From the NCBI RefSeq assembly GCF_904846695.1, contig NZ_CAJHBR010000001.1:372001-436000 (forward strand): a DNA stretch of 64,000 nt, given 5' to 3'. Below, in pieces: positions 1 through 64,000 of this stretch. This DNA is from Psychrobacter urativorans. GTDB lineage: Bacteria > Pseudomonadota > Gammaproteobacteria > Pseudomonadales > Moraxellaceae. Below the pieces are notes generated by a model that was not told the origin of the DNA, made no database searches, and saw only the letters and a list, made by a program, of their open reading frames with translations. Position 1 is the first letter of the stretch. Every line of letters starts with the position of its first letter. The translations under genes and the position numbers were made by a program.

Positions 1-993
1 AATAACGTCAATACGACCAGTAAAAAGCGCGGCAAGCTTACCGTTATCTTGACGCAATTGCAAACACCCTTGAGCATCAATGCCACAAGCAGTGCCGGTT
101 ATGATCTGAGATTGGCCATTATGTTTTTGAGTGACTTGTAAACGTAGCCCTGCTAAGGCATCCAGCGTATTAAATTGCTGCATAAAATCATTGGCAGCAG
201 TAACTTCTACCGATGATTTTTCAATCATCACTGAGTGAAAACAGCTGATCGATGCTATTAAAGCATTAGTTATTTGCTGATAAAGGCTCGATAACTTAGG
301 TAGAGGAGCTGCCCCTATTGGCTCCAGCTGCTGATAAATATCTTGCAAGCTTAAGGCCTGATAGCTCATACCTTCACAAGTTTGAGCAGTCAGCGTTGGT
401 GTGGCTTGTACATTCAGACCAACACCCATGACTACTCCAACTAGTTTGCTTGCGCACCATACTGGTTCGATTAAAATACCTGCAAGCTTATTAAAATAGA
501 TAATCTGCTGGTCAGTATTTTCACTTGTATGAGAGCTATTATTGGCATTGAGATCTGTTTGCTGGTTTATTTGATAGCCTATATTTCCCTCTGCTGGTTT
601 ATCTGACAAAGGCGAGGTGTTATAAAAGCCTAAATCATTAGCCCATTTTACCCCGATAGGGTTCAGGCCTTGGGCATTTAGTTGCTTATTTAACTCATCG
701 ATAACAGGCATTTTTGCTAACTCAACACCGATGATCAAGGACAACAAGCCACTGACCGGCATAGTCACTGGATGATACAGCGAAAGATAAACATTACCTA
801 GTGGCGACTGCCAAGAGCGGCCACGTTGTCCACGCCCAGCACTCTGGGTTTCAGCAGTGAGTAAGTGCAGCTCATCGGCAGCGAGACTAGTGTTCTTGAT
901 GGCGTCTATTAGTTCGCTATTGGTTGAAACACTACTGATAACATGGCGATGATTGAAGCTTAATAGGCTATTAGGACTATTGGTTAATGACAT
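1..993 (-). CDS. birA: Biotin--[acetyl-CoA-carboxylase] ligase (partial at window edge)
   Basis: This enzyme activates biotin as biotinyl-AMP and attaches it to the biotin carrier protein of acetyl-CoA carboxylase. The reading frame starts at an ATG at 993 and is still open at base 1, so the extreme C-terminus lies outside the window. Visible family motifs are GRGQRGRSW (nucleotide-binding loop), VKWAND and KLAGILIE, in the order seen in BirA, and the C-terminal beta-barrel domain follows. The protein begins almost directly with the ligase fold, so the N-terminal winged-helix DNA-binding domain of bifunctional BirA is absent. It should therefore be a ligase only, not the bio-operon repressor. 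A linker of about 30 residues rich in N, Q and S sits between VKWAND and KLAGIL. It is divergent from the permease gene that follows. Confidence 0.93.
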   Translation of the reverse strand, partial: MSLTNSPNSLLSFNHRHVISSVSTNSELIDAIKNTSLAADELHLLTAETQSAGRGQRGRSWQSPLGNVYLSLYHPVTMPVSGLLSLIIGVELAKMPVIDELNKQLNAQGLNPIGVKWANDLGFYNTSPLSDKPAEGNIGYQINQQTDLNANNSSHTSENTDQQIIYFNKLAGILIEPVWCASKLVGVVMGVGLNVQATPTLTAQTCEGMSYQALSLQDIYQQLEPIGAAPLPKLSSLYQQITNALIASISCFHSVMIEKSSVEVTAANDFMQQFNTLDALAGLRLQVTQKHNGQSQIITGTACGIDAQGCLQLRQDNGKLAALFTGRIDVI

Positions 994-1023
994 AAGTTTA
1001 GTCGATGTGGTTATTAAAATCTT

Positions 1024-1032
1024 TGTTATACT
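1024..1032 (+). promoter_or_regulatory. Putative extended -10 promoter for the TauE/SafE gene
   Basis: The sequence TGTTATACT is an extended -10 element (TGn followed by TATACT) in the birA/permease divergent gap. No good -35 box is visible, which is usual for extended -10 promoters. The implied leader to the permease start is about 145 bases. This is inferred from sequence only. Confidence 0.4.
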
Positions 1033-1185
1033 TAGGCGTGTTATCCGTTAATTCCTCAGCTTACAAATAAGGTAAGTGATGAGAAATCCTAACTGATGAT
1101 TGCTAGTGTTGATGCTAATAGTCATAGTGCCACTGACATGCTAACTATTATGATATAAAAATAAGCTCGATAAAAGGTCAATTTG

Positions 1186-1992
1186 ATGATGTTATACGTA
1201 TGGTTTGTCATTGCAGGTGCATTCGCAGGAGTTTGTGCTGGATTGTTCGGGGTGGGTGGCGGCATGATTATTGTGCCAGCTTTAGTATGGATTTTTACGG
1301 CTTACCATTTTCCTGCTGAAGTCGTTACTCATTTGGCGATTGGTACTTCACTAGCGACTATTGTTATTACCTCAATTAGCTCTATGACCGCCCATAATAA
1401 ACGTGGCGGCGTGCGCTGGGATATTTGGCGCAAGATGGGGCTAGGTTTGGTAATTGGTAGCTTAATAGGAGCAGCAGTGGCAGAGTCGATTGATGGGCAA
1501 GCCTTAAAAGCTATCATTGGTGGCGGTGCCTTATTAGTAGCTATAAAAATGCTGTTCTTCTCTAATAAAGAACAATTGGGCAAACCTTTACCTTCGACTG
1601 GGGTGCAATTCGGTGCTGGTACAGGTATTGGCTTAGCGTCCTCTATTTTCGGTATTGGTGGTGGTAGTTTGACGGTGCCATTCTTAAACTGGGCAGGGCT
1701 GACTATGAAGCAGTCCGTAGGGACAGCTGCTGCTTGCGGTTTGCCGATCGCAATTGCGGGAGCATTAGGCTTTGCTTGGTTCGGTCAGAACGTAGAAAAC
1801 TTACCAGAGGGTACTATCGGCTTCGTGCATATCAGCGGCTTCTTATGTATTTCGGTTATCAGTTTTATTATGGCCAAAGTAGGCGCAAAACTGGCTTATA
1901 AACTACCAGCGTTAATGCTAAAACGTGCTTTTGGTGTGTTGTTAGTGTTTGCAGGTGGTCAGTTATTGTTGAGTGGTCTTGGGATGATTTAG
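1186..1992 (+). CDS. Sulfite exporter TauE/SafE family membrane permease
   Basis: This is a polytopic inner-membrane protein of the TauE/SafE family (formerly DUF81). Members move sulfonates, sulfite or other small organic anions. The substrate here cannot be told from the sequence. About eight hydrophobic segments are visible. Two internally related glycine-rich halves are marked by GLFGVGGGMIIVPAL near residue 20 and SSIFGIGGGSLTVPFLNW near residue 155, a duplicated signature of the family. The length of about 268 residues is normal. An AAGG ribosome-binding site at 1174-1177 favours the ATG at 1186 (or 1189) over the in-frame TTG at 1183. It stands alone, divergent from birA. Confidence 0.88.
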   Translation: MMLYVWFVIAGAFAGVCAGLFGVGGGMIIVPALVWIFTAYHFPAEVVTHLAIGTSLATIVITSISSMTAHNKRGGVRWDIWRKMGLGLVIGSLIGAAVAESIDGQALKAIIGGGALLVAIKMLFFSNKEQLGKPLPSTGVQFGAGTGIGLASSIFGIGGGSLTVPFLNWAGLTMKQSVGTAAACGLPIAIAGALGFAWFGQNVENLPEGTIGFVHISGFLCISVISFIMAKVGAKLAYKLPALMLKRAFGVLLVFAGGQLLLSGLGMI

Positions 1993-2072
1993 AATGGCAT
2001 ACTGTGAGCATGTTATAAGCTGAAATCTGAGTAGCAACGTGCTCTTAAGTAATTCTTACAAGGATAAAAAGT

Positions 2073-2321
2073 ATGCATAGAAATGACAAAAGATTTGTTA
2101 TAGCATTAATTTTGACGACTTTTATTGCAGCTGCTCTCTATTTCTTCTTAGGCCTTGTCGCCCAAAGCTATGCAAAAAATATATCGGCAACTGATTTAAG
2201 CGAAATATCAAAATCCCCGTTTATAGTTATCGACTTATTAAAAGGGGGTGTTTGGCTGCTTTATACTGTTGCCATGCTGGTACTCATATTGAAATGGTGG
2301 GCTAAGCGAGTAAAGAGTTAA
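2073..2321 (+). CDS. Small two-helix membrane protein, unknown function
   Basis: I do not recognise this 82-residue protein. It has two clear hydrophobic segments, roughly residues 8-30 and 52-73, joined by a short polar loop, and ends in a basic tail (KWWAKRVKS). This pattern suggests an inner-membrane hairpin with both ends in the cytoplasm. An AAGGA ribosome-binding site lies 9 bases before the ATG, which supports real translation. It lies between the permease and smc on the same strand, 80 bases after the former. No function is proposed. Confidence 0.6.
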   Translation: MHRNDKRFVIALILTTFIAAALYFFLGLVAQSYAKNISATDLSEISKSPFIVIDLLKGGVWLLYTVAMLVLILKWWAKRVKS

Positions 2322-2548
2322 TAAAGACCCTGTTACAAAGTAAAAATTTTATTACAGCTTTTATGGCGCCAGGTTTTATATTGCTTGATGTTCTGTTGAG
2401 CCAAGGGATTAGTTTGTAGAAAGTGAAGTCTGCGCACAAAAGATTAATCTGCCTATATCAGATTATACTTAACGCCCTAAAACCCTAAAACCTCCCGAGA
2501 ATTTAAGGTAGAATAGCCGCCTGTTTTTGCTAAGTTTACTGACTCTTC

Positions 2549-5500
2549 ATGCGTTTAAAATCTCTAAAACTAGCAGGGTTTAAATCCTTTGCTAACGCCA
2601 CTACTTTTACTTTCCCGCGCGGCATCACTGCCATTGTCGGGCCAAACGGCTGTGGCAAATCGAACGTCATTGACGCTATTCGCTGGGTATTAGGCGAGAC
2701 CTCCGCTAAGCAGCTACGTGGCGGCGCGATGAGCGATGTTATCTTTGCCGGTACACAAGACAAAGCTGCCAAAAGCATGGCTAGTGTCGAGCTTACCTTT
2801 GAGCATACTCAAGACGAGCATACTGGGATTCGCCATGAGTTTAACTTGTATCATGAGCTGTCTGTACGCCGGCAAGTGAACTTAGAAGGTCGTTCAGATT
2901 ACTTTATAAACGGTACTCGTTGCCGTCGCCGTGATGTGGTCGATGTGTTTTTGGGCACTGGTCTTGGCGCTCGTAGTTATGCAGTGATCGAACAAGGTAT
3001 GATTGGCCGAATTGTGGAGTCCAGCCCACTACAATTGCGTGAATTCATCGAAGAGGCAGCAGGAGTCTCACGCTACCAAGTACGACGTGCAGAAACTCAA
3101 AAAAAGCTTTCGATGACCCAAGACAATCTAGCCCGTCTGTATGATATGCAAAGCGAATTAGTACGCCAACAAAAATCGCTAGCAAAACAAGCAACTAGTG
3201 CGCAGCGTTATGAAGAGCTTGCCATAGCCCTAGCTGACATAAAGCAGCAACTGGCCATCCAACAGTTATACCAAGCCAAACAAACCCAGCAGCAGCATAA
3301 GCTAACTCATGAAAATAGTGCTGCTAGCGTAGCGACACTCCAAGCTGATTATGAGCGTATCAAAGCCAAGCAAGATAAGCTTAGCACTCGTATTAATCAA
3401 GAACAATGGCTCAAAGATGAGGCACAAAGCGCCCATTATCAGCAGCAGTTGAGCTATCAGCAAGCCGAGCAGCAGATTAATAACGCTCAAGCACAACTCC
3501 AGCAAATAGAGCAGCAGCTACTTAGTTTAGATAGCCAGCGCCAGCAAGCAATCGCTGAGAGTGAAACGTTACAGAGCCAACGAGATCAGCAGCAAGAAGC
3601 GTTAGCAGAGCTACGTCCGCAGCTGAGTAAGCTGACGGCTAAACGTGAGCGCTATAATCGTGATGAGCAGCCCTTAAAATGTGCTTTGTATGAGGCGCAA
3701 GATCAACAGTCACGGCTACAAGAGAGTGAGCGCAAGCTTGAGCAACAGCAAGCATTGAATGCTCAGTCTCAGCAGCGCCTGCAGCTAAGCCAAGATAAAT
3801 GCAGCCGCCGTCAGCAAAATTGGCAGCTATTGTGGCAGCAGTTACAGCAGCCTGATACTGATAAAGGGACAATGCTATCAATAACCACGCTTAAAGAGCA
3901 GCTGCAACAGAACGCGCGGCAACAAGATAGCGTGGCAGAGCGACTGTCGGAGCTACAACCACAAGCTCGAACCTTGCAGCAGCAGTTAGCGGCACAGCAG
4001 GCTGAACTAATCAAGCAAGAAAAATCTCAAGCATCATTGGCTGGCGAGTACGATACCCTACATCAAATATTGCATCCTAAACCAGTCAAAAATCAGCAAA
4101 ATTCGCTTATCCAAAGTAGTGATGCAAAAGATAAAGCAGCAAGTGCACTGCACCAGCCCTCGAAGCTAGCCATAGCTACTTTACGTGAGCAAATTGAGTT
4201 AACTGCTCAAGGTCAGCAATACGCACAGCGACTCGATAGCTTGTTGGCGATGTGGCTAGATAGCCATGTGCTAGTGACCGCTCAAGCAGATCAGTCGCAC
4301 CTAACAGCGCCTAATGACAGTACAGCATCCAAAGCCAATTTAGGACAAACGCTTGAGCCTTATTTGGCAGAACTACTTAGCTATCAGCAGCACAATAGCC
4401 GCCAGCAGCTAAGTCATAGCTTGTGGCTGCCTACTAAGCAAACCCCTAAGCAAACGAATAAGCAGCAAAGCGTATTTGATGAGCTAGCAACCGATCTCAG
4501 CGCCAAGATTTTGCCTTTAGCTCAGTTGATAGCGCAGCCAGCTTTGGCGCTATGGCAGCAGTGTTATCTGTATCTCGCTGATGACAATGTTAACAGCGAT
4601 AAAGCGAGTGCAGAGCTGGCGACTATTACTAAAGCATTACCGCCAACAGCACTAGTATTAACTACTGACGGTTGGATAATTAGTAGGTTAGGTAGTGTCA
4701 ACCTCACTAAGGTTACAGCAGCACAAGACTCTAATGGCAGTGACCAAAACAATGAGCACAGTAACAGCCAGTTTTTGAGTCAACGTTTGCAGCAGCGTCA
4801 ACGCTTACAGCAATTAGAGACGCTACTCGATGAATCCGATAGTCAAATTCTAACCCAGCAGCAGACGATCAAGCGTACCCAAGCTAATTACGATGCTTTG
4901 ACGGTCAGTTTAGAAGAAACCCAGGCACAGGCTCAGCGCTTAACGCAAGATAACTATCGCCAACAGCAACAGTTGACTACCCAGCAAGCTGCCAATGAGC
5001 GCCAACAGGCGGAGGAGCAGCGCTTACAAGCTGACCAAGCATTACTGTTAGCCGAGCAGCAAGAATTAGCTCAAGAGCAAAAGGTATTAGATAGCGAAAA
5101 GCAGCAAATTGAGCATAGCTTGGTGGCACTAAGACCTAAATTAGAGGCAGCCCGAGCTAATAGTCAGCACTTACAGAATGAGCGTAACGAGTTAAACCGT
5201 AATCGCCAATTGGACGACAACGCTTGGCAGTCATTGCAGCTGACCGTACAAAAAGGTGAGATGCGTCTTGAGCATAGTACTGATAGTTTAGCGCGCGTCA
5301 ATGCCGTATATGAGCAAGCCGTACAAAGCGAGCTGACCTTGCAAAAGCGCTTGCAAACTCATAACCAGCAACTACCTAACTTACAAGCAAAACTGCAAGC
5401 GGCGCAAACGACCCGTGATGAGCAGCAAGCATTATTGGCAGAACGTGAGACGGCATTAACGGCACTGAAACAAGACTATAGCCAACAGCAAATCGAATTA

Positions 5501-6427
5501 GATAAGTCGCAAACTCAATTGCAGACTCAGCAAAGCAAATTAGCTAGCCAAGCAACTGAACTGGCGCTTAGCGAGGCCCATTTGCAAGATAGTATTGAGC
5601 AGACTCAGGATGCTTTAGATAATTACTATCAAATTATTAATAAAAACAATCCACATAATTCGCCATCGACTGTCAGTGTCTCCAGTTTATTGACTGACTT
5701 TATTACCCACGAGCGCCGAGTGCGCCCAGATAAAATTACTGAATTACAAGCTGAGTCCACTAAGCTTACCCAGCAATTGAGTAGGATTGGCCCTGTTAAT
5801 TTAGCAGCTATTGCTGAATTGGCACAAGTTAATGAGCGCTTAGCACCCTTGAACCAGCAGACCGAAGATATTGCCGCTAGCATGCAGACTTTGACGGAGG
5901 CGATTGCCTCTATTGATGAGACTACTAAGACCCTGTTTATGCAGACTCTCGATAATGTTAATAGTGAATTGGCTAAGCTATTTGCCAAAGTATTCGGCGG
6001 TGGTCAAGCCAGTTTGACGCTGAATTTGGAAGATATGCCAGCGGATACGGCTAAGTCGGAACAATGGCGAGCGGGGCTGACTTTAATGGCGCAGCCTAAA
6101 GGCAAGCGCAACAGTCGCTTGGCGGTATTATCCGGTGGCGAAAAGACCTTAACGGCTCTGAGTTTGATTTTTGCTATATTTAAGCAGCATCCAGCACCGT
6201 TTTGTGTGCTTGATGAAGTCGATGCTCCGCTTGATGATGCTAATGTAGGTCGATTCACTAGTCTAATTCATGAGCTTGCCGATGACCTACAGTTTATATT
6301 TATTAGCCATAACAAGCTGACTATGCAAATCGCTGATGAGCTTAAAGGGGTCACTATGCCGAGCGCTGGAATCTCGACACTAGTAAGCGTTTCATTGGAT
6401 GAAGCTGAGCACTATGTGGATCTTTAG
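2549..6427 (+). CDS. smc: Chromosome segregation protein SMC
   Basis: SMC is the ATPase core of the bacterial condensin that compacts and segregates chromosomes on the nucleoid. The N-terminal head shows the Walker A loop GPNGCGKS at residues 31-38. The C-terminal head shows the ABC signature LSGGEK near residue 1193 and Walker B VLDEVDAPLDD near residue 1219. Between them lie two very long glutamine-rich coiled coils and a poorly conserved hinge around residues 540-690. At 1292 residues it is about 100 longer than typical bacterial SMC, with the extra length in the coiled coils and hinge. The order smc-zipA-ligA matches that in Pseudomonas and relatives. No strong ribosome-binding site precedes the ATG. 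Confidence 0.96.
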   Translation: MRLKSLKLAGFKSFANATTFTFPRGITAIVGPNGCGKSNVIDAIRWVLGETSAKQLRGGAMSDVIFAGTQDKAAKSMASVELTFEHTQDEHTGIRHEFNLYHELSVRRQVNLEGRSDYFINGTRCRRRDVVDVFLGTGLGARSYAVIEQGMIGRIVESSPLQLREFIEEAAGVSRYQVRRAETQKKLSMTQDNLARLYDMQSELVRQQKSLAKQATSAQRYEELAIALADIKQQLAIQQLYQAKQTQQQHKLTHENSAASVATLQADYERIKAKQDKLSTRINQEQWLKDEAQSAHYQQQLSYQQAEQQINNAQAQLQQIEQQLLSLDSQRQQAIAESETLQSQRDQQQEALAELRPQLSKLTAKRERYNRDEQPLKCALYEAQDQQSRLQESERKLEQQQALNAQSQQRLQLSQDKCSRRQQNWQLLWQQLQQPDTDKGTMLSITTLKEQLQQNARQQDSVAERLSELQPQARTLQQQLAAQQAELIKQEKSQASLAGEYDTLHQILHPKPVKNQQNSLIQSSDAKDKAASALHQPSKLAIATLREQIELTAQGQQYAQRLDSLLAMWLDSHVLVTAQADQSHLTAPNDSTASKANLGQTLEPYLAELLSYQQHNSRQQLSHSLWLPTKQTPKQTNKQQSVFDELATDLSAKILPLAQLIAQPALALWQQCYLYLADDNVNSDKASAELATITKALPPTALVLTTDGWIISRLGSVNLTKVTAAQDSNGSDQNNEHSNSQFLSQRLQQRQRLQQLETLLDESDSQILTQQQTIKRTQANYDALTVSLEETQAQAQRLTQDNYRQQQQLTTQQAANERQQAEEQRLQADQALLLAEQQELAQEQKVLDSEKQQIEHSLVALRPKLEAARANSQHLQNERNELNRNRQLDDNAWQSLQLTVQKGEMRLEHSTDSLARVNAVYEQAVQSELTLQKRLQTHNQQLPNLQAKLQAAQTTRDEQQALLAERETALTALKQDYSQQQIELDKSQTQLQTQQSKLASQATELALSEAHLQDSIEQTQDALDNYYQIINKNNPHNSPSTVSVSSLLTDFITHERRVRPDKITELQAESTKLTQQLSRIGPVNLAAIAELAQVNERLAPLNQQTEDIAASMQTLTEAIASIDETTKTLFMQTLDNVNSELAKLFAKVFGGGQASLTLNLEDMPADTAKSEQWRAGLTLMAQPKGKRNSRLAVLSGGEKTLTALSLIFAIFKQHPAPFCVLDEVDAPLDDANVGRFTSLIHELADDLQFIFISHNKLTMQIADELKGVTMPSAGISTLVSVSLDEAEHYVDL

Positions 6428-6807
6428 ACAGGCTTAGCTCAATATTTATCACTAAAAAAACATTAATAGTTAGGTTTTGGTGTTTGATTTTGCAACTCAA
6501 GCTACCGGATAATGCTCTCATTATAAGGGTTACCAGCTATTAGTAACTAAATGCTAGTTAGTAAATTAGTAAATTAGTAACTGAGTTAGGAGCTGAGTTA
6601 GTAAGTAGGGTAGTATTAACCGCTTTTAAATTAGCAAAAATAAGTCTATTGCCTAGCAAGTAGTAAACTCTACTACCTAGAGTCAGCAAGCAGCGCAAGC
6701 TAAGGGCTGTACAAAGTGGTGACGGCATGGGATAGCCATGCTAAACTATTCCAATTTATACTTTGCAGTTTATTTTCATTTGTTATTGTTATTAGGATGT
6801 GTCTCTC
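6428..6807. other. smc-zipA intergenic gap with short direct repeats
   Basis: This gap of about 380 bases holds no convincing gene. Around 6547-6605 there is a cluster of short imperfect repeats built on GTTAGTAA and AAATTAGT units. No terminator with a clear hairpin and T-tract was found after smc. The zipA promoter probably lies in the last 150 bases, but I cannot place it. Confidence 0.4.
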
Positions 6808-7848
6808 ATGACCGCTATTCAGTTTGTATTAATTGCCATTGCTGCATTTATCGTCTTTGCAGGGCTGTTTATGGTCATTCGTAGCTTTAAGCGTCGTCAA
6901 AACGCTGAAACTGCTGTCGTCGAGTACGATAAAAATGGCATTCCGATCATTCCTCGTCATGAGCGTAATGTAATCGATCAGCCAGACCTAGAAGATACCT
7001 TCGCTGGTGAAACCATTATTGGCCCTAACCGTGACTATCTAAATGCTGTTATTGTAGATGAGCCTTCGTCATCTGTTCATAGTACTGTGCATTCCACGCC
7101 ATATGATACTGTCAAAGACAATACTCATAACGAAGACAGTATTGATGCCGCTGACTATGCTCGCTGGCAGGCTGAGCAGCAACTTGTTGATGATCCTGAG
7201 TTTGCGCATTTCTCTAATGAGCTAAATAATGAGGAGAGTGAGTATCAGTCAACTTACAGTGCGCAAGAGCCTGATGCCTTCTCTAGCTTAATGTCAGCGA
7301 CGGATAGCTTAATGCCTACTATTGATACAGCAGAAGAGCCAAATTTCACTGATAATAGTCCTATTCTTGATCAGCATTTGCTGTCGCCAGTCGATCAAGC
7401 ACAGAACGGTCCGCTCATTAATGCTAAAGATAATATTAATATTACTATCTTGCCGCACCAATATCGTGATCGCGCGCCTTCGATAGTTCGTGGCCGTGAC
7501 TTGTTAACCCTTATTGATAAGTATGGCTTACGTTTTGGGGCGATGAATATGTTCCATCGCTATGAGCAAAAAGACGGTACTGGTATGCTGTGGTTTAGCA
7601 TGATGGGTATTACTGATGATGGCATTGCGCCTTTTGATCCGCACAGTGTCGCAACTAATACTTATAACGGCGTAGTAGTGTTCTTATCGCTACCGCATCC
7701 ACAAGCCTTGCGTAGTTTTGATAGTATGATGAGCATTGCCTATATGATGGCCAATGATTTGGATGCTATGATTCTTGATGAGAATAATCAGCAAATCACT
7801 ACTGAATATAAGCAACAACTGCGTAATCAAGTACGTGATTACGTGTAG
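6808..7848 (+). CDS. zipA: Cell division protein ZipA
   Basis: ZipA is an inner-membrane protein that tethers FtsZ to the membrane at the division site. The sequence shows the expected plan: one N-terminal transmembrane helix (AIQFVLIAIAAFIVFAGLF), a long acidic, serine-rich unstructured linker of about 180 residues, and a C-terminal globular domain from about residue 210 (starting near ITILPHQYRDRAP) that would bind the FtsZ tail. I chose the ATG at 6808 because AGGA at 6793-6796 is too close to the in-frame GTG at 6799 but well spaced for the ATG. Its position between smc and ligA is typical. Sequence conservation of ZipA is low, so the call rests on architecture and context. Confidence 0.88.
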   Translation: MTAIQFVLIAIAAFIVFAGLFMVIRSFKRRQNAETAVVEYDKNGIPIIPRHERNVIDQPDLEDTFAGETIIGPNRDYLNAVIVDEPSSSVHSTVHSTPYDTVKDNTHNEDSIDAADYARWQAEQQLVDDPEFAHFSNELNNEESEYQSTYSAQEPDAFSSLMSATDSLMPTIDTAEEPNFTDNSPILDQHLLSPVDQAQNGPLINAKDNINITILPHQYRDRAPSIVRGRDLLTLIDKYGLRFGAMNMFHRYEQKDGTGMLWFSMMGITDDGIAPFDPHSVATNTYNGVVVFLSLPHPQALRSFDSMMSIAYMMANDLDAMILDENNQQITTEYKQQLRNQVRDYV

Positions 7849-7922
7849 TCGCCCTTTATCTCTAAAAGCGGGTCATTAAAAGTTATTAAAAGCCCGCTCC
7901 GCTAAATCTTGAAATAGTCAAT

Positions 7923-7986
7923 AAAGGGCAAATAGCCTAACTTTTCATAGCAAGTCTGATGATAAAAGTTATGTTATTTGCCCTTA
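7923..7986. repeat. Long imperfect inverted repeat between zipA and ligA
   Basis: The left arm at 7923-7945 and the right arm at 7964-7986 are reverse complements at about 20 of 23 positions, with an 18-base loop. Both arms carry the core AAGGGCAAATA. There is no T-tract on either strand after the stem, so it is not a standard intrinsic terminator. Confidence 0.7.
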
Positions 7987-8045
7987 TCAATACTTAATCA
8001 ATGCTCACAAAAACAGCCAAACTTGTTATTATATCGGTATCTTGA

Positions 8046-10187
<2,142 letters not shown>

Positions 10188-10223
10188 TATATCTTGAAGT
10201 CAGCTTGATTCACAGCTTTTAAT

Positions 10224-10246
10224 GTAGGGTGCGCCTCGCGCACCGT
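10224..10246 (+). repeat. REP palindrome, copy 1
   Basis: A GTAG tetranucleotide is followed by a hairpin with arms GGTGCGC and GCGCACC and loop CTC. It lies 37 bases after ligA and is in the same orientation as copy 2 at 11269. The two copies bracket the HEPN-like gene. Confidence 0.85.
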
Positions 10247-10370
10247 TTGAGAGTCGGGTTTTGAAATTTAAAAGGATTATTTGATAAATAATTAAATGTG
10301 AAATAATTTGTTTAAAGAAGTAGATTTGATTTACTGTTTAACACTTATATATTAGTGTGCTGAGCGTAAT

Positions 10371-11231
10371 CTACAAATAGCTATTTTTATACTCTTCAGG
10401 AATATAAACTGGTGATAGCTTATCTACATTTTCTTGAATCAAAGCAATCCTATTCTTACTAGAAATAATTGGAAATTTTTCAATATCAATAGCTTTTAAA
10501 TTATCGTTTTCTACCATATTCTCAGAAATATAGTTTATGTATTCTTGACTTGAGAAACAGATTTTAAAAATATTTTTGTTCAAAAGGTCAGTCAATACTT
10601 CTGTATCATCCGAACTTTTAATATGAATTAGTCTGTTTCTAATATCTAACAGCTCAATTAAATCAGACCAAAAACTCATCTGTTTAATCTGTGGCACCTG
10701 ATATATATCTGTTACTATTAGATTTATCTTTTCTTTCCAGGATATGTACCTTTCAATTTGTTCTTTATTATAAACCTCTGTTTTTCTTGGAGTTGTTTTG
10801 CTCCATATGAAATCGTTAGGTATTGATAGGTTAATAAATGTTTCTAAAGCTGTGAAGCTAAATATAATAGCTTTTTGGGCATGTTCGATAAAGTTGTAAA
10901 CTTCTAATGTATGTTCTATCAATAAGTTATTTATAGATCCGTCATCAAGCTTCTGTTTAGAATGTAAGTTCTGAATTTTACTATTTAATGCTTTAATTTC
11001 TATCAAAGCTTCGTTTGCAATATTGATTTGTAAAGCAACCATACTTGGAGTAATGAACCTTACCTTATTGTTTTTGATATCTACTTCTTCAATACCTCTA
11101 GAAAGAAATTTGTAGTCTTTAATGTCATTTGGCACCAGTATTTTTGGAGGAAGAAATCTCATATCTACAAGCTCTAATGAGTTCTCGTCAAATTTAGATA
11201 TAAGAACCATTCTCTTAGTTTTCGTTTCCAT
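10371..11231 (-). CDS. HEPN-motif protein, putative RNase, unknown role
   Basis: I do not recognise this protein as a named family. It is 286 residues from the ATG at 11231; the longer open frame to 11291 only runs into a REP palindrome. Two features resemble HEPN domains: a helix with AIIFSFTALETFIN near residue 125, and RNRLIH at residues 198-203, which fits the R-N-x3-H (RX4-6H) motif of HEPN ribonucleases. HEPN proteins often act as toxins or antiphage RNases; applying that here is inference. The gene is clearly more AT-rich than its neighbours, which suggests transfer. It lies between two REP elements, next to the RAYT gene and on the same strand. No antitoxin partner is visible. Confidence 0.6.
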   Translation of the reverse strand: METKTKRMVLISKFDENSLELVDMRFLPPKILVPNDIKDYKFLSRGIEEVDIKNNKVRFITPSMVALQINIANEALIEIKALNSKIQNLHSKQKLDDGSINNLLIEHTLEVYNFIEHAQKAIIFSFTALETFINLSIPNDFIWSKTTPRKTEVYNKEQIERYISWKEKINLIVTDIYQVPQIKQMSFWSDLIELLDIRNRLIHIKSSDDTEVLTDLLNKNIFKICFSSQEYINYISENMVENDNLKAIDIEKFPIISSKNRIALIQENVDKLSPVYIPEEYKNSYL

Positions 11232-11268
11232 ATTTTTACTCAATTTTAAGGTTGATATTGATAGCTGA

Positions 11269-11291
11269 GTAGGGTGCGCCCCGCGCACCAT
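11269..11291 (+). repeat. REP palindrome, copy 2
   Basis: This has the same GTAG foot and arms GGTGCGC and GCGCACC as copy 1, with loop CCC. It starts 38 bases upstream of the HEPN-like start codon and lies 7 bases beyond the RAYT stop. It is the reverse complement of copy 3. Confidence 0.87.
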
Positions 11292-11297
11292 TAAATA

Positions 11298-11852
11298 TTA
11301 CTCTAACCTATCCGAAAAACTCTCTGAAAAATCAATCAAATTCTCACCCCAATCTGCCGAATAATTACCAACTTTCAAATAACGGTGAAAGCTTGAATAC
11401 GGCCAATCTATTGCTCTTTTAACCAATCCATGTTTAAAAGGGTTATAGTGTATGTAATCCATATATTTTAGAAAATCTGCTTCATTTTTAATCTGATGCT
11501 CAAAGAATCGACGCTGCCATATTCCTCTCTCATTCCTACTAACCTTTGAATGGCTCAACTCATGTGTTGGCAAATGATACTGCGGACAAGCTTGTGTCGT
11601 TAGTCGTTTTATCTGTGACCAACGCATACTATAACCTGCATCGTTTTCAGGCATCTGCCAAATGCAATGCAAATGATCAGGCAATTGTACCCATGCAATA
11701 ATTTCAAAAGGATATTGTTGTTGAATGAGTTTTATACTATTTCTAAGAGCTTGTAAAAAGTCCTCGTTGCAGAGTATTTGTCTTCGATTATAAGATACCA
11801 ATGTAAAAAAATAGGCAGCGCCCTCTGTGTATGAGCGGATATATTGCGGCAT
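11298..11852 (-). CDS. REP-associated tyrosine transposase (RAYT, IS200-like Y1 family)
   Basis: This single-copy Y1-type HUH nuclease belongs to the domesticated transposases that act on REP palindromes. The HUH pair is visible as LPDHLHCIW with H60 and H62. The catalytic tyrosine is probably Y133 in YIHYNPFKHGLV, and the family block DWPYSSFHRY follows. The 184-residue length is normal for a RAYT. Matching REP palindromes lie 7 bases past its stop and 63 bases before its start, in opposite orientation, and each carries a GTAG foot, the tetranucleotide recognised by characterised TnpA-REP enzymes. The reading frame looks intact. It is transcribed in the same direction as the HEPN-like gene. 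Confidence 0.88.
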   Translation of the reverse strand: MPQYIRSYTEGAAYFFTLVSYNRRQILCNEDFLQALRNSIKLIQQQYPFEIIAWVQLPDHLHCIWQMPENDAGYSMRWSQIKRLTTQACPQYHLPTHELSHSKVSRNERGIWQRRFFEHQIKNEADFLKYMDYIHYNPFKHGLVKRAIDWPYSSFHRYLKVGNYSADWGENLIDFSESFSDRLE

Positions 11853-11914
11853 TTCAAATTTCCCTTATAGAAATATTTTTAAATGCTGTCAATGTGCAAA
11901 GTTTTTCAAATATC

Positions 11915-11937
11915 ATTGGTGCGCGGGGCGCACCCTA
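11915..11937 (-). repeat. REP palindrome, copy 3 (inverted)
   Basis: On the minus strand this matches copy 2, with GTAG foot, arms GGTGCGC and GCGCACC and loop CCC. Copies 2 and 3 bracket the RAYT gene in inverted orientation. Confidence 0.87.
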
Positions 11938-11988
11938 CAATTTACATAACTAGATTAAGGTTTCTATTTTATAGACTAGTCTTTCACC

Positions 11989-12357
11989 CTAACTCCCCAC
12001 ATGAGGATCAACCTCACTCTTCACCCCATCAGGCACAATCTCAATCGGTAATATCAGTCCTTTAGCAAACTCTTCTTCAAAGACATAATCATAGCGACTG
12101 GCAGCGATATCAGCAGTGGTATGGACGACTAGCTTAGCATCTTTGCCATCAGTGACTTCATGAGAAGTATAGCTAGTATCCAATTGATCAAGCACCTTAG
12201 ATAAGGCCTCATTACTAGCCATGCCTACAGTGAGATTATACTGAGCAGTGGGTTTATCTACTTTGAAATAATCAGCGTAATTTTGAACGTTTTGGCTATC
12301 CAGGGCAAAAGGGAATTTATAGCTAGCAAGATCAGCAGGTTCCTCTTCAAATCTCAA
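11989..12357 (-). pseudogene. Headless duplicate of the 13.7-14.3 kb lipoprotein gene
   Basis: The 122-residue frame is a near copy of residues about 68-183 of the lipoprotein encoded at 13720-14271. It begins at PADLASYKFPFAL and lacks the signal peptide, lipobox and linker. The only start available is a TTG at 12357, nine bases beyond the Fic stop codon, with no ribosome-binding site of note. DNA identity with the full copy is almost perfect over about 200 bases (12146-12342; two mismatches seen) but clearly lower over the rest of the C-terminal part. It is most likely a non-functional fragment left by duplication, although the frame is still open. Confidence 0.8.
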
Positions 12358-12366
12358 TAAATAACT

Positions 12367-13536
12367 TCAAACCCTCACCAACTCCATTAATGGCTCAAAC
12401 GAGTAAAGTGCAGGTCGTCTACCAGAGGATTCTTCAATTTGACTGATAATGCCTTCATCCAATAAGAGTCTCGTAAACCTTGAAGCGGTTGCCGCAGGAA
12501 TACCGCTCTGGTTAGTAAACTTATTGTTACGAAATACAGGGTTAGTAAACACAAAGTCTAGAGCAATAACACTCCATTTTGAGGATAATATATCAGCGAA
12601 ACGTTGTTTCATATCTTCATACAAAGCCTGAATATCTTCAGCGATTTTCAGATTTCTAATCGATTGCTTCTCCACGGCTTCTAGGAAGAAAGCACACCAA
12701 TTATCCCAGTTATTATATTGTGAGACTTCCCTCATCATATCTATGTATCTGTTTTTGTTCTCTTCAAAGTAACCACTGATATAAAAATACGGAGCAGAAA
12801 TAGTACCCGCTTGCCATAACATTAAAGTAATTAGCATACGACCTATGCGTCCATTGCCGTCTTTAAAAGGATGTAAAGCTTCAAACTCTACATGAGTAAG
12901 CGCAGCCTTTATTAAAGAAGGGTCCTGACTAGATTCTATATATTCAAAAAGGTTTTCCAGACCGTCGGTTAATCTCTCAGGCGTAATCGGCACAAATAAT
13001 ATGGTTCGCTTATAACGATCCGCTAAATAGTTCTGCTCAGTTTTAAACTCGCCTGGAGATTTAGTTGCGCCACGTCCAAAAGACAATAGACGTTGATGAA
13101 TAGTTTTAAGCATAGATTGGGACATAGGATAGCCATCTATCAGCGCTTCTTGTGCAGCTTTCAAAGCTCTTTGATAAAGAATAGTCTCTACAACTTCAGA
13201 CCTTACGCTAGAGGTGATAGTGCTATCATTCTCATAGTCTGCTTCAAACTTTAAAATCTCATCCATTGTACTAACGGTTCCCTCCATTCTAGAAGAGATA
13301 ACCGCTTCTTGATTCCGTAGGGGTGCCAGCAGTATTTCACTATTATGCATGTTCTTGAGCATTTGATCATAGCGGGCAATAGCATCAGTAGCTTTGATTA
13401 GTTCATTGACAAACTCGCCATAATTAAGGTTTGTAGGCGGAAACTTGTCATAATGATAGGTAACAGCGTCAGTCAAATCTAAAGGCATAATAGTGGCCAA
13501 TTTAAGTAATAGATTGTTTGGTTGTTTAAGTTTCAA
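12367..13536 (-). CDS. Fic family AMP-transferase with N-terminal inhibitory motif
   Basis: Fic enzymes transfer AMP (sometimes other nucleotides) from ATP to hydroxyl side chains of target proteins. The active-site motif HPFKDGNGRIGR is complete, with the catalytic histidine at 222, N228 and R230. The sequence SSRMEG at residues 81-86 fits the (S/T)xxxE(G/N) inhibitory motif, which places it in the class whose own N-terminus blocks ATP binding. The N-terminal Fic_N region and a C-terminal winged-helix-like tail (residues about 330-380) complete the usual plan for a 389-residue chromosomal Fic protein. The start is a TTG at 13536; the first ATG is at residue 17, so the start is uncertain. No separate antitoxin is visible. 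It sits between two copies of a lipoprotein gene. Confidence 0.9.
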   Translation of the reverse strand: MKLKQPNNLLLKLATIMPLDLTDAVTYHYDKFPPTNLNYGEFVNELIKATDAIARYDQMLKNMHNSEILLAPLRNQEAVISSRMEGTVSTMDEILKFEADYENDSTITSSVRSEVVETILYQRALKAAQEALIDGYPMSQSMLKTIHQRLLSFGRGATKSPGEFKTEQNYLADRYKRTILFVPITPERLTDGLENLFEYIESSQDPSLIKAALTHVEFEALHPFKDGNGRIGRMLITLMLWQAGTISAPYFYISGYFEENKNRYIDMMREVSQYNNWDNWCAFFLEAVEKQSIRNLKIAEDIQALYEDMKQRFADILSSKWSVIALDFVFTNPVFRNNKFTNQSGIPAATASRFTRLLLDEGIISQIEESSGRRPALYSFEPLMELVRV

Positions 13537-13719
13537 AACTTTATCAATGTGAGCGTCTACATCACTTGCTATAAATATAGTTATAACGAAATATTTTGAC
13601 TCTCACATTCTATCTAATCTGATAGACAAGCTGTATAGGGGTTAATATATATACCTTAAATGTTTTTGTCTATCAAATTCTGTAAGAAGTGAGCGACAAG
13701 TTATCGTATTTTTTAAATC

Positions 13720-14271
13720 CTAAGACCCTGCATGCGGATCACTCTCAATTTTGATACCATCAGGCTTAATCTCAATAGGCAATACCAGCCCTTTAGCGAA
13801 GTCTTCTTCAAACACATAATCGTAGCTACTGGCATCGATATCAGCAGTAGTATGAATGACTAGTTTAGTTTTCTCGCCATCAGTGACTTCATGAGAAGTA
13901 TAGCTAGTATCCAATTGATCAAGCACCTTAGATAAGGCCTCATTACTAGCCATGCCTACAGTGAGATTATACTGAGCAGTGGGTTTATCTACTTTGAAAT
14001 AATCAGCGTAATTTTGAACGTTTTGACTATCCAAGGCAAAAGGGAATTTATAGCTAGCAAGATCAGCAGGTTTTTCTTTAGTCGCTACCTTCGACCAGTC
14101 AACGGCAGTCGCCGGCGTATTGATATCTGCTGTGCTAGAGGCTGCTTGTTCGGTAGCTACCGCTTTGGTATCGGGGACAGTCTCGGTAGTTTCAGAGCGC
14201 TTATCACAGCCTAATAGCGTTGCAGTACTGGCTATTGTTATTATCATCATAGTTGCTAAACGCTTGGCCAT
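13720..14271 (-). CDS. Putative lipoprotein, unknown function (intact copy)
   Basis: This 183-residue protein starts with a signal peptide ending in a lipobox (TLLGC), so the cysteine near residue 22 should be lipidated and the protein anchored in a membrane. A low-complexity T, A and S linker to about residue 66 leads to a globular domain (residues 68-183) that I do not recognise. The same domain is repeated in the fragment at 11989-12357. An AAGGATCGAT stretch just upstream of the ATG may be the ribosome-binding site. A convincing function cannot be assigned. Confidence 0.75.
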   Translation of the reverse strand: MAKRLATMMIITIASTATLLGCDKRSETTETVPDTKAVATEQAASSTADINTPATAVDWSKVATKEKPADLASYKFPFALDSQNVQNYADYFKVDKPTAQYNLTVGMASNEALSKVLDQLDTSYTSHEVTDGEKTKLVIHTTADIDASSYDYVFEEDFAKGLVLPIEIKPDGIKIESDPHAGS

Positions 14272-14378
14272 CGATTGATCCTTTTAATAATATTACAGTT
14301 GCCATTATTGTCGCATAATTAATGCTGACTAAGGCTAATTTGATAGCCATTACACCCTTTAATTATTCAGATAGCCAT

Positions 14379-14409
14379 AAAAAAACAGCCACCGTTAGAT
14401 GACTGTTTT
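14379..14409 (-). terminator. Intrinsic terminator after the 14.5 kb lipoprotein gene
   Basis: On the minus strand an 8-bp stem (CAGTCATC with GGTGGCTG, including two G-U pairs) is followed by seven T residues. It lies about 40 bases after the stop at 14452. Confidence 0.7.
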
Positions 14410-14451
14410 ATCTATCTACTATCACTCACTGATAGTATTATAAATGCTAAC

Positions 14452-14862
14452 TTAGATTTTACAATTTACTTGATATTCTTTACCATCTGCCCATTTCATG
14501 GCCAAAATACCTTTATCATCCTGCATGTGCCACGCATAGATCACTTCTGGATTTGATTCATTAACGTAGCTTGCAGTATTGCCTTGAACATCACCGTTTA
14601 ATAGGATTGGCTGTTGTGACCAACCAACTTTTGGTAAAGTTGCAGTGACCATAACTTGCTGTTTATTGATAGATTGTTTGGCCATTACTTGACTGTTATC
14701 AGTACAAGTATAACGGGCTGGAGCCATGCGGTCATAAGCGAGAGTAGTAACACTTTCAGATGGTACTGTTGTTGGGGTGCTAGGAGCAGGGGTCATAGTC
14801 GAACAAGCACCCAATAGAGCGATAGCTGGTACGGCAGTAGCCAATTTAATTAAAGTATTCAT
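14452..14862 (-). CDS. Small lipoprotein, possibly MliC-like lysozyme inhibitor
   Basis: The 136-residue protein has a signal peptide with lipobox LLGAC, then a proline- and threonine-rich linker. The mature domain has a cysteine near each end (YTCTDN and QVNCKI), a basic-hydrophobic strand pattern, ASYVN, a tryptophan in AWHM and a final ADGKEYQVNC. This loosely matches the layout of MliC/PliC periplasmic inhibitors of c-type lysozyme, but similarity is weak and I hold it as a suggestion only. I chose the ATG at 14862 because GGAG lies 8-10 bases upstream; the in-frame extension to 14886 has no such site. It has its own terminator, so it is probably a single transcript. Confidence 0.65.
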   Translation of the reverse strand: MNTLIKLATAVPAIALLGACSTMTPAPSTPTTVPSESVTTLAYDRMAPARYTCTDNSQVMAKQSINKQQVMVTATLPKVGWSQQPILLNGDVQGNTASYVNESNPEVIYAWHMQDDKGILAMKWADGKEYQVNCKI

Positions 14863-15041
14863 GCGTTTCTCCGAAAGTATGGTCATTTGAATCTAAGTCT
14901 TGTAGCATTAATGCGTTAAATGCATCGCAGCCATAATAACTAAAACTAACCCGACTAAATGTTAGAAATTGTTCCGAGTTGTTAGCTTGGTTACTCAAAT
15001 GCTGACTAATGTAATTATTCAGTTAAGCTAATAAATGGCAA

Positions 15042-15081
15042 TAAAAAACACATAACACTGGTAAGATATTATGCGTTTTTT
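15042..15081 (-). terminator. Intrinsic terminator after the radical SAM gene
   Basis: A stem of CGCATAA and TTATGTG with a 13-base loop is flanked by A and T runs on both sides. It can serve the radical SAM gene on the minus strand, which stops at 15127. Confidence 0.6.
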
Positions 15082-15126
15082 ATACCGTTAAATGATCTAA
15101 CTAGGTAGCTATATCAACTAACCACC

Positions 15127-17577
15127 TTATTTTGTCTTACGTGGTGGTAAACCAGTATGCTGCGTCTGGAAGTTACCCTTACTCACACGCTTTTTGACGT
15201 TTTTAACCGCAGCGTTATTGTTTGCTGAGTCATTAGTATCTGTACCAGTAGCATTATTATTGCCACGGCGTTTAACAGAATCATTACCTACACGACTGTT
15301 CTTCTTACGCGCTGATTGATAGCTGTCTTGTGCGGCATCGCGGCCTTCTAAGCTGGCGTTGAATGGCGGTATTAAGCAGCCTCTATTCTTACCAATCAAA
15401 TCGCTACGACCCATATCTTGTAGCGCTTTACGTAATAGTACCCAGTTCTTAGGATCATGATAACGTAGGAAGGCTTTATGCAGTTTACGCTGCTTGCCAG
15501 ACTTGACGATATCCATATCCCCTTCATCACGACTGATCTTACGTAGCGGGTCTTTATGGGTATGATACATCGTCGTTGCTGTCGCCATCGGACTAGGATA
15601 AAAAGCTTGCACTTGGTCAGCACGATAGCCGTAGCTCTTAAGCCATAGCGCCAAGTTCATCATGTCTTCATCTTTAGTACCTGGATGTGCGGCGATGAAA
15701 TAAGGGATAAGGTACTGCTCTTTACCAGCCTCGGCGCTAAACTGCTCAAACATCGCTTTAAATTTATCGTATGAGCCCATGCCAGGCTTCATCATCTTCG
15801 ATAGCACTGCTTCTTCTGAATGTTCAGGAGCGATTTTCAGGTAACCACCGACATGGTGAGTCACTAGCTCTTTGACGTATTCAGGGTCTTTTACCGCTAA
15901 GTCATAACGTAAACCCGAGGCGATAAGAATCTTTTTCACCCCTTTAATATCACGAGCTTTGCGATAGAGTTTAGTCAGATTACTATGGTCAGTGATTAGG
16001 TTTTCGCAGACATCAGGATAGACACAAGAAGGCTTACGACAGTTCTTCTCGATAGTCTCATCTTTACAGCTTAGACGATACATATTCGCTGTTGGGCCGC
16101 CTAAATCAGAGATAACCCCTGTAAAGTTAGGCGCTGTATCACGAATAGCTTCCACTTCACGTAGGATAGACTCTTCAGAACGGTTCTGAATAATACGACC
16201 TTCGTGCTCAGTAATAGAACAAAAAGTGCAACCGCCAAAACAGCCACGCATGATGTTGACTGAGAATTTGATCATGTCATAAGCGGGGATGCGTGCATTG
16301 CCATAACTTGGATGCGGCAGACGTGCATAAGGCAAGTCAAACACATAATCCATCTCTTCGGTCGATAGCGGAATCGGCGGCGGGTTAAGCCAGACATCGA
16401 TTGACGTATGGGAGTTACCAGCACCACTACTGTGGCGTTGCACTAAAGCGCGAGCATTACCCGGATTGGTTTCCAAATGCAAGATACGGTTAGCGTGAGC
16501 ATAAAGTACTGGATCTGACTTCACATGCTCATAATCAGGGAGACGAATAACCGTTTGCTCACGAGCTGGCATTTTAATTTTATGTTTGCGCGCGGTTTGT
16601 GGTTTATCGAAACCACGCATTTGTACTACTTGCGTCTCTTCATCAACTTGATCAGCGTTAAGCACTTTATTAGTGACAGGTTCAGACACAAATCCCTGAT
16701 ACTGAGCGGACATGGATTGTCCCACAGGAGAGTCGCTAGGCTTATTCTGTTCAATTGAGCACTGGTCTAAGTCTTCAGTCATGACATAAGGGTTGATAAT
16801 CGGATCAACGCGACCGACAGTATCAACATCGTTACTGATCACTTCGATCATATCGGCTTGCCAGTGACGGCGACTAGGGGTCAATAAGTAGCAAGTGCCA
16901 CGTAGCTTACTCATTTGCTCAAGGGTATAGCCTTTTGACAGGCCATGCACCACGTCGACAATAGCGCGTTCAGCGTTACCATACAATAAGACGTCGGCAC
17001 GGGCATCTAGCAAGATACTACGGCGCACTTTGTCTGACCAGTAGTCATAATGAGCGATACGGCGCAAGCTACCTTCGATACCTCCTAAGATAATAGGCAC
17101 ATCTGGATAGGCTTCACGGCAGCGCTGGCTATAAACGATAGCAGCACGGTCAGGACGTTTGTCAGCGACATTACCTGGTGAGTAAGCATCATCACTACGA
17201 ATCTTACGATCAGCAGTGTAGCGATTGATCATACTATCCATGTTGCCCGCCGTCACACCATAAGCGTAGACTGGCTTGCCGAGTTCCATAAAGGCATCTT
17301 TGCTCTTCCAATCTGGCTGAGCAATGATACCGACTCGGAAGCCTTGCGCCTCTAATAAACGGCCAATAATCGCCATGCCAAAGCTAGGGTGGTCAACATA
17401 AGCATCGCCGGATATGATAATCACGTCGCATGCATCCCATCCCAGAGCATCCATTTCAGCACGATTCATCGGCAAAAAGGGCGCAGGCTCATAGCAGCTC
17501 GCCCAATGTTTATCATAGTCGTAAAGGGGCTTAGTGCCTTGTTTAAAGGCGGTGCGGGCGATGGTATCGGCAGACAT
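15127..17577 (-). CDS. ygiQ: YgiQ family radical SAM protein
   Basis: This is an 816-residue member of the YgiQ (UPF0313) family. The substrate of the family is not established. The central [16 protein letters not shown] holds the CxxxCxxC cluster that binds the SAM-cleaving 4Fe-4S centre. The N-terminal part ([20 protein letters not shown]) is the cobalamin-binding-like domain typical of the family. [11 protein letters not shown]-type and [16 protein letters not shown] blocks complete the radical SAM barrel. Two low-complexity stretches make it longer than the ~740 residues of E. coli YgiQ: one near residues 270-330 and a basic, N-rich C-terminal tail from about 745. The basic tail could bind nucleic acid, but this is inference. 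Confidence 0.93.
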
Positions 17578-17852
17578 GGGCAGACCTATTTATTAATGCT
17601 AATTTAAAGGCGCTCATTTTAACATGAATTGTATTCATGATGCGACTTATTGAGCGTTATGATTTATGATAAGTTGTTGATAGCGTGGAGTAATCCAATT
17701 ACAGTCTGTGAATAAAACGCGGGTGTTTTGATTGCTTTATGTCATAAAAAATGCTCCTATAAAAAACACTATTATAAAAATAAAACCATTCAGCCTATGG
17801 TTTTAGAATAAATGATGTAGCGACTTCTGTGCATCAGATTAAGGGGAGTAAT

Positions 17853-18158
17853 ATGCTTGCCATGATTTTATTGGTTTTTTTTATGCCGTTAGTCACAGTT
17901 ATTCATTTGATAGCGACAATCAGTTTTCAAAGAAATGGCTTATATAAAAGTAAATCATTCACTATCAAGCATCTAGTAGTTGCACTTTTGTTTCCGATAG
18001 CGGGCATGGCGTTAATCACTTTTGAATACATAATCAATCTGCGGCTAGGCGGTATTGATGTGGAGTCGTATTTACTCATTTTATCGCCTTATGCACTGCT
18101 AACCTTAATTTTTGCCACTCCTTATTTTCTTCATTTATGGGCAGTCAAAAAATCCTAA
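17853..18158 (+). CDS. Small three-helix membrane protein, unknown function
   Basis: I do not recognise this 101-residue protein. Three hydrophobic segments are visible, roughly residues 2-24, 42-62 and 74-96, with a short basic loop after the first. A strong AAGGGGAG ribosome-binding site at 17841-17848 points to the ATG at 17853; the in-frame GTG at 17829 lies upstream of it and is not needed. A small 8-bp hairpin (AAAACCAT / ATGGTTTT, 17782-17804) lies in its leader. It converges with the Lrp-type gene, 46 bases apart. Confidence 0.65.
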   Translation: MLAMILLVFFMPLVTVIHLIATISFQRNGLYKSKSFTIKHLVVALLFPIAGMALITFEYIINLRLGGIDVESYLLILSPYALLTLIFATPYFLHLWAVKKS

Positions 18159-18204
18159 TATTATCCATCACCTAGTAGCTGTCAGCAGTTATTAACAATG
18201 GTTA

Positions 18205-18672
18205 TTAATCTAAATAAATCTTCGTACCACTCTTGGTAAAGTTCATCACAAACTGACTTTTAAAATTGCGTACATTGTTTTCGTAAGTGAGTAGACTGCG
18301 GGTAAATTGATGATAGTCGCTCATATTCTTCGCACTGACCATAAGCATAAAGTCAGCATCGCCAGATACTTCATAACAGCTCATCACTTGCGCTTGGGCG
18401 TTCATTAAGCGCTCGAATCGATGCTGCATAGAGTTATTGGAGCGCTCCATTTCTACCATCACTACGGCCGTCAAGCTATAGCCAACTTTATTAGGGTCGA
18501 CGATAGCCACTTGCTTAGTAATCACCCCGTTATCTATTAGAGCTTGCACCCGACGTTGCGCAGTAGCGATAGAAACATTGACGTGTTCTGCAACGGTTTT
18601 TAACGGTAGGGTGGCGTCATCTTGCAGCAAATTCAAAATGGCTTTATCAGTATTGTCTAATGGCTGGAGCAT
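18205..18672 (-). CDS. Lrp/AsnC family transcriptional regulator
   Basis: This 155-residue protein has the standard Lrp/AsnC plan. An N-terminal helix-turn-helix (residues about 8-55, with TLPLKTVAEHVNVSIATAQRRVQAL) binds DNA. A C-terminal RAM/ligand domain (residues about 65-145, including VMSCYEVSGDADFMLMV) mediates oligomerisation and probably amino-acid sensing. The VSGDADFML segment is the usual ligand-loop signature. It is divergent from an EamA-type transporter, and two inverted copies of a 10-base site lie in the shared 293-base gap. The likely role is control of that exporter in response to an amino acid. Which ligand it senses cannot be told. Confidence 0.92.
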   Translation of the reverse strand: MLQPLDNTDKAILNLLQDDATLPLKTVAEHVNVSIATAQRRVQALIDNGVITKQVAIVDPNKVGYSLTAVVMVEMERSNNSMQHRFERLMNAQAQVMSCYEVSGDADFMLMVSAKNMSDYHQFTRSLLTYENNVRNFKSQFVMNFTKSGTKIYLD

Positions 18673-18733
18673 AAGGCTGATCTCTAAGAGTATAAATAAT
18701 GAATAATGAATGGGATTAAACGAATCAAACTAC

Positions 18734-18828
18734 GAACATATTTGGCTTAATTATAGAACTATTATCACTATAAGTTATAAAGTAAGAATTTATTGATATT
18801 TTAATCGATATTAAGATAAATATGTTCA
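18734..18828. promoter_or_regulatory. Paired operator candidates in the Lrp/transporter divergent gap
   Basis: GAACATATTT at 18734-18743 and its exact reverse complement AAATATGTTC at 18819-18828 lie 85 bases apart centre to centre, about eight helical turns. The gap is very AT-rich. Such phased, inverted sites suit a wrapping Lrp-type octamer. This is inference from sequence. Confidence 0.4.
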
Positions 18829-18965
18829 TATTTAATCCAATATAGAAATATTTTTTCACAGGCTAGCTATAAACTACTCCTTATCAACCCTACTTCTCGC
18901 TCAAAAATAATAGTAATAGCGATCATGAAGTAGTTTTTAACTGCTAATGCCACTCAAGGTGCCTT

Positions 18966-19976
18966 ATGTTTACTTCAACCTTAGCTAACACTGTAGCCTC
19001 AACGCTGTCACGCTTACCGATGCCAGCGATGTGGACCACGGGTAGTGCACAGCAGCGCACTTTAATGATGGGCGTAGCGCTAGCGGTATTGTCCAATCTG
19101 CTATTCGGAGTACTCTATGCTTACAGTATCTTTTTGGCACCGCTATCAGGGACACAAGTTTTTATCTGGCGTATGCTGGCGATGTGGGCGGCGCTGATAG
19201 GTTACTTAGTGATTAGTGGGGGTTTGAGTACTCATATTGCTAAATTGAGGAGCTTAGGCTCAGTTAAGCAGTGGGCATGGTTACTGTTACCAACACCGAT
19301 ATTTTTGAGTCAGTTTTGGTTGTTTATGTGGGCACCAGTGAACGGCCAAGGCGTACAAACCGCTATGGGGTATTTCTTATTTCCGTTAATGATGGTGGTG
19401 TTCGGTTGTGTGCTATTCGGTGAGAAATTAAGCCGCTTGCAGTGGTTAGCCGTTGCTTTTGCCGCTTTAGGTGTAGGTAGTGAAATTATACGTACGCAAA
19501 GCGTCTCTTGGGCAACTCTGTGGGTATGTGGTACTTATCCTATGTATTATATTCTGCGTCGCTTGCAAGGCATTGGGGCGGTAACCGGCCTACTGATTGA
19601 TTTGACTATCTTTGTACCCTTTGCACTCGGTTATTTGGTGTTCTTTGAACCAAGTAGTTTAGGCCTAGTATCTGGATCTTGGTTCTTTATAGCTATGCTG
19701 GCAGGCCTTGGTGTTTTGAGCGTCTTAGCAATGAAAACTAACGTCGATGCCAGTCAAATGTTGCCAGTAAACGTCTATGGCATGATGAGTTATTTGGAGC
19801 CGGCATTGTTATTTATCTTGGCGATAACTGTACTGGGAAATCCATTTGAATCTGCGATGATATATAGCTATGGTTTGATCTGGTTAGGTATTGGGTTTTT
19901 GATTATTCACGGTATTCGCCAACTGCGCCGCGCCCGTAAACCGCAGCAACAGCCTACAGTCTCGCAAGCGGTCTAG
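18966..19976 (+). CDS. EamA/RarD-type drug/metabolite transporter
   Basis: This 336-residue inner-membrane protein has ten hydrophobic segments in two EamA-type halves. The first begins at MGVALAVLSNLLFGVLYAYS near residue 36 and the second near residue 177. The first half with an F-W-R-M block (TQVFIWRMLAMW) resembles RarD-type members of the drug/metabolite transporter superfamily. Members export amino acids or other small metabolites; the substrate here is unknown. The N-terminal 35 residues are polar and not part of the fold, so a later start is possible. Divergence from an Lrp-type regulator suggests amino-acid-linked export. A bidirectional terminator follows. Confidence 0.85.
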   Translation: MFTSTLANTVASTLSRLPMPAMWTTGSAQQRTLMMGVALAVLSNLLFGVLYAYSIFLAPLSGTQVFIWRMLAMWAALIGYLVISGGLSTHIAKLRSLGSVKQWAWLLLPTPIFLSQFWLFMWAPVNGQGVQTAMGYFLFPLMMVVFGCVLFGEKLSRLQWLAVAFAALGVGSEIIRTQSVSWATLWVCGTYPMYYILRRLQGIGAVTGLLIDLTIFVPFALGYLVFFEPSSLGLVSGSWFFIAMLAGLGVLSVLAMKTNVDASQMLPVNVYGMMSYLEPALLFILAITVLGNPFESAMIYSYGLIWLGIGFLIIHGIRQLRRARKPQQQPTVSQAV

Positions 19977-20062
19977 GTTTAGCGGCTATTTATTGAATAA
20001 TATTAGTTAAAACGTATTAATGACAGCCTATTAGTCAGGCTATAAATGTGAAGATTTAAGCC

Positions 20063-20105
20063 AAAAAAAAGGACGACTCAGTGATTACTAAGTCGTCTTT
20101 TTTTC
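20063..20105. terminator. Bidirectional intrinsic terminator (transporter / smpB)
   Basis: A stem of GGACGACT and AGTCGTC is flanked by an A-run on the left and a T-run on the right. It lies between two convergent genes and can stop transcription from both sides. Confidence 0.88.
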
Positions 20106-20136
20106 TGCATATTAGCTGTGTTTTTTATCAAAACAC

Positions 20137-20613
20137 TTAGTCTAAATGCTGTTTAAAGCCACGCTGTTTGTCACGTTCCCAGTCGCGATCTTTTAAGGTC
20201 TTGCGTTTATCATGTTGTTTTTTACCTAATGCTAACCCAATCTGACATTTGACTAAGGAGTTTTTCCAGTAGCAAGATAAGGGCACGCAGGAATAACCCT
20301 TTTGATTGACCGCACCAAACAGCTTCTCAATCTCTCGGCGATTAAGCAGCAACTTACGAGTACGAATACCATCAGGGCTAACATGAGTCGAGCTACTTAG
20401 CAGCGGTTGAATATGCGAGCCAAAAAGAAAAGCTTCTCCATTACGGAAGATGACATAAGCTTCGGTAATTGTCATTTTACCGGCGCGAATGGCTTTTACT
20501 TCCCACCCTTGTAACACTAGTCCTGCCTCAAAGGTTTCTTCAATAAAATACTCATGCCGCGCTTTTTTGTTGGCACAAATTTGGTTCTCAGGTTTTCTTG
20601 ATTTTTTTGACAT
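20137..20613 (-). CDS. smpB: SsrA-binding protein SmpB
   Basis: SmpB binds tmRNA and brings it to stalled ribosomes for trans-translation. The 158-residue sequence contains the family signature from [20 protein letters not shown] through [19 protein letters not shown]. It also has the [11 protein letters not shown] segment and a basic C-terminal tail ending in [16 protein letters not shown]. That tail normally enters the decoding centre. A near-perfect AGGAGG site lies about 6 bases before the ATG, suggesting strong translation. tmRNA itself is not in this window. Confidence 0.97.
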
Positions 20614-21447
<834 letters not shown>

Positions 21448-21481
21448 AAGTTCGAGTCCTAATGATTGTTAGTCCAAATAG

Positions 21482-21751
<270 letters not shown>

Positions 21752-21959
21752 GTCCTAGTAAAACGCTCCTGCTAAATGCAAGTACTAACCATCACTGGCA
21801 ACTACTACCTCTAATCCGCTAGCCATGATAATAAGACTGGCAAAAATCTAAGCTAACTAGCAAAGGGCACGCCAGCACTAACTCATTGTGCTCATTGAGA
21901 CGGTAAGCTTAGTTAGGTTGTTGGACTTAGTATAAAACCAATATCTCAGGGACAGAATA

Positions 21960-23327
21960 ATGACAGCTGATAACTATCTGCCGACTAGTGATCAACCAAC
22001 TAATGATTTTGATCAGCAACATCTCTGGCATCCGTATGCCAGCTTGCCACCGAGCTATCCCAACATAGTTATTGATCATGCTGATGGTATTTACATTGTT
22101 ACTCAAGATGGCACGCGCTTGATTGATGGCATGTCGTCATGGTGGGCGAGCGTTCATGGTTATAATCATCCAAAGCTGAATGCTGCTGTTATTGAACAAT
22201 TGGGCAAAATGGCCCATGTGATGTTCGGGGGCTTGACCCATCAACCCGCGATAGATCTAGGCAAAAAACTACTGGCTATTGTGCCCACTGCACTCGATGC
22301 GATATTTTATACTGACAGTGGCAGCATCGCTGTAGAAGTAGCGCTGAAGATGGCCCTGCAATATCAAATTGCTGGCAGGCGTCTGACTAAGCAGCAGTTT
22401 GCCTCTACCCATTCTGGCTATTATGGCGATACTTGGCATGCCATGAGCATCTGTGACCCGGTAGCTGGCATGCACAGCTTATATGGCAATCAATTGCCGA
22501 TGCAGCATTTCGTACCTGCACCACCATTAGGTTTTGATCGCCTTTTGACAGAAGATGAGCGTAGCGCATTAACGGCATTTTTTGTTAAGTACGCAGAGCA
22601 GCTAGCAGGCTTTATTATTGAGCCAATTATCCAAGGCGCAGGCGGTATGCGCTTTTATAGCCCTGATTATTTGCAACTGTTGCGTAAGCTATGCGATGAG
22701 CATGATGTGGTGCTGATTGCTGATGAAATTGCGACCGGCTTTGGCCGCAGTGGTAAATTATTCGCCTGTGAGCATGCTAATATCAGCCCCGATATTATGA
22801 CGGTCGGTAAGGCGCTGACCGGCGGTTATATGACTTTTGCTGCGACCTTGTGCACGCGTCACATTGCGGACACTATCAGCCAAAGTGACTATCCAGCCCT
22901 AATGCATGGCCCTACTTTTATGGGCAATCCGCTGGCTTGTGCGCTCGCCTGTGCCTCTATTGACCTGATTATGTCTTATGATATAGAGTCAAAAACTGCA
23001 AATATGCAAGCCATTATGCAGCAACAGCTTGCCCCAGCGGCGACTTTATCAGGTGTTGCTGAGGTACGCTGTTTAGGGGCAGTCGCTGTAATTGAGCTAG
23101 AAGATGCAGTCGATATGCCAGTGTTTCAGTCTTTGTTGATCGCTAACGGTATTTGGGTCAGACCCTTTGGTAAATTAGTCTATATCATGCCGCCTTATAT
23201 TATTACTAATGATGAGCTTGCCCTACTATGCCAAGCCTTATTAAAAGTTGTCAGTAGTTATTTGACCCAAACTGCTCAAGCTTTAGCGGGAAAAGAGCTG
23301 TCCTTGACTGAAAAAGGTTCACTATGA
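21960..23327 (+). CDS. bioA: Adenosylmethionine--8-amino-7-oxononanoate aminotransferase
   Basis: BioA makes 7,8-diaminopelargonate from KAPA using S-adenosylmethionine as amino donor and PLP as cofactor, in biotin synthesis. HLWHPYASLPP near the N-terminus and DGMSSWWASVHGYNHP are typical BioA blocks. The PLP lysine is K284 in TVGKALTGG, and ADEIATGFGRSG precedes it. FYTDSGSIAVEVALKMALQY is the cofactor-phosphate region. At 455 residues it is slightly longer than E. coli BioA. The stop overlaps the bioD start by four bases (ATGA), so translation is coupled. The enzyme depends on PLP, which makes the broken pdxJ in this window relevant. Confidence 0.97.
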   Translation: MTADNYLPTSDQPTNDFDQQHLWHPYASLPPSYPNIVIDHADGIYIVTQDGTRLIDGMSSWWASVHGYNHPKLNAAVIEQLGKMAHVMFGGLTHQPAIDLGKKLLAIVPTALDAIFYTDSGSIAVEVALKMALQYQIAGRRLTKQQFASTHSGYYGDTWHAMSICDPVAGMHSLYGNQLPMQHFVPAPPLGFDRLLTEDERSALTAFFVKYAEQLAGFIIEPIIQGAGGMRFYSPDYLQLLRKLCDEHDVVLIADEIATGFGRSGKLFACEHANISPDIMTVGKALTGGYMTFAATLCTRHIADTISQSDYPALMHGPTFMGNPLACALACASIDLIMSYDIESKTANMQAIMQQQLAPAATLSGVAEVRCLGAVAVIELEDAVDMPVFQSLLIANGIWVRPFGKLVYIMPPYIITNDELALLCQALLKVVSSYLTQTAQALAGKELSLTEKGSL

Positions 23328-24046
23328 GCGTGCTATTCATCTCTGGTATCGATACTGATATTGGCAAAACTTATGCTACTGGCATCATTGCTAAAGCGCT
23401 TATGCAGCAAGGCAAAAATGTTATTACCCAAAAGCTAGTACAGACTGGCGTAGCGATAGATGCAGATAGTAATGAGGTAGGTATTGCTGATGATATTATT
23501 ACTCATCGTCAATTAATGGGTATGGCGCTACAGCCCTGTGATTTAGACTACACTACTTGCCCTCATCGCTATCAAAAACCTGCTTCACCGCATTTATCCG
23601 CTAAGCTGGCTGGCCAAACGCTCGATCCTAAGAGGATTACTGACGCCACCCAAAGCTTGCAAGCCGATTACCAAGTGGTGCTATTAGAAGGGGCGGGCGG
23701 CTTGCTGGTGCCAATAACAGAAGACTTACTAACCTTAGATTATATTGCTAGTCAGAACTATCCCATTGTCTTAGTCACTTCTGGGCGCTTAGGCAGTATC
23801 AATCACACTTTACTTAGCTTGGAGGCGATAAAATCGCGTGGCTTAACGATTCATAGTGTGGTTTATAACCATATTCATGACAATGCTGCTCAGACAGATG
23901 CACAGATAGCAGCTAGTACGATTGATTTTTTGCAAAACTATTTAGCTGAGCATTATCCAACAGCGCATTGGTTATCATTAGCTATGCAACAAACAACTCA
24001 ATCGAGCAACTTAGACTTTATGTTGCCTAACAATTTTTTGCTGTAG
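23324..24046 (+). CDS. bioD: Dethiobiotin synthetase
   Basis: BioD closes the ureido ring of dethiobiotin from 7,8-diaminopelargonate, CO2 and ATP. The P-loop-like GIDTDIGKTYATG at residues 8-20 replaces the usual GTDTxVGKT. LLEGAGGLLVPI near residue 123 is the second conserved block. VTSGRLGSINHTLLSLEAIKSRGL follows as expected. It overlaps bioA by four bases and is clearly in the same operon. The 240-residue length is normal. bioB, bioF and bioC are not in this window. Confidence 0.96.
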   Translation: MSVLFISGIDTDIGKTYATGIIAKALMQQGKNVITQKLVQTGVAIDADSNEVGIADDIITHRQLMGMALQPCDLDYTTCPHRYQKPASPHLSAKLAGQTLDPKRITDATQSLQADYQVVLLEGAGGLLVPITEDLLTLDYIASQNYPIVLVTSGRLGSINHTLLSLEAIKSRGLTIHSVVYNHIHDNAAQTDAQIAASTIDFLQNYLAEHYPTAHWLSLAMQQTTQSSNLDFMLPNNFLL

Positions 24047-24167
24047 AAGATTTTTTAAATCTTTTGTTTTAAGATTTGGTTGGAGTGAAGGGTTTTATGT
24101 CAGTCAAATCCATGGTTTTGATAGCCTGTTAAAATAAGCTAAAAAACTTTCCGATATTAGGATTAAT

Positions 24168-24178
24168 TTTGCTATACT
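24168..24178 (+). promoter_or_regulatory. rnpB promoter, extended -10
   Basis: TTTTGCTATACT holds an extended -10 element (TGC plus TATACT) about 7 bases before the apparent 5' end of RNase P RNA. No clear -35 box is seen. The same ATTTTGCTATACT string recurs before the acyltransferase gene at 62.5 kb. Confidence 0.55.
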
Positions 24179-24183
24179 AGCGC

Positions 24184-24550
<367 letters not shown>

Positions 24551-24571
24551 ATATAGTTTTTAAGTAGTAAG

Positions 24572-24599
24572 GTCTTTAGTTTTTAGAGACTTGTTTGTT
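24572..24599 (+). terminator. Possible rnpB terminator
   Basis: A 7-bp stem (GTCTTTA with TAGAGAC, one G-U pair) is followed by TTGTTTGTT, 20 bases after the RNase P RNA end. The T-tract is interrupted, so confidence is moderate. Confidence 0.5.
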
Positions 24600-24658
24600 G
24601 CAAACAGGCTGTATTTTCAATTAAATTAAATTTTTTTGAAAAAAATGCCGCTTAAGGG

Positions 24659-24687
24659 TTGACGTCAGTCATCCATATCGGCATAAT
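24659..24687 (+). promoter_or_regulatory. tRNA-Met promoter
   Basis: TTGACG and CATAAT are separated by exactly 17 bases. The -10 box ends 14 bases before the first base of the tRNA. This fits a strong sigma-70 promoter. Confidence 0.7.
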
Positions 24688-24701
24688 ACCGAGCCTTAAA
24701 T

Positions 24702-24778
24702 GGCGATGTAGCTCAGCTGGTTAGAGCGCATGACTCATAATCGTGAGGTCAAGAGTTCAAGTCTCTTCATCGCCACCA
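24702..24778 (+). tRNA. tRNA-Met (CAT), elongator type
   Basis: The 77-base sequence folds as a cloverleaf: acceptor arm GGCGATG with CATCGCC, D-arm GCTC/GAGC, anticodon stem CATGA/TCGTG with loop CTCATAA, and T-loop TTCAAGT. The CCA end is encoded. The anticodon CAT lies at 24736-24738. Strong similarity to E. coli elongator tRNA-Met, including GTAGCTCAG and CTCATAA, favours elongator over initiator or Ile2 tRNA. No other tRNA is attached. Confidence 0.96.
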
Positions 24779-24822
24779 TTTATTGTTAGTTGTTAAAAAT
24801 TTAGTTGCTCAAATTTAAAATG

Positions 24823-24849
24823 CCAATCCTTAGCGATTGGTTTTTTTTT
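24823..24849 (+). terminator. tRNA-Met terminator
   Basis: The stem CCAATC/GATTGG with a 6-base loop is followed by nine T residues, 45 bases after the tRNA. Confidence 0.88.
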
Positions 24850-25263
24850 GCCTAAAATTCTTAGCTTAACGATTTAAGCATAAGAATCAGCAGTGCTAAT
24901 ACTTGTTGCAAATTACTCGTACTGCCGCTTAGTAATGAATTAACTGGCCTTAATATAAAGATAAGCCAAATGTTTTTGATTTATTAACTAAGTTTGCAGC
25001 TTGGGTTAAGGTAAGTATGCAAATACTTGCTGACAAAATCGTCTTACTTTACAGCAGAAAACTGCTAGAATACCTGTAGATATCTGTCAGCTGTTTGAGA
25101 ATCGTAGCGAGCAGCGTTACCGCTATTTTATAATGATTTGATGACTGACTTTACTTTTGATGACCGACCGTATTAATGGTAGCTTCTCAAATTAGTAGTA
25201 GTCGCAAATTTTTTAGATTATATATTAGTATTATCCCACCTCCCTTTATTTAGTAGGCGCTTT
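24850..25263. other. AT-rich gap upstream of lepA
   Basis: These roughly 410 bases hold no credible gene, RNA or repeat that I can see. They should contain the lepA promoter. Several AT-rich -10-like strings are present and I cannot choose between them. Confidence 0.3.
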
Positions 25264-27060
25264 GTGACTGCATTAGCCAATATTCGTAATTTCTCTATTA
25301 TTGCCCACATTGATCATGGCAAATCGACCCTTGCCGATCGTTTTATTCAGATGTGCGGTGCGCTACAAGATCGTGAGATGCAGGCACAAGTGCTTGACTC
25401 CATGGATATTGAGCGCGAGCGCGGTATCACTATCAAAGCGCAATCCGTAACGCTGTTTTATGATCATCCTAATGGCGAGCGTTATCAGCTCAATTTTATT
25501 GATACGCCAGGTCACGTCGATTTTTCTTATGAAGTTTCGCGCTCATTAGCCGCTTGTGAAGGTGCGCTCTTGGTAGTGGATGCCGCGCAAGGGGTAGAAG
25601 CCCAGTCGGTCGCCAACTGCTATACTGCCGTGGATCAAGGCCTAGAAGTCATGGCGGTCCTTAACAAGATAGACTTACCACAAGTTGAGCCTGAGCGTGT
25701 GATTCAAGAGATTGAAGACATTATAGGTATTGATGCTGTTGATGCTCCAAGAGTGTCCGCTAAGTCGGGCTTGGGTGTTGATAAGCTGTTGGAGGCGTTA
25801 GTAGCGTTTATCCCTGCGCCAACTGGTGATCGTGAGGCGCCATTACAAGCACTAATCATCGACTCATGGTTTGATAACTATCTGGGTGTGGTATCACTAG
25901 TGCGTGTGCGCGAAGGCACTATCAAAAAAGGCGATAAGCTTTATATTAAGTCAACCCAAGAAGCGCATCTAGTAGGCTCAATCGGGGTCTTTACTCCAAA
26001 ACCACTAGATACTGGTATTCTAGAAGCTGGCGAAGTTGGTTTTATCATTGCTGGTATTAAAGATATCGCTGGTGCTCCAGTCGGCGATACTATTACTCAC
26101 GCCAAAACTCCTGATGTTGAACGTATTCCTGGTTTTAAGCAAATTACTCCGCAAGTTTATGCTGGTATGTTCCCAGTCGAATCCACTGATTTTGAAAAAT
26201 TCCGTGAAGCTTTGCAGAAGCTACAGATCAATGATGCTTCGTTGTTTTTTGAGCCAGATACTTCTGATGCGCTTGGCTTTGGTTTCCGCTGTGGCTTCTT
26301 AGGTATGCTGCATATGGAGATTATCCAAGAGCGCTTAGAGCGTGAATACGACTTGGATTTGATCACTACTGCGCCTTCTGTTATTTATGAAATAGTAAAA
26401 AAAGACGGCAGTATTATCTACGTTGATAATCCTTCGCATTTGCCTGAACCAAATAATATCGAAGAATTCCGTGAACCGATTGCCCGTTGTCAGATTTTAG
26501 TGCCGCAAGAGTATTTGGGTAACGTCATGACTTTGTGTATTGATCGTCGCGGTGTACAAGTAGATATGCGCTTTATGGGTCGACAAGTACAGCTTATATT
26601 TGATATCCCAATGGGTGAGGTGGTGATGGACTTCTTTGATCGCCTAAAGTCGGTCTCTCGAGGTTTTGCTTCACTCGATTATAATTTTGAGCGCTATCAA
26701 GTTGATAAGTTGGTCAAAGTTGATGTATTAATCAACGGTGACAAAGTGGATGCTCTAGCGATGATTGTCCATGAAACTCAGTCGCGTTATCGTGGTAATG
26801 CTTTAGTTGGTAAGATGAAAGAGCTTATCCCGCGTCAAATGTTTGATGTGGCTATTCAAGCCGCTATTGGTAGCCAAATTATTGGCCGTAGCACGGTGAA
26901 GGCCATGCGTAAAGATGTCTTGGCTAAATGTTATGGCGGTGATGTATCGCGTAAGAAAAAGCTATTATCTAAGCAAAAAGCGGGTAAAAAACGCATGAAG
27001 CAAGTGGGTAATGTGGAGATTCCGCAAGAAGCCTTCTTAGCAGTCTTGCAGGTAGATTAA
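25264..27060 (+). CDS. lepA: Elongation factor 4 (LepA)
   Basis: LepA is a ribosome-associated GTPase that affects translation under stress and ribosome assembly. The N-terminal G domain shows [10 protein letters not shown] (G1), RGITIKAQ (G2), DTPGHVDF (G3) and NKIDLP (G4). The C-terminal unique domain contains [52 protein letters not shown], the LepA hallmark region (given here in part form). The 598-residue length is standard. The start is a GTG at 25264, giving [17 protein letters not shown], in line with other LepA N-termini. Signal peptidase lepB follows 80 bases downstream, the usual partner. Confidence 0.98.
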
Positions 27061-27140
27061 GTTGCCAGTAAACTAAATAGCGCACCGTTATCGGTAGTTA
27101 TCACTTAAAAAATAAGCAGCTCGCTAATAGGCAGTTAAGT

Positions 27141-28043
27141 ATGGATTTTGATTTTAATTTAGTTTTAGTGCCATTAACTTTGGGCTTAGGGCTGCTTTGG
27201 TTATTAGACAAGCTAGTATTTAAGCAGCGTAAAACTCAGGGCCGTGGCAAAGAAAGCTGGCCTGTACGCTGGGCCTACGACTTTTTCCCAGTGTTGGCAG
27301 TGGTATTAATTGTGCGCTCGTTTTTAATTGAGCCGTTCAATATTCCATCGTCTTCGATGGTGCCCACCTTATATACTGGTGACTTTATTGCCGTCAATAA
27401 ATATGCTTATGGTGTGCGTTTACCGTTAACTTATAACAAAGTATTAGATACAGGCAGCCCTGAACACGGTGATGTGGTGGTGTTTCGTTATCCGGAAAAC
27501 CCAAGCATTTACTATATCAAACGTTTGATTGGCTTGCCGGGCGACAGTGTCAGCTATAGTGATGGTCAACTGTCGATTAACGATGTCCCTGTTGAAACTA
27601 AGTCAGTAGCTTTCGAGGCAGATCCTCAGCTAACCTCGCAATTATATAATCCAGGACCCATAGCCCCAGGACAAGTATTGACTGAAAACCAAGCGGTAGA
27701 GATGGGGCAACAAGAAGAACAACAAGTACAGTATTTCCAAGAAACCCAAGGTCAGCATCAGCACTTAGTACGCTATCTACCGGGCATGAACAGTTCGCAA
27801 TATGCACCATTTTTGCAACAACAATCACCAGAAGTGGTGAGCTCATTAGGGACTCAATGGCGTATTACAGTTCCTGAAGGCCAGTATTTCGTCATGGGTG
27901 ATAACCGTGACCGCAGTGCCGATGGACGTTTTTGGGGCTTTGTTCCAGATGATAACTTAGCAGGTAAAGCCGTTTATATCTGGATGCATAAGCCGCCAGG
28001 TCTTAACTTGCCTACCTTTGCACGTAATGGTTCTATAGATTAA
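27141..28043 (+). CDS. lepB: Signal peptidase I
   Basis: LepB is the inner-membrane protease that removes signal peptides from exported proteins. One N-terminal membrane segment at residues 6-24 and a second near residues 48-62 anchor it. The catalytic serine is S72 in NIPSSSM and the general-base lysine is K127 in YYIKRLIGLPGD. The C-terminal box MGDNRDRSADGRFWGFVP is intact. A glutamine-rich insertion near residues 190-215 lies in the periplasmic domain. The 300-residue length is in range. It sits in the conserved lepA-lepB-DUF4845-rnc-era-recO order. Confidence 0.97.
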   Translation: MDFDFNLVLVPLTLGLGLLWLLDKLVFKQRKTQGRGKESWPVRWAYDFFPVLAVVLIVRSFLIEPFNIPSSSMVPTLYTGDFIAVNKYAYGVRLPLTYNKVLDTGSPEHGDVVVFRYPENPSIYYIKRLIGLPGDSVSYSDGQLSINDVPVETKSVAFEADPQLTSQLYNPGPIAPGQVLTENQAVEMGQQEEQQVQYFQETQGQHQHLVRYLPGMNSSQYAPFLQQQSPEVVSSLGTQWRITVPEGQYFVMGDNRDRSADGRFWGFVPDDNLAGKAVYIWMHKPPGLNLPTFARNGSID

Positions 28044-28140
28044 GTATTATCACCCTGCTAATTATTACCTAAGAATTGCACTCCACTAACTAGGCTTATA
28101 TAGTAAAGAGAGTATTTTTTATAATTCATTAGGGGGTGAT

Positions 28141-28536
28141 ATGTTGCAAAAATTGACTGGTATAGCTTCACAGCGTGGTGCTAGTGTCACTAGTATTATT
28201 TTGCTAACGCTGGTTATCTTAGTTGCTGGTAAGCTTCTTATCGCCATTGTACCGGCACAAATAGGCGATTATCAGCTTACAAAAATTTTGACTGATCAAT
28301 TACAGCAAGCTAATCTTAATAATGAAACAGCCAAGCAGTTTATTGCTCGAGTTGACAGGCAGCTTACTATCAATGGCGATTCTGATAGTAAAGTGGAAGA
28401 CAGAATTACCTTTACCAATAAAAAAATCGGCCAATTGGCGGTTTATAAAAAATACGTTGAGACCCATAAATTTTTTGCTAACATTGATATTGTAAGCCGT
28501 TCTGAAGGCGGTATTGAGTTTACTCCAGTTGAATAA
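28141..28536 (+). CDS. DUF4845 family membrane-anchored protein
   Basis: The 131-residue protein has one N-terminal membrane helix (residues about 17-36, SVTSIILLTLVILVAGKLLIAIV) preceded by QRGASVTS, a QRG start typical of DUF4845 proteins. The rest is a small periplasmic domain. Such a gene commonly stands between lepB and rnc in gamma-proteobacteria. Its function is not known. AGGGGGTG immediately before the ATG is a good ribosome-binding site. Family membership is from pattern and context. Confidence 0.8.
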   Translation: MLQKLTGIASQRGASVTSIILLTLVILVAGKLLIAIVPAQIGDYQLTKILTDQLQQANLNNETAKQFIARVDRQLTINGDSDSKVEDRITFTNKKIGQLAVYKKYVETHKFFANIDIVSRSEGGIEFTPVE

Positions 28537-28613
28537 GGGTTAAACATTTTCACTCATTTATACGATGTCAGTAATCTAATTAGTAATACCAATAGGATAG
28601 TCAAAAATCACGC

Positions 28614-29411
28614 ATGAAATCAAACTTAATACCGCATCAGGCGCTGAACTTGGCCACTAATACTAGTATAGATACTAAAGCTGTCCCTATCAACGCTGAC
28701 TTTATAAAGCGTTTAGCCGTATTGACACGTAAGTTAGGTTATGTGTTTAAAGACCCTAGTCTACCTAAGCTGGCTTTGACTCATCGCTCTTTTGACAGCA
28801 AAAAAAACTATGAGCGTTTGGAGTTTTTGGGTGATGCTCTATTAGGCATGATTGTGGGCGAAGCATTGTATCATCGTTATCCCAGCCAGAACGAAGGTCG
28901 GCTGACGCGTATGCGGGCCACTTTAGTACGTCAAGAAACCTTAGTTATTATTGCCCAAGACTTGGACCTGTCTAACCACCTGATCTTAGGTACTGGTGAG
29001 CGTAAAGGCGGTGGCCGTAACCGTGCTTCGATCTTAGCTGATGCCGTAGAGTCATTATTGGGGGCTATTTATTTAGACAGTCAAGACCTAGTGGTTACCC
29101 GTAATTGTGTTCTAGGGTGGTACGGTGATTTGATTAATGATGTTAATGAGCAAAAAGTGCTCAAAGACGCCAAAAGTCGACTGCAAGAATGGTTGCAATC
29201 AAAACAGTTTGATTTACCTTTGTATGAGCTGTTAGAAATTCAAGGCAATGCTCCCCATCAGATATTTGTAGTGCGCTGTCAAGTCAATATCATAGGTTGT
29301 CCTAATATTACTGAGTCAGGAGAGAGTCGTCGTATAGCTGAGCAAAAAGCAGCTGAACTGATGATCAATCAATTACACAAACTGCCGAACTCAGTTAAGA
29401 AGCCGTCGTAA
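28614..29411 (+). CDS. rnc: Ribonuclease III
   Basis: RNase III cleaves double-stranded RNA, including rRNA precursors and structured mRNAs. The nuclease signature ERLEFLGDALLG is present near residue 69, with the downstream catalytic acidic region ADAVESLLGAIYLD. The C-terminal double-stranded RNA-binding domain runs from about residue 180 (KDAKSRLQEWLQSK) to AEQKAAELMINQL. An N-terminal extension of about 35 residues precedes the usual beginning (RKLGYVFKDPSLPKLALTHRS). It lies directly upstream of era, as in E. coli. Confidence 0.98.
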   Translation: MKSNLIPHQALNLATNTSIDTKAVPINADFIKRLAVLTRKLGYVFKDPSLPKLALTHRSFDSKKNYERLEFLGDALLGMIVGEALYHRYPSQNEGRLTRMRATLVRQETLVIIAQDLDLSNHLILGTGERKGGGRNRASILADAVESLLGAIYLDSQDLVVTRNCVLGWYGDLINDVNEQKVLKDAKSRLQEWLQSKQFDLPLYELLEIQGNAPHQIFVVRCQVNIIGCPNITESGESRRIAEQKAAELMINQLHKLPNSVKKPS

Positions 29412-29525
29412 CTTATGGCTGCCATTATTTGATTAAATAGGCTGTGATAGCCAATAGCCAATAAAACAGCTAAAAAATTATTTTAAGACAATCTCTTAAA
29501 ACCCCTTTCTTAAATAAATAGTAGT

Positions 29526-29563
29526 CTACTGGTTGAGTGTCTAATTGAGCCGTTAACCAGTAG
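29526..29563. repeat. 9-bp inverted repeat between rnc and era
   Basis: CTACTGGTT at 29526-29534 and AACCAGTAG at 29555-29563 are exact reverse complements with a 20-base loop. It lies 35 bases before the era start. It might form an mRNA hairpin or an operator. A TATAAT string follows at 29574-29579. Confidence 0.5.
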
Positions 29564-29597
29564 AATAACTGACTATAATACCCTATAGGAACTACCT

Positions 29598-30752
29598 ATG
29601 AGCAATCGTACTGACTTGCCATTAAACGCTAAAGATGACGCTGATGAGAGCATCGACAACCCTACTGTTAACCATGATTCTGTTAGCAAAATCAAAAAAA
29701 GCATCGCCCTTAATGATACTACTAGCAGCAACGAAGAGGCTGTGAGTAGCGATGCCGATGATGACAACGATAATGCTATTGAAGCGTTTTTTGCCCCTAG
29801 TAATAAAGCAGAAAATCACAATGGTGTTAGTAATAGTGACTTTAAAACTGGCTATGTAGCAATTGTGGGACGTCCAAACGTTGGTAAATCGACTTTGATG
29901 AATCATATGCTAGGTCAAAAGCTATCCATCACCTCGCGTAAGCCGCAAACCACTCGCCACCGTATTCACGGCATTTTGTCCAATGATGAAATGCAGGCTA
30001 TATTTGTGGATACCCCAGGTATTCATCGTAATGAAGTACGTGCTATCAATGAGCGTATGAATAAAGCCGCAGTATCCGCTTTAGTTGATGTGGATCTAGT
30101 ACTATTTGTCGTAGATTCTGATCAGTGGCGTGATGATGATTTGTTAGTTCTACAGAAGCTTGGTGACACTAACTTAACCGTAGTATTGGTTATTAATAAA
30201 GCTGACACTCTAAAAGATAAAGGCACATTGCTGCCATTAATTGAAACTTTTAGTGACAGCTTTGACTTTGCTGATATCGTACCTGTTTCAGCGCTGAAGA
30301 ATCAGAACCTTACTCGTTTGCAAGAAGTTATCGCTTCGCATCTGCCGGTGGCCGAGCCTATTTATGATACAGAACAAATAACGGATCGCTCAGAACGCTT
30401 TTTGGCTAGTGAAATAATTCGCGAAAAAATCATGCGTAGCGCTGGCGATGAAGTACCTTACGATTTGACAGTGCAGATTGATGAATTCAAAGATGAACCT
30501 GCGCATACTGATCCAAAAACTGGTCGTCCGCGTAAAGCTTGTACTTTTATCGATGCTACTATCTATGTTGAACGCGGTGGACAAAAAGCCATTATCATTG
30601 GTGATAAAGGCCAGCGTATTAAGCAAGTGGGCATGGATTCACGCAAAGACATGGAACAGCTGTTCGACAAAAAAATAATGCTAACCTTGTGGGTCAAAGT
30701 CAAACGTGGCTGGTCGGATGATGAACGTGCTTTGACTAGCCTAGGGTACTAA
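29598..30752 (+). CDS. era: GTPase Era with long N-terminal extension
   Basis: Era is an essential GTPase that binds the 3' end of 16S rRNA during small-subunit maturation. G1 is GRPNVGKS near residue 91, G3 is DTPGIHR and G4 is NKAD. The C-terminal KH domain is seen around AIIIGDKGQRIKQVG. The total of 384 residues is about 80 more than usual. The excess is an acidic, serine- and asparagine-rich N-terminus (residues 1-83, including SSDADDDNDN) with no alternative start codon before the GTPase core. The frame is uninterrupted and has an AGGAAC site before the ATG, so the extension looks real. Confidence 0.97.
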   Translation: MSNRTDLPLNAKDDADESIDNPTVNHDSVSKIKKSIALNDTTSSNEEAVSSDADDDNDNAIEAFFAPSNKAENHNGVSNSDFKTGYVAIVGRPNVGKSTLMNHMLGQKLSITSRKPQTTRHRIHGILSNDEMQAIFVDTPGIHRNEVRAINERMNKAAVSALVDVDLVLFVVDSDQWRDDDLLVLQKLGDTNLTVVLVINKADTLKDKGTLLPLIETFSDSFDFADIVPVSALKNQNLTRLQEVIASHLPVAEPIYDTEQITDRSERFLASEIIREKIMRSAGDEVPYDLTVQIDEFKDEPAHTDPKTGRPRKACTFIDATIYVERGGQKAIIIGDKGQRIKQVGMDSRKDMEQLFDKKIMLTLWVKVKRGWSDDERALTSLGY

Positions 30753-30781
30753 CTATAGCGATAAGGTTACTGATAATTAGC

Positions 30782-30811
30782 ATGGTAATAATTAATAACT
30801 ATTATTACCAT
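30782..30811. repeat. Perfect 11-bp inverted repeat between era and recO
   Basis: ATGGTAATAAT at 30782-30792 and ATTATTACCAT at 30801-30811 are exact reverse complements with an 8-base loop. It ends 17 bases before the recO start codon and only 4 bases before its GAGG ribosome-binding site. No T-tract follows. Confidence 0.7.
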
Positions 30812-30828
30812 AGCTGAGGGAGTAGGCC

Positions 30829-31641
30829 ATGCGTAATCAAGCGTTGACTGGGTATTTATTGCATCAACGTCCTTATCAAGAAAAGCGTGCCTTGTACTAT
30901 TTATTCTCCGAACAGTTCGGGGTAATACATGGAGTGGGCAAAAAGGGCGCTCCACTATTTGAGCTGTTACAGTTATTCGCAACTGGCAAGCGTGATCTAA
31001 AAACCTTCAGCCAAATAGACCTTAGCCTTATTAGCATCAGTCAAATTGATAGCCTTACGATGAGTAGCAGTGAAACAGACAATGTTCAGCTAGACGAGAG
31101 CAGTACAGCCGTCGATCCGCTGCTATACCAGCCTAAAAGCTACCAAAAAGTTAGTGGTCAGCAGCAGTATGCCGCACTATATCTAAACGAAATCCTACTA
31201 AAGCTATTGCCTATTGAAGATCCAATGGCGGTCCTATGGCACCATTATCAAGATAGTTTATCTACGCTTAAACAACCGTTGAGCGCAGATGAGCTACGTC
31301 TATGTTTACGCCAATTTGAACAGTATTTATTTCAAGAGTTAGGCTTTGCCTTAAATTTAACTCACGATAATATGCAGGCCAGCATTGAGGCTGAAACGAT
31401 TTATCGCTTTTTACCAGATGTCGGCTTAGTACCAATTGTAGCCAGCACTGATAACATTGAACACAATAATTCTCAGGCTATGTTTAAAGGCAGTGAGATA
31501 CTAGCAATGCAGCAAGTTGGCATCGCTATGTCTAGTATTAATTCGTGGTCGCGGCTGCATCGACACCTTATCGATCATCTCCTTGATTATCAGCCGTTGC
31601 AAAGCCGTTTGTTATGGCAGCAGCAGCAGCGTTATCAATAA
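30829..31641 (+). CDS. recO: DNA repair protein RecO
   Basis: RecO anneals single strands and loads RecA in the RecFOR pathway of gap repair. The N-terminal OB fold begins with LTGYLLHQRPYQEKRALYYLFSEQFGVIHGVGKKG, a close match to gamma-proteobacterial RecO (quoted only in part elsewhere). The helical C-terminal part includes YAALYLNEILLKLLP, another family block. At 270 residues the length is normal, with a Ser/Thr-rich insertion near residues 70-105. It follows era, and in E. coli and Pseudomonas is followed by pdxJ, whose remnant lies 84 bases downstream here. Confidence 0.93.
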   Translation: MRNQALTGYLLHQRPYQEKRALYYLFSEQFGVIHGVGKKGAPLFELLQLFATGKRDLKTFSQIDLSLISISQIDSLTMSSSETDNVQLDESSTAVDPLLYQPKSYQKVSGQQQYAALYLNEILLKLLPIEDPMAVLWHHYQDSLSTLKQPLSADELRLCLRQFEQYLFQELGFALNLTHDNMQASIEAETIYRFLPDVGLVPIVASTDNIEHNNSQAMFKGSEILAMQQVGIAMSSINSWSRLHRHLIDHLLDYQPLQSRLLWQQQQRYQ

Positions 31642-31725
31642 TGGGCCGATTACAATAAGCTTAGCATTTTATCCTATTCTTCTAATAAGTATAACGCTGG
31701 TAATACCTATTAATAAGGATTTGAT

Positions 31726-32367
31726 ATGAATAAGTCTTTAGAAAACCTTGCATGAAAAACACCTTTATTAGGAGTCAATATTGACCACGTAGCAACCTCA
31801 CGTCAAGCACGTGGGGTTGACTATCCTAGTCCATTAGCCGCTATGCTAGTCTCTGAGCAAGCTGGCGCCGATGGTATTACTATTCATCTGCGTGAAGACC
31901 GTCGTCACATCCAAGATGCTGATGTTTATGAGATCGCTAAACAAGTCACTACTCGTCTGAATTTAGAAATGGCAGCTACCGATGAGATGCTAGCTATTGC
32001 CTGTGAAGTACAGCCTTTTTGGGTGTGTTTAGTTCCTAAAAAACGTGCTGAGTTGACTACTGAAGGGGGCTTAGATGTGGCCGGGCAGGTAAAGGGGTTA
32101 GCTGATTACATCACTAAGTTACAGGCGGCAGGTATTAAATTATCTTTGTTTATTGATCCTAGTGAGACTCAAATTGATGCTGCGGTAGCTTGTAAAGCCG
32201 ATGCTATCGAATGACATACTGGTGCTTATGCAGAAAAGGGGCTTGCTGCTGATAGTGATGGGCAAAACGCTGATGATTTTAAGAAGGCTGCCCAATCTTT
32301 TCTAATCACAGTTAGTACGGTGACTGCTATTGGGCTTATATTTGATGATACCGGCTTGGTTAAATGA
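31726..32367 (+). pseudogene. pdxJ: Broken pyridoxine 5'-phosphate synthase (pdxJ)
   Basis: PdxJ condenses DXP with 3-amino-1-hydroxyacetone phosphate to form pyridoxine 5'-phosphate. The frame reads clearly as PdxJ ([23 protein letters not shown], then [28 protein letters not shown]; each quoted as separate blocks). It is stopped by TGA at 31753-31755, codon 10, and again at 32212-32214, where a residue before HTG should stand. After HTGAYAEKG the sequence loses family conservation and ends at 32367; the NAGHGL and ELNIGH blocks are missing. The longest intact piece is 31843-32214. An AAGGA site still precedes the ATG. Several independent lesions argue for a true pseudogene rather than one sequencing error. 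Confidence 0.9.
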
Positions 32368-32976
32368 TATTTGATATTTAACGCTATTATTTACTGAGGT
32401 AGGACAGTATTTTATGTGTCCAAAATGTCCGCGTGGTTTGCCGCTATTACCCCAAAACTTAGTGTAATGGCGTCTTGAGCCCACTCGCAAATGTATAGTG
32501 GCGTACTTAGGGCTCAAGTGTTGTTGTTCGACTAGCTGATCAGTGCCTTGATCAAAATGATTATTGCGGTTGTTATCTATAAACAATAACAAAACCTCAT
32601 TACTGTTGCGGTTACAGCGGCTATTATTGTTAGAAAGACACAGTATCAGGTTCTTTCGTCGAATGAGACTTTCAGCCTTAGCCACTTTTAAAGTGTTAGA
32701 TAAAGCATACCTAATACGTTTGGCCTCCATCGTTGCCAATTGTCTTAACATAAATGGCGTCGCTATAGTTACAATTATAGCGATGATGGCTAAGGTTACT
32801 ATTAATTCTACTAAGGTAAAGCCTTTATATCGATTTAAGCTATCCCTTTTACTATATTTTTCATAATAAGCAAGCTGCTGTTTAACGCAACTGGAGTGAG
32901 TAGTTGCCAATGGCGTATGGCAACCTGAAGTAGATAGGTATAGATGGTAAATAGAAACCTTACGTGACATAACCAT
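32302..32976 (-). CDS. GspH/FimT family type IV minor pilin
   Basis: This 224-residue protein contains the type IV prepilin signature KGFTLVELIVTLAII followed by a hydrophobic helix at about residues 52-75, with the +5 glutamate. The C-terminal half fits the GspH/FimT fold loosely. The leader before the cleavage glycine would be about 50 residues from the ATG at 32976, far longer than the usual 5-20; an in-frame TTG closer to the motif may be the true start. The last 22 codons overlap the pdxJ remnant tail to tail. It is not beside other pilus genes here, so it may be an orphan or a relocated copy. Confidence 0.75.
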   Translation of the reverse strand: MVMSRKVSIYHLYLSTSGCHTPLATTHSSCVKQQLAYYEKYSKRDSLNRYKGFTLVELIVTLAIIAIIVTIATPFMLRQLATMEAKRIRYALSNTLKVAKAESLIRRKNLILCLSNNNSRCNRNSNEVLLLFIDNNRNNHFDQGTDQLVEQQHLSPKYATIHLRVGSRRHYTKFWGNSGKPRGHFGHIKYCPTSVNNSVKYQISFNQAGIIKYKPNSSHRTNCD

Positions 32977-33626
32977 TACTAGGGGTCACCTATAAAAGAC
33001 TTGGTTTAACTCATTTATACCATTCAATTAAGTCATGGTATTAAAGATTAATCTTAACTTGATCGATCCTACATTAATAACCACAATAATTATAATGTTG
33101 TTCTCAGGTACAAATTCATCAATATTGATAAATGACAACCAATAAATAATAATAAAAACTAAGATACAAATATTTTGCAAGATAGAATATATTCCATTAA
33201 AAGAATATTGTTAGCTAGCTAAATATACACATAATATAACGCTAATGTCAAAAATTGTTTCAATTAGTGAATGGCTGGTTTTTGTAATAGAGAAAATTTG
33301 TTTATTGGATTAGAATGCACTTAGAAATAATCGATATTGTAACTACATATGTCATTTTTTAAGAATTGGCATAATGACAGTAGTTTAGGTGTTTGTTTTC
33401 AGTAACTTGAAACGATTATTGTGTTCTGCTTACAACACTATAGTGTAATAATGTGTAGCCCAGTAGCGAAAAAAGTTGTAAATTGAATTGATTGTCGCTA
33501 AGCTACTCCGTAATTAGTTTCGTTATATATCGTATAGTAATGTGTTTGGAAAGATGTCTATTCTTAGATCATCTAGGAAGCGATCTTGTTTAATGCCTTA
33601 CTTAAATTATCCTTTGGAGGAAGTCC
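32977..33626. other. Long AT-rich gap upstream of the OmpA-family gene
   Basis: These 650 bases hold no gene that I can support. They are strongly AT-rich. A perfect 12-base palindrome ACACTATAGTGT lies at 33435-33446. The gap probably carries the promoter and a long leader of the outer-membrane protein gene; a start site cannot be placed. Confidence 0.4.
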
Positions 33627-34811
33627 ATGAAATTGAATAAAATTGCTCTAGCTCTGTTTGCTGTAACAGCTGCTCCACTAGCGGCTAACGCTGGTGTTAC
33701 TATTAGTCCATTATTATTAGGTTATCATTACAGCGAAGGCGCTGACGATGAGCAAATCGAAACAATGGGTGATGGCGTCGGTAATGGTTATTACCAAGAC
33801 AATGGCTTATATACTGGTGCGGCCCTAGGTATCGAGATTACTCCATCTACTCAGTTCCAAGTAGAATATGGCGTATCTAACACTGACGGTATACGTCAAG
33901 ACGGTAATGATAATTTTGACGCAGAACAACAAATGCTTTCTGGTAACTTCTTAATCGGTACTGAGCAGTTTACTGGTTATACTGATAGTGCATTTAAACC
34001 ATATGTTCTAGTTGGTGCTGGTCAATCTAAAATAAAAGTAGAAAATGCTGCTGGTAATGAAATCACTAGCTCTAAAGATACTATTGGTAACTTAGGTCTA
34101 GGTGCTATGTATCGCATCAATGACGCTCTAAGCTTACGTGGTGAAGCACGTGCGATACATAACTTCGATAATAACTGGTGGGAAGGCATGGCCTTAGCTG
34201 GTCTAGAAGTGGTACTTGGTGGTCACTTAGCTCCTACAGTAGCAGTTCCACCACAGTTAGAGCCTACTTATGTAGCTCCACCTGTAGTAGTGGTTACTCC
34301 AGTTGACGACATCGATTCTGATGGCGATGGCGTATATGATAGCGTTGATCAGTGCCCAGGCACGCCAATGAATGTAGTCGTTGATGCACGTGGTTGCCCA
34401 CAAGTAGTAGACATCGAAGATACATTAAAAATGGAACTTCGTGTATTCTTTGATAACGATAAATCAGCTATCAAAAACCAATACAAATCAGAAATCGCTA
34501 AAGTAGCTGAGAAGATGCGTGAGTATCCAAACTCTGGCGCACGCGTTGAAGGTCATGCTTCTAAAACTGGTCCATCAGCACGTTATAACCAACGTCTGTC
34601 TGAAGCCCGTGCTGTAGCAGTTAAATCAATGTTGACTAACGAGTTCGGTATCGCACCAAACCGTGTATCAACAGTTGGTTACGGTTATGATCAACCGATC
34701 GCTTCAAACGATACTGAAGAAGGTCGTGCTATGAACCGTCGTGTTTATGCCATCATCACTGGTGACAAAACTATGACTGTAGAACAAACTAAAGACATGG
34801 TAATCAACTAA
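33627..34811 (+). CDS. OmpA family outer-membrane protein
   Basis: This 394-residue protein has a signal peptide cleaved after residue 22 (AANA/GVT) and an N-terminal beta-barrel of alternating strands to about residue 195. A proline/valine linker leads to a calcium-binding-type repeat (DIDSDGDGVYDSVDQCPGTP). The C-terminal OmpA domain binds peptidoglycan and runs from about residue 265, with FDNDKSAIKNQY and NQRLSEARAVAVKSML. It would tie the outer membrane to the cell wall. A GGAGGA site precedes the ATG and a strong terminator follows, consistent with high expression. Confidence 0.93.
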   Translation: MKLNKIALALFAVTAAPLAANAGVTISPLLLGYHYSEGADDEQIETMGDGVGNGYYQDNGLYTGAALGIEITPSTQFQVEYGVSNTDGIRQDGNDNFDAEQQMLSGNFLIGTEQFTGYTDSAFKPYVLVGAGQSKIKVENAAGNEITSSKDTIGNLGLGAMYRINDALSLRGEARAIHNFDNNWWEGMALAGLEVVLGGHLAPTVAVPPQLEPTYVAPPVVVVTPVDDIDSDGDGVYDSVDQCPGTPMNVVVDARGCPQVVDIEDTLKMELRVFFDNDKSAIKNQYKSEIAKVAEKMREYPNSGARVEGHASKTGPSARYNQRLSEARAVAVKSMLTNEFGIAPNRVSTVGYGYDQPIASNDTEEGRAMNRRVYAIITGDKTMTVEQTKDMVIN

Positions 34812-34860
34812 GCTTAAGCTTATTGAGTAACAACCAGTTTATAGTTAAGTTAAATGACAT

Positions 34861-34891
34861 AAAAAAAGCCGCCTTATAGGTGGCTTTTTTT
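34861..34891 (+). terminator. Terminator of the OmpA-family gene
   Basis: Seven A residues precede the stem GCCGCC/GGTGGC and seven T residues follow it. It lies 50 bases after the stop codon. Confidence 0.9.
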
Positions 34892-34961
34892 ATGGCTAAT
34901 TTTATATCTATAATAAAACACACAGATAAACAAGTAATTGCATAAATTTACAATGCAATAA

Positions 34962-34970
34962 TGTTATACT
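34962..34970 (+). promoter_or_regulatory. Putative typA promoter, extended -10
   Basis: TGTTATACT is an extended -10 element. Transcription would begin near 34977 and give a leader of about 218 bases before typA. Confidence 0.45.
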
Positions 34971-34980
34971 AGCCGCCCAA

Positions 34981-35004
34981 ACACTTTGTAAATTGACAAG
35001 GTGT
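34981..35004 (+). promoter_or_regulatory. Hairpin at the predicted 5' end of typA mRNA
   Basis: ACACTTTGT and ACAAGGTGT can form a 9-bp stem (two G-U pairs) with a 6-base loop. It would lie within the first 30 bases of the predicted transcript. The remaining part of the 383-base gap up to 35194 shows nothing else that I can support. Confidence 0.35.
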
Positions 35005-35194
35005 CTACTAGCATAGCTGGTGGTAAAATAGATTTATTGGTATAGATACTGCTTAGTACTGCTCAAAATATGCTTTTACTCTCATTGCGTAGGTATATAA
35101 AGGCACCATAAAGTATCTAGTTAATTTATCCTATCATTTTATTCAACAGTGTTTACTGCTACTACATTTTTTTAAGACAAAACGAGCATTTTAT

Positions 35195-37042
35195 ATGGCG
35201 AACGATATCAAACACTTGCGTAATATTGCAATCATTGCCCACGTTGATCACGGTAAAACTACTTTGGTCGATAAACTATTACATCAGTCAGGTACTTTTG
35301 GTGACCGTGCAAACATTGCCGAACGTGCAATGGATTCTGGTGATATTGAGCAAGAACGTGGTATTACCATTTTGGCTAAGAATACCGCCATCAGATGGAC
35401 AGATAAGTCTGATGACACTGAGTATCGTATCAACATCGTAGATACCCCAGGTCACGCCGACTTCGGTGGTGAAGTCGAGCGCGTTATGTCGATGGTTGAT
35501 TGCGTACTGTTAGTAGTTGATGCAGTTGATGGCCCGATGCCACAAACACGTTTCGTAACTCAAAAAGCGTTTGAGCAAGGCCTGAAGCCTATCGTCGTTA
35601 TCAATAAAATTGATCGTCCTGGTGCACGTCCTGATTGGGTAATGGATCAAATTTTTGATTTGTTTGATAATCTTGGTGCTTCTGATGAGCAGTTAGACTT
35701 TCCAGTGGTTTATGCTTCAGCACTAAACGGTATTGCCGGTTTAGAAGCAGATAATCTTGCTGATGATATGACGCCATTGTTCAAAACTATCGTTGATGTG
35801 GTTCAACCGCCACAAGTTGATGCAGATGCTCCATTCCGCATGCAAATCTCTAGTCTTGATTATAATAGCTTTGTAGGTGTTATCGGTATCGGCCGTATTC
35901 AGCGTGGTCGTATTTCTACTAACACCCAAGTCACTGTGATTGATAAAGAAGGTGAAACCCGTAACGGTCGTATCCTAAAAATTATGGGTTATCATGGTCT
36001 TGATCGTATTGATGTAGATGATGCACAAGCCGGTGATATTATTTGTATTACTGGTATTGATGCTCTAAACATCTCTGATACTATCTGTGATCCTAATCAT
36101 GTTGAAGCTTTGCCACCATTGACTGTTGATGAACCAACAGTATCTATGACCTTCCAAGTGAACAATTCACCGTTTGCTGGTCGTGAAGGCAAGTATGTGA
36201 CTTCACGCAACATTCGTGAACGTCTGCAGCGTGAATTGATTCATAACGTAGCTTTGCGTGTAGAAGACACCGATTCTCCTGATAAATTCAAAGTGTCAGG
36301 TCGTGGTGAGTTGCATCTGTCAGTATTAATCGAAAATATGCGTCGTGAAGGTTTTGAGCTTGCTGTATCACGCCCAGAAGTTATCGTTAAAGAAGTAGAT
36401 GGTAAACTACAAGAGCCGTATGAAAATGTAGTCTTTGATATTGAAGATCAACATCAAGGCAGCATCATGGAGCAGGTTGGTCTACGTAAAGGCGAGATGA
36501 CTGATATGCAGCTTGACGACAAAGGTCGTATGCGTATTGCAGCCACTATGCCAGCTCGCGGTCTTATTGGCTTCCGTTCTGAGTTCCTAACGCTTACTTC
36601 TGGAACCGGTATCTTAACCTCAAGTTTCTCACATTATGGCCCACAAAAAATTGGTGAAGTAGGCGCACGCTCTAACGGTGTACTAGTTTCTATGGCCAAA
36701 GGGGTTTGTTTAGGCTTCGCTCTATTCAACCTGCAAAAACGCGGTAAAATGTTTGCTGAGCCACAGCTTGAAGTTTACGAAGGTATGATCGTTGGCTTGA
36801 ACTCACGTAATGATGATATGGCTGTCAATCCAACAACAGCTAAGCAGCTTACTAACGTTCGTGCTAGTGGTACTGATGAAGCATTGACACTAACGCCAGC
36901 CATCAAGTTTACGCTTGAGCAAGCACTTGAGTTTATCCAAGATGATGAACTAGTTGAAGTAACACCGAAAGCCATTCGCCTACGTAAGCGTTACCTTACT
37001 GAGAGTGAGCGTAAGCGTTATGGCCGTAAGAAAGGTGCTTAA
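35195..37042 (+). CDS. typA: Translational GTPase TypA/BipA
   Basis: BipA is a ribosome-binding GTPase needed for 50S assembly and growth at low temperature. The G domain shows [10 protein letters not shown] (G1), RGITI (G2), [14 protein letters not shown] (G3) and [13 protein letters not shown] (G4). The C-terminal part contains [21 protein letters not shown] and [17 protein letters not shown], which distinguish it from LepA and EF-G. At 615 residues it is complete. It ends with a strong terminator at 37114. A cold-adapted lifestyle would suit a prominent BipA, but that is inference. Confidence 0.98.
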
Positions 37043-37113
37043 TACTTACCCTTACCAATAATTTTTGTCAGTAACACCATTAGTAATAGTTACTAGTAAA
37101 AATTAGGTAAAAT

Positions 37114-37144
37114 AAAAAGGCTAACTTTAAGTTAGCCTTTTTTT
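37114..37144 (+). terminator. typA terminator
   Basis: The stem AAGGCTAAC/GTTAGCCTT is flanked by A and T runs, 70 bases after the typA stop. Confidence 0.9.
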
Positions 37145-37316
37145 GTGGGCGTAAGTAAGGCCAAGATACTCTATGAGTAGAGTAAAAATCACGGTTTTAA
37201 TAATTGATACAAGTTACTATCCTTACATCAGTCAAAAAATACCTGCTATCGGGTTTATACTGTAGTATAACTTAAATAGCAATATACTCGCAGTTTTGTA
37301 ATTGGGAGGAATGTTT

Positions 37317-37760
37317 ATGAGTATGGTATCGGAATTTAAAGAGTTTGCCATAAAAGGCAATGTGATGGACTTAGCCGTTGGGGTTATCATTGGTGGTGCT
37401 TTTGCTACTATTACTACCTCTTTGGTAGAAGATATCATCATGCCTATCGTAGCGATGATTGTTGGTGGCGAACTTAACTTTACTAACATGTTCTTTGTGT
37501 TAGGTGATATTCCTGAAGGGGTAGCCAGAAACTACGCCAGCTTAAAAGCGGCAGGTATTCCAGTGTTAGCTTATGGTAGCTTTATTACGGTGCTAATCAA
37601 CTTCCTTATCTTAGCTTTTATTATCTTTATGATGGTAAAGTTTGTTAATAGATTGCGTCGTCAAGAAGAAGTTGCTCCTACAGTAGAAGCACCAGCAGAA
37701 GATATCCTCTTACTGCGTGAAATCAGTGCAAAACTTGGTAACAACAATTTAACTAAATGA
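37317..37760 (+). CDS. mscL: Large-conductance mechanosensitive channel MscL
   Basis: MscL opens under membrane tension to release solutes during osmotic downshock. The N-terminal [29 protein letters not shown] matches the family start and first helix (given here by its ends). The second membrane helix lies around residues 78-104, and the charged C-terminal helix ends in [11 protein letters not shown] chose the ATG at 37317, because GGGAGGA at 37304-37310 is correctly spaced for it; the in-frame starts at 37302 and 37311 are too close to or upstream of this site. The 147-residue length is normal. Confidence 0.96.
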
Positions 37761-37805
37761 GATTAGGCTTAATAGGATAAATTGAGCAAAGTTTCTTGTT
37801 AAAAC

Positions 37806-37840
37806 AAAAAAGGGCTAACTTATGAAGTTAGCCCTTTTTT
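37806..37840. terminator. Bidirectional terminator after mscL
   Basis: A 10-bp perfect stem (GGGCTAACTT/AAGTTAGCCC) is flanked by six A and six T residues. It lies between mscL and a convergent gene. Confidence 0.93.
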
Positions 37841-37891
37841 GCTGGTATCTATTAGGTAAAACGTCTTAAGAGAAAGCTAAAAAATGAGTTA

Positions 37892-38335
37892 TTACTGTGG
37901 ATTGACCATGACGTAGTCGTTAGTATTGATAATGATCTCTGATGGTTGGCTCACGACTATGCGAACCACGTTGTTGCTAATAGCCGAAGATTTATAATAG
38001 TTGTCTTCAGCAACTGTACAGCCTAAACAGCGTGCCATAGCATCCCAAGGCTCTACAAATAGCTTCTGCTGAGCTTGCTCAGCATTACCGCTGATTAGCG
38101 AAAAGGGTAGGCTGACCAGATAAGTAGCAGTACCGGCGATAGCGGTTGCAAGTTGCAGTGGCTTGCCAACCATAGTATCCACGGCCATAGTGCCGTATGA
38201 GGGACCAAAATCTGTCTCATCAATTTCTATAGCTGCGCTAGCAGGCTGCATAACAGCAATAATACAGCTAGTGCTAATAATAGCAGTAATGAGTTTATGC
38301 TTAACAGAGTGCTGAAAATTAGCGTTAACAGTCAT
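37892..38335 (-). CDS. Exported protein of unknown function
   Basis: I do not recognise this 147-residue protein. Residues 13-34 form a signal peptide with a likely cleavage at PASA/AIEI. A glycine-rich hydrophobic stretch follows at about residues 55-82 (MVGKPLQLATAIAGTATYLVSLPFSLI, quoted here in part), which may be a membrane-associated hairpin. Two cysteines (RCLGC) lie near residue 103. It is transcribed toward mscL, and a shared terminator lies between them. Confidence 0.65.
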   Translation of the reverse strand: MTVNANFQHSVKHKLITAIISTSCIIAVMQPASAAIEIDETDFGPSYGTMAVDTMVGKPLQLATAIAGTATYLVSLPFSLISGNAEQAQQKLFVEPWDAMARCLGCTVAEDNYYKSSAISNNVVRIVVSQPSEIIINTNDYVMVNPQ

Positions 38336-38513
38336 AATGGTTTCCTAAAGTGAATAGTAGCCAGTTATTATAAATAGCACTATAAAAAACTGAAATTTTG
38401 TCAGTAGTTACTATTAAAACAAGACTAGAATGGATAAGCAATACAAATATAGCTATGAATACCACAGTGATGATTATCTATTCAGCTTGTCTAAGCCATT
38501 GACGGTTAATCAG

Positions 38514-39491
38514 CTATTGCAGCGGTTGGCAATTGGGACAATAAACACTAGCACGACCATTAATTTTGATATTATCGAGTTCCGTAGCGCAATGTGGACA
38601 GCTTTCTCCATGCTTACCATAAACATTAAGCGTTTGTTGAAAGTAGCCCGTTTGCCCGCTGGCGACTGTGAAGTCGCGTAAAGTTGAGCCGCCAAGGGCT
38701 ATAGCTTTTTGCAGAATAGCTTTGATATGAGCTACTAATACTTCTATTTGTTGATAAGTGAGGTGATGGGCAGGCGTTGCTGGATTTATAGCGGACAAAT
38801 ATAAGCTTTCAGTGGCGTAAATATTCCCCACGCCAACTACTATCTGCTGTTCCATAATCACAGATTTTATTGCCCGAGCTATAGGACGTTTGGCAGATTT
38901 TTTGTTAGGCGATTGAATAGCTGAGTGAGGCGTTAGTGGTCCCTGGGCTATTGAGCTGCCAACAGATTCTAGCAATGTGCTATCAGGCACTTTAGCAGGC
39001 GTATCAGTAACCTCGGTACGTTGAATAAGATGATATAGATAATCGGCACTAAATTCTGTTGCTAGCGGTTCAGGGCCTAAATGCTCTAAGAGCTTAGCAG
39101 CATATTCTTTGTGCCACAGTACCGCACCAAAACGTCTTGGATCATGATAGTGTAATTGAGTTTGCTTATCGGCTTCGTCAAACAGCATAATCAAATGGTC
39201 ATGCTTACGTTTCTCTGCTCCTACTGGATGCTGCTGTAAGCTGCCAGACATACCTAAATGGATGATTAAGGTACGTTCAACTGGACTGATAGCTTCAGTA
39301 GATTTAAAAGTTACCAATAAATACTTAGCACGACGCTCGACTCGATCTAAGGAATAGCCAACTAAATCAATCAAATCATTAGGCATTGGCCAGCGCAGTT
39401 TAGGCTGAAAGACTTCGACTTTGCTGACTCGCTGCCCTAATAAGGGGCTCAGGCTAGTTTTAGTGGTTTCGACTTCGGGCAGTTCAGGCAT
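38514..39491 (-). CDS. mutM: Formamidopyrimidine-DNA glycosylase MutM
   Basis: MutM (Fpg) removes 8-oxoguanine and formamidopyrimidines from DNA and nicks the abasic site. PELPEVET at the N-terminus supplies the catalytic Pro and Glu once Met is removed. GVGNIYATESLY is the helix-two-turn-helix region. The zinc finger CPHC-x16-CPNC closes the protein. At 325 residues it is about 50 longer than usual, because of a polar insertion near residues 170-215 (SVGSSIAQGPLTPHS region) before the conserved block. It precedes relA in the opposite reading sense to no neighbour: relA upstream and the exported protein downstream are all on the minus strand. Confidence 0.96.
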   Translation of the reverse strand: MPELPEVETTKTSLSPLLGQRVSKVEVFQPKLRWPMPNDLIDLVGYSLDRVERRAKYLLVTFKSTEAISPVERTLIIHLGMSGSLQQHPVGAEKRKHDHLIMLFDEADKQTQLHYHDPRRFGAVLWHKEYAAKLLEHLGPEPLATEFSADYLYHLIQRTEVTDTPAKVPDSTLLESVGSSIAQGPLTPHSAIQSPNKKSAKRPIARAIKSVIMEQQIVVGVGNIYATESLYLSAINPATPAHHLTYQQIEVLVAHIKAILQKAIALGGSTLRDFTVASGQTGYFQQTLNVYGKHGESCPHCATELDNIKINGRASVYCPNCQPLQ

Positions 39492-39553
39492 AGTGGTTTT
39501 ATCTAAACTCTATTATCGTAAGATTAATGATGGTACTCGATATCAAGGTGCTT

Positions 39554-42109
39554 TTAAACAACGGCACGCCGTGCATGCAATATTCCAGGCTGTTGTTCAA
39601 GTTTTGCCAATAGTTTGGATAAATGCGCCAAACCTGAGACTTCGATATGAAATTTTAAAAAAGCAATATTTTCATCGGTGCTAATAGTCTGAACTTGTCT
39701 GATATTGACATTTTCTTTATCAATAACTTGAGTCAAATCTCGCAGTAAGCCACGCCTATCGTAGGCTTCTATATGAATATCCACGGGCTGATAGCGACCT
39801 GATTTTGACTTCCAAGCAGCACTAATTTCACGTTCAGGATCGCGTTCGATCATGCGAATATATTCAGCGCAGCCACGATTATGAATACTGACACCACGCG
39901 ATAAAGTGATATAGCCGGAAATAGGCTCACCGTGTACCGGGTGACAGCAGCCTGCTAAGTTAATCTCAATATTATCTAAACCATCAATACAGATTTTATA
40001 GGCATCTAGCTTACCGGTAGTTTTGGGATCAACACTAGGAGTAAACTCCTCCTCTGCTTTTTCAGGCTCTAAATGTAGCTGGCGTGAAACATGTCCCATC
40101 AGCTGATGAATACCAATCTCACCCGTGACTAAACCAACAACGATATCATCAGTATTATTGACATTAAAAAATTTCAGATAATCGTTTAAGTCGATACTAT
40201 TAGGATGCAAAGATAGGCGTTCGAGCTCTTTACTAAGCATCTGTCGACCAATCTCAATATTCTTGTCACGATCCTGCTTATTGAACCATTGACGTAGCTT
40301 TGAGCGGGCTCTATTGGTATGTATATAACCTAGAGCTGCCACTAACCAATCGCGATTCGGCTCGCGTGAGGACTTAGTAATAATTTCCACTTGCTCGCCG
40401 GTTTTAAGCTGGTAGGTGAGGGGTACATAGCGCTGATTCACTCGAGCGGCTTGAGCACGGTTACCAACTTGAGTGTGTACGTAGTAAGCAAAGTCGAGGA
40501 CAGTAGCACCTTTAGGGAGCTCGGTAATATCGCCGTCACGACTGAATATATAAATACGTTCAAGTTCATCAAAATCAACCGTTTGCTCTTCTTCATCCAG
40601 CTCAAATAGATCACTATTATCAATACCTTCACCGTTAGACACAGCGGTACGTGCCTGATTACGAGTCTCATTGTTTATAGATAGTAGCTGTCTTAGAGAG
40701 CTGATTCTTTGATTAAGGTAGTTGTCTTTTTTATTCTTAAGCCCCTCTTTATAGTTGACGTGCGCGCACATACCAAGCTCAGCTTCAAAGTGCATAGTAT
40801 GAGTACGTATTTGCACTTCAAGAGACTTGTTTTCAGCAATAACGGCGGTATGGAGCGAGCGATAACCATTGGCTTTTGGATTGGTAATATAGTCATCAAA
40901 CTGCTCAGGGATATAGCGCCATAAGCCATGGACTAGCCCTAAAGCATGATAACAATCTGAAGGGTTCTCAACTAATACTCGTAATGCGCGAATGTCATAG
41001 AGCTGATCAAAGGATAAGCCTTTAAGCTTCATTTTTCGATAAATAGAGTAGATGTGTTTGACACGTCCTGAAACTTCACCAACGATATCAGCCGCTATTA
41101 AAGCGTCGCTTAGTTTATTCTCTACTCGTTGAATATAGTCTTCGCGCTCACTGCGCTTCTCAGATAGTAATTTAGCGATTTCTTTATAGCGCTCAGGAGC
41201 CAAGTAGCGAAAAGCTAAGTCCTCAAGCTCCCATTTAAGTTGCGCAATACCTAAACGATGGGCTAATGGGGCATAAATAGTCATAACCTCACGAGCAACA
41301 CGCTGCTGACGCTCTTCATTAGAGAACGACAGTTCACGCATAGCAAAAGTACGCTCAGCCAGCTTGATCAGTACGACCCGCACATCATTAGTCACTGAAA
41401 TAAGCATACTATAGATGTTAGACAGCTGATCACGTTGATTATTGGCGAAATGATCTTCTAAGCGCTTGTTACTCTCAATGATAGCTGACAGCTTGCCCAT
41501 CGCTAAAGCATCTTTCACCAAACTGCTTATATCCGTACCAAAGCTCTTCTGAATATCAGCTAAACTGATAAGCGATTCACGGGCACTACGATAAAGCATT
41601 GCCGCGACTAGTGCGTCTTCATCTTGATAGAGGTAAGTCAATATATCGGTCATACCGATGCCGGTCACATAAGCACCGGATCGTTCAGATTCAGTAGTAT
41701 TCATGCGGTTGCGAATAAATTCACAAGCCATTGTCAAATTCGGAACCGACTCTTGACCGATACGCTTGGCCACATTATCCAACCACATTGGCACATCGAT
41801 ATTGGCTTGATCTAAGTCAATATTTTCAGAAACGTCTGTGAGCAATGAGAGACTTTGTAAGTTGTTATTGAGGTACTCTTCATTCAATTGAGGATCATGA
41901 CTATGATAGGAATGCTGCGCGGAACGATCAAAAGTGGTGTGCAGCTTATGAGTACTGAGCTGTCTCTTGATATCTAGTGGAATTTGAGCATAGCTATTGG
42001 CAGATTGGTGAGAACGTTGACTGGCCACTAGCTGCGCAGCTAATGACGCACTATCAGTCTCCGCTGTCTGCCCATCCATTAATGGCAATCCTTCACGAAT
42101 TTTTACCAT
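39554..42109 (-). CDS. relA: GTP pyrophosphokinase RelA
   Basis: RelA makes (p)ppGpp on the ribosome during amino-acid starvation. The 851-residue protein has the RelA/SpoT plan. The N-terminal HD region is degenerate: the HDxxED of active hydrolases is replaced by YRSARES, so hydrolysis is not expected. The synthetase domain has LSFDQLYDIRALRVLV and GYRSLHTAV. Then come a TGS domain (IYIFSRDGDITELPKGATVLDFAY region), a conserved-cysteine/zinc-finger part near CCHPVHGEPI and a C-terminal ACT domain. The N-terminal 95 residues are longer and more polar than in E. coli RelA. The neighbours rlmD, cysM and gacS recall the E. coli barA-rlmD-relA and Pseudomonas gacS-cysM-rlmD-relA clusters. Confidence 0.95.
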   Translation of the reverse strand: MVKIREGLPLMDGQTAETDSASLAAQLVASQRSHQSANSYAQIPLDIKRQLSTHKLHTTFDRSAQHSYHSHDPQLNEEYLNNNLQSLSLLTDVSENIDLDQANIDVPMWLDNVAKRIGQESVPNLTMACEFIRNRMNTTESERSGAYVTGIGMTDILTYLYQDEDALVAAMLYRSARESLISLADIQKSFGTDISSLVKDALAMGKLSAIIESNKRLEDHFANNQRDQLSNIYSMLISVTNDVRVVLIKLAERTFAMRELSFSNEERQQRVAREVMTIYAPLAHRLGIAQLKWELEDLAFRYLAPERYKEIAKLLSEKRSEREDYIQRVENKLSDALIAADIVGEVSGRVKHIYSIYRKMKLKGLSFDQLYDIRALRVLVENPSDCYHALGLVHGLWRYIPEQFDDYITNPKANGYRSLHTAVIAENKSLEVQIRTHTMHFEAELGMCAHVNYKEGLKNKKDNYLNQRISSLRQLLSINNETRNQARTAVSNGEGIDNSDLFELDEEEQTVDFDELERIYIFSRDGDITELPKGATVLDFAYYVHTQVGNRAQAARVNQRYVPLTYQLKTGEQVEIITKSSREPNRDWLVAALGYIHTNRARSKLRQWFNKQDRDKNIEIGRQMLSKELERLSLHPNSIDLNDYLKFFNVNNTDDIVVGLVTGEIGIHQLMGHVSRQLHLEPEKAEEEFTPSVDPKTTGKLDAYKICIDGLDNIEINLAGCCHPVHGEPISGYITLSRGVSIHNRGCAEYIRMIERDPEREISAAWKSKSGRYQPVDIHIEAYDRRGLLRDLTQVIDKENVNIRQVQTISTDENIAFLKFHIEVSGLAHLSKLLAKLEQQPGILHARRAVV

Positions 42110-42715
42110 AGCTGACTCCTTTTGACCGAGTTACTGCCGTGTATGTCGATTATTACTTTATATATATCGACTGTCCCTCAACCTATTACCTAGAGTCAGC
42201 GATCACATAAAACAGCGCAGTTGCTAAAGACAAAATCTTTTAGCAACTGCGATAAACTTACTTTTATATAGTGACGGTCGATAAAGTGATAGCAGTTAAT
42301 ACAAAAGTATTGATATTGAGCTTTATTTTTCTCTTTCTCTTCAAGTTAAGCAGTGGTTCACCATTGAACTGTCTACTTGTGAATGTACAACACAGCCTGT
42401 TCTTTATGAACTTTCTTAAAAAGTATCTCGTAAAAATATATATAAACCAGTCCATTTACCATTATATTTTTATTAGTATAGTGATGACTAATGATAAGTT
42501 AGTTGGTCACCCTTATTCAAGCAAGGGTCTGTAATTATTATACGTTAAAAGGTAATTTGAATAAATTATTTCAACCAACAATAATCGATTTTATTATAAA
42601 GTAGTATGATTTTTATTATATTAGCTTGTGTTTTAACTAAATAATAGTAGTCGTTGCTTGAGCAGTAGCGGGTATCTACCATTGCTCAAGCCTTAGTATT
42701 GAAGCTACAGTGACG
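42110..42715. other. AT-rich gap between rlmD and relA
   Basis: These 606 bases hold no gene that I trust. A perfect 13-bp inverted repeat lies at 42216-42251. An open frame at 42271-42534 on the plus strand has hydrophobic AT-rich content but no ribosome-binding site. The relA promoter should lie in the first 100 bases on the minus strand. Confidence 0.4.
42216..42251. repeat. Perfect 13-bp inverted repeat upstream of relA
   Basis: CGCAGTTGCTAAA at 42216-42228 and TTTAGCAACTGCG at 42239-42251 are exact reverse complements with a 10-base loop. On the minus strand only TGTTTT follows, so terminator function for the distant rlmD is weakly supported. Confidence 0.7.
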
Positions 42716-44272
42716 CTATTTGGCCTCTACCTTTTCAAAGCGGGCAATTGATTCAACATGACCAGTATGACAGAACATGTCCATCACTCCCGCATGAGTG
42801 AGTCGATAGCCTTGCTCTAACAGCGCCTTAGTATCTCGAGCAAGGGTTGCTGGATTACAAGACACATAGACTATGCGCTCAGCATTGAATTTCGGTAAAT
42901 ACTGCATGATCTCCCAAGCGCCAGAGCGTGGTGGATCAATGAGGAGCGCATCAAAACCTTGATTAGCCCACGGCTTATCCGTGCAATCTTGAGTCAAATC
43001 TTGGCTATAAAACTCAGTGTTATTAATAGTATTGCGACGCGCATTATCAGCAGCTCGTAAAGTCATAGCTTCGCTGCCTTCAACTCCCACTACTGAGCCT
43101 GATTCGCCAACTAAGCGAGCTAATGGCAAACTAAAGTTGCCTAATCCGCTGAATAAGTCTAGTACTCTCTCACCGGGTTTTAGGTCTAATAAGTCACAAG
43201 CCAGCTTAGTCATCTGCCGATTAACAGACAGGTTTACTTGAGTAAAGTCAGTCGGAATAAACTCAAAGGTAAGATCGTATTCAGGTAACTGATAATACAG
43301 ACGACCGAACTGTTGGCTCATATCATCGTTAGCCGTTAATGCAATGCGCTGGATACTGTCGACACCTTTAGATTGTAAATATAACTGCCAGTTACGCGCC
43401 GCAAAAAAGGTTTTGAGCTTATCTATATCCCCGTCAGACAAAGGTTCTAAGTTGCGTACAATCAATGCCACTGGTTGATCACCGTCTGGCAGTTCAGGGA
43501 GGTATTCGCCCATAGCTAGCTCTAACTGAGCAATTTTGTTACGACTCTCAAGGGTACTGATTAGGGCTTTTAGATTTTCAATTTCAAAACCAATACGTGG
43601 ATCTAGAATATGACATTCATTTAGCTCGGCTAAGAAATTACTCGAACGCTCACGAAAACCTACTAACGCTGTTTCCTTCTTGACTACATAACGTACACCC
43701 AATCTAGCTTTAGTTCGATAGCCTAAACGATCGCCAACTACTGGTGGTAGCCAAGTATCTGGCTGTATATTGGCTTGATGCAATAACATCTCTGCTAAAA
43801 CCGATTGCTTAAAATTAATTTGGGCCTCAGGTTGCCAATGTTGCAGATTACAGCCACCACAAACCCCAAAGTGAGGGCAAGGTGGTACAGCACGTTCAGG
43901 GTTTGGATTGGCAGTAACCTTAGTAGCATCCCCTTCCTCAAAACTGGCACGGCTATTGGTTATCTTTACTTCAACACTCTCGCCAGGTAGGGCAAAACTG
44001 ACAAAGATTTTTTTGCCATGTTTGTCTTCAGTATGACCTGCTTGCGCATCGAAACCATTACCGTAGACCGCAACTCCACGACCATCATGCGATAATCCAT
44101 CGATGGTAAATGGTAAGGGTTCAGCATCTTTTAGACGACGGCGTACCTTTGGTGAAGGCTTAGACTTTTTCTTGTTAGGCGGGGTAATAATTGCCTGACT
44201 GTCATCAGCAACGGTATTAGATTTAGTAGTCAAGCTATCTGCTACAGCAGTTTTTGAGTCGGTGGGTTGCAT
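42716..44272 (-). CDS. rlmD: 23S rRNA (uracil-1939-C5)-methyltransferase
   Basis: RlmD methylates U1939 of 23S rRNA with S-adenosylmethionine. The N-terminal TRAM domain begins near [16 protein letters not shown] (about residue 52). The iron-sulfur cysteines lie in [15 protein letters not shown] and ECHIL. The SAM-binding motif [16 protein letters not shown] is followed by LIDPPRSGA and the catalytic cysteine in [12 protein letters not shown]. The length of 518 exceeds E. coli's 433, owing to a basic, low-complexity N-terminus of about 45 residues and loop insertions. It is in the rlmD-relA order seen in related bacteria, though separated here by 606 bases. Confidence 0.95.
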
Positions 44273-44465
44273 AAACCTGCCTATAAAATAAAGGGATGAA
44301 AAATGACCGCAATTTTAACATACAAAAGCGCTAAGATAATGATTGGCTGCTATAAAGTAAAAAACGGTAGGCCGATATAAATACAGTATATAAAAACTGT
44401 CACCGTACAACATTTTAGAGCGGGTTTTATTTGAGGCATATCGAATATTCACAACTAGACACCGC

Positions 44466-45290
44466 TTATAGCTTTGGTAACGACGACCAGTTAGCCATAA
44501 AGTCTTGATGACGGGCGCTACCATCAGCTTGAGTAAAGGCCTTTAAGTAAGCAACACTTTGCTGCTGCCAGTAATCAAAAGCTGGTGAAGATAGTTTGCC
44601 GGTGAGGCGCAACCAACGTAAGTAAATCAGCCAAGTGTTGAGTACATCGGACTCACAATATATGGATAAGGTTTGCCAATCCTCAGCTGCGACTAAAGCC
44701 CCAACCATACTGCCATCTACAGCCGTTTTACCAGGTAAACCGTACAAACTAGCTACTACGTCCATAGCTTCACGACGACTAGCGCCGTATTGGCTAAATC
44801 TATCCATTAGATCAAGGTGGCGGGTTTGGAAACGATTGACGTAATTATCAAAGCGCATGTTTTTGATACGCTCACCTTCTTCAAACAGCCAAGGCGCTGC
44901 TAAGTTATATTGCATAGCACGGTAGATAAGCACTGGGATATCAAATCCAGAACCATTCCAGCTGATCAGCTGCGGCAATTTTTCAACTTCACTAAAAGCT
45001 CGGAAAAACTTAGTTAGAATCTCTTCTTCACTGAACCTATCAGCCGTTAGAGAAAATAGGGTTAACTGACCGTCTTTAATGTAGAGCGCAGAGATACAGA
45101 CAATACGCTGCAATGGCAAACGCATAAAATCGTGGCCAGCTTCTTGCAGACGAATAGCCGTCAGCGCTGATAAAGTATCGGCATCATTGAGTTCGCTCAG
45201 CTGTGGATAAATGCGACGTGCGCCAGCAGTATCAGCGACAGTTTCAATATCAAAGACCAATACTGGATTAGCGGGTAGGGCATATGTCAT
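44466..45290 (-). CDS. DEDD-type 3'-5' exonuclease (PolB-like)
   Basis: This 274-residue protein matches the family of predicted 3'-5' exonucleases related to the proofreading domain of DNA polymerase B. The acidic motifs are FDIETVAD (Exo I), SWNGSGFDIPVL (Exo II) and YCESDVLNTWLIYLRW (Exo III). Together they form a DEDD active site. No polymerase domain is attached. Its physiological substrate is not known. It sits between cysM and rlmD on the same strand, with a 117-base gap to cysM. Confidence 0.87.
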   Translation of the reverse strand: MTYALPANPVLVFDIETVADTAGARRIYPQLSELNDADTLSALTAIRLQEAGHDFMRLPLQRIVCISALYIKDGQLTLFSLTADRFSEEEILTKFFRAFSEVEKLPQLISWNGSGFDIPVLIYRAMQYNLAAPWLFEEGERIKNMRFDNYVNRFQTRHLDLMDRFSQYGASRREAMDVVASLYGLPGKTAVDGSMVGALVAAEDWQTLSIYCESDVLNTWLIYLRWLRLTGKLSSPAFDYWQQQSVAYLKAFTQADGSARHQDFMANWSSLPKL

Positions 45291-45407
45291 AGATAGCTCT
45301 CTTACTAGTCACTATTTTCATTATTGTTAGCGGGCTTATTTATTAGCTGATCATTCACTAGTTTTAGCCAACTGACTGCCATAATAAATAGCAAATCAGT
45401 TAACTAG

Positions 45408-46361
45408 CTAGCCATTATCCAAGTCGTCGTTAATATTATAAAGACCCGTTGAAAGGTAACGATCGCCACGGTCACAGACAATAAAAGCTATGACAGCATT
45501 GGGGTTATCCTTAGCAATCTGTAACGCTGCCCAAGCCCCTGCACCAGAAGACACTCCAGCAAAAATACCTTCAGTTTTAGCCATCTTGCGCATATAAACT
45601 TCAGCGGTGTACTGGTCGATATCCATAATTTTATCAACGATATCGGCGTCATAGATACCCGGCATATAAGCAGCAGGCCAGCGACGAATACCAGCGATAG
45701 AAGCTTCTTCATCAGGTTGTAAGCCGATAATTTGTACTGCTGGGTTTTGCTCTTTTAAATACTGTCCCACGCCAGTAATAGTACCAGTAGTCCCCATAGA
45801 ACTAATAAAGTGAGTAATTTTACCGTCTGTTTGTTGCCATAATTCAGGGCCAGTAGTCAAATAATGCGCTTGTTTATTATCGGGGTTATTGAACTGATCT
45901 AATACTATTCCTAAGCCATCGTTTTGCATCTGTAGCGCTAAATCACGCGCCGCTTCCATACCTTCATCAACTTCAATCAAAGTAGCACCATAAGCGATCA
46001 TCGCATCTTTGCGCTCTTGGGTTGAGTTGGTTGGCATTAGCAAAGTTATAGGATAGCCACGCATGGCAGCAACCATAGCCAAAGCAATGCCAGTATTGCC
46101 ACTAGTAGCTTCTATCAAAGTATCACCAGGCTTGATATCGCCACGCTGCTCTGCCTGATAGATCATATTAAAGGCAGGACGATCTTTCACTGAGCCTGCA
46201 GGATTATTACCCTCAAGCTTAGCCAACAGCTGCGCACCATTATTTATGTTTTCTAGTTCAGGTAAACGCTGCAGCTTGACCAAAGGAGTCTGGCCTACGC
46301 AATCAGCAAGGGCAGTTGTTTGGGTAATAAAGTTGGTATTCGCTATGGTCGTAGACGACAT
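45408..46361 (-). CDS. cysM: Cysteine synthase B
   Basis: CysM forms cysteine from O-acetylserine and sulfide or thiosulfate using PLP. The PLP lysine is K59 in NPAGSVKDRP. EATSGNTGIALAM holds the substrate loop, and SSMGTTGTITG the phosphate-binding loop. IRRWPAAYMPGI marks CysM rather than CysK. At 317 residues it is complete, with a start at MSSTTIANTN. The divergent neighbour is a GacS-type kinase, the same adjacency as in Pseudomonas. Confidence 0.96.
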   Translation of the reverse strand: MSSTTIANTNFITQTTALADCVGQTPLVKLQRLPELENINNGAQLLAKLEGNNPAGSVKDRPAFNMIYQAEQRGDIKPGDTLIEATSGNTGIALAMVAAMRGYPITLLMPTNSTQERKDAMIAYGATLIEVDEGMEAARDLALQMQNDGLGIVLDQFNNPDNKQAHYLTTGPELWQQTDGKITHFISSMGTTGTITGVGQYLKEQNPAVQIIGLQPDEEASIAGIRRWPAAYMPGIYDADIVDKIMDIDQYTAEVYMRKMAKTEGIFAGVSSGAGAWAALQIAKDNPNAVIAFIVCDRGDRYLSTGLYNINDDLDNG

Positions 46362-46627
46362 GAGGCATCCTAAATTATCGTTTAATGAGTGTTATTAAGG
46401 GATAACTAACTGATCAGTTTTGTTTTTGCTCTATAATTTTAAAGACCAAAAAGTGCTGTGCCAGTATATCAGGTTGTTTTTCACTGCGCTTAAGGCAAGT
46501 ACAATTATTGGTAACTGGCTTTTATTAACTGCGTTTATTGAACCACATCCAATGATAGGTTACTGGTTAGATAACTGATAAAATAATCGCTATAGTCAGC
46601 TTGTTAGTGATAACTACACAACGGTAA

Positions 46628-49600
46628 ATGAGGTTTAAACATAGCATGACATACAAAAAACGCTTTAATACTAGTAGTGCTTATGGTCAACTTATTATAT
46701 TAGTGTTTTTGCCGATATGCTTGTTAGCGGCAGTAGGTGGTATTTTGGTGTTTTACGAAACCATGCGTGCCAGCAACTCAGAACAAGAAGCCTTAGCTGA
46801 AGCGGTATTGATCCGCTATAAGCCCATGGTGACAGAGCTTATTCCCGATCTACAGTTTGGGATGTCATCGTCTGATAGTAACCTGACTAATCCTGATAGC
46901 AAGTCGCAAGAAGCAATGGCGACCCTAGCTGCTATTCGCGATAAGCTTAGTCGTATGCAGTCTGAGCAACATGTGCAGCGTATTGCTATTATCGATGAGG
47001 ACAATAAAGTACTAGCTAGCGTCGGCTATGGGGTTAACGAAACTTGGCCAGCTGTAGACAGTAATCAACGTGCTTTATCTAAACAAGCGACCTCAGTGGG
47101 AACGGCTTACGGTAGTATGTTGGGCGAGTTTAAAGGCCAAAAGTTATGGCTGCTCATTGATATGGATAACGAGCCTTTATATATTGCGCGTTACCGTATT
47201 GCAATGGCCTTGGTTATTACCGGTTTATTCACCATATTGATATTACTACTCAGCCTTAATATCTATGCTAAGCGTTGGATTGCTCCTATCTATGAGCTAC
47301 GCTTGCGCTTGCAACGTACCCATGTCGATAATCTATATAAGCCTATTCTGGTCGAATCTGACGGTGAGTTGAACTTATTACAACAGGATTTAGTCAAAGC
47401 CTTACGCCGTCTGCATAGTAGCTTTCAAGAGCTCAAAGATCATGCTGAACAAACCGAAGATGACTTGCGTTTGGCCTTTGATGAGATGGAGATGCAGAAC
47501 ATCTCTATTCGTAATGCACGCGATGTCGCTATTTCAGCTAGCGAGTCAAAGTCGGCTTTTTTGGCTAATATCAGTCATGAGCTACGTACGCCACTCAACA
47601 GCATTGATGGGTTTATTAACTTGCTGGCGCGCCACGGTGAGCTAAATTCTGAGCAAGATTTATATGTACAAACTATCCGTAAATCCTCAGCGCATCTGCT
47701 AGCTTTAGTCAATGATGTGTTGGATTTTTCTAAAATTGAAGCGGGTAAATTGCTCCTTGATAGCCACGAGTTTGATCTGTATGACACTATCTATGATGTC
47801 GTAGATATGCTGTCACCAGTCTCTGCAGAAAAGGGCCTACGTACCGCCGTATTGTTTTATAACGATGTGCCAATGCGTATCAATGGCGATGCCATGCGCC
47901 TCAAACAAATACTGACTAATATCGTCGGTAATGCCATTAAATTCACAGACAGTGGAGGAGTGGTAGTGCGAGTGAGCTTGGACGACTATCAAGAAAACTA
48001 CCTTATGATTAGCGTGCAAGATAGTGGCAAAGGTATCTCAGAGTCGGATCAAAAAATGCTGTTCCAGAGCTTTAGTCAAGGTGACCCTTCTATTACTCGT
48101 CAGTATGGTGGCACAGGATTAGGCCTAGTTATTTCCAAGCAATTAACGCGATTGATGGGTGGTGATATAGGCTTTTATGACAATGCGCGCGAGAATATTG
48201 ACAATCAAGGGGCGACATTTTGGTTTCGGATGCCCGCTCATGTTGACGTATTAAAAGCGGCGACTGGTCAGACTATTGCCTTACCAGTACTAGCACCTTT
48301 GGCTAGCGCTGCCGATGAGTTTCATGTGTTAGTTTGGATCAATCACACAGCTTCTAGACAAGTACTAAAAGCCAGCTTGCAAAACTTGCCGATCAAATTG
48401 ACCCAAGCCAACTCTTTACCCGGGGTACTCGAATCGCTAAAGGAGCAAGGGAACTATTGGGATTGGGTGATCGTCGATAATGATACTCAAGATGACATGA
48501 TGGCCTTGCTAAAACAAATTCGCTTACATTATCAAGGCAAGCTGGCGGTATTTGGTTATCAAGTTGCCGCTGATCAGGCGTTATTGACTCGTTATCATGC
48601 CAATATATTATATGAGCCGTTAGACAAGCGTCAGCTGTACGCTATGCTAGATACTCAAAAGAGCAATACCCCTATAAAAGCCCAGCTACCAACTTGGCAA
48701 GGGGTTACAGTGTTGGCAGTTGACGATCACTTACCGAACTTACTAGTATTGGACGCGCTACTGAGTGAGCTTGGTATTAAGGTAGTGACTGCTAGCAGCG
48801 GCTTTGAAGCTATTGAAATTATCAGTAAGCAACAGTCAACAAGCCCCCAAACACTTAAGCCTAAACCTGATAGCTTATCAAAAAAAACACAAATATCAAA
48901 AGCGGAAACTCGTGAGCAAGTCAGTAGTATGTCCATGTCACAAAGCACTAGTGAAGACAACCTACGTATTGAGGATAAAGACCGTATTAAGCTTATCTTT
49001 ATGGATATCCAGATGCCCCGTATGTCAGGGCGTGAAGCTGCAGCACAAATACGAAAAATAGAGCATCCTGATAGTCATATTCCTATCATTGCCTTGACGG
49101 CACATGGTCTAGCCGATGAGCGTGATAAGCTCATTGCCAGTGGTATTGACGATTATGTAGGCAAACCTATCAGCCAACCACAGCTACTACAAATGCTGCA
49201 AAAATGGCTGGGACGTACTACTAATATCAATGCCGATGGTTTAGCAGCGCCTAATAATGAAACGCCAGTGACTAGTGTCAATATGCTTAAGCATAGCTTA
49301 GCTATAGATGAAGAACTAAGCGATGGCTATAGCGCTGAGGCCAATATGACTGGTAGTGAGAGTCGTATAGGGGTTAGCAGCATTAATAGTGATGTCAGTA
49401 TGGCTACTAGTGCCAAAGACACAGCACTGCAAGCTGATAAAAGAATAGCTAGACCTTTAGCCCTAAAAAAGATTAGAGACGACTACTTGCGTGATAGCCA
49501 GCCAAATGATGGGTATTGGCATAAGACTACGCAAGCTCTGCAACCACGTAATCAAAGTCTGCCTAATGAACAGCAGCTATCAGAAATGACTACTGATGCA

Positions 49601-50134
49601 GAGCAAGGTTCGCAGTTGCATAGCCATCCTAGCCATCTCAGTCCTATGCTAGTCAATCAGTATGCCTCGCAGCAACCATTAATGGTTACTAATGAAAGTA
49701 CTATATTGAAAGATAATTCAGACACTTTAAGTATTCTGGATTGGGAAGATGCTTTGACTCGTGCCGCAAACAAGCCAGATCTAGCTGCCAAATTAATTCT
49801 TATGATGCTGGAAACTATCGCTGATGAAAAAGAGGCACTATCGCAAGCGTGGCAGGCACGTGATCGCTATGAGCTAGCACAGATTGCCCACCGTATTTTA
49901 GGGGGCAGTCGCTATACTGGCGTACCTCAACTGCGCCAAACTAGCCAAAACCTAGAAGACAAGTGCCTACTAAACTTGCAACATACTACACCGGCACAAT
50001 TTGCGATGCTCAAACCTTATTATGAAGCGCTTTTATTGGCATTAACTCGGCTACAAACGCTTGATTTGTCTTCTTATACTCAGCTGAACTACCATCGACT
50101 TAATGAAAATGATATGAACTGGAAAATGATTTAA
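46628..50134 (+). CDS. gacS: GacS/BarA-type hybrid sensor histidine kinase
   Basis: This tripartite kinase would phosphorylate a GacA/UvrY response regulator that drives Csr/Rsm small RNAs. Two membrane helices (about residues 20-44 and 190-213) flank a periplasmic domain. The H-box ISHELRTPLN gives H317, and the ATP-binding domain has GNAIKFTDSG and GGTGLGL. A degenerate receiver (about 565-675) lacks the phospho-acceptor Asp in the usual setting. A full receiver follows with D793 (FMDIQMP) and K846. A C-terminal Hpt has H1088 in IAHRILGGSR. The true receiver is split by an insertion of roughly 55 Ser/Lys/Gln-rich residues before D793, and a 190-residue disordered linker precedes the Hpt. 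The cysM neighbour supports GacS. Confidence 0.93.
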   Translation: MRFKHSMTYKKRFNTSSAYGQLIILVFLPICLLAAVGGILVFYETMRASNSEQEALAEAVLIRYKPMVTELIPDLQFGMSSSDSNLTNPDSKSQEAMATLAAIRDKLSRMQSEQHVQRIAIIDEDNKVLASVGYGVNETWPAVDSNQRALSKQATSVGTAYGSMLGEFKGQKLWLLIDMDNEPLYIARYRIAMALVITGLFTILILLLSLNIYAKRWIAPIYELRLRLQRTHVDNLYKPILVESDGELNLLQQDLVKALRRLHSSFQELKDHAEQTEDDLRLAFDEMEMQNISIRNARDVAISASESKSAFLANISHELRTPLNSIDGFINLLARHGELNSEQDLYVQTIRKSSAHLLALVNDVLDFSKIEAGKLLLDSHEFDLYDTIYDVVDMLSPVSAEKGLRTAVLFYNDVPMRINGDAMRLKQILTNIVGNAIKFTDSGGVVVRVSLDDYQENYLMISVQDSGKGISESDQKMLFQSFSQGDPSITRQYGGTGLGLVISKQLTRLMGGDIGFYDNARENIDNQGATFWFRMPAHVDVLKAATGQTIALPVLAPLASAADEFHVLVWINHTASRQVLKASLQNLPIKLTQANSLPGVLESLKEQGNYWDWVIVDNDTQDDMMALLKQIRLHYQGKLAVFGYQVAADQALLTRYHANILYEPLDKRQLYAMLDTQKSNTPIKAQLPTWQGVTVLAVDDHLPNLLVLDALLSELGIKVVTASSGFEAIEIISKQQSTSPQTLKPKPDSLSKKTQISKAETREQVSSMSMSQSTSEDNLRIEDKDRIKLIFMDIQMPRMSGREAAAQIRKIEHPDSHIPIIALTAHGLADERDKLIASGIDDYVGKPISQPQLLQMLQKWLGRTTNINADGLAAPNNETPVTSVNMLKHSLAIDEELSDGYSAEANMTGSESRIGVSSINSDVSMATSAKDTALQADKRIARPLALKKIRDDYLRDSQPNDGYWHKTTQALQPRNQSLPNEQQLSEMTTDAEQGSQLHSHPSHLSPMLVNQYASQQPLMVTNESTILKDNSDTLSILDWEDALTRAANKPDLAAKLILMMLETIADEKEALSQAWQARDRYELAQIAHRILGGSRYTGVPQLRQTSQNLEDKCLLNLQHTTPAQFAMLKPYYEALLLALTRLQTLDLSSYTQLNYHRLNENDMNWKMI

Positions 50135-50256
50135 CGGTTTTCTTGAATGTAGGGTCAGTTATTGCTAAGGCTGTTTATAGCCAACCCTGCTATGATTTAT
50201 GGCTTAATGAACTCAATTTATCGTTTATTGTTACTTATTCATTGTAAAGGATTGCC

Positions 50257-51069
50257 ATGCACGCTGTTGCCTCCTATCAGTATCAAACACTACAAGTCAC
50301 GGTCAACCAAGCTATCTTGACGGTGACTTTGAATCGGCCACAAAAAAAGAACGCTATGAGCTTTGCGATGATGGCTGAGTTAATCGCTGTGGCGACTAAG
50401 ATTAGTAAAGATAAGGCACTGCGCGCGGTCATCATTAAGGGTGCTGAAGGCACTTTTTGTGCTGGTATTGATTTGAGTGATCTTAATCAGCCTAAAAACC
50501 AAGCTTATGCGCTGTGGCAACTGATTAAACCGCAACAAAGCTTATTTCAACGAGTATGTCTAGTCTGGCGTGAGCTACCTATTCCCGTCATTGCGGTACT
50601 AGAAGGCCACTGTATTGGCGCTGGGCTACAATTAGCGCTGGCATGTGATATTCGTATTAGTCATCCTGATTGTCAACTGTCAATCATGGAAGCAAAGTGG
50701 GGCCTAGTGCCAGATATGGGACTTACTCAATCAGCATTAGGCATCGTCCCTGCTGATATATTAAAGGAGCTAGCAATGACGGCTCGGGTGATTAGTGCTG
50801 AGCAGGCGCAAGCACTAAGTTTGGTTAGCCACTGTAGCGATGAGCCGTTAAAGCAAGCACAGGCTTTAGCTGCCGAGTTAGCCATGCGCTCACCTGATGC
50901 TGTATTAGCTAGCAAGCGTATTATCAATGCGATGTATCAACAGTCAGCCCTAACGCTGTACAAAGAAAAAGCTTGGCAAGTCAAATTAATGCTGGGAAGA
51001 AATCGTAAACTGGCTCTCAAAAAAGCTAAGGTAGCCGCTACTGAATTTAGCAAACGTCAGTTTAGCTAG
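50257..51069 (+). CDS. Enoyl-CoA hydratase/isomerase (crotonase) family protein
   Basis: This 270-residue protein belongs to the crotonase superfamily, which acts on CoA thioesters in fatty-acid and related breakdown. The oxyanion-hole blocks FCAGIDLSDLN and GHCIGAGLQLALACDIR are present. A Glu appears in MEAKWGLVPDMG, where an Asp (VPDMG) may be the catalytic residue as in dienoyl-CoA isomerases. The exact substrate cannot be assigned. It has an AAGGATT site before the ATG and no operon partner. An inverted repeat lies just after it. Confidence 0.87.
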   Translation: MHAVASYQYQTLQVTVNQAILTVTLNRPQKKNAMSFAMMAELIAVATKISKDKALRAVIIKGAEGTFCAGIDLSDLNQPKNQAYALWQLIKPQQSLFQRVCLVWRELPIPVIAVLEGHCIGAGLQLALACDIRISHPDCQLSIMEAKWGLVPDMGLTQSALGIVPADILKELAMTARVISAEQAQALSLVSHCSDEPLKQAQALAAELAMRSPDAVLASKRIINAMYQQSALTLYKEKAWQVKLMLGRNRKLALKKAKVAATEFSKRQFS

Positions 51070-51097
51070 CCTCTTAGCTTTTATCTTGCCCATTATC

Positions 51098-51146
51098 AGC
51101 GCTTATTAAGTCTAGCCATTTACTCAGACTATACTTGATAAGCGCT
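51098..51146. repeat. Imperfect 17-18-bp inverted repeat after the crotonase gene
   Basis: The arms at 51098-51115 and 51129-51146 are reverse complements at about 16 of 18 positions, with AGCGCTTAT/ATAAGCGCT at the base and a 13-base loop. No T-tract follows on either side. Confidence 0.65.
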
Positions 51147-51233
51147 TGCTACCTATTGAAATATAACTAGACAGTACGATATAACACTGTCTGGCTGCCT
51201 TTTTGTGCGCCTTGATAACTCCTTTACTATCAA

Positions 51234-52505
51234 ATGGTCTCCGCTATGTCTGCTCCAAAACCTACTTTATCCTCTAACACTGCTGCTCCTACTAGAGTGC
51301 GCTCGGCGGAGCTGCCTGTCGCCTGGATTATGATGTTAGGACTTATTGTGTCAGTCGGGCCATTATCTATCGATATGTATTTGCCAGCGCTACCGGCTAT
51401 GGCTGATAGCTTTGGGGTATCAACCGCATTTATGGCCAACTCAGTACCAGCCTACTTTATAGGTTTAGTATTTGGTCAGCTGTTTTATGGACCCCTTAGT
51501 GATCGGATTGGCCGCGTCAAACCCTTATACTTCGGTATGACGCTATATATAATTGCCTCTATAATCTGTGCTACTACTAATAATGAATACGTTTTGTTCG
51601 CTGGTCGTACGGTACAAGCACTGGGCGCTTGTGTAGGAGCAGTAGTGACTCGTGCAGCCATTCGTGATCGTCTTACTGCTAAGCAAACGGCCAAAGCCTT
51701 TTCTATCATGATATTGGTAATGGGTTTAGCACCGATATTAGCACCCTCTCTTGGGGCATTATTTTTACGGTTTTTTAACTGGCACTCCATCTTTTGGTTC
51801 TTAGCGGCTTTTGGTGCTCTGAATTTACTATTGACTAAGTTTTTCTTCTTTGAAACCTTGACTGAAGAGAATCGTAATGTGCAACCTGCTAAAGAAGTAT
51901 TGAGTCAGTACTGGGACTTGTTAAAGGATCCTACCTTTAGTTATCCAGCGATTGGCGGTGGCTTATTAATGGGCGCTATGTTTGTATACATTAGTGCCGC
52001 TTCTGAGTTAATCATGGATACTTATCGTATTTCAGCCACTCATTTTGGTTGGATATTTGGGCTTAATGCTGCTGGATTTGTAGGCTTAACGCAACTTAAC
52101 CAGTGGCTTACTAATCGCTTCCGTATTCTGAGTATTTTGCGCTTTGGGGCGATGATGCAGGTTATTTCTGCTGCAGCCCTGTTCGTCATCGGTTTAGTCC
52201 TTGGCACCGATGCTTGGCTACCTTTAGTGTTGGCCTGTATCTTTTTCTGTATTGCCGGTTTAGGTCTGACCCAACCGAATGCCTCTGCTATCGCCTTAGC
52301 CTTTCAGAAACGTCGTGCCGGTATGGCCAGCGCTTTACAAGGCTCGTTGATGTTTTCAGTAGGTATTTTTGGTGGTTTATTACTGAACTTATTCCCCGTT
52401 AATCCGGTACTAAAGATCGGTACGGCCATGTTCGTACTCATGAGTTTAGGTTGCTATTTGATTTGGCAAATAGATCGCAATCTAAATCTTGATGATGCTG
52501 AGTAA
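51234..52505 (+). CDS. Bcr/CflA family MFS drug-resistance exporter
   Basis: This 423-residue inner-membrane protein has twelve hydrophobic segments typical of the major facilitator superfamily. The motif GPLSDRIGRVKPL between helices 2 and 3 is motif A. SIDMYLPALPAMADSFGVS near helix 1 is characteristic of the Bcr/CflA subfamily (bicyclomycin, chloramphenicol and related exporters). The substrate cannot be deduced. The start ATG at 51234 adds about 20 polar residues before helix 1; an internal ATG at 51246 is also possible. A terminator follows at 52557. Confidence 0.9.
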   Translation: MVSAMSAPKPTLSSNTAAPTRVRSAELPVAWIMMLGLIVSVGPLSIDMYLPALPAMADSFGVSTAFMANSVPAYFIGLVFGQLFYGPLSDRIGRVKPLYFGMTLYIIASIICATTNNEYVLFAGRTVQALGACVGAVVTRAAIRDRLTAKQTAKAFSIMILVMGLAPILAPSLGALFLRFFNWHSIFWFLAAFGALNLLLTKFFFFETLTEENRNVQPAKEVLSQYWDLLKDPTFSYPAIGGGLLMGAMFVYISAASELIMDTYRISATHFGWIFGLNAAGFVGLTQLNQWLTNRFRILSILRFGAMMQVISAAALFVIGLVLGTDAWLPLVLACIFFCIAGLGLTQPNASAIALAFQKRRAGMASALQGSLMFSVGIFGGLLLNLFPVNPVLKIGTAMFVLMSLGCYLIWQIDRNLNLDDAE

Positions 52506-52556
52506 TAGGATCAAACCAATAGTTTCTTAATTAAAAGCAGTCAAAAAGTAGCCAAC

Positions 52557-52594
52557 AGCATCCATAAATCAGCTAGATTTTGGATGCTTTTTTA
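52557..52594 (+). terminator. Terminator after the Bcr/CflA gene
   Basis: GCATCCA and TGGATGC form the stem, with inner AAATC/GATTT pairing, followed by six T residues. Confidence 0.85.
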
Positions 52595-52597
52595 GTT

Positions 52598-53427
52598 TTC
52601 GAGTTTCTGTTTTTATTCTGATGCCGTGCAATCAACGGTCAAATCCACGACCAATAAAACTTATTTTTTCTACTATCCGTTTTTATTTATACAGCCTTTA
52701 TTACCTACTATATAGGCTTACATAATAAAAAAATAGTCAACTTAATTCTGTATTTGATAGGGCTAATCTAACAAATTATTAGCTAAATATCGACAAATAT
52801 GGTTTATACATTTACCTTAATGGATATTTTTATCTCATAGATAATATTTGCTTTTATAAAATTAGTTCCGTATTATCGATTGTTAATTTATGTAATTAAA
52901 GAATAGTACCTATCGTCAATATCAATATATAGCAGTGAGGTAGTATTTGATAAAACTGGTTTTTTGAGGTGTTATAGACCTATTTTCATACATTATCGAT
53001 GCATTAGTGGTGTTTTATGATGCATTTATAGATATATTTATAAACTGATAACAACGATTATTTTGGCGTTATTTCTTTAATTAGTCTATCAATAGTTAGC
53101 TATTAGTTATTTTATTACTAATATAGTGAAGATTATATAAATTATTTATTTAGATAATAATCTAGATCGTCAGATAATTCATAAAAATTATCTTTGAAAA
53201 GGCCATAGAATAAAAGTTATATGAAAATCGTTTTTAGTCGGGTATTTTGATCTAGGTCTATAGTTCTAAATGAGTAGTAATAGCGGTTTGCAAACCCAAT
53301 TGAATCGTTAAAATAATGAGGTTTTAAGGCTTATCATGATAGGAAAATAAAAATAAACACTCAAGAATTTGTCAATTATTGCACTTATTGCAATCTTTAA
53401 AATTTAATTTAGACAAGGAAGTCAATT
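52598..53427. other. Long AT-rich gap upstream of the CheA-like gene
   Basis: About 830 bases have no supportable gene and very high AT content. Similar strings ATCGATGCAT (52997-53006) and ATGATGCATT (53019-53028) occur close together. The ribosome-binding site AAGGAAG lies at the end (53415-53421). The length suggests a long leader, regulator binding or a decayed gene, but nothing distinct is readable. Confidence 0.4.
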
Positions 53428-55686
53428 ATGGATGCATCGCCACAATCGAGTACCAACACTCCTAAGAGTCGCTATACCTCAATTATCATCTCAGTCATTA
53501 TTTTCTTGATTTTAATTTCAGGCATTTTGGTTACTAGTATCTATAACTCACTCAAAATCCTTGATTTACGAGCTGCAGTATCACTGAGTACCAATCTTCG
53601 AAGCGACATTCAAACCCTAACTCAAGATATATATCTACTCAACACTATGCGCAGCGGTCAACAGCCTGCTAGTGTTACGCAACCACAAGCTATAAAAGTT
53701 GCCAAATCCACTCAAGAAATTGATGAAAAAATTACCGTTCTAAAGCAGGGTGGTGATGTCAAGATTGGTGGCGATCAAGTCGCTTATGAAACTTTGACGA
53801 AGTCTGAACAGATAAAATTCGTTGAAGAAACCTCAAATCTATGGGCGCCTTACAAAGATCAGGCCATAAAGTTTGTAAGCTCGCCAATAGTGGTAAGCTC
53901 AAACTTTCTAAAACAGAGTTTTGGTAAGCCTACCGAAGGCATTTACGATAATGTTACTGGTCTTACCAATAATTTGAATAGTGAAAATGGTAAACGTGCT
54001 GGATTTTTGCGAAATATTCAAACTTTTGGTATCTCCTTTGCGATCTTATATTTTATTATCTTTGTATTATATTTTGTACGTAGATTGAAGGCGTCCGATG
54101 CAGAGCTTAGAGCGGCCCGTCGTGAGACTCAAGAGATTATGCAGACGGTCAATACTGGACTGTTCTTACTGGATAAAGATCTAAGTATTGGTCAGCAACA
54201 CTCCAAAGCACTCACCACCATTATTGGGACACCAAGCCTAGCAGGTGAGAATTTTACTAACGTCTTACGTGGCCGTATCTCTGATACAGACCTCAATACC
54301 ACGCAGCAATTTATTGAGCAGCTTTATAACCCTCGGGTTAAAGAAAAGCTAGTCGATGCTCTAAATCCTCTACATAAAGTCATGTTGCATAATGCCTCGA
54401 ATGAAAAAGGGGCTAACAGTCGGTTTTTGGACTTTAAGTTTTCTCGGGTTTATGAAGGTAAAAGCATTGCGCGTATTTTAGTTAACGTCAACGATGTTTC
54501 AGATGCTGTTTACTTAGAACAGCGTTTAGAGAAAGAACGTAGCCAAAACGATATGCAAATCGAGATGCTTACTACTATTCTTAATGTTGAACCGACGATT
54601 ATTAATGAGTTCATTAGCAATACCAAATTGTACATCGAAAAAATGAATAGTATTTTGAAAAATCCTGGCAGCTCACAATATGAGCTGGAGAATAAGCTGA
54701 AAGCGATTTATCGTGACATGCATAGCTTAAAAGGCGAGTCCTCTGCTCTTAAACTGCACGGCTTTACTAAAATCTCATCGGAAGCCGAAGATAAGTTGCA
54801 GGCGTTACAGAACCAAAGCGAGCTAGCAGGCAATGACTTCTTGGCTTTGGCTATCCATTTAGATGAATTATTAATGTTATCTGAGACTATCGAAACCTTA
54901 GGCCAACGTATAAATCGAGAATTACCTACTAGCAGTAAAAATAGCAGTGTAATTAGTAGCGATAGCAGTGTAATTAGTAGCGATAATAGCAGGGCGGGAA
55001 GTGTAGTAACACTCAATGCCACAAAACCAGCTGATGATATTGTTGAAACCATGCCGCTAGTGGCTGTCACTAATGATCTAGATGAAGCAGACCTCGAATC
55101 AGGTATAGATATCGACTTAGACGATGAGCCAAACCGTCATCTCCTCTCTTATTATCAAGACTTTGCTCAAGATATCGCTGTAAGACAGGATAAGCAAGTA
55201 CAGCTCAATAGCGAAACTTTAGCGAAAACCGTTATCCCTGAGCATCTCAGAACTTCAATCAAAGAGATCAGTGTGCAGTTATTACGTAATGCTGTAGTAC
55301 ATGGGATTGAAGCGCCTGCTGCTCGGCAGTTAGAGGGCAAACCTACTATCGGCATCATCGATATAGAAGTTAAAAATGAGGGTCAAGACTTCATCATCAC
55401 CCTACAAGATGATGGTCAAGGTATCGACTACGACAGTATTCGTCACAAACTAGTGGCAATGAATCGTTATAGCGTAGAGCAAGCTAGCAATTTGAATCGC
55501 ACTGACCTGTTAAAGCAGCTTTTTTCTTCTGGGTTCTCTACTAAAGATGACGCAGATGAAGATGGTGGTCGCGGTGTTGGCTTGGATATTATCAAAGCTC
55601 AAGTCAAAGAACATGCTGGTAAGCTCAATGTAAAAAGTGAGTTGGGTAAGATGACGCGCTTTGTCATTACCTTACCAGCAGCTTAA
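53428..55686 (+). CDS. Membrane-anchored CheA-like histidine kinase lacking a CheW-like domain
   Basis: This 752-residue protein couples an extracytoplasmic sensor to a CheA-type kinase. Transmembrane helices at about residues 17-39 and 199-217 flank a periplasmic domain of about 160 residues. A PAS-like region follows (residues about 235-365). An Hpt/P1 domain has H432 in DMHSLKGESSAL. The ATP-binding domain has N621 in LLRNAVVHGIE, DDGQGID and GRGVGLDI near 715. The NxxxHGIE form of the N-box is the CheA type, not that of ordinary kinases. The protein ends right after the ATPase domain, so the CheW-like P5 domain is missing. A Ser/Asn linker at 500-530 holds a 21-base tandem repeat. It heads a four-gene unit. 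Confidence 0.88.
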   Translation: MDASPQSSTNTPKSRYTSIIISVIIFLILISGILVTSIYNSLKILDLRAAVSLSTNLRSDIQTLTQDIYLLNTMRSGQQPASVTQPQAIKVAKSTQEIDEKITVLKQGGDVKIGGDQVAYETLTKSEQIKFVEETSNLWAPYKDQAIKFVSSPIVVSSNFLKQSFGKPTEGIYDNVTGLTNNLNSENGKRAGFLRNIQTFGISFAILYFIIFVLYFVRRLKASDAELRAARRETQEIMQTVNTGLFLLDKDLSIGQQHSKALTTIIGTPSLAGENFTNVLRGRISDTDLNTTQQFIEQLYNPRVKEKLVDALNPLHKVMLHNASNEKGANSRFLDFKFSRVYEGKSIARILVNVNDVSDAVYLEQRLEKERSQNDMQIEMLTTILNVEPTIINEFISNTKLYIEKMNSILKNPGSSQYELENKLKAIYRDMHSLKGESSALKLHGFTKISSEAEDKLQALQNQSELAGNDFLALAIHLDELLMLSETIETLGQRINRELPTSSKNSSVISSDSSVISSDNSRAGSVVTLNATKPADDIVETMPLVAVTNDLDEADLESGIDIDLDDEPNRHLLSYYQDFAQDIAVRQDKQVQLNSETLAKTVIPEHLRTSIKEISVQLLRNAVVHGIEAPAARQLEGKPTIGIIDIEVKNEGQDFIITLQDDGQGIDYDSIRHKLVAMNRYSVEQASNLNRTDLLKQLFSSGFSTKDDADEDGGRGVGLDIIKAQVKEHAGKLNVKSELGKMTRFVITLPAA
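54943..54984 (+). repeat. 21-base perfect tandem repeat inside the CheA-like gene
   Basis: Two perfect copies of a 21-base unit starting AGCAGTGTAATT encode SSVISSD twice, followed by a partial third copy. It lies in the flexible linker between the Hpt and ATPase domains and keeps the reading frame. Confidence 0.85.
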
Positions 55687-55706
55687 TAAAGGATAATAAG
55701 TGCTCC

Positions 55707-56069
55707 ATGTATAAACTAATGATTGTTGATGATTCAAATATTATTCGAAATCGTATTCAGCGTGCTTATGATTCAGGACAGTTCATGCTAGTGGCGACTG
55801 CTAACAGCGGGGTACAGGCTATTGAAAAATTCAATATCCACTGTCCTGATGTGGTGACTATGGATTTGACTATGCCGCAAATGGATGGGCTTGAATGTAT
55901 TGAAAGAATAATTACTCTTGACCCTGAAGTACGTATTTTAGTGGTGTCTGCTTTATCGGATAAAGCTACAGGAATTCATGCTTTGTCGTTAGGAGCTAGT
56001 GGCTTTTTATGCAAACCGTTTTCAGAAGACGAGCTTATCGAATCATTGTATGAGTTAGTACAAGAGTAA
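55707..56069 (+). CDS. CheY-like single-domain response regulator
   Basis: This 120-residue protein is a lone receiver domain. The acidic pocket is D8 and D9 (IVDDS), the phospho-acceptor is D53 (TMDLTMPQMDG), the switch residue is S81 and the conserved lysine is K103 (CKPF). There is no output domain, so it must act by binding a partner protein, as CheY does. It starts 20 bases after the CheA-like gene and ends 6 bases before the first CheX-like gene, so the genes are surely co-transcribed. Psychrobacter is regarded as non-flagellated, so the target is unlikely to be a flagellar switch; pili are one possibility. Confidence 0.92.
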   Translation: MYKLMIVDDSNIIRNRIQRAYDSGQFMLVATANSGVQAIEKFNIHCPDVVTMDLTMPQMDGLECIERIITLDPEVRILVVSALSDKATGIHALSLGASGFLCKPFSEDELIESLYELVQE

Positions 56070-56075
56070 CGTGAC

Positions 56076-56549
56076 GTGAGCTATGAAATGGATGCGATTA
56101 TGAAAGAGAAAAAGTTACAAGTTTTTTTACAGATCATCTCCAACTATTTTGCTCAGCTAGGTGGCGAAGCCCTTAAGGTGGAGACCCCTTATCTATCAGC
56201 TGATAAGCAGCCTGAAGTCTATGACTATACTGGGATAATCGGGGTGTCAGGAGGGCAAAAAGGCGTAGTATATTTTTCAGCTACCCAAAGCTTGTTGTGC
56301 TGCATTTTACAGAGTTTAGGGGAGAGCGATGCCAGCGAAGAGAACCTAGTAGATATTGCTGGAGAGGTGGCTAATACTATCGCTGGTAATGCACGCAAAG
56401 AGTTTGGGGCTGAGTTTCATATCTCCGTACCTTTGGTATTTAAAGGAGTACCACAGAGTATCGTTTTACCCAAAGATGAGCGTTCCTTTATCATTCCTAT
56501 TGCATGGCGCGGGCAGCTTGGAGAGATTGTACTCTGTTTTCAGAAATAA
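56076..56549 (+). CDS. CheX-like chemotaxis phosphatase, first copy
   Basis: CheX/CheC-type proteins dephosphorylate CheY-P. This 157-residue protein has the signature DIAGEVANTIAGNARKEFG with E97 and N100 in the catalytic E-x2-N position, and G104-N105. The GTG at 56076 is the furthest start, but MKEKKLQVFLQII from the ATG at 56100 aligns better with the start of the second copy, so the true protein may be 149 residues. No strong ribosome-binding site separates these options. Coupling with the CheY-like gene, 6 bases upstream, is likely. The two copies are about the same length and share ETPYL/DTPYL and the E-x2-N block. Confidence 0.82.
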   Translation: MSYEMDAIMKEKKLQVFLQIISNYFAQLGGEALKVETPYLSADKQPEVYDYTGIIGVSGGQKGVVYFSATQSLLCCILQSLGESDASEENLVDIAGEVANTIAGNARKEFGAEFHISVPLVFKGVPQSIVLPKDERSFIIPIAWRGQLGEIVLCFQK

Positions 56550-56592
56550 ACACTCAGCCCATTAATGATGGGTAAATGGACACTAAAGTATT

Positions 56593-57042
56593 ATGGTCAA
56601 AGTTGAAAAATTAGGGGTGTTTTTAAGCTCGATTAGCGCATTTTTTGCGCAAATTGCTGACACTCAGATTGCTATTGATACCCCTTATTTGCATGATAAC
56701 AAAAGTGCGATAGGCTATGATTACAGCGGTATTATCAAGATAACAGGCCCTGTAGAAGGCTATGTCTATATCAGTGCGCCAAGCACTATGCTAAGAGCAC
56801 TGATAAACATAATGGACGAGTCTGACTCTTCTCTTAAAATGATGAAAGATTTACTGGGTGAAATGGCCAATACTATCGCCGGTAATGCTCGTACTGAATT
56901 CGGCACTGATTTTATCATTGCTCCACCAGAAATCGTAGTAGGAGCCCCTAGTGCTGCCTACTTGCCAAAAGATCGTAATAGCTATATTACCCCGTTTAGC
57001 TGGGGTGGTTATCAGGCGGTGATAGGGATTTGTATTACTTAG
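56593..57042 (+). CDS. CheX-like chemotaxis phosphatase, second copy
   Basis: This 149-residue paralogue of the previous gene shows LLGEMANTIAGNARTEFGTDF, with E90 and N93 in the CheX/CheC catalytic positions and N98. Other shared blocks are VFLSSISAFFAQ and YDYSGIIKITGPVEGYVYIS (quoted in part). Divergence between the copies is large, so the duplication is old. Two phosphatases with one receiver are unusual; CheX is a dimer in known cases, so a heterodimer is possible. It ends the four-gene unit, 44 bases after the first copy. No clear terminator is seen before rpsB. Confidence 0.82.
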   Translation: MVKVEKLGVFLSSISAFFAQIADTQIAIDTPYLHDNKSAIGYDYSGIIKITGPVEGYVYISAPSTMLRALINIMDESDSSLKMMKDLLGEMANTIAGNARTEFGTDFIIAPPEIVVGAPSAAYLPKDRNSYITPFSWGGYQAVIGICIT

Positions 57043-57366
57043 TTAGCCCTGCTAGATCAATAAATAAACTACTGGAGCTTGGCTAGCTATATATGGTAAA
57101 ATACAGCGCAGCTATTTTTATAATCTGTTATATCTGATTATAGCTTAAGTCTAGACATTCGGTCTGTTCGTAAGTAATAGCGTACTCTATAAACCAACCA
57201 ATGACACACACATCATGACAAAAAATTGCTGGGTGTTTGGCGACTTGATTAATTTGCATTAATAATAGTCTTACATAAATCATGTATCGATTATTGGCAA
57301 ATGCGTGTTGCTAGATAGGTAGTTTTTGTGATGTGGAGGCATAACCCAACCACTAGGATATTGAAC
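57043..57366 (+). promoter_or_regulatory. rpsB promoter and long leader
   Basis: TGGTAAAAT at 57094-57102 is an extended -10 element in the 324-base gap. It implies a leader of about 260 bases before rpsB. In gamma-proteobacteria protein S2 represses rpsB-tsf through its leader; that this leader does so is inference. AGGA at 57355-57358 is the ribosome-binding site. Confidence 0.5.
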
Positions 57367-58197
57367 ATGGCTACAGAAAATAAAAACCCTACCAAAATGC
57401 CAATGCGCGACTTATTACAAGCCGGCGCTCATTTTGGTCACCAAACACGTTTTTGGAACCCAAAAATGGGTCCATATATCTTTGGTGCGCGTAACAAAAT
57501 TCATATCATTAACTTAGAGCACACCGTAAAAGCCTTCAATGAAGCGCTTAACTACGTTAACGGCTTAGCTGCTAAGAAAAACAAAGTATTGTTCGTAGGT
57601 ACTAAACGCGCAGCTAGCGGTGTTATCCGTGAGCAAGCAGCCCGCGCTGGCATGCCTTATGTTGACCATCGCTGGTTAGGTGGTATGTTGACTAACTGGA
57701 AAACTCTACGTCAGTCAATCAATCGTCTAAAAGAGCTTGAAAAACAAGCAGAAGACGGTACTTTTGCTAAGCTTACCAAACGTGAAGCGCTAGAGCGTAC
57801 TCGCGATATGGAAAAACTAGAGCGTTCATTAGGCGGCATCAAAGACATGGGCGGTTTACCTGACGCTATCTTTGTCGTTGACGTTGATCATGAAGCGATT
57901 GCTATTAAAGAAGCCAAAAACCTTGGTATTCCAGTAATCGGTATCGTTGATACTAACTCTAATCCTGATAATGTTGACTACGTTATCCCAGCTAACGATG
58001 ATGCTATTCGTGCGGTAACTCTATACGTAACAGCTATTGCTGATGCCATCATCGCTGGTAAAGAGTATGCACAAACTCAAGCCAGTGGTAATGCTGATCA
58101 ACAAGCTGCTGAGCAAGCGCCTACTACAGAAGAAGCTCCTGCTACTGCTAAAACTGAAGAAGCTCCAGTTGCTGCAGCAGAAGAAAAAGCTGAGTAA
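57367..58197 (+). CDS. rpsB: 30S ribosomal protein S2
   Basis: S2 is a protein of the small ribosomal subunit, needed for S1 binding. The conserved [22 protein letters not shown] and the later [22 protein letters not shown] regions are present (quoted in part). The ATG at 57367 is chosen because AGGA lies 8 bases before it and it gives [15 protein letters not shown]; an upstream in-frame ATG at 57328 has no such site. The C-terminus has an alanine/glutamate-rich tail of about 35 residues ([17 protein letters not shown] region) longer than in E. coli. tsf follows 125 bases downstream. Confidence 0.97.
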
Positions 58198-58228
58198 GAC
58201 TTATAGCGTAACAGTTTAAGCAAACAAC

Positions 58229-58266
58229 AGGCATGATGTAGTTCTACTCGTCATGCCTTGTTGTTG
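58229..58266 (+). terminator. Hairpin between rpsB and tsf, attenuator-like
   Basis: AGGCATGA at 58229-58236 and TCATGCCT at 58251-58258 form an 8-bp stem, followed by TGTTGTTG. The weak T-tract suggests partial termination that would lower tsf relative to rpsB. Confidence 0.6.
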
Positions 58267-58322
58267 ATACGTACAATAGAATTTAAGTACTTGTAATACA
58301 TCACACTACTGAGGTAACTCTT

Positions 58323-59207
58323 ATGACAGAAGTAAAAGTATCTGCCAAAATGGTAAAAGAATTACGTGACCGTACTGGTCTTGGCATGATGGAATGTAAA
58401 AAAGCATTAGAAGAGTCAAATGGCGATGTCGAAACTGCCATTGATAACCTACGCAAATCTGGTCAAGCAAAAGCAGCTAAAAAAGCGGGTAACATCGCAG
58501 CTGATGGCGCGATCATTATTGCTCAAGGCGATAAAAAAGCATTTTTGGTAGAAATCAATTGCCAAACTGACTTTGTAGCTAAAGACGATAGCTTCACAGC
58601 TTTTGCTGAAAAAGTAGCTAACATTGCTCTAGAAAATGACACTACTGATGTAGCTGCTCTTTCTGAATTGCCTTATGGCGATGGTCAAAGTGTTGAAGAA
58701 GCTCGTGTATCTTTAGTACAAAAAATTGGCGAAAACATTCAAATTCGTCGCATTGAAACCTTAGAAGGTAACAATATTGCTGCATACCGTCATGGTTTAC
58801 GCATCGGTGTTGTAGTTTCTCTTGAAGACGAAAATGCAGACACTGGTAAAAACCTAGCTATGCACATTGCTGCGTTTAATCCAGTAGCAGTCGATGATGA
58901 AAATGTAGCTGCTGATGTATTGGCACGCGAAAAAGACATTATCGAAGCCAAAGCTAAAGAATCTGGCAAGCCTGATAACATCGTTGAAAAAATGATTGAA
59001 GGTGGCCTACGTAAGTATCTAGACGAAGTAACTTTACTACGTCAGCCATATGTTATGGACAATGACAAAAAAGTCGGCGACGTACTAAAAGCTGAAGGCG
59101 TAAAAGTTCTTGGCTTTAAACGTTTGGAAGTTGGCGAAGGCATTGAGAAAAAGCAAGAAGATTTTGCAGCTGAAGTTGCGGCTACTCAAGCGCTAGCTAA
59201 TAAATAA
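58323..59207 (+). CDS. tsf: Elongation factor Ts
   Basis: EF-Ts exchanges GDP for GTP on EF-Tu. The N-terminal domain VKELRDRTGLGMMECKKALEES is the family signature. The core block INCQTDFVAKDD contacts EF-Tu. The 294-residue length is normal. It forms the conserved rpsB-tsf pair and ends in a strong terminator at 59249. Confidence 0.98.
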   Translation: MTEVKVSAKMVKELRDRTGLGMMECKKALEESNGDVETAIDNLRKSGQAKAAKKAGNIAADGAIIIAQGDKKAFLVEINCQTDFVAKDDSFTAFAEKVANIALENDTTDVAALSELPYGDGQSVEEARVSLVQKIGENIQIRRIETLEGNNIAAYRHGLRIGVVVSLEDENADTGKNLAMHIAAFNPVAVDDENVAADVLAREKDIIEAKAKESGKPDNIVEKMIEGGLRKYLDEVTLLRQPYVMDNDKKVGDVLKAEGVKVLGFKRLEVGEGIEKKQEDFAAEVAATQALANK

Positions 59208-59248
59208 CTATTGATTTAGTTTATAGAACTTATAGTCTGATAATATAC

Positions 59249-59282
59249 AAAAGGCCCGTTATTTAATTAACGGGCCTTTTTT
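59249..59282 (+). terminator. tsf terminator
   Basis: The stem AAGGCCCGTTA/TAACGGGCCTT is flanked by A and T runs, about 40 bases after the stop. Confidence 0.93.
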
Positions 59283-59335
59283 GTACTATGATTCAATGAT
59301 TTATAGGCAGTGCTTATATTTAACGATTAAAAAGC

Positions 59336-60175
59336 TTAGTTTAAAGCATTAAAAGCTGAGTTAGCATAGCTGGCTTTATTATTAATAGTACCATAACTGA
59401 TATTTTGCAAACTTGGATTGGAGCTAGGACTATTAAGAGTAGGGTCGTTGAAACTACTGCCATTAAAACTACCGCTATTAAAACTACTGTTATTAGCTGA
59501 TAAGCTGGCGTCGCCTTTATAGAGACTATTATAACGGTCCATTACTCTTTTTACGTAGTTACGGGTCTCTTTAAAGGGTGGGATACCGTTATATTTATCG
59601 ACATTACCTTCACCAGCATTATAACCAGCTACTGCAAACTCAATATTATTATTAAAGCGACGCATCAACCAAGCGATATATTTGGCAGAACCCTCTATAT
59701 TCTCAGCAGGATCCCAAGCATTGATGACTTTGAAGCGACGTGCTGTAGCTGGCATTAACTGCATTAAACCTTGCGCCCCTACTGGAGAGCGTGCATTCGG
59801 ATTAAAGGCTGACTCAGTATGCATCATCGCTTTCATCAGTCCAGGGTCAACACCGTGACGCGCAGCTGAAGCTATAATATAGCCATCATAGGCATTACGA
59901 CTACCACTATTGCTCGCGGCACTGCTACCATAATTGCTAGCGCTATTATTGTTAGAGTAGCTGCTGGCATCTTTATAATAAGTCACTTTAACTTTTTTAG
60001 TAAAGCTATCAAAATTACCGCTAGGGTTGACATTAGTGAGCAGTACTTGTCCGCCTTTGTCTTTAAAAATGTACATATTGCCAGCATGTGCACTAGCCGT
60101 TAAAGTTGCTAAAGTGACCGTGGCGGCCAACACAGATAGTAACGAGCAGCTAAATAAGGGCTTAATTTTTGTCAT
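59336..60175 (-). CDS. Lytic murein transglycosylase (SLT domain)
   Basis: This 279-residue exported enzyme cleaves peptidoglycan to 1,6-anhydro products. A signal peptide ends near [10 protein letters not shown]. Residues about 32-60 ([18 protein letters not shown]) resemble a DUF4124-like start common to such proteins. The SLT domain shows the catalytic Glu in [25 protein letters not shown] (in part), then [20 protein letters not shown] and ETRNYVKRV. The C-terminal 50 residues are a low-complexity N/S tail with SFN/GSF repeats. No lipobox is seen, so it should be periplasmic. A 576-base AT-rich gap lies upstream. Confidence 0.93.
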
Positions 60176-60751
60176 AAAAAATCACTTCTAATCAAAGAGT
60201 ATCAGAGCACTTCAAGTATTTAAATAGGGTTCAACACAAAAAATATGCTCATGAAAAAATTGATTGACCAATAATAGTTAGTATTAATAATACTATTGAC
60301 AATGGATAAAAAAGACAATAGTCGCTTATTATAGCACAAAACAGTCTTTTACCCTATGGGCTTATTAATTGAAAAATATAATTAATAGTAAAAATTTTAT
60401 AAATAAATCAGCAGGATAGATTTAGTTTTTTCGCTATTGGCAGGGGAAATATCATAGCAGTTACTATTATAAATCAGCAATAAAGTTTGCTTAAAGTAGG
60501 GCTAACCGAAGAAGGGGACTGTTAGACGCTATACTCATCATTAACGGTCTATTACCAGTTATAGGGTGAAAGCTGCAATAGATGATTAAGCGTTAGCAAA
60601 TAATTAAAAATTATATTATCGCAATAAAGGGGCTTAAAAAATGAGCATATAAGCCTATTTATGGCTCATATACTCAGGTTGTCATTGCTAGGGTAGCCCT
60701 CTACAGCGGCAGATTCTAATAACCTTCTGTGTCATTAATCACCGCTATTAT
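60176..60751. other. AT-rich gap between hflX and the transglycosylase gene
   Basis: These 576 bases show no supportable gene. They should contain the transglycosylase promoter on the minus strand. Short AT-rich inverted repeats (for example AATAGT/ACTATT near 60275-60297) are present but unremarkable. Confidence 0.35.
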
Positions 60752-62212
60752 TTAGTCATTATTACTATCGATAGAAACGTTAGCGATAGCCTCATCAGCA
60801 ATGGTTTCATCTGCACTGGCAAATATCTGCTCATAAGTCAAATCTTCATCAGCGTTCAGCTCAATATCGTCCTTATCATCTTGCTGTTCAAAAGGTTCTA
60901 GAACTGGCAATAACAAGGTCGCTTGCGCTAAAGGCAATACATCTTTGGCTAATAAGTTAGCTTGACCTAATAGCTGGGTTAAGCGCTCGCTTGGCAGGCG
61001 TATAGTCAAACACTCATGACCACTATCGTCATAGCTTTCTTCTAAAATAACACCAAGCTCATATAAAGTGTTTTTGAAGTGTCCGGCATTATAAGGTAAG
61101 GTCAAATCAAAGGTGGTCAGCGTACCAGTCATCAGTTGCTGTACCGCTAGCGATAACTCTTCAATGCCTAAGTTGTTTCTTGAGGATACATAAACACGAT
61201 TAGGGTCGCCTTCACTCGCGTAACCGATATGTGCAGGTTCGCCAGTTAGATCGATTTTATTATAGACATTGAGTACGGGTACATCATTCTCGATTTCAGC
61301 CAACACGGCTTTCACTGCTTCGATCTGCTCATGCATATCTTCGCTAGAAGAGTCGATAACGTGTAATAATAAATCTGCCTCTAAGGTCTCTTCTAAAGTG
61401 GCATGAAACGACTCCACCAACTCATGGGGTAGATGGCGGACAAAACCAACCGTATCGACTAACACCACACGGCCAACGCCTTGCCAATCTAAGCGGCGTA
61501 AGGTTGGGTCCAAAGTGGCGAATAGCTTGTCAGCGGCATATATGTTTTCATCGACTAAACGATTAAATAGCGTTGATTTACCAGCGTTGGTATATCCTAC
61601 TAAGGAGATAGTAGGAACGTCTGATTTTTGTCGTCTTGCGCGACCTTGCGCTCGTGTTTGTCGTACTTTTTCGAGCTTGACCTTAAGCTGGCCTACTCGG
61701 GTTTGTAGTAAACGACGATCGGTTTCAAGCTGAGTTTCACCGGGACCACGTAGACCAATACCGCCTTTTTGACGCTCCAAATGCGTCCAACCACGCACTA
61801 AGCGCGTAGACAAGTGATTGAGCTGTGCTAGTTCAACTTGCAACTTACCTTCATAAGTACGAGCACGTTGAGCAAAAATATCGAGAATCAAACCAGTACG
61901 ATCGAGTACTCGGCACTTCACCAAAGCTTCAAGGTTACGCTCTTGTGATGGCGATAAGCTATGATTGAATATTACAATGTCGGCGTCATGCTCACTGACC
62001 AGTTCAGCTATCTCTTGCGCTTTTCCTGAGCCGACGAAATACTTAGCATCAGGTCTTTGGCGTGAGCCCGTTACTAGCTCTACACGCTGCGCACCAGCAG
62101 AGTCAACCAGCAGCTCAAATTCGCCTAAATCATCAGGGTCTTGAATCTGACGAATGTCTAAATGTACTAAAATGGCGCGCTCGCCACCTTCATATCTTCC
62201 AAAATATTCCAA
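60752..62212 (-). CDS. hflX: GTPase HflX
   Basis: HflX is a ribosome-associated GTPase that splits stalled 70S ribosomes under heat and other stress. The N-terminal domain shows VHLDIRQIQDPDDLGEFELLVDSAG and the glycine-rich GIGLRGPGETQLETDRR region (both in part). G1 is GYTNAGKS, G3 is DTVGFVR and G4 is NKID. At 486 residues it is longer than E. coli's 426, owing to an acidic C-terminal tail from about residue 430 (EQQDDKDDIELNADED). hfq, its usual neighbour in many gamma-proteobacteria, is not adjacent here. Confidence 0.96.
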   Translation of the reverse strand: MEYFGRYEGGERAILVHLDIRQIQDPDDLGEFELLVDSAGAQRVELVTGSRQRPDAKYFVGSGKAQEIAELVSEHDADIVIFNHSLSPSQERNLEALVKCRVLDRTGLILDIFAQRARTYEGKLQVELAQLNHLSTRLVRGWTHLERQKGGIGLRGPGETQLETDRRLLQTRVGQLKVKLEKVRQTRAQGRARRQKSDVPTISLVGYTNAGKSTLFNRLVDENIYAADKLFATLDPTLRRLDWQGVGRVVLVDTVGFVRHLPHELVESFHATLEETLEADLLLHVIDSSSEDMHEQIEAVKAVLAEIENDVPVLNVYNKIDLTGEPAHIGYASEGDPNRVYVSSRNNLGIEELSLAVQQLMTGTLTTFDLTLPYNAGHFKNTLYELGVILEESYDDSGHECLTIRLPSERLTQLLGQANLLAKDVLPLAQATLLLPVLEPFEQQDDKDDIELNADEDLTYEQIFASADETIADEAIANVSIDSNND

Positions 62213-62627
62213 AGAGTATCACCTATTAGTTATGTAACATTTCATTAAATAGTAAGTTGAACGCTGTTATTAAAATAGCAGTTAGTTAATAAATTACGCT
62301 CAGATGATCACTTATATAAGGCCTTATCTGTTGATATTAAAGGTTATTAGCCTAATTATCGATGATTTTGTGTTACAGATTTTAATTTAATTAATAATAC
62401 CGGTTAAGGGTTTGTCAAAAGCGTCAGTGTAGACCTTACTAGGCATCAGGTACTGAGTGAACAAATCATCACTGACTAGCAGAATTTTGCTATACTTATT
62501 TCGCTTTTTGCAACGCTGTTAACTGATAAAATCTAACTACCTATAACATCTAATTGCATATAAAGTCTAACTACCTATAAGCTTCAAAAATACCTAAACA
62601 GCCGTTATTTAATGATGAGGGACACAG
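62213..62627 (+). other. Gap upstream of the acyltransferase gene with promoter and direct repeats
   Basis: An extended -10 TGCTATACT lies at 62488-62496. Two perfect 15-base direct repeats TCTAACTACCTATAA lie at 62532-62546 and 62566-62580 inside the predicted leader, spaced by 34 bases. Nothing else is recognisable in these 415 bases. Confidence 0.45.
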
Positions 62628-63443
62628 ATGAGTCAATCTAAGTCAAAAATTTCACTGAGAAAGCAATTGGGTCGTGGCAAAAAGATAGCCGGTATGACGA
62701 CAACTATTGCTGGTGGCTTGCGTACGGCACAGCGTATCGGTGCTTTTAGAGAACCACCTCGCGAAAAGCTACCACGCTATATTCAAACCTTTTGCCGTAA
62801 AATGGCAGGCTCTTTTGGGGTAAAGATAGTACCTATCGAACCTGTGCCCCAGCATCATGGACTATGGGTGTCTAATCATGTTTCTTGGATGGATATCCCA
62901 GTAGTGGGCAGCGTCAGTCCAGCGTTCTTTTTGTCAAAAGCTGAAATTGGTGAATGGCCAGTATTTGGTAAGCTGGCCCAGGCAGCAGGCACAGTGTTTA
63001 TCGAGCGTGGCTCCGGTGATACTGGATCAGTAGCAACCCAAATAGCGAGTTTTTTGAATGAGGGGTTTTCGGTTATTTTCTTCCCTGAGGCAACGACTAC
63101 TGATGGTACTAAGATCAAACGTATTCACGGTACTTTATTGCAAGCAGCGATAGATACTGGTGTACCTATTCAGCCTTTAGTATTGTGCTATGTCAATAAG
63201 GATGGAGAGCTTAGTAAAGAGTTGCCTTATTATGGCAAGCTGACTATGAAAGATAGCTTGAAAATGGTACTCGACAGCAGGCAAATTACCGCTTATGTGC
63301 TACCGCTTGAACCTCTAGATCCTAACGGTCATAATAAAAGTCAGTTAACCAATTTATTGCAACAACGAATGCAAGATGGCTTAAAAGAGCTGCATGCTCG
63401 GGTATTGACGCAGCCAAACAATAACTCTACTTCCGTGCTATAA
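62628..63443 (+). CDS. 1-acyl-sn-glycerol-3-phosphate acyltransferase (PlsC-like)
   Basis: This 271-residue protein belongs to the PlsC/LPLAT acyltransferases, which add the second acyl chain to lysophosphatidate or modify ornithine or other lipids. The catalytic H-x4-D is in SNHVSWMDIPV near residue 86. FIERGSGD matches block II. FFPEATTTDG stands where FPEGT is usual, with Ala replacing Gly. GVPIQPLVLCY is block IV. No strong membrane helix is visible at the N-terminus, only a basic stretch, so it is probably a peripheral membrane protein. The exact acceptor is uncertain. Confidence 0.87.
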   Translation: MSQSKSKISLRKQLGRGKKIAGMTTTIAGGLRTAQRIGAFREPPREKLPRYIQTFCRKMAGSFGVKIVPIEPVPQHHGLWVSNHVSWMDIPVVGSVSPAFFLSKAEIGEWPVFGKLAQAAGTVFIERGSGDTGSVATQIASFLNEGFSVIFFPEATTTDGTKIKRIHGTLLQAAIDTGVPIQPLVLCYVNKDGELSKELPYYGKLTMKDSLKMVLDSRQITAYVLPLEPLDPNGHNKSQLTNLLQQRMQDGLKELHARVLTQPNNNSTSVL

Positions 63444-63500
63444 AATACAATCTTATGACTCTAAAGTATAAGTCAGCATTTATTATTATTTAACGTTATA

Positions 63501-63536
63501 AAAAAGGCGCAAATCATAATGGTTTGCGCCTTTTTT
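63501..63536. terminator. Bidirectional terminator (acyltransferase / Tas-like)
   Basis: A strong stem (AAGGCGCAAA/TTTGCGCCTT) is flanked by A and T runs, between two convergent genes. Confidence 0.93.
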
Positions 63537-63572
63537 GGTTAAAACCAATTCATTACTGTAACACAATAAATA

Positions 63573-64000
63573 TTATGGTGAAGGATTTGGTTGACGCGCA
63601 TGCACAGCTTCAATGGCTTCTAATACTTCTGGGCTTAAAGTGATATTCACACTACCAATATTAGATTTTAGCTGCTCAATACTAGTGGCACCAATGATAT
63701 TGCTAGTCACAAAAGAGCGAGTATTAACAAAAGCCAAAGCCATTTGCGCCATATCTAAACCAGCATCAGCGGCGATCTTGGCATACTGTACAGTTGCTGA
63801 TACTGCTTGCTCATTGATATAGCGATCAAAGCGATCATACTCAGTTAGACGTGCGCCAGCTGGACGCTTACCATCAAGATACTTACCAGATAATACGCCA
63901 AAGCCAAGTGGCGAGTAAGCCAGTAAGCCTACGTTTTCGCGATGTGATATCTCCGCCATAGCGACTTCATACAGTCTATTGAGTAAGCTATAAGGATTTT
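63573..64000 (-). CDS. tas: Aldo/keto reductase, Tas-like (partial at window edge)
   Basis: The frame is open past base 64000, so only the C-terminal 142 codons are seen. The product reads NPYSLLNRLYEVAMAEISHRENVGLLAYSPLGFGVLSGKY and continues through MAQMALAFVNTRSF and IIGATSIEQLKSNI (each quoted in part). This closely resembles E. coli Tas, an NADPH-dependent aldo/keto reductase that can replace a step in tyrosine formation. The N-terminal catalytic tetrad lies outside the window. It converges with the acyltransferase across a shared terminator. Confidence 0.9.
   Translation of the reverse strand, partial: NPYSLLNRLYEVAMAEISHRENVGLLAYSPLGFGVLSGKYLDGKRPAGARLTEYDRFDRYINEQAVSATVQYAKIAADAGLDMAQMALAFVNTRSFVTSNIIGATSIEQLKSNIGSVNITLSPEVLEAIEAVHARQPNPSP

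Follow-up and report, generated by a model that had tools for sequence, protein, structure and literature searches.

A receptor-fused, CheA-type kinase encoded with CheY and two putative CheX phosphatases in Psychrobacter urativorans

Introduction

Dimerisation of the histidine kinase CheA is supplied by its P3 domain, and to our knowledge CheA has been regarded as a kinase that does not occur apart from CheW and arrays of receptors. In the parts of a large survey drawn on here, 100% of the surveyed CheA carry a CheW domain, the combination of HATPase_c and CheW is the marker for CheA, P3 is given as about 60 amino acids and HMMER is reported to miss it (PMC10542144). A family of CheA-type kinases fused to their own receptor would therefore be missed by such surveys.

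The CheX family belongs to the CheY-CheX chemotaxis of Thermotoga and Borrelia, and an excerpt of a further paper names VC0377 of Vibrio cholerae as another CheX (PMC8789113). The available part of a 2016 paper records cheY and cheX, unexplained, in 16 analysed Psychrobacter strains that have no other chemotaxis or flagellar genes (PMC4754876). Here we describe a locus at positions 53428-57042 of a window, by which we mean the whole 64,000-nucleotide stretch of DNA analysed, from Psychrobacter urativorans (GCF_904846695.1, NZ_CAJHBR010000001.1, 372,001-436,000).

Gene content of the locus

The ORF list of the window confirms four + strand genes, encoding a membrane kinase, a receiver-only CheY, CheX1 and CheX2, where an earlier sequence-only reading had placed them (Table 1). 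That reading gave spacings of 20, 6 and 43 bases, which agree with the ORF coordinates except that the 6-base gap between CheY and CheX1 probably does not stand. The true start of CheX1 is probably the ATG at 56100 rather than the GTG at 56076, as this Met is kept in 8 of 9 Psychrobacter CheX1 homologues compared (L034 is the exception), and the gap would then be about 30 bases. Among ORFs of at least 90 amino acids overlapping 48-62 kb of the window there is no MCP, CheW or CheR/CheB, and the description "without CheW or receptors" holds for the locus but not for the genome, which has a separate Pil-Chp system. Promoter and terminator scans gave chance-level results only.

Table 1. Coordinates of the cassette genes and their features within the window.
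Feature	Position	Strand	Evidence
Membrane-anchored CheA-type sensor histidine kinase, 752 aa, without P3, without P5/CheW	53428..55686	+	ORF, Pfam, P4 match to 1i58
TM helix 1, about residues 17-38	53476..53541	+	Kyte-Doolittle scan
Periplasmic sensor, about residues 39-198, predicted four-helix bundle with beta-hairpin (109-120), PilJ/McpN-like	53542..54021	+	AF2, family profile
TM helix 2, about residues 199-220	54022..54087	+	Kyte-Doolittle scan
Cytoplasmic PAS-like region, residues 236-365	54133..54522	+	Conservation; PAS_9 in 3/34 members
Hpt domain, phospho-acceptor H432 (codon 54721-54723)	54580..54873	+	Pfam Hpt; H432, K435, G436 invariant
CheA-type P4 ATPase, N box N621, G boxes D661-G665 and G714-G718	55138..55683	+	Pfam, 1i58 match, Foldseek, invariance
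CheY-like receiver-only response regulator (D8, D9, D53, S81, K103)	55707..56069	+	Pfam; residues in translation; 1tmy match
CheX1, putative CheX-like phosphatase, E97-x2-N100 (counted from GTG)	56076..56549	+	Pfam CheX 5.7e-21; E-x2-N
CheX2, second putative CheX-like phosphatase, E90-x2-N93	56593..57042	+	Pfam CheX 6.3e-21; clade support 100/100

The kinase core

The Hpt histidine H432 and N621 of the CheA-type ATPase, both noted in the sequence-only reading, are present in the window kinase and invariant in 34 divergent kinases, as are K435, G436, H625, G626, D661, D662, G663, G665, G714, G716 and G718. These 34 are the members of alignment A1, out of 46 non-redundant family kinases, and alignment A6 holds 22 of them; for the structure alignments near-identical kinases were dropped and 16 of 40 retained. 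No aligned orthologue has lost H432, N621 or the CheY residue D53. Pfam places Hpt at residues 393-481 of the window kinase with 24.4 bits, slightly below the 24.6 cut-off, and HATPase_c at 616-751, while HisKA has no Pfam match there; Hpt was matched in all 34 family kinases, the window's included, at E<=0.01. The window P4 matches the CheA P4 structure 1i58 at 9.4e-27 by sequence and 1.7e-14 by Foldseek.

A CheW-like P5 had been reported as missing, and this is borne out across the family. Neither CheW (PF01584) nor H-kinase_dim is among the 14 Pfam families matched in the 34 kinases, both were matched in a true CheA (L100) that served as control, and the ORF of the window kinase stops immediately after P4. 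We rejected the idea that the kinase engages the Pil-Chp CheW through a P5 domain, as P5 was undetected in the window kinase and in the 34 family kinases.

Because HMMER is reported to miss P3, the argument for its absence rests on the length of the linker between Hpt and P4, which is below 60 amino acids in 26 of the 34 kinases and only 31-36 in 10 of them. The linker of the window kinase is longer, at 94 amino acids, and variable, and here the absence of P3 is argued from the missing match, the low conservation and an AF2 model that is mostly coil. With no P5 or P3 found in the 34 kinases and linkers of 31-36 amino acids in 10, these proteins are by definition not CheA, though their ATPase is CheA-type. 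In a P4 tree, 29 cassette P4 domains split from CheA/ChpA with support of 100/99 and are not nested within them; the comparison includes only 4 CheA/ChpA rows, and a filter for the exact motif had removed one CheA along with 8 of 37 kinases. The AF2 model of the full kinase has a mean pLDDT of 57, with the PAS-like and Hpt parts at low confidence.

Sensor and PAS-like region

Hydropathy supports the two proposed membrane helices on either side of the kinase's own sensor. The periplasmic domain is modelled by AF2 as a four-helix bundle with a mean pLDDT of 86, and the sensor profile of the family matches the McpN ligand-binding domain (LBD; 6gcv) at 2.5e-4 and PilJ at 0.0041. The PilJ Pfam domain (PF13675) is found in 13 of 34 family kinases; in the window kinase it has no match at E<=1, and the sensor there is without any Pfam match. 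By structure the best Foldseek match is McpN at 7.2e-3, and the VIA Z-scores are tied, with PilJ (7zjr) at 15.9, PcaY_PP at 15.7 and further helical bundles alike, so we do not assign the sensor to one family by its fold. XylFII-LytSN, in which a binding protein sits on a kinase sensor of the bundle type, is in the same list. The sensors of related kinases are of the PilJ type or of the Cache type, and of 20 Moraxellaceae loci 7 have a gene for a periplasmic binding protein immediately upstream of the kinase.

The label PAS-like suits the cytoplasmic region only weakly: it has no Pfam match in the window kinase, although PAS_9 and PAS_4 are each matched in 3 of 34 family members (best 2.8e-6). 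Against solved structures the family profile of the region gave nothing significant, with a best E of 0.8. Within the genus no other part of the kinase is as well conserved, the mean identity between the window kinase and 39 other Psychrobacter kinases being 84% here, against 79% for Hpt, 67% for P4 and 20% for the sensor. Loci L034 and L044, together with short kinases, are left out of these means and of the mean of 89% between the window CheY and 42 other Psychrobacter CheY.

CheY and the CheX pair

CheY is matched by Pfam Response_reg and has no output domain, as had been read from the translation, and its DD/D53/S81/K103 set is complete. Its best solved match is CheY of Thermotoga maritima (1tmy, 2e-22). 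The CheX family (PF13690) is matched twice in the window, both times above the 27-bit cut-off. We take [DS]xxxExxN to be the catalytic motif of CheX; both window proteins have it intact as D-x3-E-x2-N, including the E-x2-N pair noted before, and it is found in 124 of 126 CheX of other loci. Two of the three CheX copies of locus L174 lack the catalytic Asn. The CheX2 proteins form one Moraxellaceae clade; the second CheX stems from a single old duplication within the Moraxellaceae.

Conservation and distribution

By tblastn, 43 of the 44 Psychrobacter loci that were named keep the four genes in this order, well beyond chance, and frames are broken in the kinase of L034 and the CheY of L044. Two CheX are present in 32 of 33 kinase-positive Psychrobacter genomes, and the remaining one, in which the kinase gene is broken, has one CheX. 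Nine of the 10 kinase-negative genomes have no CheX match and the tenth has a sub-threshold remnant; kinase and CheX are thus retained or lost together in this genus.

The neighbour set is also shared by more distant homologues, as the sequence-only reading had proposed to check. The order kinase-CheY-CheX was found in 8 of 10 loci of one sample and 12 of 12 of another, the kinase being in two frames in two of these 20 loci and one locus being cut by a contig end. Genes in these cassettes overlap or lie no more than about 60 bases apart, bar one gap of 114 bases, and the flanks differ. Sensor-kinase fusion, CheY and CheX form a compact cassette that recurs in other gammaproteobacterial families. 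The pair of CheX is particular to the Moraxellaceae; elsewhere one CheX is usual. A paralogous Moraxellaceae form without CheX, found in 7 of 20 loci and as one of two cassettes in L089, means that CheX is not indispensable to the kinase family. In a phylum sample of 299 genomes at a cut-off of 1e-15, only two (G000 and G470) have cassettes, and there is one stand-alone CheX (L179). A plasmid-borne module was considered and rejected, since a search of plasmids with the kinase of one relative (L176) found nothing at E<=1e-20.

Alternative explanations

An unlikely alternative, though the best of those we considered, makes the cassette an accessory arm of Pil-Chp in which the PilJ-like sensor kinase feeds PilG/PilH and/or CheX1 and CheX2 drain them. 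The genome has only 2 CheW-family matches, both within one Pil-Chp cluster on contig 16 that is separate from the cassette (L077; pilG-pilH-pilI-pilJ-chpA, named by reading), and the single MCP of the genome, also in this cluster, has MCPsignal only and no PilJ domain. This MCP without PilJ, the PilJ/McpN-like family of the kinase sensor and a strong PilM in 23 of 25 cassette-bearing genomes speak for such a link, and type IV pilus genes in nearly all those tested are compatible with it. However, this sole CheW/MCP system has its own CheA (ChpA), MCP and PilG/PilH, and a highly conserved CheY belongs to the cassette itself. PilM is also strong in 27 of 29 genomes without the cassette, a similar frequency, and so does not discriminate; there is no association. 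These 29 were hand-picked from the samples and counted as negative where no strong match to kinase or CheX was seen, so the CheX-less form could hide among them. One genome (G026; 99% complete, 90 contigs) keeps the cassette without PilO or FliM and with only a weak PilM (1.3e-7, like secondary matches in other genomes), and no match to the P. urativorans PilG/H/I/J or ChpA was seen next to the cassettes in L081-L099, L125-L132 and L165-L176. Type IV pili cannot be the sole target across the whole family.

It is very improbable that the locus is a degenerate or phosphatase-only relic that has lost signalling. In Psychrobacter sp. TAE2020 (L034/L008) the kinase has stops and CheX2 is missing, and 16 of 66 Psychrobacter have no strong kinase match, but the window's cassette genes have open frames in which no catalytic residue is missing, and the conservation of the core, next to a sensor that changes fast, is suggestive of purifying selection.

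Least probable of all is a flagellar side-pathway in which CheY~P binds FliM: CheY and CheX are chemotaxis families, the best solved CheY match is from T. maritima and FliM occurs in 10 of 25 cassette-bearing genomes, yet it is missing from the other 15 and no commoner than in cassette-less genomes (16 of 29), the Psychrobacter strains of the 2016 paper, in the part available, have no flagella-assembly genes (PMC4754876), and its absence from the present genome rules out a flagellar output for this organism, barring loss from a 99.99% complete assembly.

Proposed mechanism

We consider it likely, from the comparative genomics, that the cassette is a self-contained, receptor-fused, CheA-type two-component phospho-switch whose CheY~P acts on a protein, in agreement with the sequence-only reading. 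The periplasmic bundle, of the PilJ/McpN kind, would detect a signal either directly or via a periplasmic binding protein, the latter being suggested by the neighbouring genes of some relatives. The signal would travel through TM2 and the helical/PAS-like region to Hpt and the ATPase on the same chain, with the membrane and helical linker parts supplying dimerisation in place of P3. The ATPase would phosphorylate H432, the phosphoryl group would move to D53 of the adjacent CheY, and CheX1 and CheX2 would strip it from CheY~P. As CheY has no output domain, CheY~P must act by binding a protein, and would be the diffusible output.

The target may be a non-flagellar protein such as a second-messenger enzyme or a regulator of surface behaviour, a weak guess for any particular class. 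A conserved output gene next door was rejected, as the neighbours, of which a selection was translated, vary between loci. Suggestive single cases are a receiver-Ser/Thr kinase (L168), a PP2C-Ser/Thr kinase (L176) and roadblock/GTPase-like genes (L097).

Comparison with known systems

The literature covered, which has few subscription journals and no preprints from beyond PMC, gave no published account of the cassette as a system among the matches listed, judged by titles and abstract openings, and the nearest is the 2016 remark (PMC4754876, seen in part). The cassette accounts for the puzzle printed there. Tentatively, and with slightly more doubt than confidence, we propose an undescribed signalling class: a receptor joined to a P1-P4 kinase without P3/P5, a dedicated CheY and CheX, and a modular sensor (PilJ-like, Cache or binding-protein-coupled). 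Such a class would need no arrays, CheW or adaptation enzymes and would control a conserved output other than the flagellum or the type IV pilus. If this is true, the CheA catalytic core would be seen to work in the manner of an ordinary two-component kinase. What P3, P5 and the array contribute becomes directly testable with a CheA-type core that brings its own receptor, CheY and putative phosphatase.

The cassette shares with CheA, a class II histidine kinase, the phospho-His in a separate Hpt, the P4 and a receiver-only CheY partner, but its kinase has its own membrane sensor, no P3 or P5 was detected, and CheW and MCP are missing from the locus. A classical sensor histidine kinase with a single-domain response regulator is likewise a one-chain sensor-kinase with its cognate receiver adjoining; the cassette differs in its phospho-His in Hpt, undetected HisKA, CheA-type ATPase and dedicated putative CheX phosphatases. 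With the PilJ, McpN and NarX-NarQ sensors it shares a predicted four-helix bundle, and PF13675 in part of the family, although the window's own domain has diverged past Pfam detection; its sensor is joined to Hpt and a CheA P4 rather than to an MCP signalling domain or HisKA-type kinase. Stand-alone CheX proteins such as L179 (solved relatives 3iic and 3h2d) are of the same family, but the 3.5-kb locus of L179 contains neither a kinase nor a CheY, whereas the cassette CheX are more alike and adjoin both. The CheY-CheX chemotaxis of Thermotoga and Borrelia has the receiver-only CheY, the CheX family and the E-x2-N pair in common with the cassette, in which, by contrast, these proteins are encoded with a fused sensor kinase rather than in a che cluster, and CheX is doubled in the Moraxellaceae.

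A conserved kinase-CheY-CheX cassette

The sequence-only reading described a four-gene cassette of a membrane kinase, a CheY and two CheX-like proteins in the window, and this was confirmed by ORFs, Pfam and catalytic residues. The window spans 372001-436000 of contig 1 in a Psychrobacter genome. The ORF scan gives a 752-residue kinase, a 120-residue receiver and two CheX-like proteins, both of which are above the Pfam CheX cut-off with E-x2-N intact. In the kinase approximately 160 periplasmic residues are flanked by two hydrophobic helices, and the C-terminal half contains an Hpt domain with H432 followed by a CheA-type ATPase, after which the ORF ends. The ATPase matches the P4 domain of T. 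maritima CheA at 9.4e-27 by sequence, CheA P4 structures rank first against the predicted kinase model (1i58, Foldseek 1.7e-14), and T. maritima CheY is the top match to the receiver among solved structures (2e-22). The 920 bases 5' of the kinase hold no ORF of more than 34 amino acids, and there is no binding-protein gene upstream. The interpretation of the locus as a presumably self-contained sensor-kinase fusion working with CheY and CheX is supported, with corrections. A hybrid kinase, which we take from its layout to be BarA/GacS-like, precedes the cassette in 41 of the 44 named loci; the remaining three begin too near to include it.

Coordinates of features in the window and in loci from other contigs and genomes
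Locus	Positions (strand)	Feature
Window	46628-50134 (+)	Hybrid sensor kinase: HisKA, HATPase, receivers, C-terminal Hpt
Window	end 52505	MFS gene (named by reading)
Window	53428-55686 (+)	Cassette kinase
Window	53542-54021 (+)	Periplasmic domain of kinase
Window	55707-56069 (+)	CheY
Window	56076-56549 (+)	CheX1
Window	56593-57042 (+)	CheX2
Window	after cassette	rpsB-tsf (named by reading)
L077	8296-9684 (-)	PilJ, 463 aa
L082	9359-11600 (-)	Genes sized like the L097 set
L097	7023-9177 (-)	Roadblock/LC7 and small GTPase-like genes
L168	8113-9357 (+)	Receiver-Ser/Thr protein kinase gene
L174	6742-7191 (-)	CheX with E-x2-S
L174	10900-11400 (-)	CheX with E-x2-S
L176	5500-7212 (+)	PP2C-Ser/Thr kinase gene

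The order kinase-CheY-CheX1-CheX2 is found ahead of rpsB in 43 of the 44 named Psychrobacter loci, the exception being L034 from Psychrobacter sp. TAE2020, which has stops in the kinase and no CheX2 match. CheX1 of this strain (L034/L008) is without the usual start Met, and the cassette, otherwise very near that of the window, is decaying. A strong kinase match (E<1e-100) was obtained in 50 of 66 genus genomes, while the CheX count across 70 genus genomes was two in 54, one in 2, sub-threshold in 1 and none in 13. Among the 43 genomes common to both searches, 32 of 33 kinase-positive genomes have two CheX, the other (G080) having one and a broken kinase gene; CheX matches are absent from nine of ten kinase-negative genomes, the tenth (G174) holding only a sub-threshold remnant. 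Gene order and the tracking of CheX with kinase presence both bear out the proposal that the four genes are a unit.

A CheA-type core outside the definition of CheA

The survey PMC10542144 defines CheA by Hpt, P3, P4 and CheW domains, the last present in 100% of cases. We scanned a family set of 34 kinases: the window kinase plus 33 relatives that share 24-67% identity with it. All of them have Hpt and HATPase_c, and the 14 families detected include no CheW or H-kinase_dim, while a genuine CheA from locus L100 gave all four domains in the same scan. Since HMM profiles miss P3, the stretch between Hpt and P4 was measured. It is below 60 residues in 26 of the 34 and only 31-36 in ten, leaving no room in the latter for two helices of 26-28 residues. 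In the window kinase it is 94 residues, shows little conservation (38% in the genus) and is mostly coil in the model. A P4 tree with 8 kinases excluded by a motif filter puts 29 cassette rows and the few (4) CheA/ChpA rows on opposite sides of one branch (support 100/99). The window kinase therefore has a CheA-type core, yet it is not a CheA.

A variable sensor domain

The model of kinase residues 1-235 (mean pLDDT 86) comprises TM1, a four-helix bundle with a small beta-hairpin, and TM2. Foldseek places the McpN nitrate-receptor domain top at 7.2e-3, with no match at E<=0.001; by VIA the PilJ structure 7zjr is first (Z 15.9), level with PcaY_PP and further entries, so that no one sensor family is assigned on fold. 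Of the 34 family kinases, 13 have PF13675 (PilJ) and one has dCache_1; for the window kinase's own sensor the Pfam scan gave no PF13675 match. A profile built from 22 family sensor domains matches McpN at 2.5e-4 and PilJ at 0.0041.

Within Psychrobacter, identity to the window averaged over 39 kinases is 20% in the sensor but 84% in the PAS-like region, 79% in Hpt and 67% in P4, and CheY averages 89% (42 sequences). Judged by these identities, the Psychrobacter kinases are a single conserved core carrying fast-changing sensors. Two quite distinct periplasmic domains occur on this near-constant core, one in the window, L004-L006 and L099, the other in L009 and L035.

The cassette outside the genus

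At E<1e-20, strong matches to CheX were obtained from 11 of the 194 genomes searched in the order and 11 of the 321 in the class. Both counts include the window's own genome, and that for the order a second Psychrobacter. In a set of ten loci, kinase-CheY-CheX lies on one strand in eight, the other two (L133, L134) being clusters with CheA- and CheW-like genes, and in L133 also an MCP-like gene. A set of twelve has the cassette throughout, twice in L174 and checked by reading in L170. The kinase frame is split in L127 and L165 (that of L165 adjoins a stretch of N), and in L126 the contig stops within it. Cassette genes overlap or lie no more than about 60 bases apart, apart from a 114-base gap in L174, and the flanking genes that were read vary between loci. 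A single CheX is usual outside Moraxellaceae. Two of the three CheX copies in L174, one in each of its two tandem cassettes, have lost the catalytic Asn and are possibly non-catalytic regulators. The tabulated gene of L168 begins a few bases 3' of the cassette CheX, and that of L176 adjoins the cassette.

Gene content of 20 Moraxellaceae loci
Content	Loci
CheX1 and CheX2	L083, L085, L090, L092, L093 (kinase in two frames), L099
CheX2 only	L081, L096
CheX1-like only	L087, L088, second cassette of L089
No CheX	L082, L084, L086, L091, L094, L097, L098, first cassette of L089
Weak kinase-like frame only, without Pfam domains	L095
Ordinary CheA	L100

CheX2 accompanies CheX1 in 6/20 Moraxellaceae loci and occurs without it in 2/20. 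Moraxellaceae CheX2 forms a single clade (support 100/100), so the second CheX reflects one old duplication. CheX from L087 and L088 clusters with non-Moraxellaceae cassettes in the tree and may therefore represent separate acquisitions. A periplasmic-binding-protein gene is the immediate upstream neighbour, 9-67 bases away on the same strand, in 7/20 (L082, L085, L086, L089, L092, L094, L098), two being SBP_bac_3 and five Peripla_BP_4, with lipoprotein-like starts by eye. The Roadblock set in L097, the locus covered by the scan, is upstream of a CheX-less kinase-CheY pair.

Chemosensory context and earlier descriptions

Both CheW-family matches and the sole MCP of the window's genome fall together on contig 16 in a Pil-Chp cluster, L077, whose genes were named by reading as PilG, PilH, PilI, PilJ and ChpA. 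The genome search found no CheW/MCP cluster that clearly uses the window kinase. The MCP is PilJ, in which only the signalling domain (MCPsignal) was detected and no PilJ-type ligand domain, whereas the window kinase has a PilJ-like sensor. The genome's only CheX are the two of the window.

Among the matches listed in searches of open-licence PMC full texts, we found no description of the cassette as a system, or of an orthologous system with this architecture. PMC4754876 notes cheY and cheX in 16 Psychrobacter strains devoid of other chemotaxis and flagellar genes; the available part of it does not name the kinase and leaves the cheY/cheX pair unexplained, and the parts available of PMC8789113, PMC6600141, PMC2577667 and PMC2829493 do not describe the cassette.

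Proposed mechanism and output

The architecture, conserved residues and conservation of the cassette are established. By analogy with CheA and CheY, H432 would be phosphorylated using ATP and pass its phosphoryl group to D53 of CheY, from which CheX, given its known chemistry, would strip it. Dimerisation of the kinase would depend on its membrane segments and helical linkers.

Of 25 genomes with the cassette, 15 lack FliM, the window's own among them. Strong PilM is found in 23/25 cassette-bearing against 27/29 other genomes, so cassette and PilM are unassociated. Genome G026 (99% complete) has the cassette (L088) with FliM, PilO and strong PilM all absent; G685 lacks PilM and has a partial PilO match. 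With the absence of FliM, and as far as one such genome, G026, shows, neither the flagellum nor the type IV pilus can be the sole output of the family.

In XylFII-LytS, whose structure is among the fold matches to the sensor, a binding protein provides the kinase input, and some relatives of the window kinase may, by analogy, be served in the same way. While the P3 and CheW domains of CheA were not detected in the cassette kinases, Hpt and P4 are shared by both.
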